Below are positions 1 through 64,000 of a stretch of 64,000 nucleotides of DNA, one piece after another; within the stretch, counting starts at the first letter, position 1; every line of letters starts with the position of its first letter. The position numbers and the translations under genes were made by a program. This stretch comes from Aliarcobacter thereius LMG 24486 (GTDB lineage: Bacteria > Campylobacterota > Campylobacteria > Campylobacterales > Arcobacteraceae): NCBI RefSeq assembly GCF_004214815.1, contig NZ_CP035926.1, positions 496,001-560,000 on the forward strand. The letters run 5' to 3'. A model generated the notes under the pieces. The model did not search any database. It was given only the letters and a program-made list of their open reading frames with translations, and was not told the origin of the DNA.

Positions 1-300
1 ATTTCTATAAACGGTTTAGCAAAAGCTACACACATTCAAGCAGCAGTTGGATTAGACATTTTAGATAACTTAAACTTTACTGTAAATTATGGAACATTAG
101 AGTCTAAAGCAGATGGTCTAGCTTATAGTTATACTAATAATGGAAAATTAAAAATGGAAGAAGTTTATGGACAATTAACATATAAAATGTCTAAAAACTT
201 AACTACATATGTAAGATATGGTACTCTTGAGCAAAAACAAGGTGGTACAAAAGAAATGGATCAAAATAGAGGAAGATTACAAGTTGCATATACATTCTAA
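1..300 (+). CDS. C-terminal part of outer-membrane porin (partial)
   Basis: The reading frame is open from base 1 to the TAA at 298-300, so this is the last 99 residues of a gene that starts before the window. The sequence alternates short polar turns with beta-strand stretches such as LNFTVNYGTLES and LTTYVRYGTLEQ, and ends in VAYTF. A terminal aromatic residue is the usual outer-membrane beta-barrel signal. This fits the Campylobacterota porin family (MOMP-like), which passively admits small solutes. Porin is inferred from barrel character only; another barrel protein is possible. A strong terminator follows. Confidence 0.7.
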   Translation: MSINGLAKATHIQAAVGLDILDNLNFTVNYGTLESKADGLAYSYTNNGKLKMEEVYGQLTYKMSKNLTTYVRYGTLEQKQGGTKEMDQNRGRLQVAYTF

Positions 301-330
301 TTTTTTTAGAGTATAAAACTTTTTCTTACA

Positions 331-361
331 AAGCTTGGGCTTCGGCTCAAGCTTTTTTTTT
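331..361 (+). terminator. Intrinsic terminator of the porin gene
   Basis: A ten-base stem (331-340 pairing with 345-354, one G-U pair) closes on a TTCG tetraloop and runs into a T-tract ending at 361. This is a textbook factor-independent terminator and ends the porin transcript. Confidence 0.93.
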
Positions 362-383
362 GCCTTTTTACTTATAAATTTGA

Positions 384-413
384 TATAATCTTCTCTAAAA
401 TATTTATAAAGGA
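384..413 (+). promoter_or_regulatory. Promoter -10 and RBS of the toxin-antitoxin pair
   Basis: TATAAT lies at 384-389, preceded by TTTGA, the extended -10 context common in Campylobacterota. AAAGGA at 408-413 sits a few bases before the ATG at 419. The pair therefore has its own promoter downstream of the porin terminator. Type II modules usually autoregulate here, but I see no clear operator. Confidence 0.6.
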
Positions 414-418
414 ATAAA

Positions 419-619
419 ATGCTTATAACTATAGAGAATGCAGATAAAAAACTTTTAGATGTTATTAAAAGTATTATAAAACTTACACCAAATGCTAATT
501 TAAAAATTGAAAAAGAACCAACAAATGAACTACTAGAAGCTATAGAAGAGCTTAAAAATGGAAAAGTTGAAAGTTTTAAAGATTTCCAAACTTATAAAAA
601 AGCTATGGAAGATAAATAG
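419..619 (+). CDS. Probable type II antitoxin
   Basis: This 66-residue protein is encoded just upstream of a YafQ-like toxin and overlaps it by one base (TAGTG at 617-621), the usual layout for a cotranslated antitoxin-toxin pair. It has a short N-terminal segment of alternating hydrophobic residues, then a charged, probably helical C-terminal half ending KDFQTYKKAMEDK, which would fit a toxin-wrapping tail. I cannot place it in a named antitoxin family from sequence alone. The role is inferred mainly from its partner. The start is supported by AAAGGA five bases upstream. Confidence 0.65.
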   Translation: MLITIENADKKLLDVIKSIIKLTPNANLKIEKEPTNELLEAIEELKNGKVESFKDFQTYKKAMEDK

Positions 620-891
620 TGTTTGAAATAGTAACAACTCTAAAATTCAAGAAACAAAGAAAAAGATTAAAACAAGATGATAAAGATTTAGTTGATAATA
701 TAGTTTTTATGTTGGCAAATAATCAAATTTTAGATAAAAAACATAAAGACCATCAACTAAAAGGTAATTTAAAGGAGTTTAGAGAGTGTCATGTAAAACC
801 TGATTTACTTTTAATATACAAAAAAGAGAATAGTATTTTAGTTTTTACTTGTGTAGCAGTTGGTTCTCATAGCAATTTATTTAAAAAATAA
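619..891 (+). CDS. YafQ-family mRNA interferase toxin
   Basis: The 90-residue protein matches the YafQ branch of the RelE fold. It has a KDHQLKG segment, then RECHVKPDLLLIY, and ends VGSHSNLFKK. In E. coli YafQ the equivalent residues (His50, His63, Asp67, His87) cleave ribosome-bound mRNA; here they would be His45, His58, Asp62 and His84, all present, so it looks active. It starts with GTG at 619, sharing the G of the antitoxin stop codon, so its translation is probably coupled. Such toxins slow translation under stress when the antitoxin is degraded. Confidence 0.87.
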   Translation: MFEIVTTLKFKKQRKRLKQDDKDLVDNIVFMLANNQILDKKHKDHQLKGNLKEFRECHVKPDLLLIYKKENSILVFTCVAVGSHSNLFKK

Positions 892-939
892 AAGTACATA
901 AAAAATCAACTTTATGTTGATATAAAATTTATACTTTGA

Positions 940-1037
940 TATAATTATTCCAATTTGAACTTAGCATTTTATATTCTTGTAGGAGTGACTACCTACTAGA
1001 TAAAAGCTGAAGGGATAGGGGTTTCCCTATCCCTTTT
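940..1037 (+). ncRNA. Candidate structured small RNA with own promoter and terminator
   Basis: TATAAT at 940-945, preceded by TTTGA, predicts transcription from about 952. A terminator follows: stem 1011-1020 with 1025-1034, loop GTTT, T-run to 1037. The roughly 86-nucleotide transcript would fold further. Bases 960-970 can pair with 1002-1012 with two bulges, enclosing a GTAGG/CCTAC hairpin (979-983 with 992-996). No open reading frame of note lies inside. I do not recognise a known RNA family. It could also be an attenuated leader for the broken rhuM gene downstream. Confidence 0.5.
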
Positions 1038-1115
1038 TAATTACAAAATGTAATATTTCTTCCTCTTGCTATCTTTTTTTGATAAAATCTAGAATTAAAT
1101 TTTCAAGGAAACAGA

Positions 1116-1373
1116 ATGCAAAATTTATCAAATTTAGTGGTTTACAATGATGGGGAACTAGAACTAAAAGTTTCGGTTGATAGCGAAACAATTTGGCTAA
1201 CACAATTACAAATGTCTCAGTTATTTGATACAAGCACAGATAATGTAGGCTTGCACTTAAAGAATATATATTTAGAAAAAGAGTTAAATGAGAATTTAAC
1301 TACCGAGTTTTTCTCGGTAGTTCGAAAAGAAGGAAATAGATTAGTAAAAAGTGCTTTGCCTTTTCAAAGATGA
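1116..1373 (+). pseudogene. Truncated RhuM-family gene
   Basis: The 85 residues match the start of RhuM proteins (about 330 residues): a YNDGELELKV strand, then ETIWLTQLQMSQLFDTSTDNVGLHLKNIY, a Bro-N/KilA-like helix-turn-helix segment, then EGNRLVKSALPFQR. Full-length members continue from a similar point into a long C-terminal domain that is absent here, because the frame stops at TGA and unrelated AT-rich sequence leads into the clpB promoter. RhuM genes are typical of mobile or genomic-island DNA, so this is probably the remnant of an acquired gene. Whether the short product is made is unknown. Confidence 0.75.
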
Positions 1374-1429
1374 GTTTGGATTCTTTAAATTTAAATCATA
1401 AAATAAATTAAATATTAATAAAATAATAC

Positions 1430-1458
1430 TTGACAAACTTTGACTAAAGTTGTATTAT
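1430..1458 (+). promoter_or_regulatory. Sigma70-type promoter of clpB
   Basis: TTGACA at 1430-1435 and TATTAT at 1453-1458 are separated by exactly 17 bases, an unusually consensus-like promoter for this AT-rich genome. The spacer contains a perfect six-base inverted repeat, AACTTT-GACT-AAAGTT (1436-1451), which might be a second operator. Transcription would start near 1465, inside the CIRCE element. Confidence 0.8.
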
Positions 1459-1462
1459 TTCT

Positions 1463-1489
1463 TTAGCAGTTAAATACAAGGAGTGCTAA
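1463..1489 (+). promoter_or_regulatory. CIRCE operator (HrcA site) upstream of clpB
   Basis: The sequence reads TTAGCAGTT, nine spacer bases, GAGTGCTAA, ending directly at the clpB ATG (1490). The CIRCE consensus is TTAGCACTC-N9-GAGTGCTAA. The right arm matches 9 of 9, the left 7 of 9, and the spacer length is exact. It overlaps the predicted transcription start and includes the ribosome-binding GGAG, so bound HrcA would block transcription initiation. Confidence 0.87.
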
Positions 1490-4069
1490 ATGAATAGTAA
1501 TATATTTGAACAAATGACAAATCAATTAAGAGAAGCAATAGACTCAAGTCTAAATCTAGCTTTACACAATAAAAACCAAGAAGTAGAGATATCTCATCTT
1601 ATTTGGGCATTACTTACAAATACAAATTCTGTATTAAATCAACTTTTAAATAAGATGAATATAAACAAAAAAGCAATAGAACTAGAAGCAAAATCAAAAA
1701 CAGAAAAACTAGCAAGTGTAAGTAGTGTTACAAAAGATAGTATAAAAATATCAAGAAACCTATATGAAAGTTTTCAAAAAGCAGCTGGTATGATGAGCAG
1801 CTTAGGAGATAGTTATATAGCTATTGATTCATGGCTTATAGCAAACTTTGATAATCAAACTTTTAAAGATATTTTAGGAAAATATATAGATTTAAAAGAG
1901 GCAAAAAAAGAGCTTGAAGCAATGCGAGCTGGAAAAACAATAGATAATCAAAGTGCAGATGATAATCTAGAAGCTTTGAGTAAATATGGAATAGATTTAA
2001 ACAAACAAGCAATAGATGGAAAGCTTGATCCAGTTATTGGAAGAGATGAACAGATAAATCGTATGATGCAAATCTTAATACGAAAAACAAAAAATAACCC
2101 AATCTTACTAGGAGAACCAGGTACTGGTAAAACAGCTATTGCTGAAGGATTAGCTCAAAGAATAGTAAATAAAGATGTTCCTTTAAGTTTACAAAATAAA
2201 AAAGTAGTAGCTCTTGATATGAGTTCACTTATTGCTGGTGCAAAATATAGAGGAGAGTTTGAAGATAGATTAAAATCAGTTATTGATGAAGTTAAAAAAG
2301 ATGGAAATATAATACTTTTTATAGATGAAATACATACAATAATTGGTGCAGGTGCAAGTGAAGGAAGTATGGATGCAGCAAATATCTTAAAACCAAGCCT
2401 TGCAAGAGGAGAGCTTCATACAATTGGTGCAACAACTTTAAAAGAGTATAGAAAATACTTTGAAAAAGACCAAGCTATGCAAAGAAGATTTCAGCCTGTA
2501 AATGTAAATGAACCTAGCGTTAATGAAGCTTTACAAATTTTGCGAGGAATAAAAGAGAAACTAGAAACTCACCATAATGTAACTATAAATGATAGTGCTT
2601 TAGTTGCAGCTGCAAAACTATCAAATAGATATATAAGTGATAGATTTTTACCAGATAAAGCAATAGATTTAATAGATGAAGCAGCAGCAGAACTTAAGAT
2701 GCAAATTGAAAGTGAGCCAACAGTTCTATCTACAATTAAAAGAGAGATTCAAACTTTGCAAGTAGAAAAAGAAGCTTTAAAAATGGAGAAAAATCAAAAA
2801 AATGAAGCTAGATTAAAAGAGATAGAAAAAGAGCTTGCAAATAAAAAAGAGGAGAAACAAAATCTTGAGTCAAGATTTGAAAATGAGAAAGAGACTTTTA
2901 ATAAAGAAAGTATCTTAAAATCAAAAATAGATGAACTAAAAACAAAAGCAAATATAGCAAAAAGAGAGTCAAAATTTGAAGAAGCAGCAAAGATTGAATA
3001 TGGAGATATTCCAGAATTAGAAAAACAAATTGAAGAAAACTCTAAAAAATGGGAATCTATGCAAAAAGAGGGAACTCTTTTAAGAAATAGTGTAGATGAA
3101 GAAAGTATTGCATCTATTGTTTCAAGATGGACAGGAATTGCTGTAAATAAAATGCTTGATAGTGAAAAACAAAAGATATTAAAAGTAGAAGAAGTTTTAA
3201 AACAAGATGTAATAGGTCAAGATGAGGCTATAAAAGCAATAAGTAGAGCAATAAAAAGAAATAAAGCTGGACTTAGCCAAGAAAATAGACCAATAGGAAG
3301 TTTTCTATTTTTAGGACCAACAGGAGTTGGAAAAACTGAAAGTGCAAAAACTTTAGCTAAGTTTTTATTTGATGATAGTAAATCACTTATAAGATTTGAT
3401 ATGAGTGAATATATGGAAAAACACTCTGTAAGCAGACTTGTTGGGGCTGCTCCTGGCTATGTTGGATATGAAGAGGGTGGACAATTAACAGAAGCTGTGA
3501 GAAGAAAACCATATAGTGTGATACTTTTTGATGAAGTAGAAAAAGCACACAATGATGTATTTAATATCTTATTACAAGTTTTAGATGATGGAAGATTAAC
3601 AGATAATAAAGGTGTTACAGTTGATTTCAAAAACACTATTATAATACTTACTTCAAATATTGGAAGTAGTAAAATAATAGAGATAAAAGATAAAGAAGAT
3701 AGAAAAAAAGCTGTGATGGATGATTTAAAATCTCATTTTAGACCAGAGTTTTTAAATAGACTTGATGATATTATAATTTTTGAGCAGTTAAATCTTGAAG
3801 CTATTACAAATATTGTTGATATATTGTTTGAATCTATTAAGAAAAAACTTGTAGATAAAGGTATAGAGATAAGTTTAACAAAAGAGGCAAAAGAGTATAT
3901 TGCAAAAGTTGGATTTGATCCAGTTTATGGAGCAAGACCTTTAAAAAGAGCAATATATGAAGAGATTGAAGATAGATTGGCTATTTTAATACTTGAAGAT
4001 AAAATCAGTGAAAATAGCAAAGTAGAATTTGATTTAAAAGATGATGAAATAATTACAAAAATATCATAA
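1490..4069 (+). CDS. clpB: ATP-dependent disaggregase ClpB
   Basis: ClpB is the hexameric AAA+ chaperone that, with DnaK, pulls proteins out of heat-induced aggregates. The 859-residue length is normal. In order it has the Clp N domain (1-145), the first AAA+ module with Walker A GEPGTGKT (208-215) and Walker B ILFIDEIH, a long charged middle coiled coil (about 400-520) that distinguishes ClpB from ClpA, and the second AAA+ module with GPTGVGKT (609-616), [11 protein letters not shown] and a sensor-2 segment GARPLKRAI. It stands alone behind its own promoter and a CIRCE element, so heat-shock control by HrcA is likely. Confidence 0.98.
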
Positions 4070-4150
4070 AAAATCTTTTTCTAAAGAGAGTTTTAAGTAA
4101 GGATTATATACAATCCACAACTTATTTAGCAATTTTGAGGAAAAACTAAG

Positions 4151-4285
4151 ATGAAAAGAACATATCAACCACATAATACTCCAAAGAAAAGAACTCACGG
4201 GTTCAGAGTAAGAATGTCTACTAAAAATGGTAGAAGAGTAATTAACGCTAGAAGAGCTAAAGGAAGAAAAAGATTAGCTGTTTAA
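4151..4285 (+). CDS. rpmH: Ribosomal protein L34
   Basis: A 44-residue basic protein, [18 protein letters not shown] onwards, ending GRKRLAV. The KRT(Y/F)QP start and the R-rich middle are the L34 signature. L34 is a component of the large ribosomal subunit. It is first in the rpmH-rnpA-yidD-yidC-jag-mnmE cluster found widely in bacteria. The last 13 bases overlap the proposed start of rnpA, and a terminator-like hairpin lies about 50 bases downstream, so L34 mRNA may be more abundant than the rest of the operon. Confidence 0.97.
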
Positions 4286-4608
4286 GCAAAGAGTATAGAT
4301 TAAATACTCAAAAAGAGTTTAACAAACTCTATAAAAGCGGCAAAAGTTGGCATACGCTAAGCTTTGTCGCTTTTTTTATTCCAAATAATAAATTCAAATT
4401 AGCTTTTGTTGCATCAAAAAAGATAGGAAATGCAGTAGCTAGAAATAGTGCAAAAAGAAGATTAAGAGCCACATTGCTTGGATATGAAAAAAGTTTAAAA
4501 GAGGGAAGCTATATTTTTGTAGCAAAAAAAGAGATAGAAAATAAAAAGTTTCTTGAACTAAAAAAAGATTTTAACTTCGCATTAAAAAGACTAGAAGTTC
4601 TTAAATGA
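4273..4608 (+). CDS. rnpA: Ribonuclease P protein component, probable ATT start
   Basis: RnpA binds the RNase P RNA and helps it trim tRNA 5' ends. The frame reads [16 protein letters not shown], then [25 protein letters not shown], the RNR family signature, and stops at 4606-4608; 111 residues is normal. The frame is closed upstream by TAA at 4258 and contains no ATG, GTG or TTG until after the RNR motif. The best start is ATT at 4273, eight bases after AAAGGA (4259-4264) and inside rpmH. The family match is firm; the exact start is inferred. Its stop overlaps the yidD ATG (ATGA). Confidence 0.88.
4333..4377 (+). terminator. Terminator-like attenuator hairpin inside rnpA
   Basis: Bases 4334-4344 pair with 4063-style geometry on the downstream arm 4363-4373 (eleven pairs, one G-U). 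After a 2x2 internal mismatch, 4347-4351 pair with 4356-4360 around an ATAC loop. The downstream arm merges into a seven-T run (4371-4377). This has the form of an intrinsic terminator, placed about 20 codons into rnpA and about 50 bases after the rpmH stop. Ribosomes translating rnpA would disrupt it. Confidence 0.65.
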
Positions 4609-4940
4609 AAGCTATATCAAAGGCTTTTATCAGATTTTATCAAAAATACATTTCAATTTTATCATATGGTTCGTGTAGATACTATCCAACTTGTTCGCAA
4701 TATGCATTATGGCAATTAGATAATAATGGTTTTTTTAAGTCTATTTTTTATACAATATTACGAATTTTAAAGTGTAATCAACTTTTTGATGGAGGATTTG
4801 ATTATCCAGTAGTAAAAGGTGCTCTTAAATTTAAAAATATCAAGTATAAAAAAATAAAAGTAATATATTGGTATGTACCTTTGAAAAACAATAGATATTT
4901 AGTAGTAAAAAACAGGGAGTGGAAGAGAGATAATGAGTAA
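4605..4940 (+). CDS. yidD: Membrane protein insertion efficiency factor YidD
   Basis: A 111-residue protein with the YidD core: an amphipathic N-terminal helix, SYGSCRYYPTCSQYA with Cys24 and Cys30, a helix, then ILKCNQLFDGGFDYP with Cys57. YidD is a small inner-membrane-associated protein that assists YidC in inserting membrane proteins. Its start overlaps the rnpA stop (ATGA), and its end overlaps the yidC start by eight bases, so the three genes are translationally coupled. The tail after residue 75 is basic and longer than in the shortest family members. Confidence 0.96.
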   Translation: MKAISKAFIRFYQKYISILSYGSCRYYPTCSQYALWQLDNNGFFKSIFYTILRILKCNQLFDGGFDYPVVKGALKFKNIKYKKIKVIYWYVPLKNNRYLVVKNREWKRDNE

Positions 4941-6528
4941 TTACAATCAAAATAGTGGTATGCAAAGACGAATGATCGTTATGACAGTTTTAGTTTTTGT
5001 ATTTTTTATAGCATATGAATTTTTGGTTTTAAAGCCAAAACAAGAAGAGAGAGCTTTACAAGCACAAACAGAACAAGAACAAAAGGCAAATAGTGCTCCA
5101 GATGTTCAAACTGTACAAAGTGTTGATAATAGTGTAAATAGTAATACAGCTATTGCACCAGCTGTTATTGATAATTCAAAAATAGTTACAAAAATAACAA
5201 GTGATAAAAACATTATTGAAATAGATAATTTAGGAAGAGTTGCACAAGTAACACTTCTTGAAAGCAAATACAAAGATGAATATGGAAAAAATCTTACTCT
5301 ATTTTTGGCAAATCAATTAAAACCTCTTGAAGTTAGATTTCAAGATGCAAACTTAAATCAAGAGGCTTTTAATGTTGATGTAGTTGCAAGTTTGTCTTCA
5401 ATTGATGCAAGTACAGAAGCACAAGAACTTACTTTAACTCAAAAATTAAGTAGTACAACTCTTACAAAGAAATTTACTTTTTATCCAGATGGGCATTATG
5501 ATTTAGAAGTAAGCTCTACAAATGATAAACAATTTTTTATAACAAATGGATATAGACCTGAAGTTATAGTTGATATGTATGCTGTTCATGGATTTATGGC
5601 AAAATTAAATGATGATAGTTTAGAAACTATTGAAGATGGAGATATTAAAGCTCAAAAAACTATTACAGGAGCAAAGTTTATATCAAATTTTGATAGATAT
5701 TATGCAACAGTAATTTATAACTTCAAAAATTCAATGCAAGTTACACTTATGCCTGATAATGATAAAAACCCACAAGCATTTATTCATGCTGGAACAAATA
5801 TAGAGTTTAGTGGATGGATGGGACCAAAAAACCATAAAGAACTAGCAGCATTAGATCCTGAGCTTGTAGATGTTATTGATTATGGATGGTTTACATTTAT
5901 TGCAAAACCTATGTTTATATTACTTCAATTTTTACAAGGATATATTGGAAATTGGGGATGGACTATTGTTGTTCTTACGATTTTAATTAAACTTGTTCTT
6001 TATCCTTTATCATACAAAGGTATGATGAGTATGCAAAAACTTAAAGAACTTGCTCCAAAAATGAAAGAGATTCAAGCTAAACATAAAGATGATAAACAAA
6101 AACAATCTATGGCTATGATGGAACTTTATAAAAAACATGGTGCAAATCCAATGGGAGGATGTTTACCTCTACTTTTACAAATTCCAGTATTTTTTGCTAT
6201 ATATAGGGTTTTAATTAACTCTATTGAATTAAAAGGTTCAGAGTGGATTTTATGGATTGATGACTTAGCATTAAAAGACCCTTTCTTTGTATTACCAATA
6301 TTAATGGGACTTACAATGTATATCCAACAAAAAATTACACCAAATACAATGCAAGATGAGATGCAAAAGAAGATTTTCCAATTGTTACCAATTATATTTA
6401 CATTCTTCTTCTTATGGTTCCCAGCAGGATTAACACTTTATTGGTTTGTAAATAATGTATTTACTATCGCTCAACAATATACTATAAATAGAATATTTGA
6501 GAAGAAAAAAGCTATAAGTAAAATCTAA
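4933..6528 (+). CDS. yidC: Membrane protein insertase YidC
   Basis: YidC inserts and folds inner-membrane proteins alone or with Sec. The 531 residues show an N-terminal membrane helix (about 14-30), a long periplasmic domain (31-315) of the Gram-negative type, then the conserved hydrophobic core: a pair of segments near 317-362, a charged cytoplasmic hairpin (MQKLKELAPKMKEIQ), and helices near 403-425 (GGCLPLLLQIPVFFAIY), 455-472 and 485-505. The C terminus is short and basic. It follows yidD with overlap and precedes jag by 12 bases. Confidence 0.98.
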   Translation: MSNYNQNSGMQRRMIVMTVLVFVFFIAYEFLVLKPKQEERALQAQTEQEQKANSAPDVQTVQSVDNSVNSNTAIAPAVIDNSKIVTKITSDKNIIEIDNLGRVAQVTLLESKYKDEYGKNLTLFLANQLKPLEVRFQDANLNQEAFNVDVVASLSSIDASTEAQELTLTQKLSSTTLTKKFTFYPDGHYDLEVSSTNDKQFFITNGYRPEVIVDMYAVHGFMAKLNDDSLETIEDGDIKAQKTITGAKFISNFDRYYATVIYNFKNSMQVTLMPDNDKNPQAFIHAGTNIEFSGWMGPKNHKELAALDPELVDVIDYGWFTFIAKPMFILLQFLQGYIGNWGWTIVVLTILIKLVLYPLSYKGMMSMQKLKELAPKMKEIQAKHKDDKQKQSMAMMELYKKHGANPMGGCLPLLLQIPVFFAIYRVLINSIELKGSEWILWIDDLALKDPFFVLPILMGLTMYIQQKITPNTMQDEMQKKIFQLLPIIFTFFFLWFPAGLTLYWFVNNVFTIAQQYTINRIFEKKKAISKI

Positions 6529-6540
6529 AGTAGAAGAGAC

Positions 6541-7407
6541 ATGAAAAAGTTTGAGGCAAATAGTTTAGAAGAAGTTTATGATTTAGCTAAACAAGAGTTT
6601 AAATGCTCTATTACTGAGTTGGTTATTGAAGTTATTCAACAACCAACTAAAGGTTTTTTAGGTTTTGGAAAGAAAAAAGCTATTATTTGTGCATATTGTA
6701 AAGAGAACTCTAATGATAGTTCAAATAGACAAAGAACTTATAAAACAAAAGATATAAAAATAGAAGACACAAATAAAAAGATAAAAGAGTCTTACTCAAA
6801 TGATAAAGAGAAAATAGAAGAAGATAAAATTAGCTATGAGTATCAAGCTCCAAGTGTAGAAAAAAAAGAGAAAATATTTGACAATTTTTATAATAGTGAT
6901 GCAGATTTAGAGATTTCAAAAATTATTATGAAAAAGAGTAAAGAAGAGATTGTAAAAGAGGTAAAAGATGGAGTTGAGCTTCTTTTTGCAAAAACTTGTT
7001 TTAAAATTGATGAGATAAAAGTTGGATATTATGATGAAGAAACAATATTTATAGAATTTTATGGAGAAGATTCAGCTTTATTAATTGGTAAAGAAGGATA
7101 TAGATATAAAGCTTTATCATATATTTTATTTAATTGGATAAATGAAAAATATGGATTAATGCTAAGATTAGAGGTTGCAGAGTTTTTAAAGAACCAAGAA
7201 GCAGCAATTTATCTATATTTAGAACCAATTATTGAATTAATAAAAGAGAAAGGTAGTTTTAAAACTAAACCTCTTGATGGAATTTTAGTACATATTGCTC
7301 TTAAAAAGCTAAGAGAAGAGTTTCCTTTAAAATATGTTGCAGTAAAAACAAATATAAAAGGTGAAAAATATGTTCTTGTAAATGAGTACAAGAGTAAAGA
7401 GGATTAA
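6541..7407 (+). CDS. jag: Jag/KhpB-family RNA-binding protein
   Basis: This 288-residue protein begins with a Jag-N domain (1-50; EANSLEEVYDLAKQEF, then KGFLGFGKKKA), followed by a charged, low-complexity linker (about 50-130). A KH domain with the RNA-binding GKEG loop at 183-186 comes next, then a C-terminal part in the place of R3H. The R3H residues are less obvious than in Gram-positive KhpB. It lies between yidC and mnmE, the usual position of jag. The family is linked to RNA binding and cell-envelope control; the specific role here is unknown. Confidence 0.9.
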   Translation: MKKFEANSLEEVYDLAKQEFKCSITELVIEVIQQPTKGFLGFGKKKAIICAYCKENSNDSSNRQRTYKTKDIKIEDTNKKIKESYSNDKEKIEEDKISYEYQAPSVEKKEKIFDNFYNSDADLEISKIIMKKSKEEIVKEVKDGVELLFAKTCFKIDEIKVGYYDEETIFIEFYGEDSALLIGKEGYRYKALSYILFNWINEKYGLMLRLEVAEFLKNQEAAIYLYLEPIIELIKEKGSFKTKPLDGILVHIALKKLREEFPLKYVAVKTNIKGEKYVLVNEYKSKED

Positions 7408-7410
7408 ATA

Positions 7411-8754
7411 TTGTATTTAGATGATACAATTATAGCTATTGCTACACCTTTAGGTCTTGGCTCTATAAGTATTATTAGAGTTTCTGGTAAAGAGGCTCTT
7501 AATATTGCAAAAAAAATCTCTAAAAAAGAAGAATTACTTCCTAGATATGCTACTTTATCATATCTTTATGATGAAAAAAATAATCCAATAGATGAAGCTA
7601 TTGTTATATATTTTCCAAATCCAAACTCTTTTACAGGAGAAGATATTGTTGAGTTTCAACTTCACGGTGGAGTTGCTATAACAGATATGATATTTAATCT
7701 AATATTATCTTATGGTGCTAGAATTGCAAATGCTGGAGAGTTTTCAAAAAGAGCTTTTTTAAATGGGAAAATTGATTTAAGTAAAGCAGAAGCTATTTCA
7801 AAAATAATTGAAGCAAAGAGTCAAAATGCTGTAAAACTTCTTGCTAGACAACTTAAAGGCGAACTTAAAGAGTTTGTTGAAGATATTAGAGAAGATCTAC
7901 TTTTTATGCTTGCATATACAGAAGTTTCTATTGATTATGCAGAAGAAGATTTACCCACAGATATTTTTGAAAAGATTGAAGAGAAAATATCAAAAATTGT
8001 AATAAAACTTGAAAATAGTTTGAGTGCAAGTAAAAGAAGAGAAGGGCTTATTGAAGGTTTTAAAATAGCAATTATTGGTAAGCCAAATGTTGGGAAATCT
8101 AGTCTTTTGAATAAACTTTTAAACTATGATAGAGCAATTATTTCAAATATAGCTGGAACTACAAGAGATACGATTGAAGAGAGCATAAAAATAGGATCAC
8201 ATATTATAAAAATTGTTGATACGGCTGGAATTAGAGAAGATACAGATGATTTTATTGAGAAAATTGGTATCGAAAAATCTATCAAAAGTATAGAAGATGC
8301 AAATATTGTTTTAGCTTTATTTGATAATAGTGAAAAACAAAGTAAAGAAGATTTAAAGATACTTGATATTTTGGAAGAGAATAGAGATAAAAAGATAATA
8401 AAAATTTTAAATAAATGTGATTTAGAAAATAGATTTTCTAAAGAACTTTTAAAAGACTTCATCTCTTTAAGTGCTCAAAATAGTATAGATGAATTAAGTC
8501 AAAAGTTAGAAAATATTTTAAACGATTCTATTGGAGAAGATGAGTTAACATTGGTATCCAAAAGACAAATTCAAAGTGTTGAAAATACTTTAGAAAATAT
8601 AAATTCTGCTAAAAACCCACTTCAAAGTGGTGAGCTTGAATTTTTTGCTCATTATATAAATGAAGCTTTACTTGAAATATCAAATATCACAAGACCATAT
8701 GATAATGATCAGATGTTAGATGTAATGTTTGGTGAATTTTGTTTAGGAAAATAG
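7411..8754 (+). CDS. mnmE: tRNA modification GTPase MnmE
   Basis: MnmE with MnmG places the carboxymethylaminomethyl group on the wobble uridine of certain tRNAs. The 447 residues include the N-terminal tetrahydrofolate-binding domain (ATPLGLGSISIIRVSG), a helical domain, the inserted G domain with GKPNVGKS (223-230), DTAG and NKCD, and the C-terminal FCLGK (443-447), whose cysteine is the family hallmark. The start is TTG at 7411, three bases after the jag stop; no better start is nearby. It is the last gene of the cluster and converges on the next gene with one base between stops. Confidence 0.97.
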   Translation: MYLDDTIIAIATPLGLGSISIIRVSGKEALNIAKKISKKEELLPRYATLSYLYDEKNNPIDEAIVIYFPNPNSFTGEDIVEFQLHGGVAITDMIFNLILSYGARIANAGEFSKRAFLNGKIDLSKAEAISKIIEAKSQNAVKLLARQLKGELKEFVEDIREDLLFMLAYTEVSIDYAEEDLPTDIFEKIEEKISKIVIKLENSLSASKRREGLIEGFKIAIIGKPNVGKSSLLNKLLNYDRAIISNIAGTTRDTIEESIKIGSHIIKIVDTAGIREDTDDFIEKIGIEKSIKSIEDANIVLALFDNSEKQSKEDLKILDILEENRDKKIIKILNKCDLENRFSKELLKDFISLSAQNSIDELSQKLENILNDSIGEDELTLVSKRQIQSVENTLENINSAKNPLQSGELEFFAHYINEALLEISNITRPYDNDQMLDVMFGEFCLGK

Positions 8755-8755
8755 A

Positions 8756-9241
8756 CTAAATATCACCAATTTTTATATATTTTACAAGTTTTGCATTTGA
8801 CTTATCAATATCAATCCATGAATCACAATCAAAGTTTATTTGTAATATAGCTCCATTTTCAACTCTTTCTTTGAAACCTAAAAGAGTTACTGCAAGTGCA
8901 GTTAATGATGGATTATGTCCAATTACAAGAAGATTATCAACACTATCATAAGTATAAGTGATAGTTTCTATTAATTCATTTACAAAAGCCATATATAGAA
9001 CTTCATTTAGCATTATAGTTTTTTTATAATTTAAGTTCTCTGCGAAAATATCAGCAGTTTTTCTTGTTCTTATAGCAGGACTAGCAACTATTAAATCTAT
9101 ATTTTGATTTAATGAAGAGAAGTGCTTAGCCATTTTTAATGTATCTTCTAAGCCTTTTTGGCTTAAATCTGTATCATAGTCATAATCTTGTGGATTTTCT
9201 TCTTTTGAACTTGAATGTACTGTAATAAATAGTTTTTTCAT
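8756..9241 (-). CDS. SixA-like histidine phosphatase with altered RHG motif
   Basis: The 161 residues follow the SixA layout: a first strand with the catalytic motif, DYDTDLSQKG, SPAIRTRKTA (Arg58) and VIGHNPSLTAL (His109). SixA proteins remove phosphate from phosphohistidine, for instance on phosphotransfer proteins. In active members the first strand ends in Arg-His-Gly/Ala; here it reads ITVHSSS, so the arginine is replaced by Val8 while His9 remains. Loss of this phosphate-binding arginine should weaken or abolish activity, so it may be a binding protein or have changed substrate. The family call is firm; activity is doubtful. Confidence 0.8.
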   Translation of the reverse strand: MKKLFITVHSSSKEENPQDYDYDTDLSQKGLEDTLKMAKHFSSLNQNIDLIVASPAIRTRKTADIFAENLNYKKTIMLNEVLYMAFVNELIETITYTYDSVDNLLVIGHNPSLTALAVTLLGFKERVENGAILQINFDCDSWIDIDKSNAKLVKYIKIGDI

Positions 9242-9323
9242 TTTTTAAGTTTCTCTTAAATAATATAATTTTTTTAATCATATCTATCTTTTGATTAATC
9301 AACAATAAAGAAAATATTAAAGT

Positions 9324-10535
9324 CTAATTTTTGTATGCTATAACTCTATTTTTTCCATCTTTTTTTGCTTTAAATATAGCTAATTCTATTTTTCTTAATA
9401 TTTCATGACTACTGTTTTCTACTGAAGCTTCAATAATACCTAGACTTATAGTTACTTTTTCTACTTTGTCAAATATCTTACCTTCACAATTGTTTTTTAA
9501 TCTTTTTGCTAAAATATAGCTTTCATTTAGATTTGTGTTTGGCAAGATTATTGCAAATCTATCTCCACCAATTCTGAAAATTTCTACATTATTTGGAAGA
9601 GAATTTTTTGTAAGTATTGATATCTCTTTTAAAATATTATCACCAAAATCGTATGAAAAATCTCTATTTATATCTTTAAAATCATCAATATCAAATATTA
9701 TTAAAGAAAACACCTCTTCTTCAATATTATTTAGATATTTATCTAGTGTTTTAGAAAAATAAACTCTATTGTTTAGTTTTGTTAAGGGATCTATTAAAGA
9801 CTCTTTTTCTAAGTCATTTTTTTGTTTTACTAAAAAGTTAAATTTTCTTAATAAAATATTAGAGATTATAAATGCTAAAATTATTGCAAGTATTATAAAA
9901 ATAAGAGCAATAACTAAAGTAATATAAATATTTTCTTCATAGATTGAACTATCTTGAATATCTTTAATTCTTGATTGTCTTTCTATATCACTTATATAAA
10001 AACCACTACCTAAAATATAATTTGTTTCTGGTATTTGTTTTACAAAAGATATTTTATCTTCTAGTCTATTTGTTTTTGGATTTAGCCAAAGATATTCCAA
10101 AAATCTATCTTTTTGATAATCTGTTGTAATTTGTTTTATTACTTTATTGTAGTTTTCATCTTCAAATATAAAAAGATTTTCACCTTCTAAATGTGTTAAA
10201 AAAGAGTGAATAATTACATTACCGTTTGTATCAAAAATAAAATAGTAGTCATTTGTTTTGTTATTAAGTGATTTTAAAAGATTTAAAAAAGTTTTATTAT
10301 GTTGTTCTTTTTTTGCTGTTAAGAATATCTGATTTTTATAAATCTGAACTGCTAAATTTACATTTGTTTTAACTTGAGCTTTTTCTCTTTCTATAAGAGA
10401 TTCTTTGTATGCTAATTGGCTATTCTCAATATATATTTTGTATCCAGAGATAATAATATAAAAAATCCCAGCAACTATTAGAGGTAAAATTGTAAGAGGA
10501 GCATATCTTATAAAAAATATAATATTTCTTTCCAT
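9324..10535 (-). CDS. Membrane GGDEF-family protein with Cache-like sensor and GGDRF site
   Basis: The 403-residue protein has a membrane helix at about 10-30, a periplasmic sensor (30-205) with a Cache_2-like pattern (IFDTNGNVIIHS, then IPETNYILGSGFYISDIE), a second helix (about 205-228), and a GGDEF domain opening DPLTKLNNRVYF. GGDEF enzymes make cyclic di-GMP. The signature at 323-327 reads GGDRF, with arginine for the usual glutamate, a residue that helps bind metal, so catalysis may be reduced or lost. It probably senses a small periplasmic ligand; the ligand cannot be told from sequence. Confidence 0.85.
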   Translation of the reverse strand: MERNIIFFIRYAPLTILPLIVAGIFYIIISGYKIYIENSQLAYKESLIEREKAQVKTNVNLAVQIYKNQIFLTAKKEQHNKTFLNLLKSLNNKTNDYYFIFDTNGNVIIHSFLTHLEGENLFIFEDENYNKVIKQITTDYQKDRFLEYLWLNPKTNRLEDKISFVKQIPETNYILGSGFYISDIERQSRIKDIQDSSIYEENIYITLVIALIFIILAIILAFIISNILLRKFNFLVKQKNDLEKESLIDPLTKLNNRVYFSKTLDKYLNNIEEEVFSLIIFDIDDFKDINRDFSYDFGDNILKEISILTKNSLPNNVEIFRIGGDRFAIILPNTNLNESYILAKRLKNNCEGKIFDKVEKVTISLGIIEASVENSSHEILRKIELAIFKAKKDGKNRVIAYKN

Positions 10536-10674
10536 ATTAAGCCTAAAATCCTATTTTGTATCTAAACTTGATTGTACAGTTTTTTATATAAATATTTGTT
10601 TTTAAATAATTAAAAAATCATAAAGAACTATTAATCAATTTTTGTTAAAATCACTAAAAAAATTAGGAGATGAA

Positions 10675-11520
10675 ATGGAACAGATAAAAACAGTCTTTTT
10701 TCTTACACTTCTTACAGTTCTTTTTGTGTTTATTGGATTTAGCTTTGGTGGAACAAATGGAATGCTAATAGCATTTTTAATAGCTTTAGCAATGAATCTT
10801 TATGCTTATTATTTTTCAGATAAACATGTATTAAAAAGGTTTAATGCAATACAGATTGAAGATTCAAGGCACCCTGTTTATAAAATTACTAAAAAGCTTG
10901 TTCAAAAAGCAAATCTTCCTATGCCAAAAGTTTATATAATAGAAGATAATATCCCAAATGCTTTTGCAACTGGAAGAAATTATGAGAATTCGGCAATTGC
11001 AGTTACTATTGGACTTTATGACTTATTAAATGAAGATGAACTAGAAGGTGTAATTGCTCATGAATTATCTCATATAAAACATCATGATATTTTAATAGGA
11101 ACTATCGCAGCAGTTTTTGCAGGAGCTATTGCTATGATTGCAAATATGATGCAATTTAGTTCAATGACTGGAAATAATAGGCAAAATCAAAATCCAATTA
11201 TTATGATAATTATGGCTATTTTACTTCCTCTTGCTGCTTCTATTATACAAATGAGTGTAAGTAGAAGTAGGGAGTTTATGGCAGATGAAGGGGCTGCTAG
11301 GATGACAAAAAATCTAAGTGGACTTCAAAATGCATTAAGAAAATTAGAAAACTATGCTTCAAGAGGAGTTGTTCTAAATAATGCCAATGAAGAAACAGCT
11401 CATATGTTTATAGTAAATCCATTTAGTGGAGTTAAATCAAATTTTGCTAATCTATTTAGAACGCACCCAAAAACAGCTGATAGAATAGCTAGACTAGAAA
11501 GTTTAAAAAGAGAAATTTAA
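10675..11520 (+). CDS. htpX: Membrane zinc metalloprotease HtpX
   Basis: HtpX is an inner-membrane M48 protease that degrades damaged membrane proteins. The protein (281 residues) has two N-terminal membrane helices, then [15 protein letters not shown], the zinc motif HELSH (129-133), a second hydrophobic pair, and [11 protein letters not shown] supplying the third zinc ligand. I chose ATG 10675, preceded by AGGAG at 10665-10669. The frame also opens from a TTG at 10642, but that would add eleven charged residues before the first membrane helix and has no ribosome site. Confidence 0.95.
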
Positions 11521-11525
11521 AATTC

Positions 11526-12596
11526 TTAGCTTAATGCCCACTCAAAAAAAGAAAATATCTCTATTTTTATAGAGCTATTTTTGATTTTTCCACTATTTGA
11601 GATAGTTACAATTTCTAGCTCTTTTATATTAAATTCTTGACAAGTTTTTATCACTTTTTTCATGAGATTTTGTGTTGTAGCCTCATTGAAAAATGGAATA
11701 ACTAAAATAGCCGTTGATATTTCAGGTATATAAAAATCAATAAAATCTATATAATAAATTGTTTTAAATCTATCATTTAATTCTAAAAAAATCATATTTG
11801 AAAACTCTTGTTTAAATCTTTTTTGGAAAGAGAAAGAACTTTGCAATGCATGATTATAAGAGTAAATCTTTTTTGAAGAGTTTTTTTGATTAAACTTTTC
11901 TACAAAAAAGAATATGTTTTGCTCTTCAAAGTTTTTGCAAAGCTCATAAAATCTATCTTTGGATATTTTTATTTTAGATTTTAAACTATTAAATAGTTGA
12001 AATATTGATTTTTTCTCATCAATATTTTCTAGAAGAAGTTTAAAAGCCATAAATTCTGTATTATCTTTTAATTCTTGTTTTATAATTTCTTGAACTCTTT
12101 GAACTCTTTTATTCTCTTCTAAAAAGATAGTTTCTGCAAAATTCCCAAATTTTAGAAAGCTATTAAAACTAGAAGTTATATTTAATTGTTTATTATCAAA
12201 AAGTAAATACTCTTCAAAATCTAAATTTCCTAAATAAATTTTAGAAAATCCTTCAATATTTATATCTTTATGAGATGAAATTACAATATTTTCACAATTT
12301 AATGGAAAATATTTATAAGGAAAATTATCTAAAACTAAAATAGATATATTATGTTTGTCTATAAAATCTTGTAAATGTGCTAATTCATCTTCAATATCTA
12401 TATTTCTAAGATCAGAAAAATCAATATACAAAAGCTCTTTTTTCTCAAAATTTGATATGAAATCCATAATAAGATAGCTTTTTCCTACTTTATATGCACC
12501 TATTATTAAAGTTTTTTTATTTTCAATTTTCTTTTTTCGTTCTAGAAAATTTATCTTTACAAAATTTTGCTCATAGTTTTCACTTAGAAGTTTCAT
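11526..12596 (-). CDS. P-loop ATPase of unknown function
   Basis: A 356-residue protein with a Walker A motif IIGAYKVGKSYL (about residues 31-42) and a Walker B-like strand ISILVLDNF (near 95). The later part is helix-rich, with a C-terminal segment IPEISTAILVIPFF that resembles the nuclease-like tail of DUF4143-type ATPases. It is the last gene of the leftward operon, overlapping the pdxA stop by four bases (ATGA). A homologous gene sits beside pdxA/pdxJ in other Campylobacterota, from memory. Function is unknown; a link to B6 synthesis is only by position. Confidence 0.7.
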   Translation of the reverse strand: MKLLSENYEQNFVKINFLERKKKIENKKTLIIGAYKVGKSYLIMDFISNFEKKELLYIDFSDLRNIDIEDELAHLQDFIDKHNISILVLDNFPYKYFPLNCENIVISSHKDINIEGFSKIYLGNLDFEEYLLFDNKQLNITSSFNSFLKFGNFAETIFLEENKRVQRVQEIIKQELKDNTEFMAFKLLLENIDEKKSIFQLFNSLKSKIKISKDRFYELCKNFEEQNIFFFVEKFNQKNSSKKIYSYNHALQSSFSFQKRFKQEFSNMIFLELNDRFKTIYYIDFIDFYIPEISTAILVIPFFNEATTQNLMKKVIKTCQEFNIKELEIVTISNSGKIKNSSIKIEIFSFFEWALS

Positions 12597-13525
12597 CGGT
12601 TTTTACTTAAGCTAATAGCTTCTTTTACTGCATTTATATAGCTTGTCTTATTTGGTTGTTTATTCTTGTAAGCTATATCAAAAGCAGTTCCGTGATCAAC
12701 ACTTGTTCTAATTATAGGAAGATTTAAACTTACATTTATGCTTTCATCAAAATATAGAGCTTTTAATGGTATTAAACCTTGATCATGATACATAGCTATA
12801 AAATATTTATAGTTTTTTCTTGAATTAGGACTAAAAGCAGTATCAGGAACTAAGGGATTAGAAAAAATATCTTTTTCTAAAATAGAGTTAGCTTTTTTTA
12901 TTGCTTTTACTATCTTTTTCTCATCATTACCTAAAACACCACCATCTCCAGCATGTGGATTTAGAGCTAATACAGCTACTTTTGAAGCATTGGTACAAGA
13001 GTGAAAATCCAAGAAAAATTTTGTAAGTTTTTTTGTACTTATATTTTTTACAATATCTTTCAATGCAATATGTTCAGTAAATAAAGCTACATACATTTTA
13101 GAACAACCAAGCATCATAATTGCATCTTTTTTAAATATATCTCTTAAAACTTCTGTATGACCTTTATAAGATATCTTAGCTTTGTTCCATGATTCTTTGT
13201 TTATAGGAAGTGTACAAATAGCATCTACTTCTTTCTTTTTTGCTAAATTTATAGCATCAATAAATGAGTGAAACGAGTATAAACCTGCATTTTTTGAAAC
13301 TTTTGAAGGAGTTATTTCAAAATATCCTTTAGTTTCAAAAATAGAGAAATCTTTTGGAATTTTAATTTTTAAAAGTTTTGAAGCTTTCTCTAATAAATTT
13401 TTATTTATGCAATAAATTGGAGAACAAATTTTCTTAATTTCATTATGTGAATTTAGAGCAATTTCTAATCCAATTCCATTTAAATCGCCAATACTAATAG
13501 CAATTTTAGGAATATTTTTACTCAT
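12593..13525 (-). CDS. pdxA: 4-hydroxythreonine-4-phosphate dehydrogenase
   Basis: PdxA oxidises 4-phosphohydroxy-threonine; the product condenses with deoxyxylulose phosphate in the PdxJ step to make pyridoxine phosphate. The 310 residues include IAISIGDLNGIGLEIAL at the N terminus, KESW and GHTEVL, LNPHAGDGGVLG (metal-binding histidine), FSPNSRKNYKYFIAMYHDQGLIPLK and RTSVDHGTAFDIA, all diagnostic. It overlaps the end of pdxJ by eight bases and the following ATPase gene by four, so it is tightly coupled in the operon. Confidence 0.96.
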   Translation of the reverse strand: MSKNIPKIAISIGDLNGIGLEIALNSHNEIKKICSPIYCINKNLLEKASKLLKIKIPKDFSIFETKGYFEITPSKVSKNAGLYSFHSFIDAINLAKKKEVDAICTLPINKESWNKAKISYKGHTEVLRDIFKKDAIMMLGCSKMYVALFTEHIALKDIVKNISTKKLTKFFLDFHSCTNASKVAVLALNPHAGDGGVLGNDEKKIVKAIKKANSILEKDIFSNPLVPDTAFSPNSRKNYKYFIAMYHDQGLIPLKALYFDESINVSLNLPIIRTSVDHGTAFDIAYKNKQPNKTSYINAVKEAISLSKNR

Positions 13526-14300
13526 TTATTAAGCTTTTCATCTCTTTTATAGCATTTTCTAGACCTGTAAAAACAGATCTTGCAATAATACTTTGCCCAA
13601 TATTTAACTCTATAATATCTTTAATTTCACAGATATTTTTAACATTTTGATAGTTTAATCCATGACCAGCTGCAACTTTTATACCTAAATTAGAAGCAAA
13701 ATTTGAAGATGCTTTTATATCTTCTAAACTTTTATCAAGCATAGATTTTAGTTCTTCTTTACTAAGTTCAAGTTCTTTTATTGAGTGTTGAGTATTTCTT
13801 AGGTTTGAGTAGAGCATTGCATAAATATTTGCATAAGTTCCTGTATGAAGCTCCACAAAATCTGTTTCTAACATATTTGATAACTCTATTGCTTTATGTG
13901 AAGGATCAATAAAAAGTGAAACTTCTATATCATTTTCTTTTAATTTTTCTATTGTTTTATTAATTTTATCAAAGTGATTTTCTAAATCAAGTCCACCTTC
14001 TGTTGTAACTTCATCTCTATTTTCTGGAACTAAAGTAACTCTATAAGGTTTTAATGAACAAACAATATCAATAATATCTTCATTTATTGAGCACTCAAGA
14101 TTAACAGGAAGAGCTGATTGTTCTATTATAGCTTTTGCATCAATATCGTGAATATGTCTTCTATCTTCTCTTAAATGAATAGTAATTTGATCTGCACCTG
14201 CAAGTTTACAAATACTTACAGCATCAAGTGGATTTGGATCATTTATTTTTCTAGCTTCTCTCAAAGTTGCTATGTGATCAATATTTACACCAAGTAACAT
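13518..14300 (-). CDS. pdxJ: Pyridoxine 5'-phosphate synthase
   Basis: PdxJ closes the pyridine ring of vitamin B6 from 3-amino-2-oxopropyl phosphate and deoxyxylulose 5-phosphate in the cytoplasm. The 260-residue TIM barrel begins LLGVNIDHIATLREAR and contains GADQITIHLREDRRHI, LECSI, LVPENRDEVTTEGGLD, ELHTGTYA and VAAGHGLNYQN, all typical. The start codon is preceded by a purine-rich AGGAG site. It overlaps pdxA, and together they encode the last steps of the deoxyxylulose-dependent B6 route. Confidence 0.97.
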   Translation of the reverse strand: MLLGVNIDHIATLREARKINDPNPLDAVSICKLAGADQITIHLREDRRHIHDIDAKAIIEQSALPVNLECSINEDIIDIVCSLKPYRVTLVPENRDEVTTEGGLDLENHFDKINKTIEKLKENDIEVSLFIDPSHKAIELSNMLETDFVELHTGTYANIYAMLYSNLRNTQHSIKELELSKEELKSMLDKSLEDIKASSNFASNLGIKVAAGHGLNYQNVKNICEIKDIIELNIGQSIIARSVFTGLENAIKEMKSLINE

Positions 14301-14320
14301 ATTCTTTCTCCTTTTAATTT

Positions 14321-15733
14321 TTAAGATAAATCTTTTAATGTTGCAATATTTGCTGCAAGTTTATTTTGAACTTCTAAGTACTCATCTTCATTATTTGAAT
14401 CAGCAACAATTCCAGCTCCTGCTTGGAAAATAATTTTATCTTTTGTTATAAATGAAGTTCTAATAGTAATTGCACTATCCATATTTCCATCGAAACCAAA
14501 ATATGCAACACTTCCAGAGTAGAAGTTTCTTTTTACTCCTTCAAACTCTGCAATTAATTCCATAGCTCTTATTTTTGGAGCTCCTGTCATTGTTCCAGCT
14601 GTAAATACAGCCATAAAAAGATCAAACATATCATATTTATCATCTAATATAGCTTCTACATCACTTACAATATGCATCACATGGGAATATCTTTCTATTC
14701 GCATAAGATCACTTACTTTTACAGTCCCAGCCCGTGCAACTCTTCCAATATCATTTCTTCCTAAATCTACAAGCATAAGGTGTTCGGCTCTCTCTTTTTT
14801 ATCATTGATTAGCTCATTTTCCATCTCTAAGTCTTTTTCTAAAGTAGAGCCTCTTTTTCTTGTTCCTGCAATTGGTCTTAAAAGAAGATGACCATCGACA
14901 AGTCTTACCATTACTTCAGGACTACTTCCAGCAATAGAAAAATCTTCAAACTCTAGTAAATAAAGATAAGGGCTAGGATTTTTACTTCTTAATGCTCTAT
15001 AAAAACTAAGATGATCTACAATAGCTTTTTGAGTAAATCTATTTGACATTAAAAGTTGAAAAACATCTCCACATAATATCTTTTCTTTAGCTTTTTCTAT
15101 CATAGAAAAAAACTCATCTTTTGAGAATTGGAATTTTCCTTCATCTATGATTTCTGCTTTTTTTAAAGGAGTATAAATATATGGTTTTAAAAGCTCATTC
15201 TCAATATTTTCTATCTCATCTTTTAAGGACTTCATAGAAGTTAAAATTGTAAGTTTAGAAGTTTTATGAGAAAAAGCTAAAATGATTTTTGGTCTAATTA
15301 AATCAAAATCAGGAATATTTAACTCATCTTTTAAAGAGTTCATAGATGGTTTTAACTTTTTTTCAAACTCTTTTGCTATATCATAAGCAACATTTCCAAT
15401 GAAGCCATCAATTAGGCTAATTCCCAACTCTTTTGCTTTATCTTTGTATATCTGTTTATCAAAATTTTTATAATATTTTTTTAAAAACAATAAAGGGTTA
15501 TTATCTACTTTAGTTATCTTATTGTTTTCATCTTTAAAAAAACATTCATTGTTTTTATACCAAATTCTTTCTCTAGCACCAATAATTATATAAGAAAAAT
15601 TTCCATCATTTTTTGAACTTATTGTACTTTCAAATAGAAAGCTAAGCTCTTTTGGATAAAGAACTTTAGCTTTCTCATAAATTGAAACGGGAGTGAATTG
15701 GTCTAAAAAAAGTGTCTTACTAAAGAAATTCAT
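14321..15733 (-). CDS. trpE: Anthranilate synthase component I
   Basis: TrpE converts chorismate to anthranilate using ammonia from the TrpG subunit. The 470 residues have an N-terminal regulatory part (LFESTISSKN resembles the tryptophan-binding LES region) and the chorismate-binding domain: GDVFQLLMSNRF, RPIAGTRKRG, DKKERAEHLMLVDLGRNDIGRV, GTMTGAPKIRAMELI, and GAGIVADSNNEDEYLE at the end. No trpG or other trp gene is in the window, so trpE is separated from its pathway and sits in a mixed operon between a SPOR protein and pdxJ. PabB is the main alternative. Confidence 0.88.
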   Translation of the reverse strand: MNFFSKTLFLDQFTPVSIYEKAKVLYPKELSFLFESTISSKNDGNFSYIIIGARERIWYKNNECFFKDENNKITKVDNNPLLFLKKYYKNFDKQIYKDKAKELGISLIDGFIGNVAYDIAKEFEKKLKPSMNSLKDELNIPDFDLIRPKIILAFSHKTSKLTILTSMKSLKDEIENIENELLKPYIYTPLKKAEIIDEGKFQFSKDEFFSMIEKAKEKILCGDVFQLLMSNRFTQKAIVDHLSFYRALRSKNPSPYLYLLEFEDFSIAGSSPEVMVRLVDGHLLLRPIAGTRKRGSTLEKDLEMENELINDKKERAEHLMLVDLGRNDIGRVARAGTVKVSDLMRIERYSHVMHIVSDVEAILDDKYDMFDLFMAVFTAGTMTGAPKIRAMELIAEFEGVKRNFYSGSVAYFGFDGNMDSAITIRTSFITKDKIIFQAGAGIVADSNNEDEYLEVQNKLAANIATLKDLS

Positions 15734-15741
15734 AGAAATAC

Positions 15742-16716
15742 TTAATTATAAACTATAAATGGATTACCATTTATATTTAGTTTCTCTTTTATAGACGGCA
15801 CTTTTGTATTTGCTTCCGCTCTATCTTTAAATGGACCAATTAGGACTTTATTTAAATTCTTTTCATTTAAAACTTTGTATTCAAAGCCATTTTGTTTTAT
15901 CTTTTGTAAGTAGGCACTATTTGGTTGTTTTGAGAAAGCACCAATTTGAACATAGTAAGCTTTTGCAGTAGAATTTGTAGCTTTTGGTGTTGTTGCTTGA
16001 GTTCCTTGATTGTTCTTACCTTCAACTAAATCTTTTATAGAAGTTTTTGCTTCTACTTTAGTAGGTTTAGTTTCAATAACTTTTGGAGCAGGAACAGGTG
16101 CTTTTTTCTCTTCAACTTTTTTTATTGTATTATTTATAAGTTCATCAGAAATTGTAATTTCAGGCTCTTGTTCCATTACATTAACATTTTCTTCTACTTG
16201 AATAATATCATCTAAACTATTTGTAGTATTAGATTTTTCTAAAGTTTCAGTTGCACTTTTTCTATTTGTTTCATCTAAAATTCTTTTATAATCTTCTTCA
16301 ATATTACTTGAATCATTTTTCTCAATTACTTCATTTGTAGAGTCAGTAAAAGGATCTGCTTTTTTATTGTTATTTGAAAGAAGACCAAAAAGCATAATTG
16401 TAAGAAAAAATAGAACTAATAAAACAGCTCCAAGAAGAATATATTTTTTCTTATTACTGCTTCTGTTTGATCTTTTTTCTAGGATTAGACTATCAAACTC
16501 ATCTTCACTATCTATTTTAATATTATTTTGAAGTCTTTGAATCTCTTCATAACTACTATTTGAATTACTATTATAAGCACTATTTAGATTGTTTGATAGG
16601 TTTAAATTTTGCATGTTTGATTCAGCTTGATTTAGCTCATTTAATTTTCTTTGTAACTCCTCACCTTCTTGTTTAAGTTGTACTTTTTTTAAAAAATCAT
16701 CACCATTTATTTGCAT
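15742..16716 (-). CDS. SPOR-domain cell-envelope protein
   Basis: A 324-residue bitopic protein. A cytoplasmic Asn/Ser/Glu-rich N-terminal part (1-90) is followed by one membrane helix (about 92-113), a long periplasmic low-complexity linker rich in Glu, Lys and Pro, and a C-terminal SPOR domain (about 248-323; AYYVQIGAFSKQPN, then VLIGPFKDRAEA). SPOR domains bind denuded peptidoglycan at division sites, so a role in septation or septal-wall remodelling is likely. In C. jejuni a SPOR gene also lies near lysS-glyA, as I recall. It is eight bases upstream of trpE. Confidence 0.88.
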   Translation of the reverse strand: MQINGDDFLKKVQLKQEGEELQRKLNELNQAESNMQNLNLSNNLNSAYNSNSNSSYEEIQRLQNNIKIDSEDEFDSLILEKRSNRSSNKKKYILLGAVLLVLFFLTIMLFGLLSNNNKKADPFTDSTNEVIEKNDSSNIEEDYKRILDETNRKSATETLEKSNTTNSLDDIIQVEENVNVMEQEPEITISDELINNTIKKVEEKKAPVPAPKVIETKPTKVEAKTSIKDLVEGKNNQGTQATTPKATNSTAKAYYVQIGAFSKQPNSAYLQKIKQNGFEYKVLNEKNLNKVLIGPFKDRAEANTKVPSIKEKLNINGNPFIVYN

Positions 16717-16748
16717 AGTCTATCCTTTTTTTAAGTTTTTATCTTCTT

Positions 16749-18011
16749 CTAATAAGTTGATTTAGAGTAGATAATGAATTGATTAGCTAGAGATTCAAGT
16801 TCTTTACTAATTTTAGCTTGTAAAGAAGAATCTTCAATATTATCTAAAACATCACAAATTTTATTTGCAATAAACTCAAACTCTTTCTCTTTCATTCCAC
16901 GAGCAGTTAATGCTGGACTACCAATTCTAATACCTGAAGTTACAAATGGGCTTCTTGTTTCTCCTGGAACTGTATTTTTATTTACAGTAATTCCAGCATT
17001 ACCTAAAGCAGCATCTGCATCTTTACCTGAGAAAGGTTTATTTAAAAATGATACTAAAACCAAGTGATTATCTGTTCCATCACTCACTATATCATATCCT
17101 CTTTTAATAAGAACATCAGCTAATACTTTAGCATTTGCTTTTACTTGTTTTGCATAATCTTTCCATTTTGGATCTAAAACTTCTTTAAATGCAATAGCTT
17201 TTGCAGCAATTACATGCATAAGTGGTCCACCTTGAAGTCCTGGGAATATTGCACTATTTACTTTTTTAGCAATATCTTCATCATTTGTCATAATAACTCC
17301 ACCTCTTGGTCCTCTTAGAGTTTTATGAGTTGTTGTTGTTACAACATCAGCATAAGGAAATGGACTCATATGCTCACCTGCTGCAACTAATCCAGCAATA
17401 TGTGCAATATCAGCAAATAAAATAGCACCAACTTTATTTGCTACTTCTTTAAATCTTTTAAAATCAATCTCTCTTGCATAAGCACTTGCTCCACATACAA
17501 TTATTTTTGGCATAACAGTTTTTGCAATCTCTTCTAATTTATCATAATTGATTCTTCCATCAAGTTCAACTCCATAATAAAATGCTGAGTAGTTTTGACC
17601 AGAAAAACTTGGTTTACTTCCATGAGTTAAATGCCCACCATGAGATAAATCCATTCCTAAAATTCTATCTCCTGCTTTAAGTAATGCTGCATAAACTGCA
17701 CCATTTGCTTGAGATCCACTATGTGGTTGAACATTTGCAAATTTACAATCAAATATTTTACAAACTCTATCAATAGCTAATTGTTCAACTTTATCAGCTT
17801 GTTCACATCCACCATAATATCTTTTATATGGATAACCCTCTGCATATTTGTTTGTAAAAACTGAACCCATTACTTGCATTACTGCTGGACTTGTAAAATT
17901 CTCACTTGCTATCATCTCTAGATGATTCGTCTGTCTTACTAGCTCAGCCTCTACTATATCAAATACCTCTTTATCAGCTATCTCTAAACTATCGCTCGTT
18001 ATGTACTTCAT
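16749..18011 (-). CDS. glyA: Serine hydroxymethyltransferase
   Basis: GlyA interconverts serine and glycine with tetrahydrofolate, supplying one-carbon units; it needs pyridoxal phosphate, the product of the pathway whose genes lie further down this operon. The 420 residues show [51 protein letters not shown], the PLP-binding lysine in [14 protein letters not shown] (Lys230) and [17 protein letters not shown]. It is 15 bases downstream of lysS, the same order as in C. jejuni. Confidence 0.98.
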
Positions 18012-18026
18012 ATCTTTTCCTTATCT

Positions 18027-19550
18027 CTATTTTTCTTCTTCAATATCTTCGTGTAAATCAATCTCTTGCTTGATTGGTTTCATAGCTGGGAATAGTAAAA
18101 CATCTCTTATTGAGTGCTGGTTTGTAAGCATCATTACAAGTCTATCTATACCAATTCCTTGTCCAGCTGTTGGAGCCATACCATAAGATAAAGCATTTAC
18201 AAAATCTTCATCCATTTCATGAGCTTCATCATCTCCATTGTCTTTTGCAGCCATTTGACCTTCAAATCTTCCTAGTTGATCAATTGGGTCATTTAACTCA
18301 CTAAATGCATTTGCAATCTCTTTTCCTGCAATAAATAGTTCAAATCTATCTGTAAGATGTGGCTTTTCATCACTTCTTCTAGCAAGAGGAGAGATATCAA
18401 CTGGATATTCTGTAATAAATGTTGGATTTATAAGTTTTGCTTCAACAAACTCATCAAAAAGTTCTCCTTGAAGTTGACCTAAATTCATCTCTTTTTTTGC
18501 TTCTAATTTGTTATCTTTTAGAAATTGTAATATTTTTTCTTTATCTTCAACAATATCAGCTGGAACTCCACCAATTTTTATTAAAGATTCAATCAAAGGA
18601 ATTTCTTTGAAATCACTAAAATCAATCTCTAAATCTCCATAAGGAAGTTTTGTAGAAAGATTTAAATTTTTAAATAAATATGCAAAATACTCTTTTGTAA
18701 GTGCAATTAAATCTTTATATGTTTTATATGCCCAGTAAAATTCTATTGATGTGAATTCTGGATTATGAGTTGCATCCATACCTTCATTTCTAAAGTTTCT
18801 ATTTATTTCAAAAACAGCTTCAAATCCACCAACAATTAATCTTTTTAAATATAATTCTGGTGCAATTCTTAGAAATCTATCAACTCCTAAAGCATTAAAA
18901 TGAGTAACAAAAGGTTTTGCATTTGCTCCACCAGCTATTGGATGCATCATAGGAGTTTCTACTTCTAAGAAACCTTTATCTTCAAAAAATCTTCTTGTAA
19001 GAGAGATAATTTTACTTCTTGTTTGAAAAGTTGATTTAACATCACTATTCATAATTAGGTCTAAATATCTTTGTCTATATCTTAACTCTTTATCTTGAAT
19101 TCCATGATATTTTTCAGGAAGTGGAGATATCGCTTTTGTAAGAATCTTTAATTCTTGAACAAGTAGAGATAACTCCCCATGTCCTGTAATAAAAGGGTAA
19201 CCTTTTACTTCAATAATATCACCAACTTCTACATATTTTTTGAAAATATCATTATAAAAATTCTCTTCTAAATTATCTCTAGCTACATAAACTTGAAGCA
19301 TTCCACTTTCATCTTCTATTTTTAGGAAACTAGCTTTTCCCATAAGTCTGAATAGTTTAATTCTTCCTGCAATTGTAAAAGATCTGCTTTCATCTCTTTT
19401 TGTTTCAAGATTAAAAACATCTTCATTTTTATTTAAATAATCTTGAATACTTAACTCTCTTTTACTATCATTTGAGTAAGGGTTAATTCCTAAACCTTTT
19501 AGTGCTTCTGCTTTTTCTATTCTTTGTTGTATAAATCTATTTTCAAACAA
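18027..19550 (-). CDS. lysS: Lysyl-tRNA synthetase, class II
   Basis: LysS charges tRNA-Lys. The 507 residues have an N-terminal OB-fold anticodon-binding domain (about 55-150; [21 protein letters not shown]) and the class II catalytic core: motif 1 near [22 protein letters not shown], motif 2 [23 protein letters not shown], and motif 3 [13 protein letters not shown]. It lies three bases after cvpA and 15 before glyA. In C. jejuni the gene upstream of lysS is fur; here it is cvpA, a local difference. Confidence 0.98.
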
Positions 19551-19553
19551 TTC

Positions 19554-20291
19554 TTATTCCTTTTTTCCCTCTTTATTATCATCAATATAAATATCATCTA
19601 ATCTATTTTTTTGAACATTAATTTCATCTTCTAGTTGTTGAGCTTGTCTTGAAACTTCTTTTTCTATCTCTTCATAGATTTTCTCTTTTGCAGATTCTGT
19701 AATCTCTTTTGCACCATCATTAACAGCACCAGTTATTGAATCAATAGACTTTGAAGTTTGATCTAAAATCTCTTTTGTAGGAGCATCAAATTTTTCACTA
19801 ATAGCACTTGTATCTATTTTCATAATAAACTCACCTACGCTAAGTAAATGAGGCATTACAATAGAATTCTTAAAATTTTCATCAATTGATTTTTTAAATG
19901 ATTCAATTGAGTATAAAGCAGAAGCTATAACTGAGAAAATTAGAAAAATTTTAGCTGCTCCAAAAATAAGACCAAATATTCTATCAACAATTCCAAGACC
20001 ACTTAAACTAAATATCTTGCTTACAATAATTCCAGCTACATAAACTACAAACCAAACAGTAATAACAGATATTATAAAACCTATAAGTTTAATAGTAGAA
20101 CTATTTTCAATAGCTAAAATAGGTGCCACTATTTGTCCTACATCAAAAGATATCCTTGATGCAACAAAGATTGCTCCAATTATTCCTAAAAGAGCAAAAA
20201 ACTCTTTTATAAAACCTTTAAAGAAACCTTTTAAACCTAGGAAAAGAGTGATAAGGATTATTATCACATCAAACATTGCAAGATCTTGCAT
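19554..20291 (-). CDS. CvpA-family membrane protein
   Basis: A 245-residue protein whose first 160 residues hold four membrane helices with the CvpA pattern (FDVIIILITLFLGLKGFFKGFIKE, then GIVDRIFGLIFGAAK). The tail (about 170-245) is long, charged and probably coiled-coil. CvpA proteins are linked to colicin V export and envelope or osmotic robustness; the mechanism is unknown. I chose the ATG at 20291, preceded by AAAAAAGGA. A longer frame begins at 20384 but would run into the divergent ispG promoter and has no ribosome site. It is first in the eight-gene operon ending at 11526. Confidence 0.85.
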   Translation of the reverse strand: MQDLAMFDVIIILITLFLGLKGFFKGFIKEFFALLGIIGAIFVASRISFDVGQIVAPILAIENSSTIKLIGFIISVITVWFVVYVAGIIVSKIFSLSGLGIVDRIFGLIFGAAKIFLIFSVIASALYSIESFKKSIDENFKNSIVMPHLLSVGEFIMKIDTSAISEKFDAPTKEILDQTSKSIDSITGAVNDGAKEITESAKEKIYEEIEKEVSRQAQQLEDEINVQKNRLDDIYIDDNKEGKKE

Positions 20292-20385
20292 ATTAATTCC
20301 TTTTTTAATAATTCGTGCATAATATCTAAAAAAGTTAAAATAAAAGTTTAAGCAAAATAAATATAGATTTTGATAAAATCCCAAA

Positions 20386-21447
20386 ATGATAAAAAGATAC
20401 CCAACAAAACAAATAAGTGTAGGAAATGTAAAAATAGGTGGTGATGCACCAGTTTCCGTACAATCAATGACATATACTAAAACATCAAATATAAAAGAGA
20501 CAGTTGAGCAAATAAATAGACTTCATTTTGCAGGAGCTGATATTGTAAGAGTTGCAGTTCCACATATTGAAGATGCAAATGCTTTAAAAGAGATTAAAAA
20601 ACAGGTTAGTTTACCAATAGTTGCTGATATACATTTTCACTATAAATTAGCTTTAATAGCTGCTGAAGTTGTGGATTGTATAAGAATTAATCCAGGAAAT
20701 ATAGGAGATAAAAAAAGAGTAGCAGAAGTGGTAAAAGCTTGTCAAGCTAGAAATATTCCAATAAGAATTGGAGTAAATTGTGGAAGTTTAGAAAAACAAT
20801 TTGAAGATAAATATGGGCAAACTCCTGAAGGAATGGTTGCAAGTGCTGAGTACAATATAAAATATCTTGAAGATTTGGGTTTTACAGATATAAAAGTATC
20901 TTTAAAAGCAAGTGATGTACAAAGAACTGTGCAATCATATAGACTTTTAAGACCAAAAAATAACTATCCATTTCATTTAGGTGTAACTGAAGCTGGAACA
21001 CAATTTCACTCTACAATAAAATCTTCAATAGCTTTAGGAAGTTTATTACTTGATGGAATTGGAGATACTTTAAGAGTTTCAATGACAGGAGAACTTGAAG
21101 AAGAGATAAAAGTAGGGCGAGGAATTTTAAAAGATGTTGGACTTGTAAAAGATGGTTTAAATATTATTTCTTGTCCAACTTGTGGAAGAATTGAAGCTGA
21201 TTTAGTAAGTGCAGTTGCCCAAATAGAAAAAAGAACAGCACATATAAAAACTCCTTTAGATGTTTCAGTTATGGGATGTGTTGTAAATGCTATTGGAGAA
21301 GCAAAAAGTGCTGACGTTGCTATTGCTTTTGGAAAAGGAAGTGGGCTTGTTATGAAAAAAGGTGAAATTATTGCAAAACTAAGTGGAGAAGCTTTAATAA
21401 ATAAGTTTGTTGAAGAAGTTGAGTTTGAGGCAAAAAGAAAAATATAA
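20386..21447 (+). CDS. ispG: 4-hydroxy-3-methylbut-2-enyl diphosphate synthase
   Basis: IspG (GcpE) performs the penultimate step of the non-mevalonate isoprenoid pathway, a reductive ring opening of methylerythritol cyclodiphosphate at a 4Fe-4S cluster. The 353 residues show the TIM-barrel N-terminal part ([41 protein letters not shown]) and the cluster ligands CPTCGRIE (Cys263, Cys266) and [10 protein letters not shown] (Cys298 and a following Glu). It is divergent from cvpA, and its last base overlaps the dnaB start. Confidence 0.97.
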
Positions 21448-22892
21448 TGGATAGTATTTATAGCATAAACATTGAAAGAGCAGTTTTAAGCTCAATATTT
21501 TTTAACCCTGAAGAGCTTGAAGATGTTTTAGGAGTTTTAAAACCAAAAGATTTCTATCTACCTGCTCATAAAGCAATTTTTGAAGCAATGATAAAACTTC
21601 ATGAAGAAGATATGCCAATTGATGAAGACTTCATAAGAAATAAAGTAGATAAAAAACAAGCTGATGATAATGTTCTTTTAGAAATATTAAGTGCAAATCC
21701 AATTACAAATACAAATGCTTATGTAAAAGAGATAAAAGATAGTTCTGTAAAAAGAGAGTTAGCAACTCTTGCAACTACTATAAAAAAAGTTGCTATTGAA
21801 GATGAAGTAAGTGCAAATGAAGCACTTGACACTATTCAAGGTGAACTTTATAAAATCTCTACAAATAGTGCTACAAGTGAATTAAAAGATATGCAAACGG
21901 TTACAAGTGATACTTTAGCATATATAGAAAAGATGAAAAAACTTGGAAACAAGTATTTAATAGGGCAAACAACAGGTTTTGATTCTTTAGATAAAAGAAC
22001 AACAGGTTTTAATGAAGGAGATTTAGTAATAATTGCAGCCAGACCAGCTATGGGGAAAACAGCTATTGTTCTAAATATGGCACTTCAAAATATTGAAAGA
22101 AATAAAGGTGTAATCTTTTTCTCACTAGAGATGCCAGCAGAACAACTAATGCTTAGAATGATTGCAGCAAAGACTTCAATTCCTTTACAAAACCTAAGAA
22201 AAGGTGATATGGATGATAATGAATGGTCAAGATTAAGTTCTGCTTTTGATGATTTAAACAATAAAAAACTTTTTGTAGATGATGGTGGAAGTATAAATAT
22301 TAATCAACTTCGTGCAAGAGTTAGAAAAATTGCTCAAAATGCAGAAAATAATATAGGACTTGTAATTATTGATTATCTTCAACTTATGCAAGGAATAGGA
22401 AATAAAGATAGGCACCAAGAAGTTTCTGATATTAGTAGAGGTTTAAAAATGCTTGCAAGGGAGCTAAAAATCCCTATTGTTGCACTTTCACAGTTAAATA
22501 GAGGGCTTGAAAGTAGACCAGATAAAAGACCAATGCTTAGTGATTTAAGAGAATCAGGAGCAATAGAACAAGATGCCGATATCATTCTTTTTGTTTATAG
22601 AGATGATGTATATAAACAAAGAGATGAAGCAAGAAAAGAGAAAGAAGCGAAAGATAAAGGTGAAGATTATAAATCTAAGTTTCAAGATAAAGAAGTAGAA
22701 GAAGCTGAAATAATAATAGGAAAACAAAGAAATGGACCAATAGGAACTGTTAAACTTGATTTTCATAAATCTTTAACTAAATTTGTGGATAAGGATAATG
22801 AATATTCAGGTTCAGCACCTATTGAAGTTGTTTTTGAATCTATTGCTGATACAAATAAAGAGACAAAAGTAGATTTTCCAAATATATTTTAA
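21447..22892 (+). CDS. dnaB: Replicative DNA helicase DnaB
   Basis: DnaB is the hexameric 5'-3' helicase at the replication fork. The 481 residues comprise the N-terminal primase-interacting domain (IERAVLSSIFFNPEEL, 1-105), a linker, and the RecA-like core with Walker A RPAMGKT (199-205), FFSLEMPAEQLMLRM, LVIIDYLQLM and ALSQLNRGLESR. A charged insertion (residues about 395-420, Lys/Glu/Asp-rich) lies between DIILFVYRDD and EIIIGKQRNGPIG, as in other epsilonproteobacterial DnaB. It overlaps ispG by one base. Confidence 0.98.
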   Translation: MDSIYSINIERAVLSSIFFNPEELEDVLGVLKPKDFYLPAHKAIFEAMIKLHEEDMPIDEDFIRNKVDKKQADDNVLLEILSANPITNTNAYVKEIKDSSVKRELATLATTIKKVAIEDEVSANEALDTIQGELYKISTNSATSELKDMQTVTSDTLAYIEKMKKLGNKYLIGQTTGFDSLDKRTTGFNEGDLVIIAARPAMGKTAIVLNMALQNIERNKGVIFFSLEMPAEQLMLRMIAAKTSIPLQNLRKGDMDDNEWSRLSSAFDDLNNKKLFVDDGGSININQLRARVRKIAQNAENNIGLVIIDYLQLMQGIGNKDRHQEVSDISRGLKMLARELKIPIVALSQLNRGLESRPDKRPMLSDLRESGAIEQDADIILFVYRDDVYKQRDEARKEKEAKDKGEDYKSKFQDKEVEEAEIIIGKQRNGPIGTVKLDFHKSLTKFVDKDNEYSGSAPIEVVFESIADTNKETKVDFPNIF

Positions 22893-22958
22893 AAAATACT
22901 AGCTTTAAAATAATTTTTATGTAATAATCAAAATTACTAAAATTATTTTGGAGTATTT

Positions 22959-23363
22959 ATGAAAAATATGAAAAGAGCTTTTTCTTTAATAGAGATTATA
23001 TTTGTAATTGTAATTCTAGGAATTATAGTCTCATTTGCTGCTCCAAAACTTATGGATACTAAAGATAGTGCTTTGGTTTCTACACTAAAAAGAGATATAA
23101 CTACAACTATAAATGCTGTTCAAAGCTACTATTTATTAAATCAAAAAATTGATAGTCTTGAAGATGTTTTAACGATTGGTACAACAAATTGGGATATTGA
23201 AAAACTATCAATGAAAGATAAAAACTCTTGTATTAGAATAAATGTAATAAATAGTTTAAATGGTGTAAAGCTAGAATTAATAGTTGATCCAATAAAAGAT
23301 TTACCAATTTGTAAGAAAATTAGAGAAAATGGACTGGAATCAAAAACATATGATGTATATTAA
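22959..23363 (+). CDS. Type II/IV pseudopilin-like protein
   Basis: A 134-residue protein with the prepilin signature KRAFSLIEIIFVIVILGIIV at the N terminus: a short basic leader, cleavage before Phe, Glu at mature position 5 and a hydrophobic helix. Prepilin peptidase would cleave and methylate it. The remaining globular part has two cysteines (NSCIRI and PICKK), which may form a disulfide. Translation may begin at the first or second Met (residue 4). It stands alone between dnaB and the iron genes, so the system it serves (type II secretion or transformation pili) is not shown. Confidence 0.85.
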   Translation: MKNMKRAFSLIEIIFVIVILGIIVSFAAPKLMDTKDSALVSTLKRDITTTINAVQSYYLLNQKIDSLEDVLTIGTTNWDIEKLSMKDKNSCIRINVINSLNGVKLELIVDPIKDLPICKKIRENGLESKTYDVY

Positions 23364-23378
23364 AATTTAATATATCTA

Positions 23379-23463
23379 TGATAATCATTATCAAATTAAA
23401 TATATTTTAAGTTAAGCTCGTTAATATTTCATTTAATTTTTATCTACTTGATAATAATTATTA
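23379..23463 (+). promoter_or_regulatory. Two Fur-box-like palindromes upstream of the first TonB receptor
   Basis: TGATAAT-C-ATTATCA at 23379-23393 is a perfect 7-1-7 inverted repeat and matches the classical Fur box. TGATAAT-A-ATTATTA at 23449-23463 is a second copy with one mismatched pair and lies where the promoter is expected. Iron-loaded Fur should therefore repress the receptor gene. The same two-site layout recurs before the second receptor. Confidence 0.82.
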
Positions 23464-23492
23464 GAATAGATATTCTCCTAGATATCTATTCT
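23463..23492 (+). repeat. Perfect 11-bp inverted repeat in the receptor leader
   Basis: AGAATAGATAT at 23463-23473 is perfectly complementary to ATATCTATTCT at 23482-23492 around an eight-base loop TCTCCTAG. It lies between the second Fur box and the ribosome site. A weaker version occupies the same place before the second receptor, which suggests a function as an mRNA leader hairpin or a second operator. Confidence 0.7.
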
Positions 23493-23519
23493 GAAATTAA
23501 AGTTAAAAAAGGAAGAGAA

Positions 23520-25553
23520 ATGAAGATTAAAATGGCTATAAGTGCAGCTGCATTATTGCTTACACAAAATATGGTTTTGGCAAATGAAACAACTAAATTA
23601 GATGATGTAAAAGTTGTAACATCTGCTTCAGGATTTGAACAAAATATTGCTGATGCTGCAGCATCAATTTCAGTTATAACTGCTGAGGAAATAGAAAAAA
23701 AATCTTTTACAGATGTAACGGATGTATTAAAAAATGTACCAGGTGTTTATGTAAATGGTGGAGGTTCTAATCAATCAATTTCTATAAGAGGTATGAGTTC
23801 AGATTATACTTTATATTTAATTGATGGAAGACCTATGCAAGATAATCAAGCATTTTCTCCAAATGGAAGCCATGCTGGAAACCCTATAAATTTTTTACCT
23901 CCATTAGAAGCTATTGAAAGAATTGAAGTAATAAGAGGACCTGCATCAGCTTTATATGGAAGTAATGCAATGGGTGGAGTAATTAATATTATTACAAAAA
24001 AACATCAAGATAAAGTTTCTGCAAATATTAGTGTTGAATATTTAAAAGCAGATAATTCAAATAAAGTAAACAATGATTCTAGAAATACTACTATGTATGT
24101 GAGTGTTCCTATGATAAAAGATACACTATCAGTAGAGCTTACTGCTGGATTATTAGATACAGATGAAAGTGATTATGCAGCAGGAGGTGCTTTAAAAGCT
24201 GGTTCAGATCCAGATTATAAAAGACAAAACATAGGAACTAAACTTATATTTACACCCGATATTAATAATACAATTACAGCTGGATACAATTATAAAGTTC
24301 AAGAAAGGACTTCAAATCCAGGTAAAAGTTTAGCTTCAACAAGTAAACAATCTTATCAGAAATCTATAAATTATGATTATTTTCTAAATCATGAAGCAAA
24401 ATATGATAAGTATTTAATTAATTCATATTTAAATTATGAGAAATCACAAAATCCAACAAGAAAAAATGCTAATACTGGAAATGGTATTGAGATGGATACA
24501 ATTACTTTAAACTCTCAAGGAACATATTTCTTTGATACAAACTCTTTAACTATTGGTGCAAACTATAAAAAAGAGAATCTTGAAGATGGCGCTACAAATG
24601 CAATTACTGTTGGTGGTGTTAAAGATGAATCAATTACAAAAATGGAAAGATATCAGTTAGCATTGTTTGCAGAAGATACTTGGAGTGCAACAGATGATTT
24701 AGCGATTACATTGAGTGGAAGATATGATTATAATGAAGATTTTGGTAGTAATTTTTCTCCAAAAGCATATGCTGTTTATAGCTTAACTGATAATTTAAAT
24801 TTAAAAGGTGGAATTACAACAGGATATAAGGCTCCAAGTTTAAGACAAGCAGCACCTGATTTTGCTGGAATTTCTGGAGGAGGTGGACCAGCTATTGCTA
24901 TGGTTGGTAATCCTGATTTAAAACCTGAAAAAAGTGTAAACTATGAAATGGGGTTTGCATATGATAACTCTTATTTAGGATTAGCAGGAAGTTTAATTGT
25001 TTTCCAAACAGATTATAAAAATAAAGTCCAAACTAGAGATGGAGTGAATCCAGATGGAACTAAACAAACAGTTTATAAAGGTGAAACTTATGCTGGTGGA
25101 GTTAAATTTTATGAGAATGTTGATAAAGCTGAAATTAGAGGGATTGAACTTACAACAGACTATAATATTTTAGAAAATCTAAAATATAGACACTCATATA
25201 CATATACATATAGTGAACAAAAAACAGGTAATAATAAAGGAAAGACTTTAAATAATATTTCAAAACATATGTTTAATGCTGGATTGGATTGGGATGTTAC
25301 AAGTAAATTTTTATTATGGACTCAAGTAAATTATAGAGGTGAAACAGCTGGAAGTTGGAATAGAAATAATACTGTTTTAACAAAAACTCCTTCTTATACA
25401 TTTGTTGATTTAGGTGCTGTTTATAAATATGATAAAAACTTAAGTTTTAATGCTGGTATGTATAATGTAGGAAATAAAAATGTATTAGAAGATGGTAATA
25501 CAAATGTTCTTGATGGAAGAAGATATAGTTTTGCCATGAATATGAAATTCTAA
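23520..25553 (+). CDS. TonB-dependent receptor, ferric-siderophore type
   Basis: An outer-membrane receptor of 677 residues, probably importing a ferric siderophore using TonB energy. It has a signal peptide (1-21, ending MVLA before NETTKLDD), a TonB-box-like DDVKVV (28-33), a plug domain (about 40-160; ISIRGMSSDYTLYLIDGRP, IERIEVIRGPASALYGSNAMGGVINIITKK) and a barrel ending in Phe. It resembles the FepA/IrgA/CfrA group; the ligand is not certain. I chose ATG 23520, after AAAAAAGGAAGAG and directly before the signal peptide; the frame opens 24 codons earlier. Two Fur boxes indicate iron repression. Confidence 0.92.
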   Translation: MKIKMAISAAALLLTQNMVLANETTKLDDVKVVTSASGFEQNIADAAASISVITAEEIEKKSFTDVTDVLKNVPGVYVNGGGSNQSISIRGMSSDYTLYLIDGRPMQDNQAFSPNGSHAGNPINFLPPLEAIERIEVIRGPASALYGSNAMGGVINIITKKHQDKVSANISVEYLKADNSNKVNNDSRNTTMYVSVPMIKDTLSVELTAGLLDTDESDYAAGGALKAGSDPDYKRQNIGTKLIFTPDINNTITAGYNYKVQERTSNPGKSLASTSKQSYQKSINYDYFLNHEAKYDKYLINSYLNYEKSQNPTRKNANTGNGIEMDTITLNSQGTYFFDTNSLTIGANYKKENLEDGATNAITVGGVKDESITKMERYQLALFAEDTWSATDDLAITLSGRYDYNEDFGSNFSPKAYAVYSLTDNLNLKGGITTGYKAPSLRQAAPDFAGISGGGGPAIAMVGNPDLKPEKSVNYEMGFAYDNSYLGLAGSLIVFQTDYKNKVQTRDGVNPDGTKQTVYKGETYAGGVKFYENVDKAEIRGIELTTDYNILENLKYRHSYTYTYSEQKTGNNKGKTLNNISKHMFNAGLDWDVTSKFLLWTQVNYRGETAGSWNRNNTVLTKTPSYTFVDLGAVYKYDKNLSFNAGMYNVGNKNVLEDGNTNVLDGRRYSFAMNMKF

Positions 25554-25565
25554 AACAAAATAATA

Positions 25566-25595
25566 AAAGATAAGTGGGGGGGTTCACTTATCTTT
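25566..25595 (+). terminator. Hairpin after the first receptor gene
   Basis: AAAGATAAGTG at 25566-25576 is complementary to CACTTATCTTT at 25585-25595 around a G-rich loop. Only three Ts belong to the 3' arm and an A-rich stretch follows, so termination efficiency is uncertain, but the position 13 bases after the stop fits a transcript end or an RNA-stabilising hairpin. Confidence 0.5.
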
Positions 25596-25635
25596 AAAAT
25601 AAAAATAACTAAATAAAAAACTTTCAATTAATAAT

Positions 25636-25728
25636 CAATAATCATTATCAAATTAAACTATAATTAAGTTATACTTGTTAATATTCCATTCACTTTATAT
25701 TAATATTAATAATAATTATTAATATAAT
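25636..25728 (+). promoter_or_regulatory. Fur-box-like sites and -10 element of the second TonB receptor
   Basis: The right half ATTATCA at 25644-25650 is perfect, with a left half (25636-25642) matching five of seven. At 25703-25725 there is a perfect 11-1-11 palindrome centred on 25714 (ATTAATAAT-A-ATTATTAAT core), at the position of the second Fur site of the first receptor. TATAAT follows at 25723-25728. The region is clearly related to 23379-23463, so both receptors appear to be under the same control. Confidence 0.75.
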
Positions 25729-25732
25729 TATA

Positions 25733-25756
25733 AATAGATAATCCCTAGAATCTATT
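25733..25756 (+). repeat. Leader inverted repeat of the second receptor
   Basis: AATAGAT at 25733-25739 pairs with ATCTATT at 25750-25756 around a ten-base loop containing CCCTAG. It corresponds to the 11-bp repeat before the first receptor (AATAGAT core and CCTAG loop shared) and would lie at the very 5' end of the mRNA predicted from TATAAT 25723-25728. Confidence 0.6.
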
Positions 25757-25782
25757 AGAAATTAGTCGAATAAAGGAAAGAA

Positions 25783-27744
25783 ATGAATATAAAAATAGCA
25801 ACAAGTGTTGCAAGTTTATTATTGGCTCAAAATTTAATATTAGCTAATGAAACTACAAAATTAGATAATGTACAAGTTGTAACAACTGCTTCTGGATATG
25901 CTCAAGATATAGTTGATGCTCCAGCATCAATTAATGTAATTACAGCAAAAGATTTAGAAGGAAAATCATATAGAGATGTTTCAGATGCATTACAAGATAT
26001 TCCAGGAATTACAGTTGAAGGTGGAGGTGGTGGAAGACCTGAATCAACACAAATATATATAAGAGGAATGTCTGAAAAATATACACTTTTTATGGTAGAT
26101 GGAAAACCACAAGGTTCTTCTCAAGCATACTATAATGGATTTGGAAATTCAAATGAGATAGGTTGGATGCCACCACTATCTTCGATTGAAAGAATAGAGG
26201 TTATAAAAGGACCAATGTCTTCACTTTATGGTTCAAGTGCTGTTGGTGGAGTAATAAATATTATTACAAAAAAAGTAAATAATGAGTGGACTGGAAGCTT
26301 ATCTTTAGATACTGTTTTACAAGAAAATCAAGATGCAGGAGATAGTAGACAATATAGATATTATTTAAGCGGACCTATTATTAAAGATAAATTAGGATTA
26401 TCTGTTTATGGATCAATGTTTAAAAGAGATGAAGATAATTTTAAAGATGGATTTAGAAAAAAAGAAAAATATGATAATAGTGCAAAACTAAATTGGAAAG
26501 TAAATGATTCAAATAGCTTAGAGCTTATTTATGGAAAAGCAAAACAAAAGAATTTGGGAACAATAGATAAAAGTGGTGCTACACATTTAGATAATGAAAG
26601 AGATAATATCTCTTTAACACATGAAGTAGATTGGTTAAATAATAATACAACTACATATTACACAAGAGAAGATGTAAAGATTGATAATGGAATGAATCAT
26701 TCAGAATATATAAGAGATACTTTTAATACAAAGACTGTTATGCCTATTTTAGATAATAATACTGTTACTTTTGGATTAGACTATAAAAAAGAAGAGACAA
26801 AACATGCTAAAAATAGATTTCATGGAAAAGCAAATGCAAATTTAGAAAGATGGCAAGGAGCTGCATTTTTAGAAGATGAGTGGTTTGTAACAAATGATTG
26901 GTCTATTACAACAGGGTTTAGATATGATGAAAATGAACATTATGGAGGAGAGTTTATTCCTAGATTATATAATGTATATAAAATAAATGAGCAATTTACT
27001 TTAAAAGGAGGAGTAAGTAAAGGATATGTAGCTCCTGAATTAAAACAAGCAGATCCTAGTATTGCAGAACAATCTATGGGAAATACTCCAAGACAAAGAC
27101 TTGATATAGGAAACTATGATTTAAAACCAGAATCTAGTATAAATTATGAATTAGCTTTATTATATAACCATGAAAGTGGTTTTGATGCAGGAATTACAGC
27201 ATATCACACAAGATTTAAAGATAAAATAGAGAAGCAAAGGATTTGTGAAAGTACTCAAGGAGGTAAGACTGGAATAGATGAGTGTGAGTATAATGGACAA
27301 ATGTGGCAAGGTATAAATGAGTACACAAATGTAAGTTCAGCAGATCTACAAGGTTTAGAAACATCAATTGGATACAAAAATGATATTTTTAAAGTAAATT
27401 TAAATCATACTTATTCTGACAGTGAGCAAAAATCAGGTAAAAATAAAGGTAAAGCTTTAAATAATCTTCCAAAACATATGGTTAATTTAGGTGTGGATTA
27501 TACAATAAATAAATATATAAACTCTTGGGCAAAAGTTAAGTATAAAGGTAAAACAGTTGAAGATGGAGATAAGCAAATTTCAGCTTATACTTTAGTTGAT
27601 TTAGGAATAAATTATAAATCATCAAAATATTCAAGTTTTTATGCAGGAGTGTATAATCTATTTGATAAACAAATAGATAAATCTGAATATGGTAAGACAC
27701 TTGATGGAAGAAGATATAATATTGGAATGAAGTTAGATTTTTAA
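25783..27744 (+). CDS. TonB-dependent receptor, FepA/CfrA-like
   Basis: A second outer-membrane receptor, 653 residues, paralogous to the first: signal peptide 1-21 ending LILA, then NETTKLDNVQVV, a plug with IYIRGMSEKYTLFMVDGKPQ and IERIEVIKGPMSSLYGSSAVGGVINIITKK, and a barrel ending KLDF. Two cysteines (RICES and DECEYNG) lie in one extracellular loop, a pattern seen in enterobactin-type receptors. Its substrate is probably a ferric siderophore, perhaps a catecholate, but this is not proven. It begins a likely operon with the methyltransferase gene 25 bases downstream. Fur-like sites lie upstream. Confidence 0.92.
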   Translation: MNIKIATSVASLLLAQNLILANETTKLDNVQVVTTASGYAQDIVDAPASINVITAKDLEGKSYRDVSDALQDIPGITVEGGGGGRPESTQIYIRGMSEKYTLFMVDGKPQGSSQAYYNGFGNSNEIGWMPPLSSIERIEVIKGPMSSLYGSSAVGGVINIITKKVNNEWTGSLSLDTVLQENQDAGDSRQYRYYLSGPIIKDKLGLSVYGSMFKRDEDNFKDGFRKKEKYDNSAKLNWKVNDSNSLELIYGKAKQKNLGTIDKSGATHLDNERDNISLTHEVDWLNNNTTTYYTREDVKIDNGMNHSEYIRDTFNTKTVMPILDNNTVTFGLDYKKEETKHAKNRFHGKANANLERWQGAAFLEDEWFVTNDWSITTGFRYDENEHYGGEFIPRLYNVYKINEQFTLKGGVSKGYVAPELKQADPSIAEQSMGNTPRQRLDIGNYDLKPESSINYELALLYNHESGFDAGITAYHTRFKDKIEKQRICESTQGGKTGIDECEYNGQMWQGINEYTNVSSADLQGLETSIGYKNDIFKVNLNHTYSDSEQKSGKNKGKALNNLPKHMVNLGVDYTINKYINSWAKVKYKGKTVEDGDKQISAYTLVDLGINYKSSKYSSFYAGVYNLFDKQIDKSEYGKTLDGRRYNIGMKLDF

Positions 27745-27769
27745 TATAACTTTAAATAAAAGGATAAAT

Positions 27770-29053
27770 ATGAAGAAAAGAGAAAAAGGATATGTAGTAG
27801 ATACAGCATATCCGATATTCTTTTATAAAGAGATGTCACCACTTTGGTTAAATAGTGTTATAAATTTTCTTGGATTTGAAACAAGAGCTCTAGGTAAGAA
27901 GTTTTCTTATCTAGAGTTAGGATGTGCAACAGGAATTAACTTGATAGTTTCTGCAATAAACAATCCAGATGCTAGTTTTATAGGAGTAGATTTTAATAAA
28001 ACTCATATTGATATTGCCAAAAATATGGCAAAAGAGTTGGAATTGAACAATATAAAATTTATTAATTGTAATTTTGATAGTTTTCTTAAAACAAATGATA
28101 TGAAATTTGATTATATAGTTTGTCATGGAACATATTCTTGGATATCAAAAGAAAATCAAGAAAGTATTTTAGAAATTGTTTATAAATTATTAAATGATTT
28201 AGGAATATTTTATCTTCATTATATGTGTTTTCCTGCTTCAACATCTTTAATACCAATTCAAAAACTGTTTAATATTGTAGATAATAGTATAAAAGAGGAT
28301 TCAATAAAAAGTGTTCAAATAAGCAAACAGTTATTTTATGATTTAGAAAAATCAGGAGCTTTTATAGATAATGAAAAAATAGAATCAATTGTAAAAACTT
28401 TAGATAATAGTGATGAATATTTAGCACACGAATTTTTGACAGATAACTGGAATCCTCTTTTTTCAAGTGATGTGCATAAAATGGTTTATGATATTTCTAA
28501 AACTACATATATTGGTAGTGCAAATCCATATGAAAATATAGATAATATAAGTGTTCCATCAAGAATACAAGCTTTAATTAAAGAGATTAAAGTCCCAGCT
28601 TTAAAAGAGTATGTAAAGGATTTAGCAAGAAATTCTAAACAAAGAGTTGATATGTTCCAAAGAAATCCAAAAATATTAAAGAGTGATGAACATATAAAGA
28701 CTATAAATAAAATGAGATTTAAACTTCTTCCAAATTCTCCTAAAACTGGTGAAATAATTTTTAAAACACAAATTGGGGAGATTAAAGCATCAAAAGAGAT
28801 AATATCTCCTTTATTAGAAAAATTATCTAAACAAATTATGAGTTTTGAAGAGTTATTAAAATTAGAAAGCTTTAAAAATAATCCAATTTTTCTAATAGAA
28901 ACAATCTTTCTTTTAATGAATGAAGGTTATTTACAAATAGTTTCTAATAATTATAAAGAAGTTAACACTAGATTAGTTGAAAAATTTAATAAAAAAATGA
29001 TGAATGAAAATATAAATTTAGAAATTCTTTCAGAATGTAATACAGCTATCTAA
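27770..29053 (+). CDS. SAM methyltransferase with methyltransferase regulatory domain
   Basis: A 427-residue cytoplasmic protein. Residues 48-57 (LELGCATGIN) form the SAM-binding glycine motif, followed by FIGVDFNKTHIDIAK and FDYIVCHGTYSWI, a class I methyltransferase core. The middle (about 220-310; YLAHEFLTDNWNPLFSSDVHKM) matches the predicted methyltransferase regulatory domain family (PF10119), and a helical region follows. The substrate of this family is unknown to me. It lies 25 bases after a Fur-linked TonB receptor and upstream of a PepSY protein, suggesting, by position only, a link with iron or siderophore handling. Confidence 0.8.
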   Translation: MKKREKGYVVDTAYPIFFYKEMSPLWLNSVINFLGFETRALGKKFSYLELGCATGINLIVSAINNPDASFIGVDFNKTHIDIAKNMAKELELNNIKFINCNFDSFLKTNDMKFDYIVCHGTYSWISKENQESILEIVYKLLNDLGIFYLHYMCFPASTSLIPIQKLFNIVDNSIKEDSIKSVQISKQLFYDLEKSGAFIDNEKIESIVKTLDNSDEYLAHEFLTDNWNPLFSSDVHKMVYDISKTTYIGSANPYENIDNISVPSRIQALIKEIKVPALKEYVKDLARNSKQRVDMFQRNPKILKSDEHIKTINKMRFKLLPNSPKTGEIIFKTQIGEIKASKEIISPLLEKLSKQIMSFEELLKLESFKNNPIFLIETIFLLMNEGYLQIVSNNYKEVNTRLVEKFNKKMMNENINLEILSECNTAI

Positions 29054-29140
29054 TGAATTTTAATACTAATTATCAGTTTGTTAAGATAGTGTTAAAATTA
29101 ATTTGATAGTATTCAAAATTAAAAAATAAGAGGAGCTTTT

Positions 29141-29188
29141 ATGAAGAAAATGGCTTATTGTAAAATAATAAGGAAAGAGAATGCATAA
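29141..29188 (+). CDS. Possible 15-residue leader or coupling peptide
   Basis: An ATG at 29141, ideally placed after AGGAGC (29131-29136), opens a 15-codon frame, MKKMAYCKIIRKENA, that stops at 29186-29188. The stop lies eight bases inside the next gene's start (ATGCATAAG), so translation of the micro-ORF would deliver ribosomes to the PepSY start. The ribosome site is stronger than that of the PepSY gene itself. It is basic with one cysteine. Whether the peptide has a job of its own is unknown. Confidence 0.4.
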   Translation: MKKMAYCKIIRKENA

Positions 29189-30341
29189 GTCGGTTTGGTT
29201 TCAAATACACTGGTTTTTAGGTTTTATTTTTGGTGCACTTCTTCTAATAATTGGAGTTAGTGGAGCTGTGTTGTCTTATGAAAAAGAGATTCTACAAATG
29301 TTAAATAAAGATACATATTTTGTAAAAGCAAAAGAGAATCAAGTAAGACTAAATGAACCAGAAATTCTAAAGATTTTTCAAGATACTAATCCAGAAGCAA
29401 AGATAAATAATATATATTTTTCTAGCAAAGAGAATAGTTCTATTAGATTAAATATTGCAAAAGAGGGTGAAAGAAAAGGTGTAAGTGTATATTTAAATCC
29501 TTATACTGCTGAGGTTTTACCAGAAATTGTAGGAAAAGATTTTTTTATGTTTTTCTTTACTCTTCATAGATGGTTGGCATTTGATGGAGATTATAGAACA
29601 ATTGGTAAAAATGCTGTCGCAATTGGAACAATAGTTGCAATATTATTAACTATTGGTGGAATAATAGTTTATTGGCCAAGAGTAAAAAGTAATTTTCTAA
29701 AAAGTTTTACTTTTAGTTTTAAACATAAGAAAAGAGCATTTTTATCAACAATGCATAGTGCAGTTGGTATGTGGGTTGTACCATTTTTCTTACTTCTATG
29801 TTTAACAGGATTATATTGGTCATATGACTGGTATAGAAGTGCAATGTTCACTGTAATGCAAGTTGAGCAAGTAAAAAGAGTTCCTCTTACAAAAGAACAA
29901 CAAGCAGAGCAAAAAGCTTTACAAGCACAGGGAATTAACTATGAAAATATAGAAAAAGTAGTTAATATATTTAAAGAGAATGTTTCAAGAGATTATAGAA
30001 ATGCAGGTTTAAGAGTTATCCCAAATAAGGATGGAATTTATACTATATCTTATTTATATGAAGATGCTTATCATTATAGAGAAACGAATAGTATGGAAAT
30101 AAATCCACTAACACAAGAGATAATAAAAGAGACAAAATATGCTGATAAAAAACTAAATGAAAAGATGATGAGTAGTATGCTTCCTCTTCATAGTGGAGAG
30201 TTTTTTGGATGGTTTGGACAATTAGCCATGTTTATTTCTTCAGCTCTTATGGCACTATTTGTAATAACTGGATATATGCTTTATTATGATAGATGGAAAA
30301 AGAAAAAAGCAAAAGCTCAAAAATTAAAATCACAAAACTAA
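29181..30341 (+). CDS. PepSY-associated membrane protein (iron-uptake type)
   Basis: A 386-residue inner-membrane protein with four predicted helices: about 10-32 (HWFLGFIFGALLLIIGVSGAVLSYEKE), 143-165, 193-215 and 340-362, with two periplasmic PepSY-like segments between. Histidines in or near the helices (HWFLG, LHRWLAF, HSAVGMW, LHSGEFFG) resemble those proposed to bind haem in PiuB/FsqB-type ferric-siderophore reductases. Such proteins usually neighbour TonB receptors, as here, and may release iron from siderophores by reduction. The reductase role is inferred from family and context. Confidence 0.83.
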   Translation: MHKSVWFQIHWFLGFIFGALLLIIGVSGAVLSYEKEILQMLNKDTYFVKAKENQVRLNEPEILKIFQDTNPEAKINNIYFSSKENSSIRLNIAKEGERKGVSVYLNPYTAEVLPEIVGKDFFMFFFTLHRWLAFDGDYRTIGKNAVAIGTIVAILLTIGGIIVYWPRVKSNFLKSFTFSFKHKKRAFLSTMHSAVGMWVVPFFLLLCLTGLYWSYDWYRSAMFTVMQVEQVKRVPLTKEQQAEQKALQAQGINYENIEKVVNIFKENVSRDYRNAGLRVIPNKDGIYTISYLYEDAYHYRETNSMEINPLTQEIIKETKYADKKLNEKMMSSMLPLHSGEFFGWFGQLAMFISSALMALFVITGYMLYYDRWKKKKAKAQKLKSQN

Positions 30342-30368
30342 TTTAGTAAGAGTCTAACTCTTACTAAA
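30342..30368. repeat. 11-bp hairpin after the PepSY gene
   Basis: TTTAGTAAGAG at 30342-30352 pairs perfectly with CTCTTACTAAA at 30358-30368 around TCTAA. The plus-strand sequence after it is an A-run, not a T-run, so it is not a classical terminator for the PepSY gene. It may protect the 3' end of the mRNA or mark the operon end. Confidence 0.5.
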
Positions 30369-30455
30369 AAAAACTTTAAAATCTACCAAAACTTTAAGAC
30401 TTTTTCATAATTAGATTGGTAAAATCAACACTAATAAAAAATAAAAAGAGATAAT

Positions 30456-31649
30456 ATGACACAGACTCAAAATAGAGCAATTTGGATTCTAATAATTTCA
30501 TCATCTCTTATTTTAGCTATTACAATGGGAGTTAGACAATCTTTAGGACTTTTTGTATCTCCTATAAATTCATCAAAATATTTAGATATCGTATCTATTA
30601 GTTTAGCTTTAGCTATTGGTCAATTAGTTTGGGGAGTTGCCCAACCAATATTTGGAGCAATTGCTGATAAAAAAGGTTCTTTTGGAGTTTTGACTTTTGG
30701 AGCTTTAATTATGAGTTTAGGACTTATAATAACACCATTTATAGAATCAGAATTTTCATTGATATTAAGCTTGGGAATTTTAGTAGCTGCAGGAGCAGGA
30801 GCTGGAAGCTTTTCAATACTTATTGGAGCAACAGCAAAGAATCTACCTAGCAATAAACGATCTTTTGCAGGTGGATTTATAAATGCTGGTGGTTCTTTTG
30901 GGCAATTTGTTTTTGCTCCTTTAGTACAATATATCATAAACCTTTTTGGTTGGATTTATGCAATGTTTGTACTTGCTATTAGTACACTTTTTACTATCCC
31001 ATTAGCAAAAATATTAACAAAAAAAGAGATAGTTGAAGAAAAGCTTGTAGAAAATAGTGATACTAAATTAAAAGAGCAGTTAAAAAATGCTTTAAAAGAT
31101 AGAAGTTATATATTTTTACATATAGGATTCTTTACTTGTGGATTTCATGTTGCTTTTTTAGTTACACATCTTCCTTATGAGGTTGCAATGTGTGGACTTA
31201 ATGCAAATGTATCTGCTTACTCTTTAGCACTAATAGGTTTTTTTAATATATTTGGCAGTTTATATGCAGGATATTTAGGAACAAAATATAAAATGAAATA
31301 TATTTTAGCTGCAATATATTTTTCAAGAGCTTTAATGATAGTTATATATATTTTATCTCCAAAAACTGAACTTACTTTTTATATATTTTCAATTGCTATT
31401 GGTTTTACATGGTTAGCAACTGTTCCTCCAACAGCTGGAATTGTAGGGAAACTTTTTGGAACAAAATATTTAGCTACTCTTTTTGGATTAACACTATTGT
31501 TTCATCAAATTGGTGGTTTTTTTGGGGCATATTTAGGGGGAATTTTTGTAGATACTTATGGGAGTTTCTTATGGATGTGGTATATTGATATTGCTTTAGC
31601 TTTATTGGCTGCTATTATAAATCTTCCTATAAAAGAAGATAAGATATAG
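30456..31649 (+). CDS. MFS transporter
   Basis: A 397-residue integral membrane protein of the major facilitator superfamily, with about twelve hydrophobic segments. The loop between helices 2 and 3 reads FGAIADKKGSFGVL, the MFS motif A, and a central loop (about 185-215) is charged. The class resembles the monocarboxylate/oxalate-formate branch (GVRQSLGLFVSPI near the start). It lies 114 bases after the PepSY gene with a hairpin between, so it may have its own promoter; siderophore or iron-complex transport is possible by context. The substrate is unknown. Confidence 0.83.
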   Translation: MTQTQNRAIWILIISSSLILAITMGVRQSLGLFVSPINSSKYLDIVSISLALAIGQLVWGVAQPIFGAIADKKGSFGVLTFGALIMSLGLIITPFIESEFSLILSLGILVAAGAGAGSFSILIGATAKNLPSNKRSFAGGFINAGGSFGQFVFAPLVQYIINLFGWIYAMFVLAISTLFTIPLAKILTKKEIVEEKLVENSDTKLKEQLKNALKDRSYIFLHIGFFTCGFHVAFLVTHLPYEVAMCGLNANVSAYSLALIGFFNIFGSLYAGYLGTKYKMKYILAAIYFSRALMIVIYILSPKTELTFYIFSIAIGFTWLATVPPTAGIVGKLFGTKYLATLFGLTLLFHQIGGFFGAYLGGIFVDTYGSFLWMWYIDIALALLAAIINLPIKEDKI

Positions 31650-31670
31650 GAAACAAAATAGTTTCCTATA
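31645..31670. terminator. Shared hairpin between the converging MFS and ybdD-like genes
   Basis: TATAGGAAAC at 31645-31654 pairs perfectly with GTTTCCTATA at 31661-31670. It overlaps the MFS stop codon and lies 32 bases beyond the stop of the leftward gene. Read leftward it is followed by a moderately T-rich stretch, so it may serve both transcripts. No long T-run is present on either side, so strength is uncertain. Confidence 0.5.
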
Positions 31671-31702
31671 AGATGTTTAGTAGAACTCTACTCTAAAAAT
31701 AT

Positions 31703-31900
31703 TTAACAGCATTTTTTAAAACCACCACTATTATATCTTCTATCTAGGCTCTCTTTAAAGAAATCTCCTCTACTTAGAACCTCTTTATCTGGATGATTTC
31801 TTTTCATATGCTCAAGATATTTTTCATAACTAGATAGTCCCACAAGGGGATGAAAAAACTTTTCAGATTTTTCATATAAATTCTTGATATGTTTAAACAT
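31703..31900 (-). CDS. YbdD/YjiX-family small protein
   Basis: A 65-residue protein with the YbdD/YjiX pattern: GLSSYEKYLEHMKRNHPDKEVLSRGDFF in the middle and a C-terminal KKCC. These short proteins are encoded directly after cstA or its relatives, as here (one base after cstA), and are needed for or associated with the activity of the transporter. The paired terminal cysteines are family-typical; their role is unclear. Confidence 0.9.
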   Translation of the reverse strand: MFKHIKNLYEKSEKFFHPLVGLSSYEKYLEHMKRNHPDKEVLSRGDFFKESLDRRYNSGGFKKCC

Positions 31901-31901
31901 A

Positions 31902-34001
31902 TCAAAGCTTTTTTAAACTATCAAGCTTTATATAAGGCGACTCTTTTAAAGGAATTTTTACTCTTCCTATACAAATACCAATTGTTGCAATAATTACTAA
32001 AGAAGTTGCAAACATAAAGAAAATAGCCAATATAGCATTTACTATATTTGAAGATTTAATTTGACTAGCAATACTTATACTAGATTCAATTTTTTCTCTT
32101 TCTAATTCATTTGTAGTAATTAATAGTTTAGCTTCAAGATTTTCAATGTTTTTTGATTGAATTTGAGCAGTAGCAATATGACTTACAGCATTATGAACTC
32201 TATCTCCTTCTTTGTATGGAAGTACTTTTAAAATTCCACCATAAAGCGTTGCAGTTAAAACAAAAATAGCTGGAATAAGTGTAACCCAAGTATATTTTGC
32301 TTTTCCCATTTTAAATAGTATAGCAGTTGCAAGTAATAAAGCCATTCCAGCTAACATTTGGTTACTTACTCCAAATAGTGGCCAAAGTGAATAAATTCCA
32401 CCTCTTGGGTCAATAGCTCCTTGATATAAGAAATAACCCCAACCAGCAACACTTAAAAATGTTGCAATTAAACCAGCTAAATAGTTATTTGTGTTTCCTA
32501 AAGGTTTATAAACATTTCCTAAAATATCTTGAACCATAAATCTACAAGCTCTAGTTCCTGCATCAACAGCAGTTAAAATAAATAAAGCTTCAAATAAAAT
32601 AGCAAAATGGTACCAGAATCCCATCATATCAATTCCACCAAATAATTCATGAAGTACAAGTGCAACCCCAATAGCAAAAGTTGGTGCTCCTCCTGTTCTT
32701 GATAAAATTGTCTCTTCTCCAATATTTTTTGTCAGACCAATGATTTCTTCAGGACTTACAGAGAATCCCCAGCTAGAAACAGTTTGAGCAACTTGAACAA
32801 TATCTGTTCCTATAAATGCTGCTGGTGAGTTAATTGCAAAATATAATCCAGGATGTAAAATAGTTGCACAAATTAAAGCCATAATAGCAACTGCACTTTC
32901 CATTAACATAGAACCATATCCAACAGGAAGAGCATGAGTTTCATTCTCTAACATTTTTGGAGTTGTACCACTTGAAATTAGAGCATGGAATCCACTAATA
33001 GCTCCACAAGCAATAGTAATAAATAAAAATGGAAAAATAGCTCCTGCAAATACTGGACCTGAACCATCAAAATATTGAGAGTTCATTTTTGGCATTTGAA
33101 TTTCAGGGGCAACAATAACAATAGCAATAGCCATAAGAACGATAACACCAATTTTTAAGAAAGTTGATAAATAATCTCTTGGTGCAAGTAAAAACCAAAC
33201 AGGTAAAATTGCAGCAATAAAACCATATGCCATCATAATAAATGATAAAGTTACAGCATCAAAAGTAAATCTAGCTGCCCAAACTGGATCAGCTGCAATA
33301 ACACTTCCATAATGAATAGAAAAAATCAGTAAAATAAATCCTATAACTGAAGCCTCTCCAACTTTACCAGGTCTTATAAATCTCATATAAATACCCATGA
33401 AAATAGCTATTGGAATAGTCATTGCAATAGTAAATAATCCCCATGGAGAAACAGCAAGTGCTTTTACAACAACCATAGCTAAAATTGCAATAATTATTAG
33501 CATAATTCCAAAAATAGCAAACATAGTTATTCCACCAACAAATGAACCTAATTCATCTTTGATAATTTCACCTAATGATTTACCATTTCTTCTTGAAGAT
33601 ATGAATAAAACTACAAAATCATGTACAGCCCCAGCAAAAACTCCACCTACAAGAATCCAAAGCATTGAAGGTAAATAACCCATTTGAGCAGCTAGAATTG
33701 GACCAACTAAAGGACCAGCACCAGCAATTGCTGCAAAGTGATGACCAAATAAAACAGATCTATTTGTTGGAACAAAATCTCTTCCATCATCATTTATTTG
33801 AGCAGGTGTTGCTCTATTTTTGTCAAGACCTAATACTTTATAAGCAACAAATCTTCCATAGAATCTATATGCAATCATATAGATACAAACAGCAGCTACA
33901 ACTAAATACATAGCTGAAACAGTTTCACCTTGTTGAAGAGCTAAATACCCAAAACAAAGAGCACCTAAGGTTGCGATTGCAATCCATAAGAGTTTATTCA
34001 T
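31902..34001 (-). CDS. cstA: Carbon starvation protein A (CstA) transporter
   Basis: A 699-residue inner-membrane protein with many hydrophobic segments. Diagnostic stretches are RFYGRFVAYKVLGLD, DGRDFVPTNRSVLFGHHFAAIAGAGPLVGPILAAQMGYLPS, AVHDFVVLFISSRR and SGTTPKMLENE. CstA family members import peptides or pyruvate when better carbon is scarce; in Campylobacter cstA supports peptide use. It is followed by the ybdD-type gene and divergent from ychF across 147 bases. A periplasmic insertion around residues 600-650 is charged and helical. Confidence 0.96.
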   Translation of the reverse strand: MNKLLWIAIATLGALCFGYLALQQGETVSAMYLVVAAVCIYMIAYRFYGRFVAYKVLGLDKNRATPAQINDDGRDFVPTNRSVLFGHHFAAIAGAGPLVGPILAAQMGYLPSMLWILVGGVFAGAVHDFVVLFISSRRNGKSLGEIIKDELGSFVGGITMFAIFGIMLIIIAILAMVVVKALAVSPWGLFTIAMTIPIAIFMGIYMRFIRPGKVGEASVIGFILLIFSIHYGSVIAADPVWAARFTFDAVTLSFIMMAYGFIAAILPVWFLLAPRDYLSTFLKIGVIVLMAIAIVIVAPEIQMPKMNSQYFDGSGPVFAGAIFPFLFITIACGAISGFHALISSGTTPKMLENETHALPVGYGSMLMESAVAIMALICATILHPGLYFAINSPAAFIGTDIVQVAQTVSSWGFSVSPEEIIGLTKNIGEETILSRTGGAPTFAIGVALVLHELFGGIDMMGFWYHFAILFEALFILTAVDAGTRACRFMVQDILGNVYKPLGNTNNYLAGLIATFLSVAGWGYFLYQGAIDPRGGIYSLWPLFGVSNQMLAGMALLLATAILFKMGKAKYTWVTLIPAIFVLTATLYGGILKVLPYKEGDRVHNAVSHIATAQIQSKNIENLEAKLLITTNELEREKIESSISIASQIKSSNIVNAILAIFFMFATSLVIIATIGICIGRVKIPLKESPYIKLDSLKKL

Positions 34002-34148
34002 ATCCTTTTCCTTTATGTTAAATAATAAAAGAAAAGTATATCCAAGATAATTTAAAAAAAGAACTTAAAAAATAATTAAAATTAGTTTTTTATCTATTTC
34101 TATATGAGAATAAAGTATAATATATGATTTTAAAAATAAAGGACAAAA

Positions 34149-35252
34149 ATGGGATTAGGAGTAGGAATAGTAGGACTTCCAAATGTAGGGAAAAGTACAA
34201 CTTTTAATGCTTTAACAAAAGCACAAAATGCACAGGCGGAAAATTACCCATTTTGTACTATTGAACCAAATAAAGCAATAGTTCCAGTTCCAGATGTAAG
34301 ACTTGATGAATTAGCAAAAATTGTTAATCCAGACAAAATTCAACACTCAACAATTGATTTTGTTGATATTGCTGGACTTGTTAGAGGAGCTAGTAAAGGT
34401 GAAGGTTTAGGAAACCAATTTTTATCAAATATTAGAGAAGTAGAAGTTATTTTACACATGGTAAGATGTTTTGAAGATGGAAATATTACACATGTTGAAG
34501 GAGATGTAAATCCTTTAAGAGATATTGAGATTATTGAAACAGAGCTTATTTATGCAGATATTTCTCAACTAGAGAAAAAGATAGAAAGACTTAAAAAACA
34601 AGCAAAAGGAAGTAAAGAAGCAGCATCACAACTTGTAATCGCTGAAGAGTTATATTCTCATATAGGAGAATTACAACCTGTTAAAACATTTGAAAAGTTA
34701 GAAGATGAAGCCTTTGTTAATTTAGATAAAGAGCTTAGATTTTTATCAAATAAAGATGTAATCTATGGGGCAAATGTAGATGAAGATACACTTAGCACAG
34801 GTACAAATAAATATGTAGATATGCTAAAAGAACACGCTTTAAATGTAGATGCAGATGTTATAGTTCTTTGTGCAAAAATAGAAGAAGAGTTAGTTGGGCT
34901 TTCAGATGAAGAAGCAAATGAGTTTTTAACTGAATTGGGAGTTAAAGAGTCTGGTTTAGAGCAAATTATTCAAAAAGCATTTGATAAACTTGGTCTTCAA
35001 AGTTATTTTACAGCTGGAAAAGTGGAAGTTAGAGCTTGGACAATCAAGAAAAATACAAAAGCACCACAAGCAGCCGCTGTTATTCACAATGATTTTGAAA
35101 AAGGATTTATTAAAGCAGAAGTTATATCATATGAAGATTTTATCAAATATGGTGGAGAAACAAAATGTAAAGATGCTGGTAAATTAAGATTAGAAGGAAA
35201 AGACTATATAGTGCAAAATGGAGATGTTATGCATTTTAGATTTAATGTGTAA
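34149..35252 (+). CDS. ychF: Ribosome-binding ATPase YchF
   Basis: YchF is an Obg-family P-loop protein that prefers ATP and associates with ribosomes; in E. coli it is linked to the oxidative-stress response. The 367 residues show GLPNVGKST (9-17), NYPFCTIEPN, DIAGLVRGASKGEGLGNQFL, a coiled-coil insertion (about 130-200), an altered G4 region (NVDED) that explains ATP preference, and a C-terminal TGS domain (about 280-365) with RAWTIKKNTKAPQAA and GKDYIVQNGDVMHFRFNV. It is monocistronic or cotranscribed with the HDOD gene 26 bases on. Confidence 0.97.
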   Translation: MGLGVGIVGLPNVGKSTTFNALTKAQNAQAENYPFCTIEPNKAIVPVPDVRLDELAKIVNPDKIQHSTIDFVDIAGLVRGASKGEGLGNQFLSNIREVEVILHMVRCFEDGNITHVEGDVNPLRDIEIIETELIYADISQLEKKIERLKKQAKGSKEAASQLVIAEELYSHIGELQPVKTFEKLEDEAFVNLDKELRFLSNKDVIYGANVDEDTLSTGTNKYVDMLKEHALNVDADVIVLCAKIEEELVGLSDEEANEFLTELGVKESGLEQIIQKAFDKLGLQSYFTAGKVEVRAWTIKKNTKAPQAAAVIHNDFEKGFIKAEVISYEDFIKYGGETKCKDAGKLRLEGKDYIVQNGDVMHFRFNV

Positions 35253-35278
35253 AAATAGTATTTAAAATAGGGATTATA

Positions 35279-36100
35279 TTGAATTTACATGAAATATTAA
35301 AAAAAATTGAAAATCTATCACCATTACCTGAAACTATTGTAGAAATAGAAAAATATAAAAGAAAAGATGAAAAAGAGATTGATGAATTAAATGAGATTAT
35401 CAATAAAGATGCTCTTTTAGTTACAACTATTTTGAAAATAGCAAATTCAGCTATGTTTGGATTTAGAAGTAAAGTTGAAACACCTAAAAGAGCAATTAGC
35501 CTTTTAGGAATAAACTTTGTAATATCAGTTGCTATATCAACAGCTAGTCAAAGAATAATAATTTCCAGTTTAAGTGCTTATGGACTTTCAAATGATGATT
35601 TTAAAAACTCTTCAAGTTTATCACTTGCTCTTACAAGTTTATGGTTAAATAAACTTGATCCAGAATTAAAAGATAGTTTACTTTTAGCAACTTTACTTCA
35701 AGATATTGGGAAATTTATAATTAGTGATGTTCTAATTTCAAATGATAAAGCAAAAGATTTTTTAAAAAAGCTAGAAGATAGATCAATAACAATAGAAGAG
35801 ATTGAAAAAGATTTTTTTGGTTTTTCTAGCTCTTATATAACTGCACAAATATTTAAACATTGGAATTTGAGTTCAAATTTAATAAATAGTATAGAGTTTA
35901 TTGATAACCCAAAAATTGCACCAGAAGATTATAAAAAGAAATCTATGATTTTGGATGTTATAAAAACAGCAACAGATATAAGAAATCCATTGAGTCAAGG
36001 ATCAATAAATAAAGCAATAGATAAAGCAAAAGAGTATAATTTAAATTATAAAAGTTTAGAAGAAGCTATAAAGAAATTAAAAAATAGAATAGAAAAATAG
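35279..36100 (+). CDS. HDOD-domain protein
   Basis: A 273-residue protein that is almost entirely an HDOD domain (about 5-210): LPETIVEIEKYK, INKDALLVTTILKIANSAMFG, and TPKRAISLLGINFVISVAI. HDOD domains resemble HD phosphohydrolases but lack the metal ligands and act in signalling, often with cyclic di-GMP or chemotaxis proteins. Here TLLQDIGKFIISDVL keeps only a trace of the HD motif. The start is TTG at 35279, after AGGGA; no ATG is better placed. It lies 26 bases after ychF and converges with recO. The pathway is unknown. Confidence 0.85.
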   Translation: MNLHEILKKIENLSPLPETIVEIEKYKRKDEKEIDELNEIINKDALLVTTILKIANSAMFGFRSKVETPKRAISLLGINFVISVAISTASQRIIISSLSAYGLSNDDFKNSSSLSLALTSLWLNKLDPELKDSLLLATLLQDIGKFIISDVLISNDKAKDFLKKLEDRSITIEEIEKDFFGFSSSYITAQIFKHWNLSSNLINSIEFIDNPKIAPEDYKKKSMILDVIKTATDIRNPLSQGSINKAIDKAKEYNLNYKSLEEAIKKLKNRIEK

Positions 36101-36105
36101 ATATT

Positions 36106-36720
36106 TTAAAGTCCAAGCAAAATAATATCCCAAAGTTTTTCTATCTCATTATCTTCAAGTGATATTGCTGATTTATTAATAAAAAGTTCTTTTATCTTAT
36201 TAATATCAAATCTTTTTGCTCTTATACAAGAGTTATGAACAGGAATAAAACCTCTAACTAATGATAAATTAAAATCAATAGTAATCTCACAAATTAAACA
36301 CTCAAAATCAATATGTAATCTTCCTTCAAAATCTAAAATATTTAAATAAGATTCAATTATTGCTCTTAAAACATTTTGTTTATCAATTTTTCTTACAAGT
36401 TCTTCAAGATTAGTAAAATAAAATGAATCTAACTCTTCTATATCTTTTAAATGAGAATAGAAGAGTTTTAGAAACCTTTGCCAAGCATACATTTTCTGGC
36501 TATTTAATATCCAAGGAAAACCTAATTGCATAACATCTTTTAATCTTGGAATATTTGCTTTTGTATTTTCTAATTCAAAATCAATTTTATAACCAATATT
36601 TATATTTGAGTGCCTAGCTCCATAAAACCTATAAGAACTAATAAGCTCATTTTCACATAAAATTGTGACAATTAAATCATCATCTTTTACAGGCTTTACA
36701 TCAATTATATAACCTTGCAT
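36106..36720 (-). CDS. recO: RecO-like recombination protein
   Basis: A 204-residue protein starting MQGYIIDVKPVKDDDLIV, an OB-fold start of the RecO type, followed by a helical part and a cysteine-bearing segment (FECLICEITIDFNL, then HNSCIRAKRF) in the position of the RecO zinc finger. Campylobacterota RecO proteins are short and divergent, about this length. RecO loads RecA onto SSB-coated DNA with RecR. The call rests on length, order of elements and memory of epsilonproteobacterial relatives. It lies four bases after the small acidic gene. Confidence 0.78.
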   Translation of the reverse strand: MQGYIIDVKPVKDDDLIVTILCENELISSYRFYGARHSNINIGYKIDFELENTKANIPRLKDVMQLGFPWILNSQKMYAWQRFLKLFYSHLKDIEELDSFYFTNLEELVRKIDKQNVLRAIIESYLNILDFEGRLHIDFECLICEITIDFNLSLVRGFIPVHNSCIRAKRFDINKIKELFINKSAISLEDNEIEKLWDIILLGL

Positions 36721-36724
36721 AAGA

Positions 36725-36985
36725 TTATGAGTTTGCTTCCTCGATCATCTCATTTATCTCTTCTATTAATTCAATAGCTTCCTCATCATCAACTTCATCA
36801 TTTTCGATATCTTCTAAAAGTTGTTTAAACTCTTTTTTCATTTCTTGCATGTTTTCTAACTCTTCTTTAGTATCAGCATCATCTTTTTTTGAAGCAATTA
36901 ACTCTAATAACTCATCTATATAGTCATCAATATCATCTAAAACAACATTTTCTATTAATGCTTTTAACTCTAATTGTTTACTCAT
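36725..36985 (-). CDS. Small acidic helical protein, function unknown
   Basis: An 86-residue protein with no family I recognise. It is strongly acidic (many Asp and Glu, for example VLDDIDDYIDELLELIA and DEVDDEEAIELIEEINEMIEE), with leucine/isoleucine heptads that suggest a helical hairpin or coiled coil. It lies four bases upstream of recO and is probably cotranslated with it. Highly acidic small proteins can mimic DNA or bind basic partners, but nothing here shows that. The start has AAGG seven bases upstream and coding character is clear. Confidence 0.65.
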   Translation of the reverse strand: MSKQLELKALIENVVLDDIDDYIDELLELIASKKDDADTKEELENMQEMKKEFKQLLEDIENDEVDDEEAIELIEEINEMIEEANS

Positions 36986-37098
36986 TTTTGTAACCTTTTG
37001 AAATTTTTTTGTATTATATCAAAAATAGCTAATTTGTTTTCTATGAAATTTATATAAACTTTTGGATATAATTTTAAAACAAAATTTAAGGAGATAAT

Positions 37099-37413
37099 AT
37101 GGACTATTTTCAAGGTGTTTCAATAGCAAAAGCAGCAAATATTTTATATGATGGGAACATCACTAGTAGATCAATTACATTCCAAGATGGTTCTAAAAAG
37201 ACTTTAGGAATTATGTTAGAAGGTGAATATGAATTAAATACAGTAAATAAAGAAATAATTGATATTCAAAGAGGAACTTTAGAGTTACTTTTACCAGCTT
37301 CAGAGTGGAAAACTTTTGAAGGACCAGCTTCTTTTGAAGTTCCAGAAAATACAAAATTTAGATTAAAAGTACACTCATTAGTTGATTATTGTTGTTCTTT
37401 TATAAAAAACTAA
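37099..37413 (+). CDS. ppnP: Pyrimidine/purine nucleoside phosphorylase
   Basis: A 104-residue single-domain cupin of the PpnP (YaiE/DUF1255) family: QGVSIAKAANILYDGNITSRSI near the start, DGSKKTLGIMLEGEYEL, GTLELLLPASEW and VPENTKFRLKVHSLVDYCCSF at the end. PpnP splits several nucleosides with phosphate to give free bases and ribose 1-phosphate. The start has AAGGAG well placed upstream. It is divergent from the recO pair and followed by a hairpin. Confidence 0.93.
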   Translation: MDYFQGVSIAKAANILYDGNITSRSITFQDGSKKTLGIMLEGEYELNTVNKEIIDIQRGTLELLLPASEWKTFEGPASFEVPENTKFRLKVHSLVDYCCSFIKN

Positions 37414-37416
37414 AAC

Positions 37417-37444
37417 TTTAAATAGTGCAAAAGCACTGTTTAAA
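37417..37444 (+). terminator. Hairpin after ppnP
   Basis: A twelve-base stem (37417-37428 with 37433-37444, one G-U pair) with an AAAA loop lies three bases after the ppnP stop. No T-run follows, so it may protect the 3' end of the mRNA rather than terminate alone. Confidence 0.5.
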
Positions 37445-37509
37445 CTCTAAAATAATTATATACCTACAAAAAACAAACATTTAAATATTTTTTTGCTAAG
37501 CTTCGTTCT

Positions 37510-38352
37510 ATGAATAAAGAAGATTTTTTTATAAAACAGATACAAAATAGTAAATATAATGGCGATGATGGAGCTTTTATTGATGGATATGTTTATTCAA
37601 TGGATGCTTTTTTTGAAGATGTACATTTTAAAAAAGAGTGGATAAAAGAAGGAAATATATCTTTAAAACAAATAGCTTATAAATCAATGCTTGTAAATAT
37701 TTCTGATGCAATTGCTATGAATGCAAAACCCAAATATGCACTTATAACTATTGCAATTCCTAAAACCTATACTCAATATGAATTAAAAGAATTAGCAAAT
37801 GGATTTAAAAAAGCAGCTCATGATTTCGGATTTGAGATAATAGGTGGAGATACTATTGAAAATCATAAATTAGATATTAGTATTACAATTATCTCAAAAA
37901 CAGAAAATCCTATATATAGGAAAGATGTAAAAATAGGGGATTTTATTTGTTATACTGGAAAGTTAGGAGATAGTAAAAAAGGATTAGAAGCTTTACTAAA
38001 AGGGCAAAAGATTAAGAAAAATTCAAAATTTATAAAACCAAAACTAAAAGCAGATTTTTTTTATGAAGCATCAAAATTTATAAATTCAAGTATGGATATA
38101 AGTGATGGACTTTTTTTAGATTTAGAAAAACTATCAAAAGCTTCAAAAATTGGTTTTGATTTTTTTAAAGAGATAAAAGAAGAAGTTGGAACTTCAGGAG
38201 AAGAGTATGAGATATTATTTTCTGTTTCTCAAAAAAATTTAAAGAAAATAGAAGATATTGCAAAAAAATATAAAGTAAAACTAAATTATTTTGCAAAAGC
38301 AGTAAAAGGAAGCTATAAAAGTAGCTTTCCTAATCACCATTTTAAAAATTAA
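37510..38352 (+). CDS. thiL: Thiamine-monophosphate kinase
   Basis: ThiL phosphorylates thiamine monophosphate to the active cofactor. The 280 residues, short but usual for Campylobacterota, show YNGDDGAFIDGYVYSMDAFFEDVHF (metal and substrate aspartates), YKSMLVNISDAIAMNAKP, FEIIGGDTIENHKLDISIT and a late SMDISDGLFLDLEKLS. No Shine-Dalgarno is visible before the ATG. A TTTGCTAAGCT stretch 8-18 bases upstream could be an extended -10, which would make the mRNA nearly leaderless, but that is weak. truD follows after nine bases. Confidence 0.93.
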   Translation: MNKEDFFIKQIQNSKYNGDDGAFIDGYVYSMDAFFEDVHFKKEWIKEGNISLKQIAYKSMLVNISDAIAMNAKPKYALITIAIPKTYTQYELKELANGFKKAAHDFGFEIIGGDTIENHKLDISITIISKTENPIYRKDVKIGDFICYTGKLGDSKKGLEALLKGQKIKKNSKFIKPKLKADFFYEASKFINSSMDISDGLFLDLEKLSKASKIGFDFFKEIKEEVGTSGEEYEILFSVSQKNLKKIEDIAKKYKVKLNYFAKAVKGSYKSSFPNHHFKN

Positions 38353-38361
38353 GGAAAAAAC

Positions 38362-39423
38362 TTGCAAATTCAAAGGTATTTAAATCATTCAAATATTGAT
38401 GTCTATTTTAAACAGAGTAAAGATGATTTTGTTGTTCATGAAGTACCACTTTATGAATTTAGTAAAGAAGGAGAACATCTTATTTTAAAGCTAAGAAAAA
38501 AAGACTTAGCAACTTGGGATGCAATAGAGATTTTGGCAAATTTTTTAAAATGTAGTCCAAGAGAGTTTGGATATGCTGGATTAAAAGATAAAAATGCAAT
38601 GACAGTTCAACATATTTCAATACATAGAAAATATGAAGAAGCTTTAAAAGAGTTTAGTCATGAAAATATAAAAATTCTTGAGACAACATATCATAACAAT
38701 AAGATAAAAATAGGGCATTTAAAAGGAAATAATTTTTTTATTAGATTAAAAAGAGTTGGTCTTGTAGAAAAACAGAAAATAGAAGAAGCTTTAGGAAAAA
38801 TTGCTACTTTTGGAATGCCAAATTATTTTGGTTTTCAAAGATTTGGAATTGATGGTGAAAATTATAAAAAAGGTAAAGCGATAGTTGAAGGAGATTTAAA
38901 AGAGAGAAATAGAAATTTAAAACAGATGTTTATAAATGCTTATCAAAGTTATCTTTTTAACTCTTGGCTTTCAAAAAGAATAGAGATTTCAAAACTTATT
39001 GACTCTTTTGATGCAAAAGAAATTTATGAAAAATTAAATTTACCACTAGAAGAAGTAAAAAGAGCAAAAAAACAGCCACATCCTTTTAAAATTTTTACAG
39101 GAGATTTATTAAGTCATTATCCATTTGGAAGAATTTTTATTATTGATGATTTAGAGATAGAGAGTCAAAAGTTTTTTGATAAAGATAGAGTTCCAACAGG
39201 TCTTTTATCTGGAAAGAGAGTTAAAAAAAGTGAAGCTTTTGCACAAAATATTGAAAAAGAATTTGATGTAGAAATGAGTGAAGATGGAGCAAGAAGGTTT
39301 GCATTTATTTTTCCTGAAAATATTGAAAGTAATTATAAAGAAGACAAAAATCATATGGAACTTAATTTTTATCTTCCAAAAGGTTCATACGCAACAGAAC
39401 TTATAGCAGAGATTTTACACTAG
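38362..39423 (+). CDS. truD: tRNA pseudouridine(13) synthase
   Basis: TruD makes pseudouridine 13 in tRNA-Glu and a few others. The 353 residues contain the catalytic motif FGYAGLKDKNAMTVQ (Asp in LKDKNA), KIGHLKGNNFFIRLKRV, GMPNYFGFQRFG, and a C-terminal LNFYLPKGSYATELIAEIL, all diagnostic. The TRUD insertion domain is shortened, as in Helicobacter and Campylobacter. The start is TTG at 38362, eight bases after AAGGA; no upstream ATG exists in frame. It forms an operon with thiL. Confidence 0.95.
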   Translation: MQIQRYLNHSNIDVYFKQSKDDFVVHEVPLYEFSKEGEHLILKLRKKDLATWDAIEILANFLKCSPREFGYAGLKDKNAMTVQHISIHRKYEEALKEFSHENIKILETTYHNNKIKIGHLKGNNFFIRLKRVGLVEKQKIEEALGKIATFGMPNYFGFQRFGIDGENYKKGKAIVEGDLKERNRNLKQMFINAYQSYLFNSWLSKRIEISKLIDSFDAKEIYEKLNLPLEEVKRAKKQPHPFKIFTGDLLSHYPFGRIFIIDDLEIESQKFFDKDRVPTGLLSGKRVKKSEAFAQNIEKEFDVEMSEDGARRFAFIFPENIESNYKEDKNHMELNFYLPKGSYATELIAEILH

Positions 39424-39473
39424 CTTAAGAACTTTTAAGATAGTATCAATGTTTAAATATACAAGGAAAATAA

Positions 39474-39836
39474 ATGAGATACGAAGAGCTTATTACAGAA
39501 CTTTGTGAAGTTATAAAAGAGACTGAAAATGATGCACAAGGTATTCTTGATAATAGTGAAAATATGGAACAAATACTTGAAAGTATGCATCTTCCAAAGA
39601 GAAAAAAAGATAAACTTATTGAAGCTATTTCAAATATTTATGGTTTTTTACAAAGACAAGATTTACATAGACAAAAGATTGAAAGAGTTGTGAATTTTGT
39701 TTGTGATAAAAATGATATTGATAAAACACAATATAATTTAGCTCCTATTGCAAAGAATATAAGTTATTCTCCATGTTGTGATGAAAATATGAGTTCAGAA
39801 GAGTTAGAATTACTTATAAGAAGTATGCAAGGCTAA
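39474..39836 (+). CDS. Small CheZ-like CheY-P phosphatase candidate
   Basis: A 120-residue, mostly helical protein. Helix 1 (about 3-36, with ETENDAQGILDNSE) and helix 2 (about 42-77) would form a hairpin. Helix 2 carries RQDLHRQKIERVVNFV, where Asp63 and Gln67 have the Asp-x3-Gln spacing of the CheZ catalytic residues (Asp143/Gln147 in E. coli). The C terminus, SSEELELLIRSMQG, resembles the CheY-binding tail of CheZ after a disordered link containing CysCys. It is half the usual CheZ length. It converges on a chemoreceptor gene. CheZ-like function is inferred, not shown. Confidence 0.6.
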   Translation: MRYEELITELCEVIKETENDAQGILDNSENMEQILESMHLPKRKKDKLIEAISNIYGFLQRQDLHRQKIERVVNFVCDKNDIDKTQYNLAPIAKNISYSPCCDENMSSEELELLIRSMQG

Positions 39837-39873
39837 AAGTATAATATACAATTATCTTCTAATTTTATAATTT

Positions 39874-39905
39874 AAGTATAGATAGATTTCTATCTATACT
39901 TTTTT
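39874..39905. terminator. Bidirectional terminator between CheZ-like and chemoreceptor genes
   Basis: A perfect twelve-base stem (39874-39885 with 39890-39901) closes on ATTT and continues into Ts on the plus strand (to 39905). It overlaps the stop of the leftward chemoreceptor gene, so it can end both transcripts. Confidence 0.87.
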
Positions 39906-42075
39906 AAGATTTAATTTCATCAATCTTTTTAAAGAATTCTAAAGTAGTTTTCTCTACAATATTTGCTTTTATATTTAGTTGTTCAGCTTTATCTTTATTT
40001 GCATTTGAATCAACTAAATTTTGTAAGTTCTTATTTAAATCAGAATCAATTTTTCTAATATCATTTATTAACTCATGATCATTAATCGTAGAAGAAACTT
40101 CATTCTTATTTAACCATTCTAAAATTGTACTAGATTCATCAACTTTAAATTTTTTATAATTACCAAGTTTTGAATAAACAGCATCTTTTTTCTTAATAAT
40201 ATCAGTTTTTAATAATGCTGTATCATATACTAAATCGACATTGCTCACTTTATTTAAACTATCTTCTATGAAAGTAGTTCTTGAAGCAGCAGTTACAAGA
40301 TAACTTGATGTAGCAGCAATAGAAGATGCCATAACAGATATTTGATCAGCTACTTGAGCATTTTTTTGTGTAGATAGATCTAAAGTCCCAATTACATCAT
40401 TTATTTGTAATATTCCAGTTTCTTGCTCTTTTGAAGCAGCAGCTACATTTTCTATTGTAACAAGAGTGTTTGATATATTATTATTTAATTCTGAATAACC
40501 CTCAATCATATTATTAGCAATATTCTTACCTTCATTCGCTTTAATACTTGCTCTTTCAACAATATCTTTAATCTCTCTAGCTGCTTCTGCACTTCTTGCA
40601 GCAAGATTTCTTACTTCTTGAGCTACAACTGCAAATCCTTTTCCAGCTTCTCCAGCAGTTGCAGCTTCAACAGCTGCGTTTAAACTTAAAATATTTGTTT
40701 GGAATGCAATTTGGTCAATAACTTCAATTGCTTCATTTATAGAGTTTACTTGAGAATTAATTGCATCCATAGATTTTGCTGTTTCTTCTGCTAAAGTTTG
40801 ACCTTTTTTTGCAGAATTATTTAAATCATGAGTAAGTTTTGACATCTCAATCGTTGATTGAGTATTAGCTTGAATTGTTGCAGTGATTTCATCTAAAGCA
40901 GCAGCTGTTTCTTCTAAAGATGCAGCTTGTTCACTAGAAGAATTTTTCAAATTTAAAGAAGTTTCCGAAAGAGTTTGTGTACTATCTTTTAATGAATTAC
41001 CTGTATTCATAACAATAGCAAGAAGCTCAGAAGTATTGTTCCCTACAAGATTTATTCCATTTGTAAGAGAAGCTAAATTTCCATATATATTTTGGTCTTT
41101 TAAAATAAAGTCATATTTTGATTCAGCATAGTATCTTAATGCTTCATTGATTTTATCAAGAGTCTCTTTTGTTCTTTCAATCATTTGGTTTAATTTATTT
41201 TTTAAATCTTCAACATGTGGATTTGCAGCTGTATTATTTACTCTATATACGAAGAAACCATTTGCTGTTTTTTCTATTACATCATTTGCTTCTTCAATAA
41301 CTTTTTCGTCTTGAGCTAAACCTTCTCTTACTTTTTCCATATAAGAATTGAATAGATGAGCAACTTCTCCTATTTCATCTTCTGTTTTTACTTTTAAAGT
41401 GATATTTGTATCATTTGAGTGAAGTAAATCATCAAAACCTGACTTAAGGTCTTCTATTGGACTTGTAGCTTTTCTAACAATGAAGAATATTAAAATAATA
41501 GTAAATAATCCTAAAATTGTTGAAGATAGAGAAATTTCTTTTAAAAGAGATTTTATTTTTTTATCAGTTTCATCTAAAGAGAAAGTTAAATCCATTACAC
41601 CAATAACATCTCCAACTGATTGATTTGGGTGACAAGCCATACACTCATTTGTTGCTATCATTGGCTTAATCATTCTAATTGTATGCCCATTTTCATCATT
41701 TTTCTGAATAATTTGATTCTCTTTTGTAGCAAAGCTATCTAAAATCTGTGGATCTTTTGTAAAAGGAGTGTCTAAACCATAAAGTTCAATAAGTTCTTTA
41801 CTTTTCGCAACAGTTAACTGCTTAACTCCTTTTATATCTCTAGCATCTTCTTCTGCTTTTGCTATTAGATCTCTATCTCCTGTATTCATTGTATTTCTTA
41901 AAGTTTGAAATATGGATGCATTTAACATTGATAAATTATCTCTAGCATTTGCTATTGAATCTTCAGTAACTTTCGTTGTTGTTGAATAGACAATGAAAGA
42001 ACTACTTATAAACATAAGAACAAACAGAGCAAAAATGATTTTATTGCTAACTTTTTTTGTAATAAATTTAAGCAT
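39904..42075 (-). CDS. Methyl-accepting chemotaxis protein with c-type haem motif
   Basis: A 723-residue chemoreceptor. A membrane helix (about 12-30) leads to a periplasmic sensor (31-180) that contains CMACH at 145-149, a CxxCH c-type haem attachment site, in a DUF3365/Tll0287-like fold ([30 protein letters not shown]). A second helix (183-200), a HAMP domain and a methyl-accepting signalling domain with the hairpin [20 protein letters not shown] follow. It probably senses redox, a gas or haem state and signals to CheA. I chose the ATG at 42075 after GGAG; a TTG four codons earlier overlaps that site. Confidence 0.88.
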
Positions 42076-42203
42076 ACAACTCTCCAATTTTTTTAAGTCG
42101 ATTTATTATATACTTAAAAAGTTTAAAAGATTGTAATAAACTTATAAAAATTATAAATTACATAAATAAAAAGTAATAATATAACAAAATAAAGAGAGTA
42201 GAA

Positions 42204-42761
42204 TTGATAGTAGGACTAATAGGAAAAATTATAAAAAAAGAGCCAACAGTTGTACATTTAAATGTAAACGGAGTTGTATATGAAGTTTTTGTATCTTTAA
42301 ATTGTAGTTCAAAAATAACAAAAGATGAAGTAAGTTTTGAAATAAGTGAAATTATAAGAGAAGATGCTCATAATTTATATGGTTTTATTGATAGTAATGA
42401 AAAAAAGCTATTTGAAACTGTAATAAAAATAAATGGAATTGGACCAAAAGTTGGACTTGCTATTTGTTCAACATTTACACCAAGTTCTTTTGCACAAATT
42501 ATAAGCTCAAATGATGTTGATATGTTAAAAAGAGTTCCTGGCATTGGACCAAAAGGAGCTAGTAGAATACTTGTTGAACTTAGTGGGTTTATAATAGATG
42601 TAGAAAATGATAATGAAGTTTCTAATATAAATCTAGAAGCTTCTTTAGCTCTTGAAAGTTTAGGTTTCAAAAAAGAGATAGTTTCAAAAATATTAAAAAC
42701 TTGTACAAGTACGAGTACTAGTGAGCTTGTAAGAGAAGCTTTAAAAAAATTACAAAAATAG
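42204..42761 (+). CDS. ruvA: Holliday junction helicase subunit RuvA
   Basis: RuvA binds four-way junctions and loads the RuvB motor for branch migration. The 185 residues have the N-terminal OB domain ([27 protein letters not shown]), two helix-hairpin-helix motifs ([19 protein letters not shown] and [16 protein letters not shown]) and a C-terminal RuvB-binding domain ([16 protein letters not shown]). The start is TTG at 42204 with AGAGAG upstream. It heads the cluster ruvA-ddl-hydrolase-murF-HIT seen in other Campylobacterota. Confidence 0.97.
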
Positions 42762-42784
42762 ATAAATAAAATAAGGATAATAGT

Positions 42785-43825
42785 ATGAAAGTAGCAGTTG
42801 TTTTTGGTGGAATAAGTTTTGAGCATGAGATTTCAATAGTTAGTTCAATTGCTATGAAAGATGTTTTGAAAAATGAGTTAATATATATATTTATTGATAA
42901 AAATAGAGAACTTTATGAAATACCAAGTTCAAAAATAAATTCAAAACTATTTTCAAGTGGAGAATATAGTAAGTTTGATAGAGTTTATTTTAAAAAAGAT
43001 GGATTTTATAAAATAACAGGATTATTCAAAAAAGAGCAAAATATCGATTTTGATGTTGTTTTAAACCTTTCTCATGGTGGAGATGGAGAAGATGGTATTT
43101 TAGCTTCAATGTTTGATTTTTATAATATTTCATTTGTTGGTCCTAGAACTGAAGCTTGTGTTGTTAGTTCAAATAAATTTATAACAAAAGGTTATGCACA
43201 AAGTGTAGAGGTAAAAACTCTTCCATATAAATATTTTACTAAAAATGACAAAATAGAAATTAATGAATTCCCAGCAATTATAAAACCAGTAAAATTGGGA
43301 AGCTCAATTGGGGTTGCAATTGTTAAAACAAAAGAAGAGTTATCTTATGCACTTGATGTTGCTTTTGAATTTGATGATGCTATTATTGTTGAACCATTTA
43401 TAAGTGGAGTTAAAGAGTACAATTTAGCTGGTACAAAAATAGCTGGAGAGTTTGTATTTTCTATCATTGAAGAACCACAAAAAGCTGATTTTTTAGATTT
43501 TGATAAAAAGTATTTAGATTTTTCAAGAACTTCAAAAGCACAAGAGGTAGATTTAGGAGAGAAGCTAAATAAAGAGATAAAAAATAGTTTTAAAAATCTT
43601 TATAATACACTTTTTGAAGGTTCATTAATAAGATGTGATTTTTTTGTAGTAGATAATGAAGTTTATTTAAATGAAATTAATTCAATTCCTGGTTCTATGG
43701 CAAATTATCTTTTTGAAGATTTTCAAACAACTTTTGAAAAAATAGTAAAGAATTTACCAAAAAAGAAATTTATTCCAATAAATTATGATTATGTAAATAA
43801 AATACAAGTTGCAAAAGGAAAATAG
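42785..43825 (+). CDS. ddl: D-alanine--D-alanine ligase
   Basis: Ddl joins two D-alanines for the peptidoglycan precursor. The 346 residues show the ATP-grasp ligase pattern: VVFGGISFEHEISIVSS at the N terminus, LNLSHGGDGEDGILASMF, FPAIIKPVKLGSSIGVAIVK, IVEPFISGVKEYNLA, and the metal site LIRCDFFVVDNEVYLNEINSIPGSM. AAGGA precedes the ATG. It lies 23 bases after ruvA and abuts the next gene's TTG start, so ddl, the hydrolase and murF are likely coexpressed, murF using the dipeptide. Confidence 0.97.
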   Translation: MKVAVVFGGISFEHEISIVSSIAMKDVLKNELIYIFIDKNRELYEIPSSKINSKLFSSGEYSKFDRVYFKKDGFYKITGLFKKEQNIDFDVVLNLSHGGDGEDGILASMFDFYNISFVGPRTEACVVSSNKFITKGYAQSVEVKTLPYKYFTKNDKIEINEFPAIIKPVKLGSSIGVAIVKTKEELSYALDVAFEFDDAIIVEPFISGVKEYNLAGTKIAGEFVFSIIEEPQKADFLDFDKKYLDFSRTSKAQEVDLGEKLNKEIKNSFKNLYNTLFEGSLIRCDFFVVDNEVYLNEINSIPGSMANYLFEDFQTTFEKIVKNLPKKKFIPINYDYVNKIQVAKGK

Positions 43826-44545
43826 TTGGCACTAAAAAGTATAAATGTAGATGGAAAAATATTTGATATTATTTATGATATAAAAAATAGTGAAGCAAAA
43901 AGAGATATAGTTTTTTTGCATGGTTGGGGTTCAAACAAAGAGATTATGAAACAAGGCTTTGATAAGTTTTTAAAAGATTATAGACATATATATATAGATA
44001 TGCCAGGTTTTGGTAAAAGTGAAAATATTTATGAACTTACAACATTTGATTATTCAAATATAATAAAAGAGTTTTTAAAAGAGCTGAATTCAGATTTATA
44101 CGCAGTTGCTGGGCACTCTTTTGGTGGAAAAGTTGCAACTTTGATAAATCCACAAAATCTAATTTTATTTAGTAGTGCAGGTATTTTAGAAAAAAAACCT
44201 TGTAAAGTTAGATTTAAGATTTTTCTAGCAAAAACTTTAAATAGCTTAGGTTTAGGATTTGTTTCAAAGATTTTTAGAAGTAAAGATGTATCAAAAATGA
44301 GTGAAAATATGTATAAAACTTTTAAAAATGTTGTAGATGAAGATTTTACTCAAGAGTTTGAAAAAATAAAAAACAAAACATTGATTTTTTGGGGGATGGA
44401 AGATAAAGCAACATCAATGAAAAGTGGAGAAAAAATATCAGAGATAATTGATAGTTCTATTTTATATAAATTAAGTGGAGATCACTATTTTTTCCTAAAA
44501 CATTCAAAACAAATTGCTGGAATAATTGAAGATGAACTATTTTAA
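43826..44545 (+). CDS. Alpha/beta hydrolase
   Basis: A 239-residue alpha/beta-hydrolase: VFLHGWGSNKEIMK near the N terminus (oxyanion region), IYIDMPGFGKSE, the nucleophile elbow AGHSFGGK, an acid within FWGMEDKATS and a catalytic His in LSGDHYFFLKHS. It resembles small esterases or carbon-carbon hydrolases; the substrate is unknown. The start is TTG at 43826, immediately after the ddl stop, and its end overlaps the murF start by 14 bases. The same position between ddl and murF in other Campylobacterota suggests, but does not prove, a wall-related role. Confidence 0.87.
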   Translation: MALKSINVDGKIFDIIYDIKNSEAKRDIVFLHGWGSNKEIMKQGFDKFLKDYRHIYIDMPGFGKSENIYELTTFDYSNIIKEFLKELNSDLYAVAGHSFGGKVATLINPQNLILFSSAGILEKKPCKVRFKIFLAKTLNSLGLGFVSKIFRSKDVSKMSENMYKTFKNVVDEDFTQEFEKIKNKTLIFWGMEDKATSMKSGEKISEIIDSSILYKLSGDHYFFLKHSKQIAGIIEDELF

Positions 44546-45947
44546 TTTTACTATAAATTTTTTAACAATACTTGCATTATCTTGGTATGTAATTTTAAAT
44601 CTGCAATGGTATAACTATAAATTAAAAAGAGTTATTTTAAATCATCATAAAAGATCATGGCATATTTTATACTTTGTTTTGCCACTTGTTTTGTGGATAA
44701 ATCTTGAAGAAAAATATTTCTCAATAGCCTTAATAGTTTATGTTTTTGCACTTTTTTTATGGAATAAAAAGTTAGATAAAACTTTGGTTTATACAAAAAG
44801 AGTAAATAGATTTTTTATAATAATAACTTTTTTGCTTATTTTTACATATTTTACAGATAACAAATATTATTCTTTTGCATCTTTGATTATTACTTTGATA
44901 GTTTCAAATATTACAGAAAAGCTACTGTTTTTTAAATATAAAAAAGATGCTAGAAAAAAACTTGATAGTATAAAAGATTTAAAGATAGTTGCTATTACAG
45001 CCTCTTTTGGAAAAACATCTATAAAAAACTTTTTATATCATATCTTAAAAAATAGTTTTAATACATATAAAACTCCAAGAAGTGTAAATACAATAGCTGG
45101 TTTAGTTTTAGATGTAAATAAAGATTTACCTAAAAATACAGATATTTATATAGCAGAAGCAGGAGCTAGAGTAAAAGGTGATATAAAAACTATTGCAAAC
45201 TTTTTAGATCCACAATATGTAATAATAGGAAGTGTTGGTGAACAGCATATCGAGTATTTTAAAAGTTTAGAAAATATAAAAAATACTAAAAAAGAGTTAC
45301 TTCTATCAAAAAGAGTAAAAAAAGCTTTTGTTCATAAAAGTACAGATTTAGAAGATAGAAATTTTATTGAAGTTTTTCCAAAAGAACTTAAAATATTAAA
45401 AAGTGATTTAGATGGTTTACATTTTTCTTTTTTAATTAATAAAAAAGAAGAAGATTTTTTTGCACCAATACTTGGAAGTTTTAATGCTATAAATTTATCT
45501 GCTGTTATTTTACTTGCTTTAGAATTTGGTTTAAGTCTTGAAGAGATTAGAAAAACTTTAAAAACTTTACCACAAGTTGAACATAGATTACAAAAAATAG
45601 AAGCTGGTGGAAAATTAATTATTGATGATTCATTTAATGGGAATTACGAAGGTATGATGGAAGCTTTTAATATATCTAAGAATCATAAGGGAAGAAGAGT
45701 TGTTATAACTCCTGGACTTGTAGAATCAAATGATGAATCAAATATAAAAATAGCAAAGAAGATTGATGAAGTTTTTGATTTTGTGATAATCACAGGTGAA
45801 TTAAATCTTGAAATATTAGAAAAAAATATTAATAAAGATAAAGTTTTTGTTTTAAAAGACAAATCAAAAATGCAAGATATTTTGGCAAGTAGTACAAAAA
45901 GTGGAGATTTAATACTTTTTGCAAACGATGCACCAAACTTTATATAA
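44532..45947 (+). CDS. murF: UDP-N-acetylmuramoyl-tripeptide--D-Ala-D-Ala ligase
   Basis: MurF adds D-Ala-D-Ala to the UDP-MurNAc-tripeptide. The 471 residues include an unusual N-terminal membrane part (about 1-135, several hydrophobic helices) before the Mur ligase core: VAITASFGKTSIKNFLYHIL (P-loop), YKTPRSVNTIAG, YIAEAGARVKGDI, EHRLQKIEAGGKLIIDDSFNGNYEGMMEA and VVITPGLVE. Membrane-extended MurF proteins are usual in Campylobacterota. ATG 44532 is preferred to a TTG six bases before. The 5' end overlaps the hydrolase gene. Confidence 0.95.
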   Translation: MNYFNFTINFLTILALSWYVILNLQWYNYKLKRVILNHHKRSWHILYFVLPLVLWINLEEKYFSIALIVYVFALFLWNKKLDKTLVYTKRVNRFFIIITFLLIFTYFTDNKYYSFASLIITLIVSNITEKLLFFKYKKDARKKLDSIKDLKIVAITASFGKTSIKNFLYHILKNSFNTYKTPRSVNTIAGLVLDVNKDLPKNTDIYIAEAGARVKGDIKTIANFLDPQYVIIGSVGEQHIEYFKSLENIKNTKKELLLSKRVKKAFVHKSTDLEDRNFIEVFPKELKILKSDLDGLHFSFLINKKEEDFFAPILGSFNAINLSAVILLALEFGLSLEEIRKTLKTLPQVEHRLQKIEAGGKLIIDDSFNGNYEGMMEAFNISKNHKGRRVVITPGLVESNDESNIKIAKKIDEVFDFVIITGELNLEILEKNINKDKVFVLKDKSKMQDILASSTKSGDLILFANDAPNFI

Positions 45948-45957
45948 AAGCTTAAAT

Positions 45958-46446
45958 ATGGAACATCTATATGCACCTTGGAGATATACATATGTAAAAG
46001 ATGAGAAGATAGATACATGTGTTTTTTGTCATATATTAAGAAACAAAAATGATGAAAAATATGAAGTTCTATTTTCAGATGAGCTTTGTTTTGTTGTTAT
46101 GAATAAATATCCTTATTCTCCAGGTCATATTATGGTTGTTCCAAATTTTCATACAGCAAATATAGAAGATCTTGAAGATGAAGTTTGGCAAAGAGTTTCA
46201 AAAAGAGTAAAACAAGGTGTTAAGCTTTTAAAAACTATTATGCCTTGTGAAGGTGTAAATATTGGTATGAATTTAGGAAAAGCAGCTGGTGCTGGGATTG
46301 AAGAACATGTTCATTATCATCTTCTTCCAAGATGGATAGGAGATACAAATTTTATATCAACACTTGGTGGAACAAGAGTTTATCCAGCAGATTTTGAAGA
46401 AATATTTAAAAAACTCAAAAGTTCTAGTAAAGATTTCTTTTTATAA
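45958..46446 (+). CDS. HIT-family nucleotide hydrolase/transferase
   Basis: A 162-residue HIT protein with an N-terminal CVFCHIL (Cys21, Cys24, likely zinc), NKYPYSPGHIMVVPNFH and the catalytic histidine triad HVHYHLLPRW (117-121). The Tyr-Ala-Pro-Trp-Arg-Tyr start and this triad place it near AP4A phosphorylase-like HIT proteins. Such enzymes act on dinucleoside polyphosphates or nucleoside phosphoramidates. ATG 45958 is chosen because the protein aligns from MEHLYAPWRY; the frame also opens at 45919 inside murF. It converges on the kinase gene with overlapping ends. Confidence 0.92.
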   Translation: MEHLYAPWRYTYVKDEKIDTCVFCHILRNKNDEKYEVLFSDELCFVVMNKYPYSPGHIMVVPNFHTANIEDLEDEVWQRVSKRVKQGVKLLKTIMPCEGVNIGMNLGKAAGAGIEEHVHYHLLPRWIGDTNFISTLGGTRVYPADFEEIFKKLKSSSKDFFL

Positions 46447-47199
46447 AGAAGAGCTATTTTTTTTAAACCATAATAGACAGATGTTTTTATAAATATTTTT
46501 ATAGATTTTTAATTTCTTCTTTGTATATATTGGAATAGTTTTAAAATATTTCTTTAAAAATATTTTTTCATCTTTTTTACTTAAATTAAACTCTATACAA
46601 ATAGTTGCAATATCAAAAAAAATATCATTTGTTCCAGCATATTCCCAATCTATTATTTTAATCTTTTTATGATTAAAAAGAATATTTTTTATATTTAAAT
46701 CATGATGAACTAAAGCTAAATCTTCTTTAAACTCTTTTACTTTTAGAATATTTTTCTCTAATTTTAATAATATTTCTTTACTATCTTCATCTTTTAAAAT
46801 ATCTTTATAACTATTGAAATCTTTTAAAAAGTCATATTTTTTACTTTTTAATTTAATTTGATGAATTTTTTTAACTGCAAGAGCTAATCTTTTAATATCT
46901 TTCTTATTTAAAGTAGATTTATGAGCTCCATTTACAAATTCATAAATCATAAAGTTTTTATTTATAAAAATAGTTTTTGGAGCTATATGTTTTTTATATG
47001 CTTTACTTTGAACCTTAAACTCAAAAGTTCTACTAATATTTACACTATCAAGATTTTTAAAAACTCTTATAACATATGATTTCTTATCCATTTTTAGTAA
47101 ATAAGAGATATTATTTAAGCCTTGAGATTTTAAAAGATTTAGACTAAAGTTCTTATTCCTAAAAATATCAAGTGAATTTATAGTTTGGCTTAAATTCAT
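46441..47199 (-). CDS. Choline-kinase/APH-like small-molecule kinase
   Basis: A 252-residue protein of the aminoglycoside phosphotransferase/choline kinase fold: YVIRVFKN (ATP lysine region), IYEFVNGAH, the catalytic loop HHDLNIKNILF (165-175, Asp167 and Asn172) and IIDWEYAGTNDIFFDIA (metal Asp184). Its start overlaps the end of the PnuC-like gene by four bases. E. coli thiamine kinase ThiK belongs to this fold, and PnuC relatives include thiamine transporters (PnuT), so a thiamine import-and-trap pair is plausible. Choline or another vitamin is also possible. Confidence 0.8.
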   Translation of the reverse strand: MNLSQTINSLDIFRNKNFSLNLLKSQGLNNISYLLKMDKKSYVIRVFKNLDSVNISRTFEFKVQSKAYKKHIAPKTIFINKNFMIYEFVNGAHKSTLNKKDIKRLALAVKKIHQIKLKSKKYDFLKDFNSYKDILKDEDSKEILLKLEKNILKVKEFKEDLALVHHDLNIKNILFNHKKIKIIDWEYAGTNDIFFDIATICIEFNLSKKDEKIFLKKYFKTIPIYTKKKLKIYKNIYKNICLLWFKKNSSSL

Positions 47200-47804
47200 A
47201 AACTATTTTTTCTCCATGAAAAGTATGCAAAAGTAGCTAAAATAGTATAAATTAAAAATAAAAAAGATGTGAAAAATAGATCTTTTTGATAATATAAATA
47301 TATTGAAGAGCTATCAATAACTATCCAATATATCCAATTTTCTAAAATTTTCTTTGCTAATAAATATGTTGTACAAAGAGCAAAAATTGTTATAAAACTA
47401 TCTAAATAAGCAAAAGATGCATTTGTATAGTTGTCCATAATATAGCCAATAATAATAGATAAAATAGTAAGAGATAGAATCAATATAAAATGTGTTTTAA
47501 CTTTTAAAGAAGAGACTTTTAACTCTTCACTATTTTTAAATCCTTTTTTCCAAGAATAAAAACCATAAATTGCCATAAGTAAATAGTAAGCATTTAAGAG
47601 TGAAGACATAAAAAGTGTTGCATCAAAAAATATAATTGAATAAATAAGTGTGCTTATAAATGCAGCTAAAAATCCCCAAGCATTTTGTTTAATTGCAAGA
47701 AGTAAATATATTATAGATAAAATTACTGCTATAAATTCAAAATAACTTACTAAAGCTAGAGCATTTTTGAAATTTGAAATAAAACTATCTATAATAATTT
47801 CCAT
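47196..47804 (-). CDS. PnuC-family vitamin transporter
   Basis: A 202-residue membrane protein with about seven helices and the PnuC layout: EFIAVILSIIYLLLAIKQNAWGFLAAFIS, ATLFMSSLLNAYYLLMAIYGFYSWK (substrate-site Tyr/Trp motif), and a C-terminal ENWIYWIVIDSSSIYLYYQK. PnuC proteins move nicotinamide riboside, thiamine (PnuT) or riboflavin (PnuX) by facilitated diffusion, with a kinase trapping the product. The neighbouring kinase has the choline-kinase fold, not the NadR fold, which favours thiamine. It lies 23 bases after the RND pump gene; no riboswitch-like leader is present. Confidence 0.87.
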   Translation of the reverse strand: MEIIIDSFISNFKNALALVSYFEFIAVILSIIYLLLAIKQNAWGFLAAFISTLIYSIIFFDATLFMSSLLNAYYLLMAIYGFYSWKKGFKNSEELKVSSLKVKTHFILILSLTILSIIIGYIMDNYTNASFAYLDSFITIFALCTTYLLAKKILENWIYWIVIDSSSIYLYYQKDLFFTSFLFLIYTILATFAYFSWRKNSL

Positions 47805-47827
47805 AAGTAAAGAGAAAAGAGTACTTT

Positions 47828-50800
47828 TTAGTACTCTTTATTATTCTCTTCTTCTTCTTTTCTTAAATCTTGGTCAATAGGACCTTCTTTTTCTCTACTT
47901 AATCTTGAGATTAATATATAGAAAAGTGGAATAAATAAAATAGCTAAGAAAGTTGCTGTTAGCATTCCACCAACAACTCCTGTACCAATAGCATGTTTAC
48001 TCGCAGCTCCTGCTCCACTTCCAAGTGCAAGTGGAAGTACTCCAATAGTAAATGCTAAAGAAGTCATAATAATTGGTCTTAATCTAACTTTTGCAGCTTC
48101 TAATGCTGAATCTACTAAATTATAACCTTCTCTTCGTTTTTGTAGAGCAAACTCAACAATTAAAATAGCATTTTTTGCAGCTAATCCAGCAAGAACTAAA
48201 AGTCCAATTTGGAAATAAATATTATTATCAAGTCCTCTTAAATTTGTTGCTAAAATTGCTCCAAATACAGCAAAAGGAACTGCTAATACAACAGATAATG
48301 GAAGTAACCATTTCTCGTACAATGCAGCTAGAATAAGGAATAAAAATATTAGTCCAAAAATAAATGCTTTAGCAGAACTTCCACCAATTTGTTTCTCTTG
48401 ATAAGCAGTTCCAACCCAAGAAATTGTATAACCTTGAGGTAAAATCTCATTTGCAACCTCTTCAATAGCATTTAATGCATCTCCTGAACTATATCCAGGT
48501 TTTGGTTGACCTGATATTTTTGCTGCTTGGAAAAGGTTAAATCTTTCAACAATATCAGCACCAACTGTTTGAGTAAGAGTTACAAATGCGTTTAAAGGAA
48601 ATAGTTCTCCTGTTGTTGCAGATCTTACATATATATATTGGATATCTTCTGCATTATCTCTAAATTTATCAATAGCTTGCATGTTTACTCTATAAGTTCT
48701 TCCATATAAAGAGAAATCATTTATATAGTAACTTCCATAAGTCGCATTTACTGTACTATAAATATCATTTAATTGTACACCTTTTGCTTTTGCTTTCTCA
48801 ATATCTATTTTCATATCATATTGAGGAATATTTGAAGATAAAGAAGTTCTTACACCCATTAATTCAGGTCTTTGATTTGCTTTGGCAATAATTTCATTTA
48901 CTACACCTTGTAAATCTTCAATACTTCCACCTGTTCTATCTTGAACATACATATCAAATCCACCAGTAACACTCATACCCATAATAGCAGGAGGTACAAC
49001 AGCGAAAGAGAAACCTTCACTAGTTCCCATCAATTGTCCACTAAACTTCTCTAATAGAGTCATAGCATGTTGTTCACTATTTGGTCTTTGGCTCCAATCT
49101 TTTAATTTAATAATAGTTGCAACTGTATGTGTTCTTTGTGCACTTGTTGTAAAGTCATAACCAGCAAGAGTAATAACATTTTCAACATTTGGATCTTTTG
49201 AAACTATTGCACTAATCTCTTCACTAAGACCAATTGTTCTTGATAAAGATGAACCAGGAGGGTTGAATCCAAATATAAAGATTGTTCCTTGATCTTCATC
49301 TGGAACTAAACCAGTTTTCATATTTTTAAACATATCCCAAGATATAAAGATTAATCCACCAAATAAAAGTAATGAGATTAATGAAAATCTAATTGTTTTT
49401 TTAACTAATAAAGAATAACCTTCAGTTGCTTTCTCAAACATATTATTAAACCATCTAAAAAATGCATTTGGTTCATGTTTTTTATTTTTTAATATTCTTA
49501 CACAAAGTGATGGAGTTAATGTTAATGCAACAAAACCAGAAATAGTAACGGACATAACAATAGTAACTGCAAACTGTCTATACATCTCTCCACTTAATCC
49601 ACCCATAAATGCAACAGGAATAAACACAGCTCCAAGAACTAAAATAATAGCAATTAAAGCCCCTGTTACTTCTCTCATTGCTATAAATGCAGCTTCTTTA
49701 GGGGTTTTTCCCATATCCATATGTCGTTCAATATTTTCAATAACAATAATAGCATCATCAACAACAATACCAATAGCAAGAACAAGACCAAAAAGTGTAA
49801 GAAGATTTATACTAAATCCTAACATATACATTCCTGCAAATGCACCAACAATAGATATTGGAACAGCAATTAAAGGAATAACAGTTGCTCTCCAGTTTTG
49901 TAAAAATAAATATATAATTAAGATAACTAAAATTAGTGCTTCAATAAAAGTTTTAATAACTTCACTAATTGATGCAGTAATAAAATCTGTACTATCATAA
50001 GGAATTGAATATTTTAAATCATCAGGAAAACTTTTACTAGCTTCTTCTAAAGCTGCTTTTATAGCATCAGCAGTTTCAAGTGCATTAGCTTCACTTTGAA
50101 GAAAAACTCCCATAGGAACAGATGCAGCACCATTTAGTTTAGTTTGCATACTATAATCAGCACTTCCTAATTCAATAGTTGCAATATCTTTTAATTTTAA
50201 ACTACTTCCATCAGGATTTGATCTAATTATAATATTTGAAAACTGTGATGGATCATTAAATCTTTCAGGAGTCTGTATTGTATATGTATACATTTGTTTA
50301 TTTGCAATTGGTTCAGCTGCAATTTTACCAGCAGCATATTGGTTATTTTGCTCTTTTACAACTGAAATTACATCTGTTGTAGTTAAATTAAATTTAGTTA
50401 ACTTCTCAGGATCTAACCAAATTCTAATAGAGTAATCTTTTGCTCCAAAAACAATAGCATCTCCAACTCCATTTACCCTTTTTAATGTTTCAATAATATT
50501 TAAAACTGCATAGTTTGATAAATATATTGAATCATAAGTGTCATTTGGAGATTGAAGCATTGCAAAAAGAAGAATACTAGGAGAACTCTCATAAACAACA
50601 ACACCTAATCTTTGAACTTGTTCAGGCATTGAAGATAAAGCAGCTTGAACTCTATTGTTTACATCAATTTTTGCTTGATCAGGATCTGTTCCAGTTTCAA
50701 AAAATACATTTATACTTAATCTTCCACTATCTTCTGAAAGTGAATTCATATAAAGCATATTTTTTGCACCATTTATTTTCTCTTCAAGTGGAGCAGCAAC

Positions 50801-50983
50801 TGTTTTTGCAATTGTATTTGCACTTGCTCCTGGATAAGATGTCGATACAACTATTTGAGGAGGTAAAACTCTAGGATATTGTTCTATTGGAAGGCTGAAC
50901 ATTGAAACAAGTCCAACCAAAAATATAACAATACTTAAAACACCAGCAAAAACTGGGTTTCGTATAAAAAATGCTGAAATCAT
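47828..50983 (-). CDS. RND multidrug efflux permease (AcrB/MexB/CmeB type)
   Basis: A 1051-residue inner-membrane proton antiporter. It begins MISAFFIRNPVFAGVLSIVIFLVG and has two copies of the RND layout: a membrane helix, a large periplasmic porter/docking loop, then five clustered helices. Helix 4 carries GIVVDDAIIVIENIERHM with the proton-relay aspartates. The C-terminal half has LAGLAAKNAILIVEFA. It pumps hydrophobic drugs, bile salts and dyes through the adaptor and TolC encoded just upstream. In Campylobacter the equivalent is CmeB. Two bases separate it from the adaptor gene. Confidence 0.97.
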   Translation of the reverse strand: MISAFFIRNPVFAGVLSIVIFLVGLVSMFSLPIEQYPRVLPPQIVVSTSYPGASANTIAKTVAAPLEEKINGAKNMLYMNSLSEDSGRLSINVFFETGTDPDQAKIDVNNRVQAALSSMPEQVQRLGVVVYESSPSILLFAMLQSPNDTYDSIYLSNYAVLNIIETLKRVNGVGDAIVFGAKDYSIRIWLDPEKLTKFNLTTTDVISVVKEQNNQYAAGKIAAEPIANKQMYTYTIQTPERFNDPSQFSNIIIRSNPDGSSLKLKDIATIELGSADYSMQTKLNGAASVPMGVFLQSEANALETADAIKAALEEASKSFPDDLKYSIPYDSTDFITASISEVIKTFIEALILVILIIYLFLQNWRATVIPLIAVPISIVGAFAGMYMLGFSINLLTLFGLVLAIGIVVDDAIIVIENIERHMDMGKTPKEAAFIAMREVTGALIAIILVLGAVFIPVAFMGGLSGEMYRQFAVTIVMSVTISGFVALTLTPSLCVRILKNKKHEPNAFFRWFNNMFEKATEGYSLLVKKTIRFSLISLLLFGGLIFISWDMFKNMKTGLVPDEDQGTIFIFGFNPPGSSLSRTIGLSEEISAIVSKDPNVENVITLAGYDFTTSAQRTHTVATIIKLKDWSQRPNSEQHAMTLLEKFSGQLMGTSEGFSFAVVPPAIMGMSVTGGFDMYVQDRTGGSIEDLQGVVNEIIAKANQRPELMGVRTSLSSNIPQYDMKIDIEKAKAKGVQLNDIYSTVNATYGSYYINDFSLYGRTYRVNMQAIDKFRDNAEDIQYIYVRSATTGELFPLNAFVTLTQTVGADIVERFNLFQAAKISGQPKPGYSSGDALNAIEEVANEILPQGYTISWVGTAYQEKQIGGSSAKAFIFGLIFLFLILAALYEKWLLPLSVVLAVPFAVFGAILATNLRGLDNNIYFQIGLLVLAGLAAKNAILIVEFALQKRREGYNLVDSALEAAKVRLRPIIMTSLAFTIGVLPLALGSGAGAASKHAIGTGVVGGMLTATFLAILFIPLFYILISRLSREKEGPIDQDLRKEEEENNKEY

Positions 50984-50985
50984 AT

Positions 50986-52023
50986 TTATTTCTCTTTATT
51001 TACTATTTGTACTTTTGTATTTGGTCTTAGTTTGGCAATATTAGAGATAATTATCTTCTCTCCACCTTTTAAACCACCTTTAACTATCACTCCTTCTTTT
51101 ACAAGGTTCCCAACAATAATTGGTCTTGGATTAGCGATATTGTTTTCATCTGCAATCATTACAACTGTTGCTTGAGCAGTTTTTAAAACAGCTTTTTCAG
51201 GAATAACAAAAACATCACCTAAATCAAGATTAGAGATCTCAATTTGTGAGAAGTTTCCAACTAAAAGTTCTCCATTTTTATTATCTATTTTTGCTCTTAA
51301 TAAAAGAGTATCAGTATTTGAATCAATTGTTGGAGATACAAAATCTATTTTTCCAGAATATTTTTTATCATCACTTAAAACAGAAACTTTTGCTTTATTA
51401 TCTTTAATCTGTTTTAAAAAGTTACTCATATCATTTTTTGGAAGAGAAAACTCTGCGTGAATTGGGTTATTGTTTGTAATTGTAACAAGAAGAGAATTAT
51501 TAGGAGTTGTTCCTACTAAATCTCCAATGTCTTGTTGCTTAATTCCTACAATTCCATCAATAGGAGCTTTCACAGATGTATAGTTGAATTGTATTCTTGC
51601 TTCTTCAAAAGCTGCTTTAGAACTCTCAAATTGAAAAGTGTAATCATCAAATTGTTGTGGACTAATTGATTTTGACTCTATTAGTGATTTTGCTCTTTCA
51701 AAATCTTTTTCTGCTTTTATAAAATTAGCTTTTTTCATATTTAAATTTGCAAGATAAGTATCAGGCTCAATTTTATAAAGTAAAGTTCCTTTTTTTACAA
51801 ATGAACCTTCTGTAAAGTGTTTCTCTTTTAGTGTTCCTGAAACTCTTGCAATTATATCAACTTGCTCAACAGCTTTTAAAATTGTTGGATATGTTTTTAC
51901 AGTTGTGAAATCTTTTTTTTCTACTTTAAAAATTTCAACAGGAAGAGCTGGAGCTTCATTTGCCATAAGGCTTGAGAAAGCTAAACTTCCTATAAATAGT
52001 GAAATTATTGATTTTTTTATCAT
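50986..52023 (-). CDS. RND efflux periplasmic adaptor
   Basis: A 345-residue membrane-fusion protein with a signal peptide (1-21, ending LMANEA), a barrel-sandwich segment (VSGTLKEKHFTEGSFVKKGTLLYKIEP), a helical hairpin (about 90-150; ANFIKAEKDFERAKSLIESKSISPQQFDDY), a second lipoyl half (IDGIVGIKQQDIGDLVG), and beta-barrel and proximal domains. It bridges the pump and the TolC channel. It has no lipobox cysteine. The 5' end overlaps the tolC-like gene by four bases (ATGA), and the pump gene follows after two bases. Confidence 0.95.
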   Translation of the reverse strand: MIKKSIISLFIGSLAFSSLMANEAPALPVEIFKVEKKDFTTVKTYPTILKAVEQVDIIARVSGTLKEKHFTEGSFVKKGTLLYKIEPDTYLANLNMKKANFIKAEKDFERAKSLIESKSISPQQFDDYTFQFESSKAAFEEARIQFNYTSVKAPIDGIVGIKQQDIGDLVGTTPNNSLLVTITNNNPIHAEFSLPKNDMSNFLKQIKDNKAKVSVLSDDKKYSGKIDFVSPTIDSNTDTLLLRAKIDNKNGELLVGNFSQIEISNLDLGDVFVIPEKAVLKTAQATVVMIADENNIANPRPIIVGNLVKEGVIVKGGLKGGEKIIISNIAKLRPNTKVQIVNKEK

Positions 52024-53255
52024 CTTATATACTCCTTGATTTTTTCACCACTATTATAAATAATAGTTGCTTTTTTTATTTCTAAATCATTTAGTGACTG
52101 TTTATGTTGGCTTATTGCATCATATTTTTCTGTTAAACTTTGTAAATATGCAACATTATCAATCAAACCATTCTCAAATTTTGATTTAATAACTTCATAT
52201 GCAGTTTGAGCTGCAATAACAGAAGCTTCACTTGATTTTATTTTAGCAAGTGCGATATCATAGGCTTTTAGAGATAGTTTTAAATCAACATCTGCTCTAT
52301 TTTTCTCATAATCATAGTTTAATTTACTTGCTAAATACTCTTTATGTTTTGCTTCACTTTTAAATTTTGTTTCTCCAAAAGAGAATATATTCCAATTCAA
52401 GTTTGCACTAGATATATTTTGATGATATGGACCATTTCTCATATTATCATCTCTATAATCTTTATCATCATAATTCATTGTATGATTTAATGATATTGTT
52501 GGAAGATATCCACTTTTCTCTGCTTTAGTAGAGTAAGATTTAGCTTCTGAATCATAAAGCAAAGCTTGAATATCAAATCTATCGTTTGTTTCTATATCTT
52601 CTTCAAGTGCTTTTACAGTTGAACCAGAAGAAATAGTAACAATTGAACCAGTTATATATTCTAAATTATGTAAAATTGTTACAAGGTTTAGCTCAACTTC
52701 TTGTAACTCTACATTTGCCATTTCAAGTCTTGATACAATTTTTTGAAATTCATCTTCAGTTGCAGTTCCAGCTTCATAAAACTTTTCAATTCTATTTTTT
52801 TGAGCTGTTAATTGCTCAATTTCTCTCTGCTTCGCATCTTTTCTTGCATCTAAAGATAAATAATTATAATAATAGTTTACAACATTTAAAGATATGTTGT
52901 TTTTTAAAGCTTCCAAAGATTGTTCTTGGCTTTTTATAGATGATTCATAAATATCAAAAGTATCTCCTCTTTTTCCACCATCATAAACTATAAAATCAAC
53001 ACTACCATAAGCGTTGAATCCTTTTTTTGAAATACCTAAAGAACTATGTTCATTATCATTTATATAATATTTGGCTCCAACATTGAACTGTGGTAAATAT
53101 CCACTTTTTGTACCTTTATAATCTTCTTTTAAAGCATCTACTCTTTGTTTTGTAGATTCAACTAATCTATTTTCTACTGATAAATTAATTAGCTCTTCTA
53201 AGTTTTGACTATATAAAAAAAGTGGTAACAAGAAAACAAAATATATTTTTTTCAA
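52020..53255 (-). CDS. TolC-family outer-membrane efflux channel
   Basis: A 411-residue protein with an N-terminal signal peptide (MKKIYFVFLLPLFLYS) and the duplicated TolC/OEP pattern: long helices rich in Ala, Lys and Glu alternating with strand pairs (YLPQFNVGAKYYI; YLPTISLNHTMNY). It forms the outer-membrane exit of the pump. The start is TTG at 53255, four bases after an excellent AAAAGGAGT site; no in-frame ATG suits. It is the first gene of tolC-adaptor-pump-pnuC-kinase, opposite to the usual adaptor-first order, and divergent from the MarR gene. Confidence 0.93.
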   Translation of the reverse strand: MKKIYFVFLLPLFLYSQNLEELINLSVENRLVESTKQRVDALKEDYKGTKSGYLPQFNVGAKYYINDNEHSSLGISKKGFNAYGSVDFIVYDGGKRGDTFDIYESSIKSQEQSLEALKNNISLNVVNYYYNYLSLDARKDAKQREIEQLTAQKNRIEKFYEAGTATEDEFQKIVSRLEMANVELQEVELNLVTILHNLEYITGSIVTISSGSTVKALEEDIETNDRFDIQALLYDSEAKSYSTKAEKSGYLPTISLNHTMNYDDKDYRDDNMRNGPYHQNISSANLNWNIFSFGETKFKSEAKHKEYLASKLNYDYEKNRADVDLKLSLKAYDIALAKIKSSEASVIAAQTAYEVIKSKFENGLIDNVAYLQSLTEKYDAISQHKQSLNDLEIKKATIIYNSGEKIKEYIR

Positions 53256-53307
53256 ATTTACTCCTTTTAAAAATAAATGCAGATTTTATCAATCTTTTAC
53301 TTAATTC

Positions 53308-53325
53308 TATCTTGCTAGAAAGATA
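53308..53325. promoter_or_regulatory. Probable MarR operator between efflux operon and regulator
   Basis: An 18-base element, TATCTT-GCTAGA-AAGATA, is symmetric at 16 of 18 positions. It sits in the 99-base gap between the divergent efflux operon and the marR gene, covering the -35 zone of the marR promoter. Size and position fit a MarR dimer site. Confidence 0.72.
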
Positions 53326-53342
53326 CTTTTATTTTTTTCTGC

Positions 53343-53348
53343 TATAAT
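53343..53348 (+). promoter_or_regulatory. -10 element placing marR transcription at its start codon
   Basis: TATAAT at 53343-53348 ends six bases before the ATG at 53355. Transcription normally starts about seven bases after the -10, so the mRNA should begin at or next to the A of the ATG, a leaderless transcript. Confidence 0.65.
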
Positions 53349-53354
53349 TTTGGA

Positions 53355-53837
53355 ATGAATAGAAAATATATTGAAGATTTTTATAAAAGAGTTGAAGAAG
53401 AGAATAGTCGTAAGATTTATTCTTTATTTTTACCAATGTTGTTGTTGACTAAACAGACTTATTATAATGGTGAATCACATTATAAAGAAAACTATGATTT
53501 ATTAAATTCTGAAGTTGATGTTTTAGCTGCTTTGTATTTTAATAGTGAAGATCATACTTTAAGTCCTACTGAACTTTATAGTGCAATAATATTTTCAAGT
53601 GGTGGAATGACAAAAGTTTTAAAAAAACTAGAAGAGAGAAAATTAATAAAAAGAATAAGTTGTCAAAAAGATAAAAGAAAAGTTTTAGTTTCTCTTACTA
53701 AAGATGGAGAAGAGGTAGTTTTATCCTGTGTTGAAACTACTGCTAAAAGGCTTGAAGATGTATATTCAATATTAGATGAGAAAGAGAGAGTTTTTTTAAA
53801 AGATATTTTAAAAAAACTTATCTTCTCAAATCTTTAA
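53355..53837 (+). CDS. MarR-family regulator of the efflux operon
   Basis: A 160-residue MarR protein: an N-terminal dimerisation helix, then a winged helix-turn-helix with LSPTELYSAIIFSSGGMTKVLKKLEERKLIKRI (recognition helix SSGGMTKVLKKLE) and the wing CQKDKRKVLVSLTKDGEEVV (Asp-Lys-Arg-Lys-Val, the family wing motif), then C-terminal helices. It is divergent from the RND operon with a near-palindrome between them, so it probably represses both until a ligand binds. In C. jejuni the analogous pump uses a TetR protein (CmeR), so the regulator type differs. Its stop overlaps kdsB. Confidence 0.93.
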   Translation: MNRKYIEDFYKRVEEENSRKIYSLFLPMLLLTKQTYYNGESHYKENYDLLNSEVDVLAALYFNSEDHTLSPTELYSAIIFSSGGMTKVLKKLEERKLIKRISCQKDKRKVLVSLTKDGEEVVLSCVETTAKRLEDVYSILDEKERVFLKDILKKLIFSNL

Positions 53838-54556
53838 GCTTTAAAAATCTTTAAAGCTTTTTCTAAATCATTTTTTGTATCAATACCAAAAGATTTTGAA
53901 GATACTTCAACCATAGCTATCTTAAATCCATTGTCAATAGCTCTTAATTGCTCGAGTTTTTCACTATCTTCAAGTTTTGAAGAGCTTAAACTACAAAATT
54001 TATTTAAAGACTTTTTTGTAAAACCATAAATTCCTAAATGACCAAAATAGTTCTCTTCTTTATCTTTTTCTCTATGAAATGGAACTTTTGCTCTTGAAAA
54101 GTAGATAGCTTCATTCTTATTGTTTAAAACTACTTTTACTAAGTTTGGATCATTTGCATCTTCACTTGATATTTTTTTATAACAAGAAGTGATTAAAGTA
54201 TCTTCACAATTTTTAACTTCATTTACTCTTTTTATAACAGCTTTTATAACATCAACTTCAATAAAAGGTTCATCTGCTTGAACATTGATAATTATCTCAT
54301 CATCATTTAAATTTAGATTATTTACTGCTTCATTTATTCTATCTGTTCCACTATTATGTTCAATACTTGTCATAACTGCTTCAAAGCCATGCTCTTTTAC
54401 TAAATCAAAAACCTCTTTTGTATCTGTTGCAATTACTACTTTATCTAAAGAGCTAACTTGTTTTGCAGTTCTTATAAGCATTGGAAGTCCCATAATATCT
54501 GATAAAATCTTATTTGGAAAACGACTTGAATTTAATCTTGCTGGAATTATTATCAT
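53834..54556 (-). CDS. kdsB: CMP-KDO synthetase
   Basis: KdsB activates Kdo with CTP for the inner core of lipooligosaccharide. The 240 residues begin IIIPARLNSSRFPNKILSDIMGLPM, the nucleotide-binding motif, with VVIATDTKEV, HNSGTDRINEA, IINVQADEPFI and GHLGIYGFTKKSL following, all typical. The frame ends with four bases overlapping the converging marR stop, so the marR terminator hairpin lies in the last codons of kdsB. Confidence 0.95.
   Translation of the reverse strand: MIIIPARLNSSRFPNKILSDIMGLPMLIRTAKQVSSLDKVVIATDTKEVFDLVKEHGFEAVMTSIEHNSGTDRINEAVNNLNLNDDEIIINVQADEPFIEVDVIKAVIKRVNEVKNCEDTLITSCYKKISSEDANDPNLVKVVLNNKNEAIYFSRAKVPFHREKDKEENYFGHLGIYGFTKKSLNKFCSLSSSKLEDSEKLEQLRAIDNGFKIAMVEVSSKSFGIDTKNDLEKALKIFKA
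53836..53864 (+). terminator. marR terminator within the kdsB 3' end
   Basis: AAGCTTTAAA at 53836-53845 pairs perfectly with TTTAAAGCTT at 53850-53859 around AATC, and Ts continue to 53862. It directly follows the marR stop, while the same bases encode the C-terminal residues of kdsB (KALKIFKA). Confidence 0.82.
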
Positions 54557-54625
54557 CTTTTTTATCCTTTATTCAAAGATATTATTATAATATAAAAACT
54601 ATAAACTCATATTGAAAGACTTACA

Positions 54626-57316
54626 ATGAAAAAAACTATTACAATTATTGATACATTTGGATTTTTATTTAGAAGCTATTATGCACTTCCACCATTACGA
54701 TCTTCAAGTGGATTTCCCACAGGATTACTTACAGGATTTATGAACTTTATTGCAGGTATTGGAAAAGATTTTAAAACAGATTATATTGTTTTTGCACTTG
54801 ATTCAAAAGGTGATACTTTTAGAAAAGAGATTTATGATGCTTACAAAGCTCAAAGACCAGATGTTCCAGAAGATTTATTGGCTCAACTTCCAATAGCAAT
54901 ATCATTTATTGAGGATATGGGATTTAAAATAGCTATAAAAACTGGATATGAAGCTGATGATATGGTTGCAAGTATTGCAAAAGATGCTGTTTTAAAAGGT
55001 TTAGAAGTAAGAGTTGTATCTCATGATAAAGATTTATATCAATTAATTAGTGATAAAGATGGAGTTTATCTATTTGATCCAAGTAAAAGACAAATAATAG
55101 ATGAAGCAAGATGTTTTGAGAAATATGGAGTTAAAGCAGAAAACTTTATTGACTATCAAGCATTAGTTGGAGATGCAGCTGATAATGTTCCTGGAGTAAA
55201 AGGAGTTGGAGCAAAAACAGCAGAAACTTTAATAAATCAATTTAAAAATATTGAAAACATATATAATAATATAGAAGAGGTAGAAAAACCAAGAACACAA
55301 AAGTTACTTCTTGAATCAAAAGAGAATGCTTTTTTATCAAAAGAGCTTGTTACTTTAAAAACAGATTGTCATTTTATTGATAATCTTGAAGAGTTTATAT
55401 TACCAATAGAAAATCCAATTCTAAAAATTGCAAGTAGTTTAGAGTCTTATGATATGCATAGAGTTTTGGATAGAGTAAATAAAAATGGATTAAGTTATAA
55501 AACAGAGATACCAAAAGAACAAAATAATGAAAGCAAGAAAGCTGAATATATATTATTAAATGATGAAGCAAGTTTAAGTTTAGCTATAAATAAAATACCA
55601 AGAGATAGTATTGTTGCATTTGATACAGAAACAACAGATATAGATACAACAAAGGCAAAAATAGTTGGTTTTTCATTTGCATATGAAGAGAATAGAGCTT
55701 ATTATGTTCCAATTGCTCATAATTATTTGGGAGTTGAAAATCAGATTCCACTTGAAGTTGCTAAAAAAACTATTGAGATTTTAAATAGATATAAACTTGT
55801 GCTTCAAAATTTTAAATATGATTGGCAAATTATAAAAAATAACTTTGATATTGATTTAAAACTTTATGCTGATACTATGATTTTATCTTGGATTCTGGAT
55901 ACTTCTAGCAAAGTAGGAATTGATTTTCAGATAAAAAAATATTTTAATATTGATATGCTAAGTTTTAATCAAATGGTAAAAAAAGGTGAGAACTTTTCAA
56001 GTGTTGAACTTGAAAAAGCTACACAATATGCAGCTGAAGATGCTTTAATGACTTTAAAGTTGTTTAACAAACAATTAGAAATTTTTAAAGAGAAAGGCGA
56101 AGAAGAACTTTTAAATATAGCATTTGAGTTGGAATTTAATTTTATTTATGTATTAGCAGTAATGGAGCAAAGAGGAATAAAAGTTGATGTAAATCTTTTA
56201 CAAGATTACAAAGAAAAGAGTCAAATATTTTTAAATGAACTAAAAGAAAAAATATTCCAAAGTGTTGGATTTGAGTTTAATATAAGATCTCCAAAGCAAG
56301 TTGGAGAAGTTTTATTTGAGAAATTAAATCTTCCTCCTTCAAAAAAGACAAAAACAGGATATAGCACAGATGAAAGTGTTTTAAATTCTCTATTTGATTT
56401 ACATTTAGTTGTTCCACTTTTATTGGATTTTAGAGAAGCTGATAAACTACATTCAACTTATATAGAACCTCTTTTAGAATTAGGATTAAAAGATGAACAA
56501 AATAGAATTTTCACATCATTTTTACAAACAGGTACAACAACAGGAAGATTAAGTTCAAAATCACCAAATCTTCAAAATATTCCAACTTTTAGTGCAAATG
56601 ATATTGATATTAGAAAAACATTTATTGCAAAAGATGGATATAAGCTTGTAGGAGTTGATTATTCTCAAATAGAGTTAAGATTGTTGGCTCATTTTTCGCA
56701 AGATGAAGCTTTAGTTGAAGCTTTTAGAAATAATTTAGATATTCACTATCAAACTGCTGTTAAGATTTTTGGTGAAGTCGAAGCAAAAAATAAAAGGGCA
56801 GTTGCAAAATCTATTAACTTTGGTCTTTTATATGGGATGGGAGCAAAAAAGCTAGGAGATACTTTACATATTAGTTCAAAAGAAGCAAAAGCTTATATTG
56901 ATTCATATTTTGAAGCATTTAAAAGTGTAAAGGATTATTTAAAATCTATTGAAGAAAGAGCTACACAAGAAGGATTTGTGAAAACTTTATTAAATAGAAA
57001 AAGATTTTTTGATTTTCAAGGGGCAAGTCCTATGCTAAAAGCTGCATATTTAAGAGAAGCTGTAAATACACAGTTTCAAGGAAGTGCAGCTGATTTAATA
57101 AAACTATCTATGATAAAAATAGATCAAAAATATAAAGAAAATGAAGATATAAAAATGCTTTTACAAATCCATGATGAACTTATTTTTGAAGTTAAAGATG
57201 AAAAAATTGATGAATTTACAAAAGAGATAAAAGATATTATGGAGAATATTTTTATATTAAATGTACCTTTGAAAGTTAGTGTAAATATAGGAAAATCTTG
57301 GCAAGAGTTAAAATAG
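54626..57316 (+). CDS. polA: DNA polymerase I
   Basis: PolA fills gaps in repair and removes RNA primers. The 896 residues keep all three activities: the N-terminal 5'-3' exonuclease (1-290; FALDSKGDTFRKEIYDAYKAQRP, HDKDLYQL, GDAADNVPGVKGVGAKTA), a 3'-5' proofreading domain with catalytic Asp333/Glu335 (FDTETT), NFKYDW and YAAEDALMT, and the polymerase domain with VDYSQIELRLLAHFSQDE (Asp678), RAVAKSINFGLLYGMG and QIHDELIFEV (Asp850). It is divergent from kdsB. Confidence 0.98.
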   Translation: MKKTITIIDTFGFLFRSYYALPPLRSSSGFPTGLLTGFMNFIAGIGKDFKTDYIVFALDSKGDTFRKEIYDAYKAQRPDVPEDLLAQLPIAISFIEDMGFKIAIKTGYEADDMVASIAKDAVLKGLEVRVVSHDKDLYQLISDKDGVYLFDPSKRQIIDEARCFEKYGVKAENFIDYQALVGDAADNVPGVKGVGAKTAETLINQFKNIENIYNNIEEVEKPRTQKLLLESKENAFLSKELVTLKTDCHFIDNLEEFILPIENPILKIASSLESYDMHRVLDRVNKNGLSYKTEIPKEQNNESKKAEYILLNDEASLSLAINKIPRDSIVAFDTETTDIDTTKAKIVGFSFAYEENRAYYVPIAHNYLGVENQIPLEVAKKTIEILNRYKLVLQNFKYDWQIIKNNFDIDLKLYADTMILSWILDTSSKVGIDFQIKKYFNIDMLSFNQMVKKGENFSSVELEKATQYAAEDALMTLKLFNKQLEIFKEKGEEELLNIAFELEFNFIYVLAVMEQRGIKVDVNLLQDYKEKSQIFLNELKEKIFQSVGFEFNIRSPKQVGEVLFEKLNLPPSKKTKTGYSTDESVLNSLFDLHLVVPLLLDFREADKLHSTYIEPLLELGLKDEQNRIFTSFLQTGTTTGRLSSKSPNLQNIPTFSANDIDIRKTFIAKDGYKLVGVDYSQIELRLLAHFSQDEALVEAFRNNLDIHYQTAVKIFGEVEAKNKRAVAKSINFGLLYGMGAKKLGDTLHISSKEAKAYIDSYFEAFKSVKDYLKSIEERATQEGFVKTLLNRKRFFDFQGASPMLKAAYLREAVNTQFQGSAADLIKLSMIKIDQKYKENEDIKMLLQIHDELIFEVKDEKIDEFTKEIKDIMENIFILNVPLKVSVNIGKSWQELK

Positions 57317-57379
57317 TTTAAACCAAGCATTATGTAATTAAGAATATAATGTAAAAAAGCTATTATTTTAGGAATAAAA

Positions 57380-57886
57380 ATGACAAAAGAAAAAATTATG
57401 ACGGAGCTTTTTGAATTTTCTGCTCCAACATATTACAAATGGAAAAATCAAGATAAAAGAAAGATTATAAAACTTTTAGATTATGCTTTTTCAAATGATG
57501 ATTTAATAGAATATCTAAAGACAGAGAAAATATCTAAAGTAGAAGAGATGATAAATGGTAACTATTTACTTGATTTATCAATGAAATTTTATAAGTTGCT
57601 AAGACATATTACAAATTATAAAGTTGCAAAAAGAGCCTTAGAAATAATAGAAGATAGTTTTATGCTTAATCAAAATAAAATTATATTAGAAAAGATTGCA
57701 GAAGATATTTACAGTGAAGAGATGTTTTTTACTTCAATGAAATTGGCAATCTTAAATTTAGTTCAAAAGCAAGAACCACTTGTGCTTGAATATATATCAA
57801 GAAATAGAGCAAAACTAGAATTAGAATTTACAAAAAAATCTGGACAACTTAAAAAAACAGATTTTATTATTTCAAATATTGCATAA
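57380..57886 (+). CDS. Unknown protein with possible helix-turn-helix
   Basis: A 168-residue, helix-rich basic protein I cannot assign. The first 45 residues, MTELFEFSAPTYYKWKNQDKRKIIKLLDYAF, look like a small helix-turn-helix of the kind that selects DNA through a TYYKWK recognition segment. The rest is helical without membrane segments. It is directly followed by the modD-like gene with no gap, and 63 bases after polA. Its partnership with modD suggests, by position only, a regulator or cofactor of that pathway. Confidence 0.6.
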   Translation: MTKEKIMTELFEFSAPTYYKWKNQDKRKIIKLLDYAFSNDDLIEYLKTEKISKVEEMINGNYLLDLSMKFYKLLRHITNYKVAKRALEIIEDSFMLNQNKIILEKIAEDIYSEEMFFTSMKLAILNLVQKQEPLVLEYISRNRAKLELEFTKKSGQLKKTDFIISNIA

Positions 57887-58732
57887 ATGATAAGATTTAC
57901 AGATGAAGAGCTTTTAGCTCTTCTAAAAGATGATTTACCTTATTTAGATTTGACTACATTTTTACAAGAAAAAAATAGCTTAGAAGCAAAACTTGATATT
58001 TTTACAAGAGATGATATCATGGTTTCTTGTAGTGAAGAATCTTCTAGAATTGCTAAACTTTTTGATTGTGAAATTTTAAGTTATATACCTTCAAAAGTAA
58101 GAGCAAAAAAAGGTGATTTAGTTCTTAGCATAAAAGGAAAATATGAAAATCTTCATAAAATCTGGAGAACTGTTCAACTAATCTTGGAATATAGTTCTAA
58201 AATTGCAACATATACAGCAAATATGAAAGAAACGATAGACTCTATTAATAAAAACTGTCAACTTTTAACTACTAGAAAAACTTATCCATTTGCAAAAAAA
58301 CTTTGTATAAAATCAATACTAAATGGTGGAGCAAATGTTCATAGATTAAATCTTAGTGAAACTATTTTATTTTTTCCAAATCATAGAGTAGTTTATAAAG
58401 ATGATTTTGAGTTTTATAATGAGATAAAAACTTTTAAAATAAAAATGCCTGAAAAGAAAATAGTAATTGAGAGTTCAACTTTTGAAGATAGTAAAAACTT
58501 ATTTGAATTTGGTGCAGATGTTTTACAGCTCGATAAAATGAGTATTGAAGATATAAGAAAAGTTGTAAAATTAAGAGATGAAAAATATAAAGATATTAAA
58601 ATTATTTGTAGTGGTGGTATAAATTTAAACAATGCAAAAGATTATGCAAGTTTAAATATAGATGCTATTGTTACAAGCTCTATGTACTCTTGTGGAATGG
58701 CAGATTTTGGAAGTAAAATAACTATTATTTAG
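57887..58732 (+). CDS. modD: ModD-like nicotinate-nucleotide pyrophosphorylase homologue
   Basis: A 281-residue protein of the NadC/ModD phosphoribosyltransferase fold: EELLALLKDDLPYLDLTT at the start, ATYTANMKETIDSIN, TTRKTYPFAKKLCIKSILNGGANVHRLNLSETILFFPNHR, and KIICSGGINLNNAKDYASLNIDAIVTS. The RLNLSET segment and the altered quinolinate-site residues fit ModD, found in molybdenum regions, rather than NadC. ModD's exact reaction is unsettled. No molybdate transporter is in the window. It follows the unknown gene without a gap. Confidence 0.85.
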   Translation: MIRFTDEELLALLKDDLPYLDLTTFLQEKNSLEAKLDIFTRDDIMVSCSEESSRIAKLFDCEILSYIPSKVRAKKGDLVLSIKGKYENLHKIWRTVQLILEYSSKIATYTANMKETIDSINKNCQLLTTRKTYPFAKKLCIKSILNGGANVHRLNLSETILFFPNHRVVYKDDFEFYNEIKTFKIKMPEKKIVIESSTFEDSKNLFEFGADVLQLDKMSIEDIRKVVKLRDEKYKDIKIICSGGINLNNAKDYASLNIDAIVTSSMYSCGMADFGSKITII

Positions 58733-58803
58733 TATTTAATTTAAGAAATTTTTACTATATTTAAATTATAATTTATAAATATCTAAATAAAAAGGAAAAA
58801 GAT

Positions 58804-59850
58804 ATGAATAGAGCAATAAAAAGAATATTCTTATTAATAGTTTTTTTTCTAACTACAAGCTTATCTTTTGCTTGTACAAGAGTTGTGTATCACGGTGAAA
58901 ATGAGATTATGACTGCAAGATCTATGGATTGGAAAAGTGATGTTGGAACAAACCTCTGGATTTTTCCTAATAATATAAAAAGAGATGGAAAAGCTGGAAT
59001 AAAATCAATAAAATGGACTTCAAAATACGGAAGTGTCGTTGCAACAGGATATGATATTTCAACAACAGATGGAGTAAATGAAAAAGGCTTAATGGCAAAT
59101 TTACTATGGCTTGTTGAATCAGAGTATCCAAAAGTAGAAAAGAGTAATAAAGCAACTTTAAGTATATCTTTATGGGCACAATATATTTTAGATAATTTTG
59201 CAACAGTTGAAGAAGCTGTAAAAGCTTTAAAAAAAGAGCCTTTTGTTGTAGTTACAGATCAAGTTCCAGGAGAAAAAAGGTTAGCAACTTTACATCTATC
59301 TATTTCAGATAAAAAAGGTGATAGTGCGATTATTGAGTATATAGATGGAAAACAAGTAATACATCATAATATAAAATACCAAGTTATGACAAATTCTCCA
59401 ATATTTGATAAACAATTAGCACTTAACACATATTGGCAACAAATTGGTGGAACAACAATGCTTCCAGGAACAAATCGAGCTTCAGATCGTTTTGCAAGAG
59501 CATCTTTTTAAATAAATGCAATACCTAAGAATGCAAATAAACAACATACTTTAGCTAGTGTTTTTAGTGTAATTAGAAATGTTTCTGTACCTTTTGGATT
59601 AAATACAGAAGAAGAACCAAATATCTCTTCAACAAGATGGAGAACAGTTTTTGACCATAAAAGAGGATTGTATTTTTTTGAATCAGCAGTTTCTCCAAAT
59701 ATATTTTGGGTAGATATTAAAGCAATTGATTTCAGAAAAACAGATATCAAAAAATTATATTTGGGCGAAAATCAAGAAAATATATATTCAGGAGATGTAA
59801 GTTCTAGCTTTAAAAAAGAGAAAGCATTTGAGTTTTTAGGAGTTAAATAG
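58804..59850 (+). pseudogene. Choloylglycine-hydrolase-family gene with in-frame stop
   Basis: Residues 1-23 form a signal peptide; processing would expose Cys24 (LSFACTRVVYHG), the N-terminal nucleophile of Ntn amidohydrolases such as bile-salt hydrolase and penicillin V acylase. The family pattern continues with MTARSMDWKSDVGTNLWIFP, DGVNEKGLMANLLWL, SISLWAQYILDNF and NRASDRFARASF, then a TAA at 59509-59511. The same frame continues for 112 codons with clear family sequence (NAIPKNANKQ, FDHKRGLYFFES, WVDIKAIDF). TTT-TAA-ATA-AAT is one base from TTT-TAT, giving the expected Phe-Tyr. The gene is probably inactivated. Confidence 0.87.
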
Positions 59851-59854
59851 TTTT

Positions 59855-59888
59855 TTTAGAGATAAAAGTTTAGATCTTTATCTCTAAA
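59855..59888. terminator. Terminator hairpin between hydrolase pseudogene and argC
   Basis: TTTAGAGATAAA at 59855-59866 pairs perfectly with TTTATCTCTAAA at 59877-59888. The plus strand continues CC then six Ts, and the minus strand enters a T-poor region preceded by AAAAA. It overlaps the argC stop at 59870, so it can end the rightward transcript and perhaps the leftward one. Confidence 0.7.
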
Positions 59889-60820
59889 CCTTTTTTCTCT
59901 TCAAGACCAAGCATTATATTCATACATTGAACAGCAGCTCCACTTGCACCTTTTCCAAGATTGTCTAATCTTGAAATTATTACTAAATCAGTTTTATTAT
60001 CATAAACTGAAATTTCTAAAGAATTTGTATTGTTACAAGACATAGGATTTAGTAAACCATTTTCTAAATAGTTATCATTATCTTCAATAGTTCTTATAAA
60101 AAGTTCATTGTTATAATACTTTTTATAAATATTAATTAATTCTTTACGGCTTAATTGTTTCTTCATCTTTGATTTTTCAATATATGAAATTACTAGCATA
60201 CCTTGTTTGAAATTACCAACACTTGGAGTAAATATTGGAGCTTTATTTGTTTTAAGAACATATTTCATCTCTGGAAGATGCTTGTGATTTAAAGCTAATG
60301 CATAAGGTCTTTGTCCACCAATTACATCAAAAACTCCATTTTCATAATCATTTATCATAGAAGTTCCACCACCACTATAACCAGTAATTGAATGACAAAT
60401 TAGTTTAAAATTTTTACTTAAGATTTTATTTCTAAAAAGAGGTTTCATAGCTACGATTAAACCACTTGCATGACAACCTGGAACACAAACTCTTTTTGAA
60501 TTTTTTATTTTATTTCTTTGATTTTTTGTAAGTTCAGGTATTCCATAAACCCAAGATGGATTAGTTCTAAATGCTGTACTTGCATCAATTACTTTTACAT
60601 TTTCATTTGTAATTAAACTTACAGATTCTTTTGATGCTTCATCTGGAAGACATAAAAAGACTAAATCAGCACTATTTAAAAGCTCTTTTCTTTTTTTAAT
60701 ATCTTTTTTATCTTTTTCATCGATTGTTAAAAGTTCTAACTCATCTCTATTTTTTAACATATCATGGATTTTTAAACCTGTTGTTCCATGTTGTCCATCC
60801 ACAAATATTTTGAATTTCAT
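59870..60820 (-). CDS. argC: N-acetyl-gamma-glutamyl-phosphate reductase, type 2
   Basis: ArgC reduces N-acetylglutamyl phosphate in arginine synthesis. The 316 residues start KIFVDGQHGTTGLKIHDML (NADP site in the type 2 form), followed by DLVFLCLPDEASKES, VIDASTAFRTNPSWVYGIPEL, the catalytic VPGCHASG (Cys116) and HSITGYSGGGTSMINDYE; GKGASGAAVQCMNIMLG ends it. The length and the FVDGQHGTTG start separate it from the longer type 1 enzymes. It has its own promoter region and no other arg gene is adjacent. Confidence 0.95.
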   Translation of the reverse strand: MKFKIFVDGQHGTTGLKIHDMLKNRDELELLTIDEKDKKDIKKRKELLNSADLVFLCLPDEASKESVSLITNENVKVIDASTAFRTNPSWVYGIPELTKNQRNKIKNSKRVCVPGCHASGLIVAMKPLFRNKILSKNFKLICHSITGYSGGGTSMINDYENGVFDVIGGQRPYALALNHKHLPEMKYVLKTNKAPIFTPSVGNFKQGMLVISYIEKSKMKKQLSRKELINIYKKYYNNELFIRTIEDNDNYLENGLLNPMSCNNTNSLEISVYDNKTDLVIISRLDNLGKGASGAAVQCMNIMLGLEEKKGLEIKI

Positions 60821-60884
60821 TTTTTGCCTTAAATATAATATAATTTTTTAGAATTTTATCCAAAACTATCTTTTTTTGAACTTT

Positions 60885-61379
60885 TTAATTACTCCACCAC
60901 ATTCTTAAATATAGACCAAAAGTTGATGTGTATCCAACTTCACTAAATTTTAGATTCTTTTTATCATCATATATAAAAGTTGTTGGAAAAGCATTTACTT
61001 TAAAATGCTTTGATAAATCTCCATCTTCATCATTTACAACTTTAAATGATAAATTGTTTTTTTCTAAATAACTTTTAATCTCTTCATCGCTTCCTGATTG
61101 ACTTGCTATTGTAATAACTTCAAAGTTTTTAGAGATTTTTTCAATATTTTGCTCCTCAAGAGCACAAATTGGACACCAAGTTGCCCAAAAATGTATCATA
61201 AGAGGTTTGTTTGAAATAGTTTTATAAGTAGAACCATCAATTAAATTAAAGCTATTTAAATCTAAACTACTATTATTTAAATCTTGAGATTTAAAATAAC
61301 TAACTATATTTAATACTAAAATAAAAATAATTGAGTATTTTAGAAGTTCTTTTATAATTTTTTTTAATTTATTACTCAT
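60885..61379 (-). CDS. Membrane-anchored TlpA/ScsD-like thioredoxin
   Basis: A 164-residue protein with an N-terminal membrane anchor (about 15-30), a short linker, and a thioredoxin domain: HFWATWCPICALEE with active-site Cys69-Pro-Ile-Cys72, VITIASQSGSDEEI, then VNAFPTTFIYDD with the cis-proline. It faces the periplasm and probably oxidises, reduces or isomerises disulfides, as do TlpA, ResA and ScsD proteins. The cognate electron donor is not in the window. The CPIC dipeptide is common in ScsD-like proteins. Confidence 0.9.
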   Translation of the reverse strand: MSNKLKKIIKELLKYSIIFILVLNIVSYFKSQDLNNSSLDLNSFNLIDGSTYKTISNKPLMIHFWATWCPICALEEQNIEKISKNFEVITIASQSGSDEEIKSYLEKNNLSFKVVNDEDGDLSKHFKVNAFPTTFIYDDKKNLKFSEVGYTSTFGLYLRMWWSN

Positions 61380-61474
61380 AATTTTCCTTTATAATTTTAT
61401 AATCATAACATTTTAAGTTAAACTAACTCTTTTTAATATATGATTTTTAAAATATATTAATATTTAGGATAAAT

Positions 61475-61708
61475 ATGTTTGATTTTATAATAAAAATATT
61501 CTCTAAAAATAAACAAAAGATAAAAAGAGAAAAAACTTTTGTTTGTAAACATTGTAAACTTACTTGTAATAATTGCACTTCAATGTTTTGTTATTCTTGT
61601 CATTCAAATATCAATAATCCTTGTCCAAAATGTGGTAAAACCAATCAAATGGAACTAAAAGAGAGAATTAATACAAATGAGTATTTAGTTCCTACAAAAA
61701 GAAACTAA
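61475..61708 (+). CDS. Eight-cysteine zinc-ribbon protein
   Basis: A 77-residue protein with a hydrophobic start (MFDFIIKIFS), a lysine-rich stretch, then four CxxC pairs: Cys24/27, Cys31/34, Cys39/42 and Cys50/53 (CKHC, CNNC, CYSC, CPKC). The spacing suggests two zinc ribbons. I do not recognise a family. Zinc ribbons of this size often bind RNA, DNA or a protein partner. It is divergent from the thioredoxin gene across 95 bases, and its stop overlaps a hairpin shared with the next gene. Confidence 0.7.
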   Translation: MFDFIIKIFSKNKQKIKREKTFVCKHCKLTCNNCTSMFCYSCHSNINNPCPKCGKTNQMELKERINTNEYLVPTKRN

Positions 61709-61724
61709 GAAAAACTTAGTTTCT
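61700..61724. terminator. Shared hairpin between zinc-ribbon and TSUP genes
   Basis: AGAAACTAAG at 61700-61709 pairs perfectly with CTTAGTTTCT at 61715-61724 around AAAAA. It spans the zinc-ribbon stop and reaches the stop of the converging gene. There is no long T-run; it probably serves both ends weakly. Confidence 0.55.
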
Positions 61725-62463
61725 AATCAAAGAAAGTTTTGTAAATAGTTACAATTAAAACTAAGAGATTAAGAATTAAAACAAAATTCTTATAAGAAGT
61801 AGATTTTGTTTTTTCTTTTATTTTTATACCAAAATATACTCCAATAAGAGAACCAACTCCAATAATTAATCCTTCATAAAAAAGCATATTTCCAAATAAA
61901 GATGTAGAAATAAAACCACCAAAAGATGAGAATATTACAAAAAATAGTCCAAGAGCAGTTGCTACTTTTAAATCATATTTTAAAAAGCCAACTAAAATAG
62001 GAAGTAATATTAAAGAGCCACCAATTCCTATGCTCATAGCAAATATTCCTACAAGATAACCAATAAATATTAAAGTAATAACATTTTTTCTTGGAGCTAC
62101 AATTTGTGTTGATGCTGGAGCTTTAAAAAGTGTATAAATTGTATAAAATAAAACTGCTATAAAAAGATATTGAAGATAAATATCAGGAATTTTTGGTAAA
62201 AAATAACCACTAGTGAGTCCACCAAAACTTGATCCAATTCCTAAAATAATACCATCTCTTAGAAAGTTTTTAATTTTTTGAAAGTTTAAATAAGATCCAT
62301 AAATTGAAGAAAAAACCATTTGCATAATTGATATTGATACAGCTTCCTTCATCCCATAGTTTGCAAGAAGAAGTAGGGGAATTAAAATACTTCCTCCTCC
62401 AATACCAAAAAAACCTGAAGAAAAACCAGTTAGTAAACCAAAAATTATTAAATTAATATCCAC
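61723..62463 (-). CDS. TSUP-family (TauE/SafE) sulfite/sulfoacetate exporter
   Basis: A 246-residue inner-membrane protein with about eight helices. The N-terminal FGLLTGFSSGFFGIGGGSILIPLLL and the second-repeat VGIFAMSIGIGGSLILLPILVGFL are the twin motifs of the TauE/SafE (TSUP) family, which moves sulfite, sulfoacetate or related anions. It is four bases after cysE, so a sulfur-related role, such as sulfite export during cysteine metabolism, is plausible. The substrate is not settled by sequence. Confidence 0.9.
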   Translation of the reverse strand: MDINLIIFGLLTGFSSGFFGIGGGSILIPLLLLANYGMKEAVSISIMQMVFSSIYGSYLNFQKIKNFLRDGIILGIGSSFGGLTSGYFLPKIPDIYLQYLFIAVLFYTIYTLFKAPASTQIVAPRKNVITLIFIGYLVGIFAMSIGIGGSLILLPILVGFLKYDLKVATALGLFFVIFSSFGGFISTSLFGNMLFYEGLIIGVGSLIGVYFGIKIKEKTKSTSYKNFVLILNLLVLIVTIYKTFFD

Positions 62464-62467
62464 AATA

Positions 62468-63205
62468 TCACTTCTTATTTGTATTTAAAGCTTCTAGAAA
62501 GTTATCGTACTCTTTCTCCAAAGCTTCATTTTTTTCAGCCAAAGTACAATTTGGTTCTTTTTTTATAGAGTGTTCAAGATTTGAAATTCTATTGATTAGA
62601 TATCTAAACATCTCTTTACTAACATCAGGTAGCTCATTGTGTGCTAATTTATCTTTTCTTTGATCTTTTTTAATAATTCTTGCAGGAACTCCAACTGCAG
62701 TTGAATTTTCAGGAACATCAACTACCACAACAGAGTTTGCACCAATTTTAGAGTTTGCACCAATAGTAATATTACCTAGAATCTTAGCTCCACTTCCTAA
62801 AACAACATTTGATTTAATTGTTGGATGCCTTTTACCTTTGTTTAGACTTACTCCACCCAAAGTTACACCTTGATAAATTAATACATCATCTTCAACAATA
62901 GCAGTTGCTCCAATTACAACTCCAATTGCGTGATCTATAAAAACTCTTCTTCCAATTGTACAAGCTGGGTGAATATCAGTCTTTGTCAAAAAAGTTGATA
63001 TTCCAGATATTGCACGAGCAATTTTTTTAAAACCCTTTTTATAAAGTTTATTTGCTATTCTATAATTTATAATCGCCCAAACACCAGGATAATTAAAAAA
63101 TAGTTCAAAGTTTGAATCAAGAACAGGATCATTTAATTTTGGTACATAAAAATCCTCTTTGATTAATTGCCATAAAGATCTTTCTTTATTATTTTCATTC
63201 GTCAT
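62468..63205 (-). CDS. cysE: Serine O-acetyltransferase
   Basis: CysE makes O-acetylserine, the direct precursor of cysteine. The 245 residues have an N-terminal helical domain (SLWQLIKEDFYVPKLNDP; SNFELFFNYPGVWAIINYRIANKLYKKG), the hexapeptide-repeat left-handed helix (DIHPACTIGRRVFIDHAIGVVIGATAIVEDDVLIYQGVTLGG), VVLGSGAKILGNITIGANSKIGANSVVV, and a C-terminal part (VPARIIKK) that in this family carries feedback inhibition. His and Asp of FIDHAIG are catalytic. The 5' end overlaps the speA stop by 11 bases. Confidence 0.96.
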   Translation of the reverse strand: MTNENNKERSLWQLIKEDFYVPKLNDPVLDSNFELFFNYPGVWAIINYRIANKLYKKGFKKIARAISGISTFLTKTDIHPACTIGRRVFIDHAIGVVIGATAIVEDDVLIYQGVTLGGVSLNKGKRHPTIKSNVVLGSGAKILGNITIGANSKIGANSVVVVDVPENSTAVGVPARIIKKDQRKDKLAHNELPDVSKEMFRYLINRISNLEHSIKKEPNCTLAEKNEALEKEYDNFLEALNTNKK

Positions 63206-64000
63206 AATAACTCCAAATTGTTTTTAAATAACTATTGTCATTTAAATATTTTTTCATTATTTCATATGTTTCAAGTGGTAAACTTCTACTTAAAATTGTT
63301 TGTATTTCTTGTGTATCATAATCTATATCATCTAAAATATCTATGATTTTTTGTGATTCAAGTAGCTTTTCTAAAATAACTTCTTCATCTTTAAATACAA
63401 TATTTATCTCTGTTGGATGAGAGAAAAGATTGTGCTTCATTCCTAATGTATCTTGATAAGCTCCAACATTGAAAAATGCCAAGAAATAATCCTCTTTATT
63501 TAGATTTACATCATGTAAGTATAGAGGTTTTTTCATATCAAAAGGAATTTCTCCATCACTATCGCAAGTTATATCCCATAAAGATGCTCTTCTTGTTGGT
63601 TTTTTATCCAAATGAGTTATTGGCATAATAGGAAACTCTTGATTTATACCCCAATAATCTGGAAGTGATTGAAAAAGAGAGAAGTTAAGAAGATACTTTT
63701 CTTGAATATTTTTATCAAATCTTTTTAACTCTTCATAATCTTCAATCTCTAATAAAGAAGTAGCTTTTTTTATAATTTGGTGAGTTAAAATTTCAGCATT
63801 TGATCTATCTTGTAAATCTATATAACCTAAATCAAAAAGAGTTAAAAGAGATTCAAGGTGATCAATACTATCGTGCATAAATTCATAAGCTTTTTTCTTT
63901 GTCATATCTTTAAATAGTTCATAAAGTTCTTGAATTAAAGGTGGATTTACCTCTTTTAGTTTTAGATGATCCAACTCATATTCTGCTGAAAATAGTTCTA
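63195..64000 (-). CDS. speA: Arginine decarboxylase SpeA, C-terminal part (partial)
   Basis: The frame is open to the window edge, so only the last 268 residues or so are seen; SpeA is usually about 610. It contains the C-terminal features: FPIMPITHLDKKPTRRASLWDITCDSDGEIPFDMKKPLYLHDVN (with the substrate-binding Cys-Asp-Ser-Asp-Gly), GAYQDTLGMKHNLFSHPTE, and an acidic end. SpeA makes agmatine from arginine for polyamine synthesis, using pyridoxal phosphate bound earlier in the protein. cysE follows with an 11-base overlap. Confidence 0.93.
   Translation of the reverse strand, partial: ELFSAEYELDHLKLKEVNPPLIQELYELFKDMTKKKAYEFMHDSIDHLESLLTLFDLGYIDLQDRSNAEILTHQIIKKATSLLEIEDYEELKRFDKNIQEKYLLNFSLFQSLPDYWGINQEFPIMPITHLDKKPTRRASLWDITCDSDGEIPFDMKKPLYLHDVNLNKEDYFLAFFNVGAYQDTLGMKHNLFSHPTEINIVFKDEEVILEKLLESQKIIDILDDIDYDTQEIQTILSRSLPLETYEIMKKYLNDNSYLKTIWSYYDE

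Follow-up and report, generated by a model that had tools for sequence, protein, structure and literature searches.

What would a protein of 120 residues that resembles half a CheZ do next to a chemoreceptor gene, and does the genome that encodes it possess a complete CheZ as well? This question is raised by a stretch of 64,000 nucleotides of Aliarcobacter thereius LMG 24486 (the window), corresponding to positions 496001-560000 of a 1.92 Mb genome assembled as a single contig. An earlier note, made from the DNA letters, had pointed there to a 120-residue CheZ-like protein encoded beside a chemoreceptor gene and had proposed that it is a minimal CheY-P phosphatase of about half the usual CheZ length. 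The analysis reported here leads to the view that the gene probably encodes a second, shortened CheZ, which would act as a minimal CheY-P phosphatase in the chemotaxis circuit of the neighbouring chemoreceptor. The locus comprises the following features:

38362-39423, + strand: truD (tRNA pseudouridine synthase D), conserved as the neighbour on the upstream side (PF01142, E 1.2e-64)
39463-39467, + strand: AAGGA, resembling a ribosome-binding site, 6 nt ahead of the ATG (sequence, by eye)
39474-39836, + strand: short CheZ paralog, 120 aa (P0001; ORF, homologs and CheZ profile match)
39904-42087, - strand: chemoreceptor (MCP, 727 aa) that carries HAMP and, at residue 149, CMACH (profile scan and motif)

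The short CheZ frame (39474-39836, + strand) has an ATG start and 120 codons, begins 50 nt downstream of the stop codon of truD and is convergent with the chemoreceptor gene, whose product matched MCPsignal at E 1.3e-34 and HAMP slightly above its cut-off. The frame, its receptor neighbour and its reduced length were read correctly in the earlier note, the 120 aa comparing with 207-305 aa for full-length CheZ in other families and 274 aa for the full-length CheZ of the same genome. This arrangement is widespread: truD lies on the same strand within 600 nt of the short CheZ gene in 47/54 loci and a homologous MCP within the same distance in 40/54, some of the misses in both counts being contig ends. 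In these neighbourhoods truD, ruvA, MCPs and receivers were identified by profile scan, whereas thiL, ddl and similar labels in the synteny comparison are presumptive names assigned by eye. The CMACH of the window MCP is a CxxCH sequence, which we take to be a c-type-haem-like motif.

The motif behind the CheZ resemblance, Asp63 and Gln67 (D-x3-Q) within LQRQDLHRQKIERVV, proves little on its own, since 3809 of 10,000 shuffles of the short CheZ protein hold a DxxxQ; what exceeds chance is the conservation of the protein and its similarity to the profiles. A profile built on 27 full-length CheZ, all from families other than the Arcobacteraceae, gave the window protein 34.8 bits, whereas none of 1060 shuffles exceeded 13.4 bits and none of 53 reversed sequences exceeded 11.5. 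All 46 short homologs scored 33-77 bits (being mostly close kin, they are not 46 independent tests), the intermediate forms described below 92-146 bits (7/7) and the full-length CheZ of the family 158-187 bits (25/25). Additionally, 25 of 26 short homologs matched the CheZ model NF041271 at E<=0.01 (best 4e-8), and hhalign aligned the short form with the full-length CheZ alignment at a probability of 98.5. The 350-bit cut-off of NF041271 is missed by the short CheZ (20.1 bits) and by the full-length CheZ of the same genome (120.1 bits). The hhalign comparison of the short form with E. coli CheZ alone was not significant (probability 0.6, E 0.1), and that of the full-length Campylobacterota family with E. 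coli CheZ was weak (probability 7.8, E 0.0044). PF04344 (CheZ) was absent from the Pfam matches of the short protein and from the whole genome, in a scan whose control matched in E. coli and B. subtilis, above the cut-off in one; the short protein gave five weak unrelated Pfam matches, all under cut-off. Searching with the single sequence, 41/60 genomes were matched, own included, 35 of them from its own family and six from other families of the order, where the matching frames (229-285 aa) have the size of full-length CheZ; the closest named records with the short CheZ family belong to Arcobacter or Aliarcobacter. In 7/8 close pairs dN/dS was between 0.02 and 0.22, the eighth showing zero synonymous change, as expected of a conserved gene under purifying selection, which the short cheZ is on codon evidence. 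The CheZ-like identity claimed at the outset is therefore supported by the profile scores against both kinds of control, and these comparisons mark the short protein as a descendant of Campylobacterota-type CheZ.

Which parts of CheZ were retained is indicated by conservation and by a predicted structure, from which three features can be placed on the gene:

39480-39584, + strand: hairpin helix 1 (residues 3-37), which contains the EELIxxLCEVIKExE stretch (model, conservation and register)
39597-39710, + strand: hairpin helix 2 (residues 42-79), which contains Asp63 (39660-39662) and Gln67 (39672-39674), both of catalytic type (model and conservation)
39795-39830, + strand: C-terminal helix (residues 108-119), CheY-binding-like, SSEELELLIRSM (low-confidence model and sequence pattern)

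D63 and Q67 are invariant in 26/26 homologs, the count of 46/46 in the wider set of short rows being true by construction because selection required the motif (one row was rejected at this step, a 239-aa frame of L046 other than the CheZ frame). The AlphaFold2 monomer model, obtained with a 24-row alignment (mean pLDDT 80, pTM 0.59), comprises helices at residues 3-37 and 42-79 joined at 38-41, with ten-residue means of 84-95 over residues 1-80, followed by a linker of low confidence (<50 at residues 92-104) and a C-terminal helix at 108-119, for which confidence is low as well, with means of 54 and 67 over ten residues. The earlier claim of an Asp-x3-Gln motif in a helix hairpin is borne out by the homologs and by helix 2 of the model; the CheY-binding-like C-terminal helix it had described is kept for its sequence pattern, found in 45/46 short homologs (the exception, L032, stops at a contig end), the modelled helix there being of low confidence. 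The conserved helix-1 stretch EELIxxLCEVIKExE of the short form corresponds to VVxQLDxVTxxSE of full-length CheZ. On a helical wheel of helix 2, seven of nine invariant polar or Cys residues fall within 60 degrees of D63, this sector holding Q60, D63, R66, Q67, E70, N74 and C77; the invariant S53 and Q62 lie outside it and the non-polar L59 inside. Fold searches against solved structures returned generic helical hairpins, both with Foldseek (E >1) and with VIA-align (best Z 9.7), and CheZ was not among the matches listed in either. As a separate observation, Cys11 and Cys77 are invariant in 26/26 short homologs and each is present in 43/46 of the wider set, with equivalents in 0/7 intermediates and 0/53 longer CheZ rows; a metal or redox role of the pair is possible.

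Whether a full-length cheZ exists elsewhere in the genome, a check that the earlier note had proposed, can be answered positively: a 274-aa CheZ is encoded directly after a cheY-type receiver gene and before flagellar rod-type genes, that is, in a flagellar locus. This frame (L001 1396-2217) had no Pfam match at E<=0.01 and reached 120 of 350 bits with NF041271, so that automatic annotation may overlook it. Within the family, 104 genomes were compared, that of the window among them: 90 matched the short frame (partial or fragmented matches in G074, G118 and G122), 93 the full-length frame (weak matches in G074, G078, G096 and G121) and 87 both. In an order-wide sample of 298 genomes, 215 had a match; among the matches listed outside the family, frames were at least 217 aa long except for one of 177 aa (G293) and one of 178 aa (G153). 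These two genomes, which belong to other families, each carry paired adjacent CheZ frames (L087 2965-4185 and L088 2623-3865), one short in each; the pairs are perhaps independent duplications or broken copies. In a tree of 93 rows and 59 columns, flagged by the program for its small number of columns and for long branches that come together (L084 and L102 included), the short and intermediate forms made one group (99/99) and the full-length CheZ of the family another (100/100); the tree holding both groups together, as possible sisters, came out 4.04 log units above the free search (p-AU 0.64). It left out 13/46 short rows, all from the genus of the window, together with the L052 and L088 fragments and with L083 and L040, which have no helix-1 anchor. 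Taken with its distribution, the sequence grouping sets the short CheZ apart from the main CheZ as a paralog present across the family. As for other phosphatase families, PF04509 (CheC) gave no match in the window's genome and PF13690 (CheX) one sub-threshold match; in the A. butzleri genome paper, CheC is given as a CheY phosphatase of that species (PMC2147049).

How the paralog differs from an ordinary CheZ was expressed as the spacing between the anchor Glu in helix 1 (xVTxxSE in CheZ, xVIKExE in the short form) and the catalytic Asp. All 27 full-length CheZ from other families show a spacing of 90 residues, as do 20 of 21 anchored full-length rows of the family (25 rows in total), the remaining one reading 54, perhaps from a wrong anchor. 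In the short form it is 45 in the window protein and in 41/46 anchored rows, 48 in three and 37 in two, which points to a shortened paralog rather than to an ordinary CheZ. Rows of 151-180 aa read 49 in 6/8, then 54, and 71 (L087, from another family). No anchor was found in 5/51 rows of at most 150 aa (three of these being pieces of longer frames, from L052 and L088) and in 4/25 full-length rows of the family; the alignment register used for the tree placed full-length rows with the spacing of 90 taken as given. The intermediates (152-171 aa, seven in the family, spacing 49-54) follow truD in 6/7 cases (G109, G110, G101, G124, G126 and G069), and these six therefore look like positional orthologs of the short CheZ. 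The seventh, from G031 (161 aa), lies near ruvA with a flagellin gene (L085 4032-4856, - strand) in between, and truD was absent from the stretch examined around it. As read from the alignments, the spacings form a graded series (90 to 49-54 to 45), in which half of the hairpin span is gone and the catalytic part and the CheY-binding-like tail are kept. The loss was probably at the tip end, in both arms, with about 22 residues from each (some three heptads), as judged from the register and in agreement with the graded series; hhalign positions helix 1 closer to the tip than this register does. The N-terminal MTQEELDALM-like peptide, which presumably resembles the CheY-binding end of FliM, occurs in 0/46 short forms, 7/7 intermediates and 25/27 full-length CheZ of other families.

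These retained and lost parts bear directly on function. In H. pylori CheZ, removal of the N-terminal region (1-39) is reported to leave phosphatase function, C-terminal deletion to abolish it and D189/Q193 to be needed (PMC11237671). The short form has kept the parts reported as needed in H. pylori and dropped one reported as dispensable, which favours the phosphatase reading; its sequence makes a minimal CheY-P phosphatase the most likely function. The proposed mechanism would be as follows: two hairpins would assemble as a short bundle of four helices, a CheY-type receiver would bind at the C-terminal helix, and Asp63 and Gln67 would reach its active site, leading to removal of the phosphate. 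The Gln of CheZ places the attacking water. The likely substrate would be a CheY-type receiver sharing a circuit with the neighbouring CxxCH chemoreceptor. E. coli CheZ binds CheA-short through its hairpin tip, which gives polar placement (PMC7750401), and by analogy a tip-shortened form is probably untethered and would work without CheA-short docking at the pole; this point is only a guess, as polar CheZ in H. pylori depends on ChePep rather than on CheA (PMC11237671, PMC7750401).

Among the known systems most like it is the Campylobacterota CheZ (H. pylori type, NF041271), with which the short CheZ has in common the D-x3-Q with its HRQKIERV context, the helix-1 anchor, the linker and the C-terminal acidic-hydrophobic helix, and from which it differs by the spacing of 45 instead of 90, the lack of the MTQEELDALM peptide, the separate locus after truD and scores under the NF041271 cut-off. 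The full-length CheZ of Arcobacteraceae (the CheZ of CheYz in Mo et al., 2022, PMC9321776) shares family, catalytic pair and genome with it and differs in its separate tree group, its 274 aa and its QFNDINRQ context. In the accessible part of the same paper, five Arcobacter CheYs (F7, m, w, c and z) are described, CheYz being favoured for the motor, with a single CheZ beside CheYz and the roles of the other CheYs left open. E. coli CheZ (PF04344; P0002) has DLTGQ where the short form has DLHRQ, with equal catalytic spacing and a C-terminal CheY-binding helix, but gives no significant direct profile match. In Azorhizobium caulinodans CheZ the hairpin is also shortened about equally on either side of the turn; this protein differs in that the shortening amounts to only about 25 residues and in its longer N-terminal helix (PMC7750401).

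A link to motility is indicated by the distribution of the gene, since a short CheZ was found in 89/94 genomes with FliM and in 1/10 without it (Fisher p 7e-9, kinship ignored), and the sole carrier without FliM (G122) has a stop inside the short cheZ gene; five genomes with FliM are without a short CheZ, one of them being 54% complete. Separately, G121 (L086), which has no FliM match, holds a 183-aa CheZ-like frame without D-x3-Q, likely a relic.

As regards the CheY-type receiver that would be served, it counts against the main reading that there is no cheY beside the short CheZ within the window. In G097, G096 and G076, a receiver (PF00072), a CxxCH MCP (PF00015) and the short CheZ are found in a row on one strand (L082 2399-5342, L173 471-3404 and L174 742-3691). 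This row, present in three relatives from two genera, suggests that the short CheZ might be the phosphatase of a private receiver and not of the motor CheY, with receiver, CxxCH chemoreceptor and short CheZ forming one unit; it is a narrower form of the main idea, in which the receiver of the window's genome would be encoded elsewhere, and we regard it as a possibility to be taken seriously, if not the expected one. The MCP and short CheZ genes overlap in two of the three rows (G097 and G096; L082 and L173), and they overlap in G098 as well. The best match of the G097 receiver in the window's genome is a 125-aa receiver encoded beside another MCP (46%, E 1.1e-28), which resembles the CheYm class as described in the accessible part of Mo et al. 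(PMC9321776), and we infer that this receiver (L154) is CheYm. Against a private receiver, in most loci inspected the MCP gene is convergent with the short CheZ gene, with no operon; an MCP within 600 nt is lacking from 14/54 loci (from some of them through contig ends), the neighbour in G031 is a flagellin gene, and 6/16 genomes searched have no such receiver at E<=1e-20.

A broader proposal, that of a self-contained sensory branch in Arcobacteraceae, with a CxxCH (c-haem-type) chemoreceptor, a dedicated single-domain receiver and a dedicated untethered 'pocket' CheZ whose stalk has shrunk stepwise (90, ~49, 45) to a catalytic ring plus tail, is speculative and rather doubtful as a whole. If true, it would mean two CheY signals that are reset independently, at the motor and for a receptor that senses redox state or gas, and the short form would be the smallest working CheZ.

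Returning to the reading as a minimal CheY-P phosphatase, three further alternatives were weighed. Both forms occur in 87/104 genomes of the family and the hairpin is a dimerisation element in CheZ, so that a non-catalytic partner could be imagined, pairing with full-length CheZ or binding CheY-P and tuning the main phosphatase; this is unlikely, as D and Q are conserved in 26/26 homologs and a hairpin difference of 45 residues would be expected to misalign a mixed bundle. It is still less probable that the short CheZ serves a response regulator outside chemotaxis: the gene upstream of it in G071 encodes a PAS histidine kinase and truD, its usual neighbour, has no relation to motility, but the short CheZ is missing or broken where FliM is missing and an MCP adjoins it in 40/54 loci. 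A chance resemblance of an unrelated helical hairpin carrying D-x3-Q, for which the frequency of DxxxQ in shuffles and the five weak unrelated Pfam matches under cut-off might speak, is hardly credible with profile scores far over the shuffled and reversed controls.

The shortened paralog predicts a second route for shutting off CheY-P in Arcobacter-type bacteria, and together with the longer forms it provides a natural deletion series of CheZ, which suggests which part of the stalk is needed for catalysis and which part may serve docking. CheT of Sinorhizobium meliloti is a protein of small size. It has a DXXXQ motif and is predicted to fold like CheZ (Agbekudzi, 2024, via the review PMC12654446), and it speeds dephosphorylation of one of two CheYs; it differs in that it is reported to bind CheR and to be encoded within a chemotaxis gene cluster (PMC12654446). 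By this description it is the nearest parallel in function to the short CheZ. Because of CheT, the idea of an extra CheZ-like phosphatase serving one of several CheYs is not new. The new elements are the stepwise-shortened hairpin, the occurrence of a second paralog across the family and the gene row of receiver, MCP and CheZ; an additional short CheZ in this group was not described in a literature whose coverage was mostly open-access and without supplements, which makes this weak evidence.

As regards the chemoreceptor, a degenerate zinc-binding (CZB) tail had been suspected in the window MCP and received no support. The same protein scored weakly as Tll0287-like (17.7 bits against a cut-off of 24.1), and judging by its sequence it may serve taxis by sensing redox state or a gas through a c-type haem. 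The CxxCH motif recurs in the neighbouring MCPs of L075, L081, L082, L084, L173 and L174.
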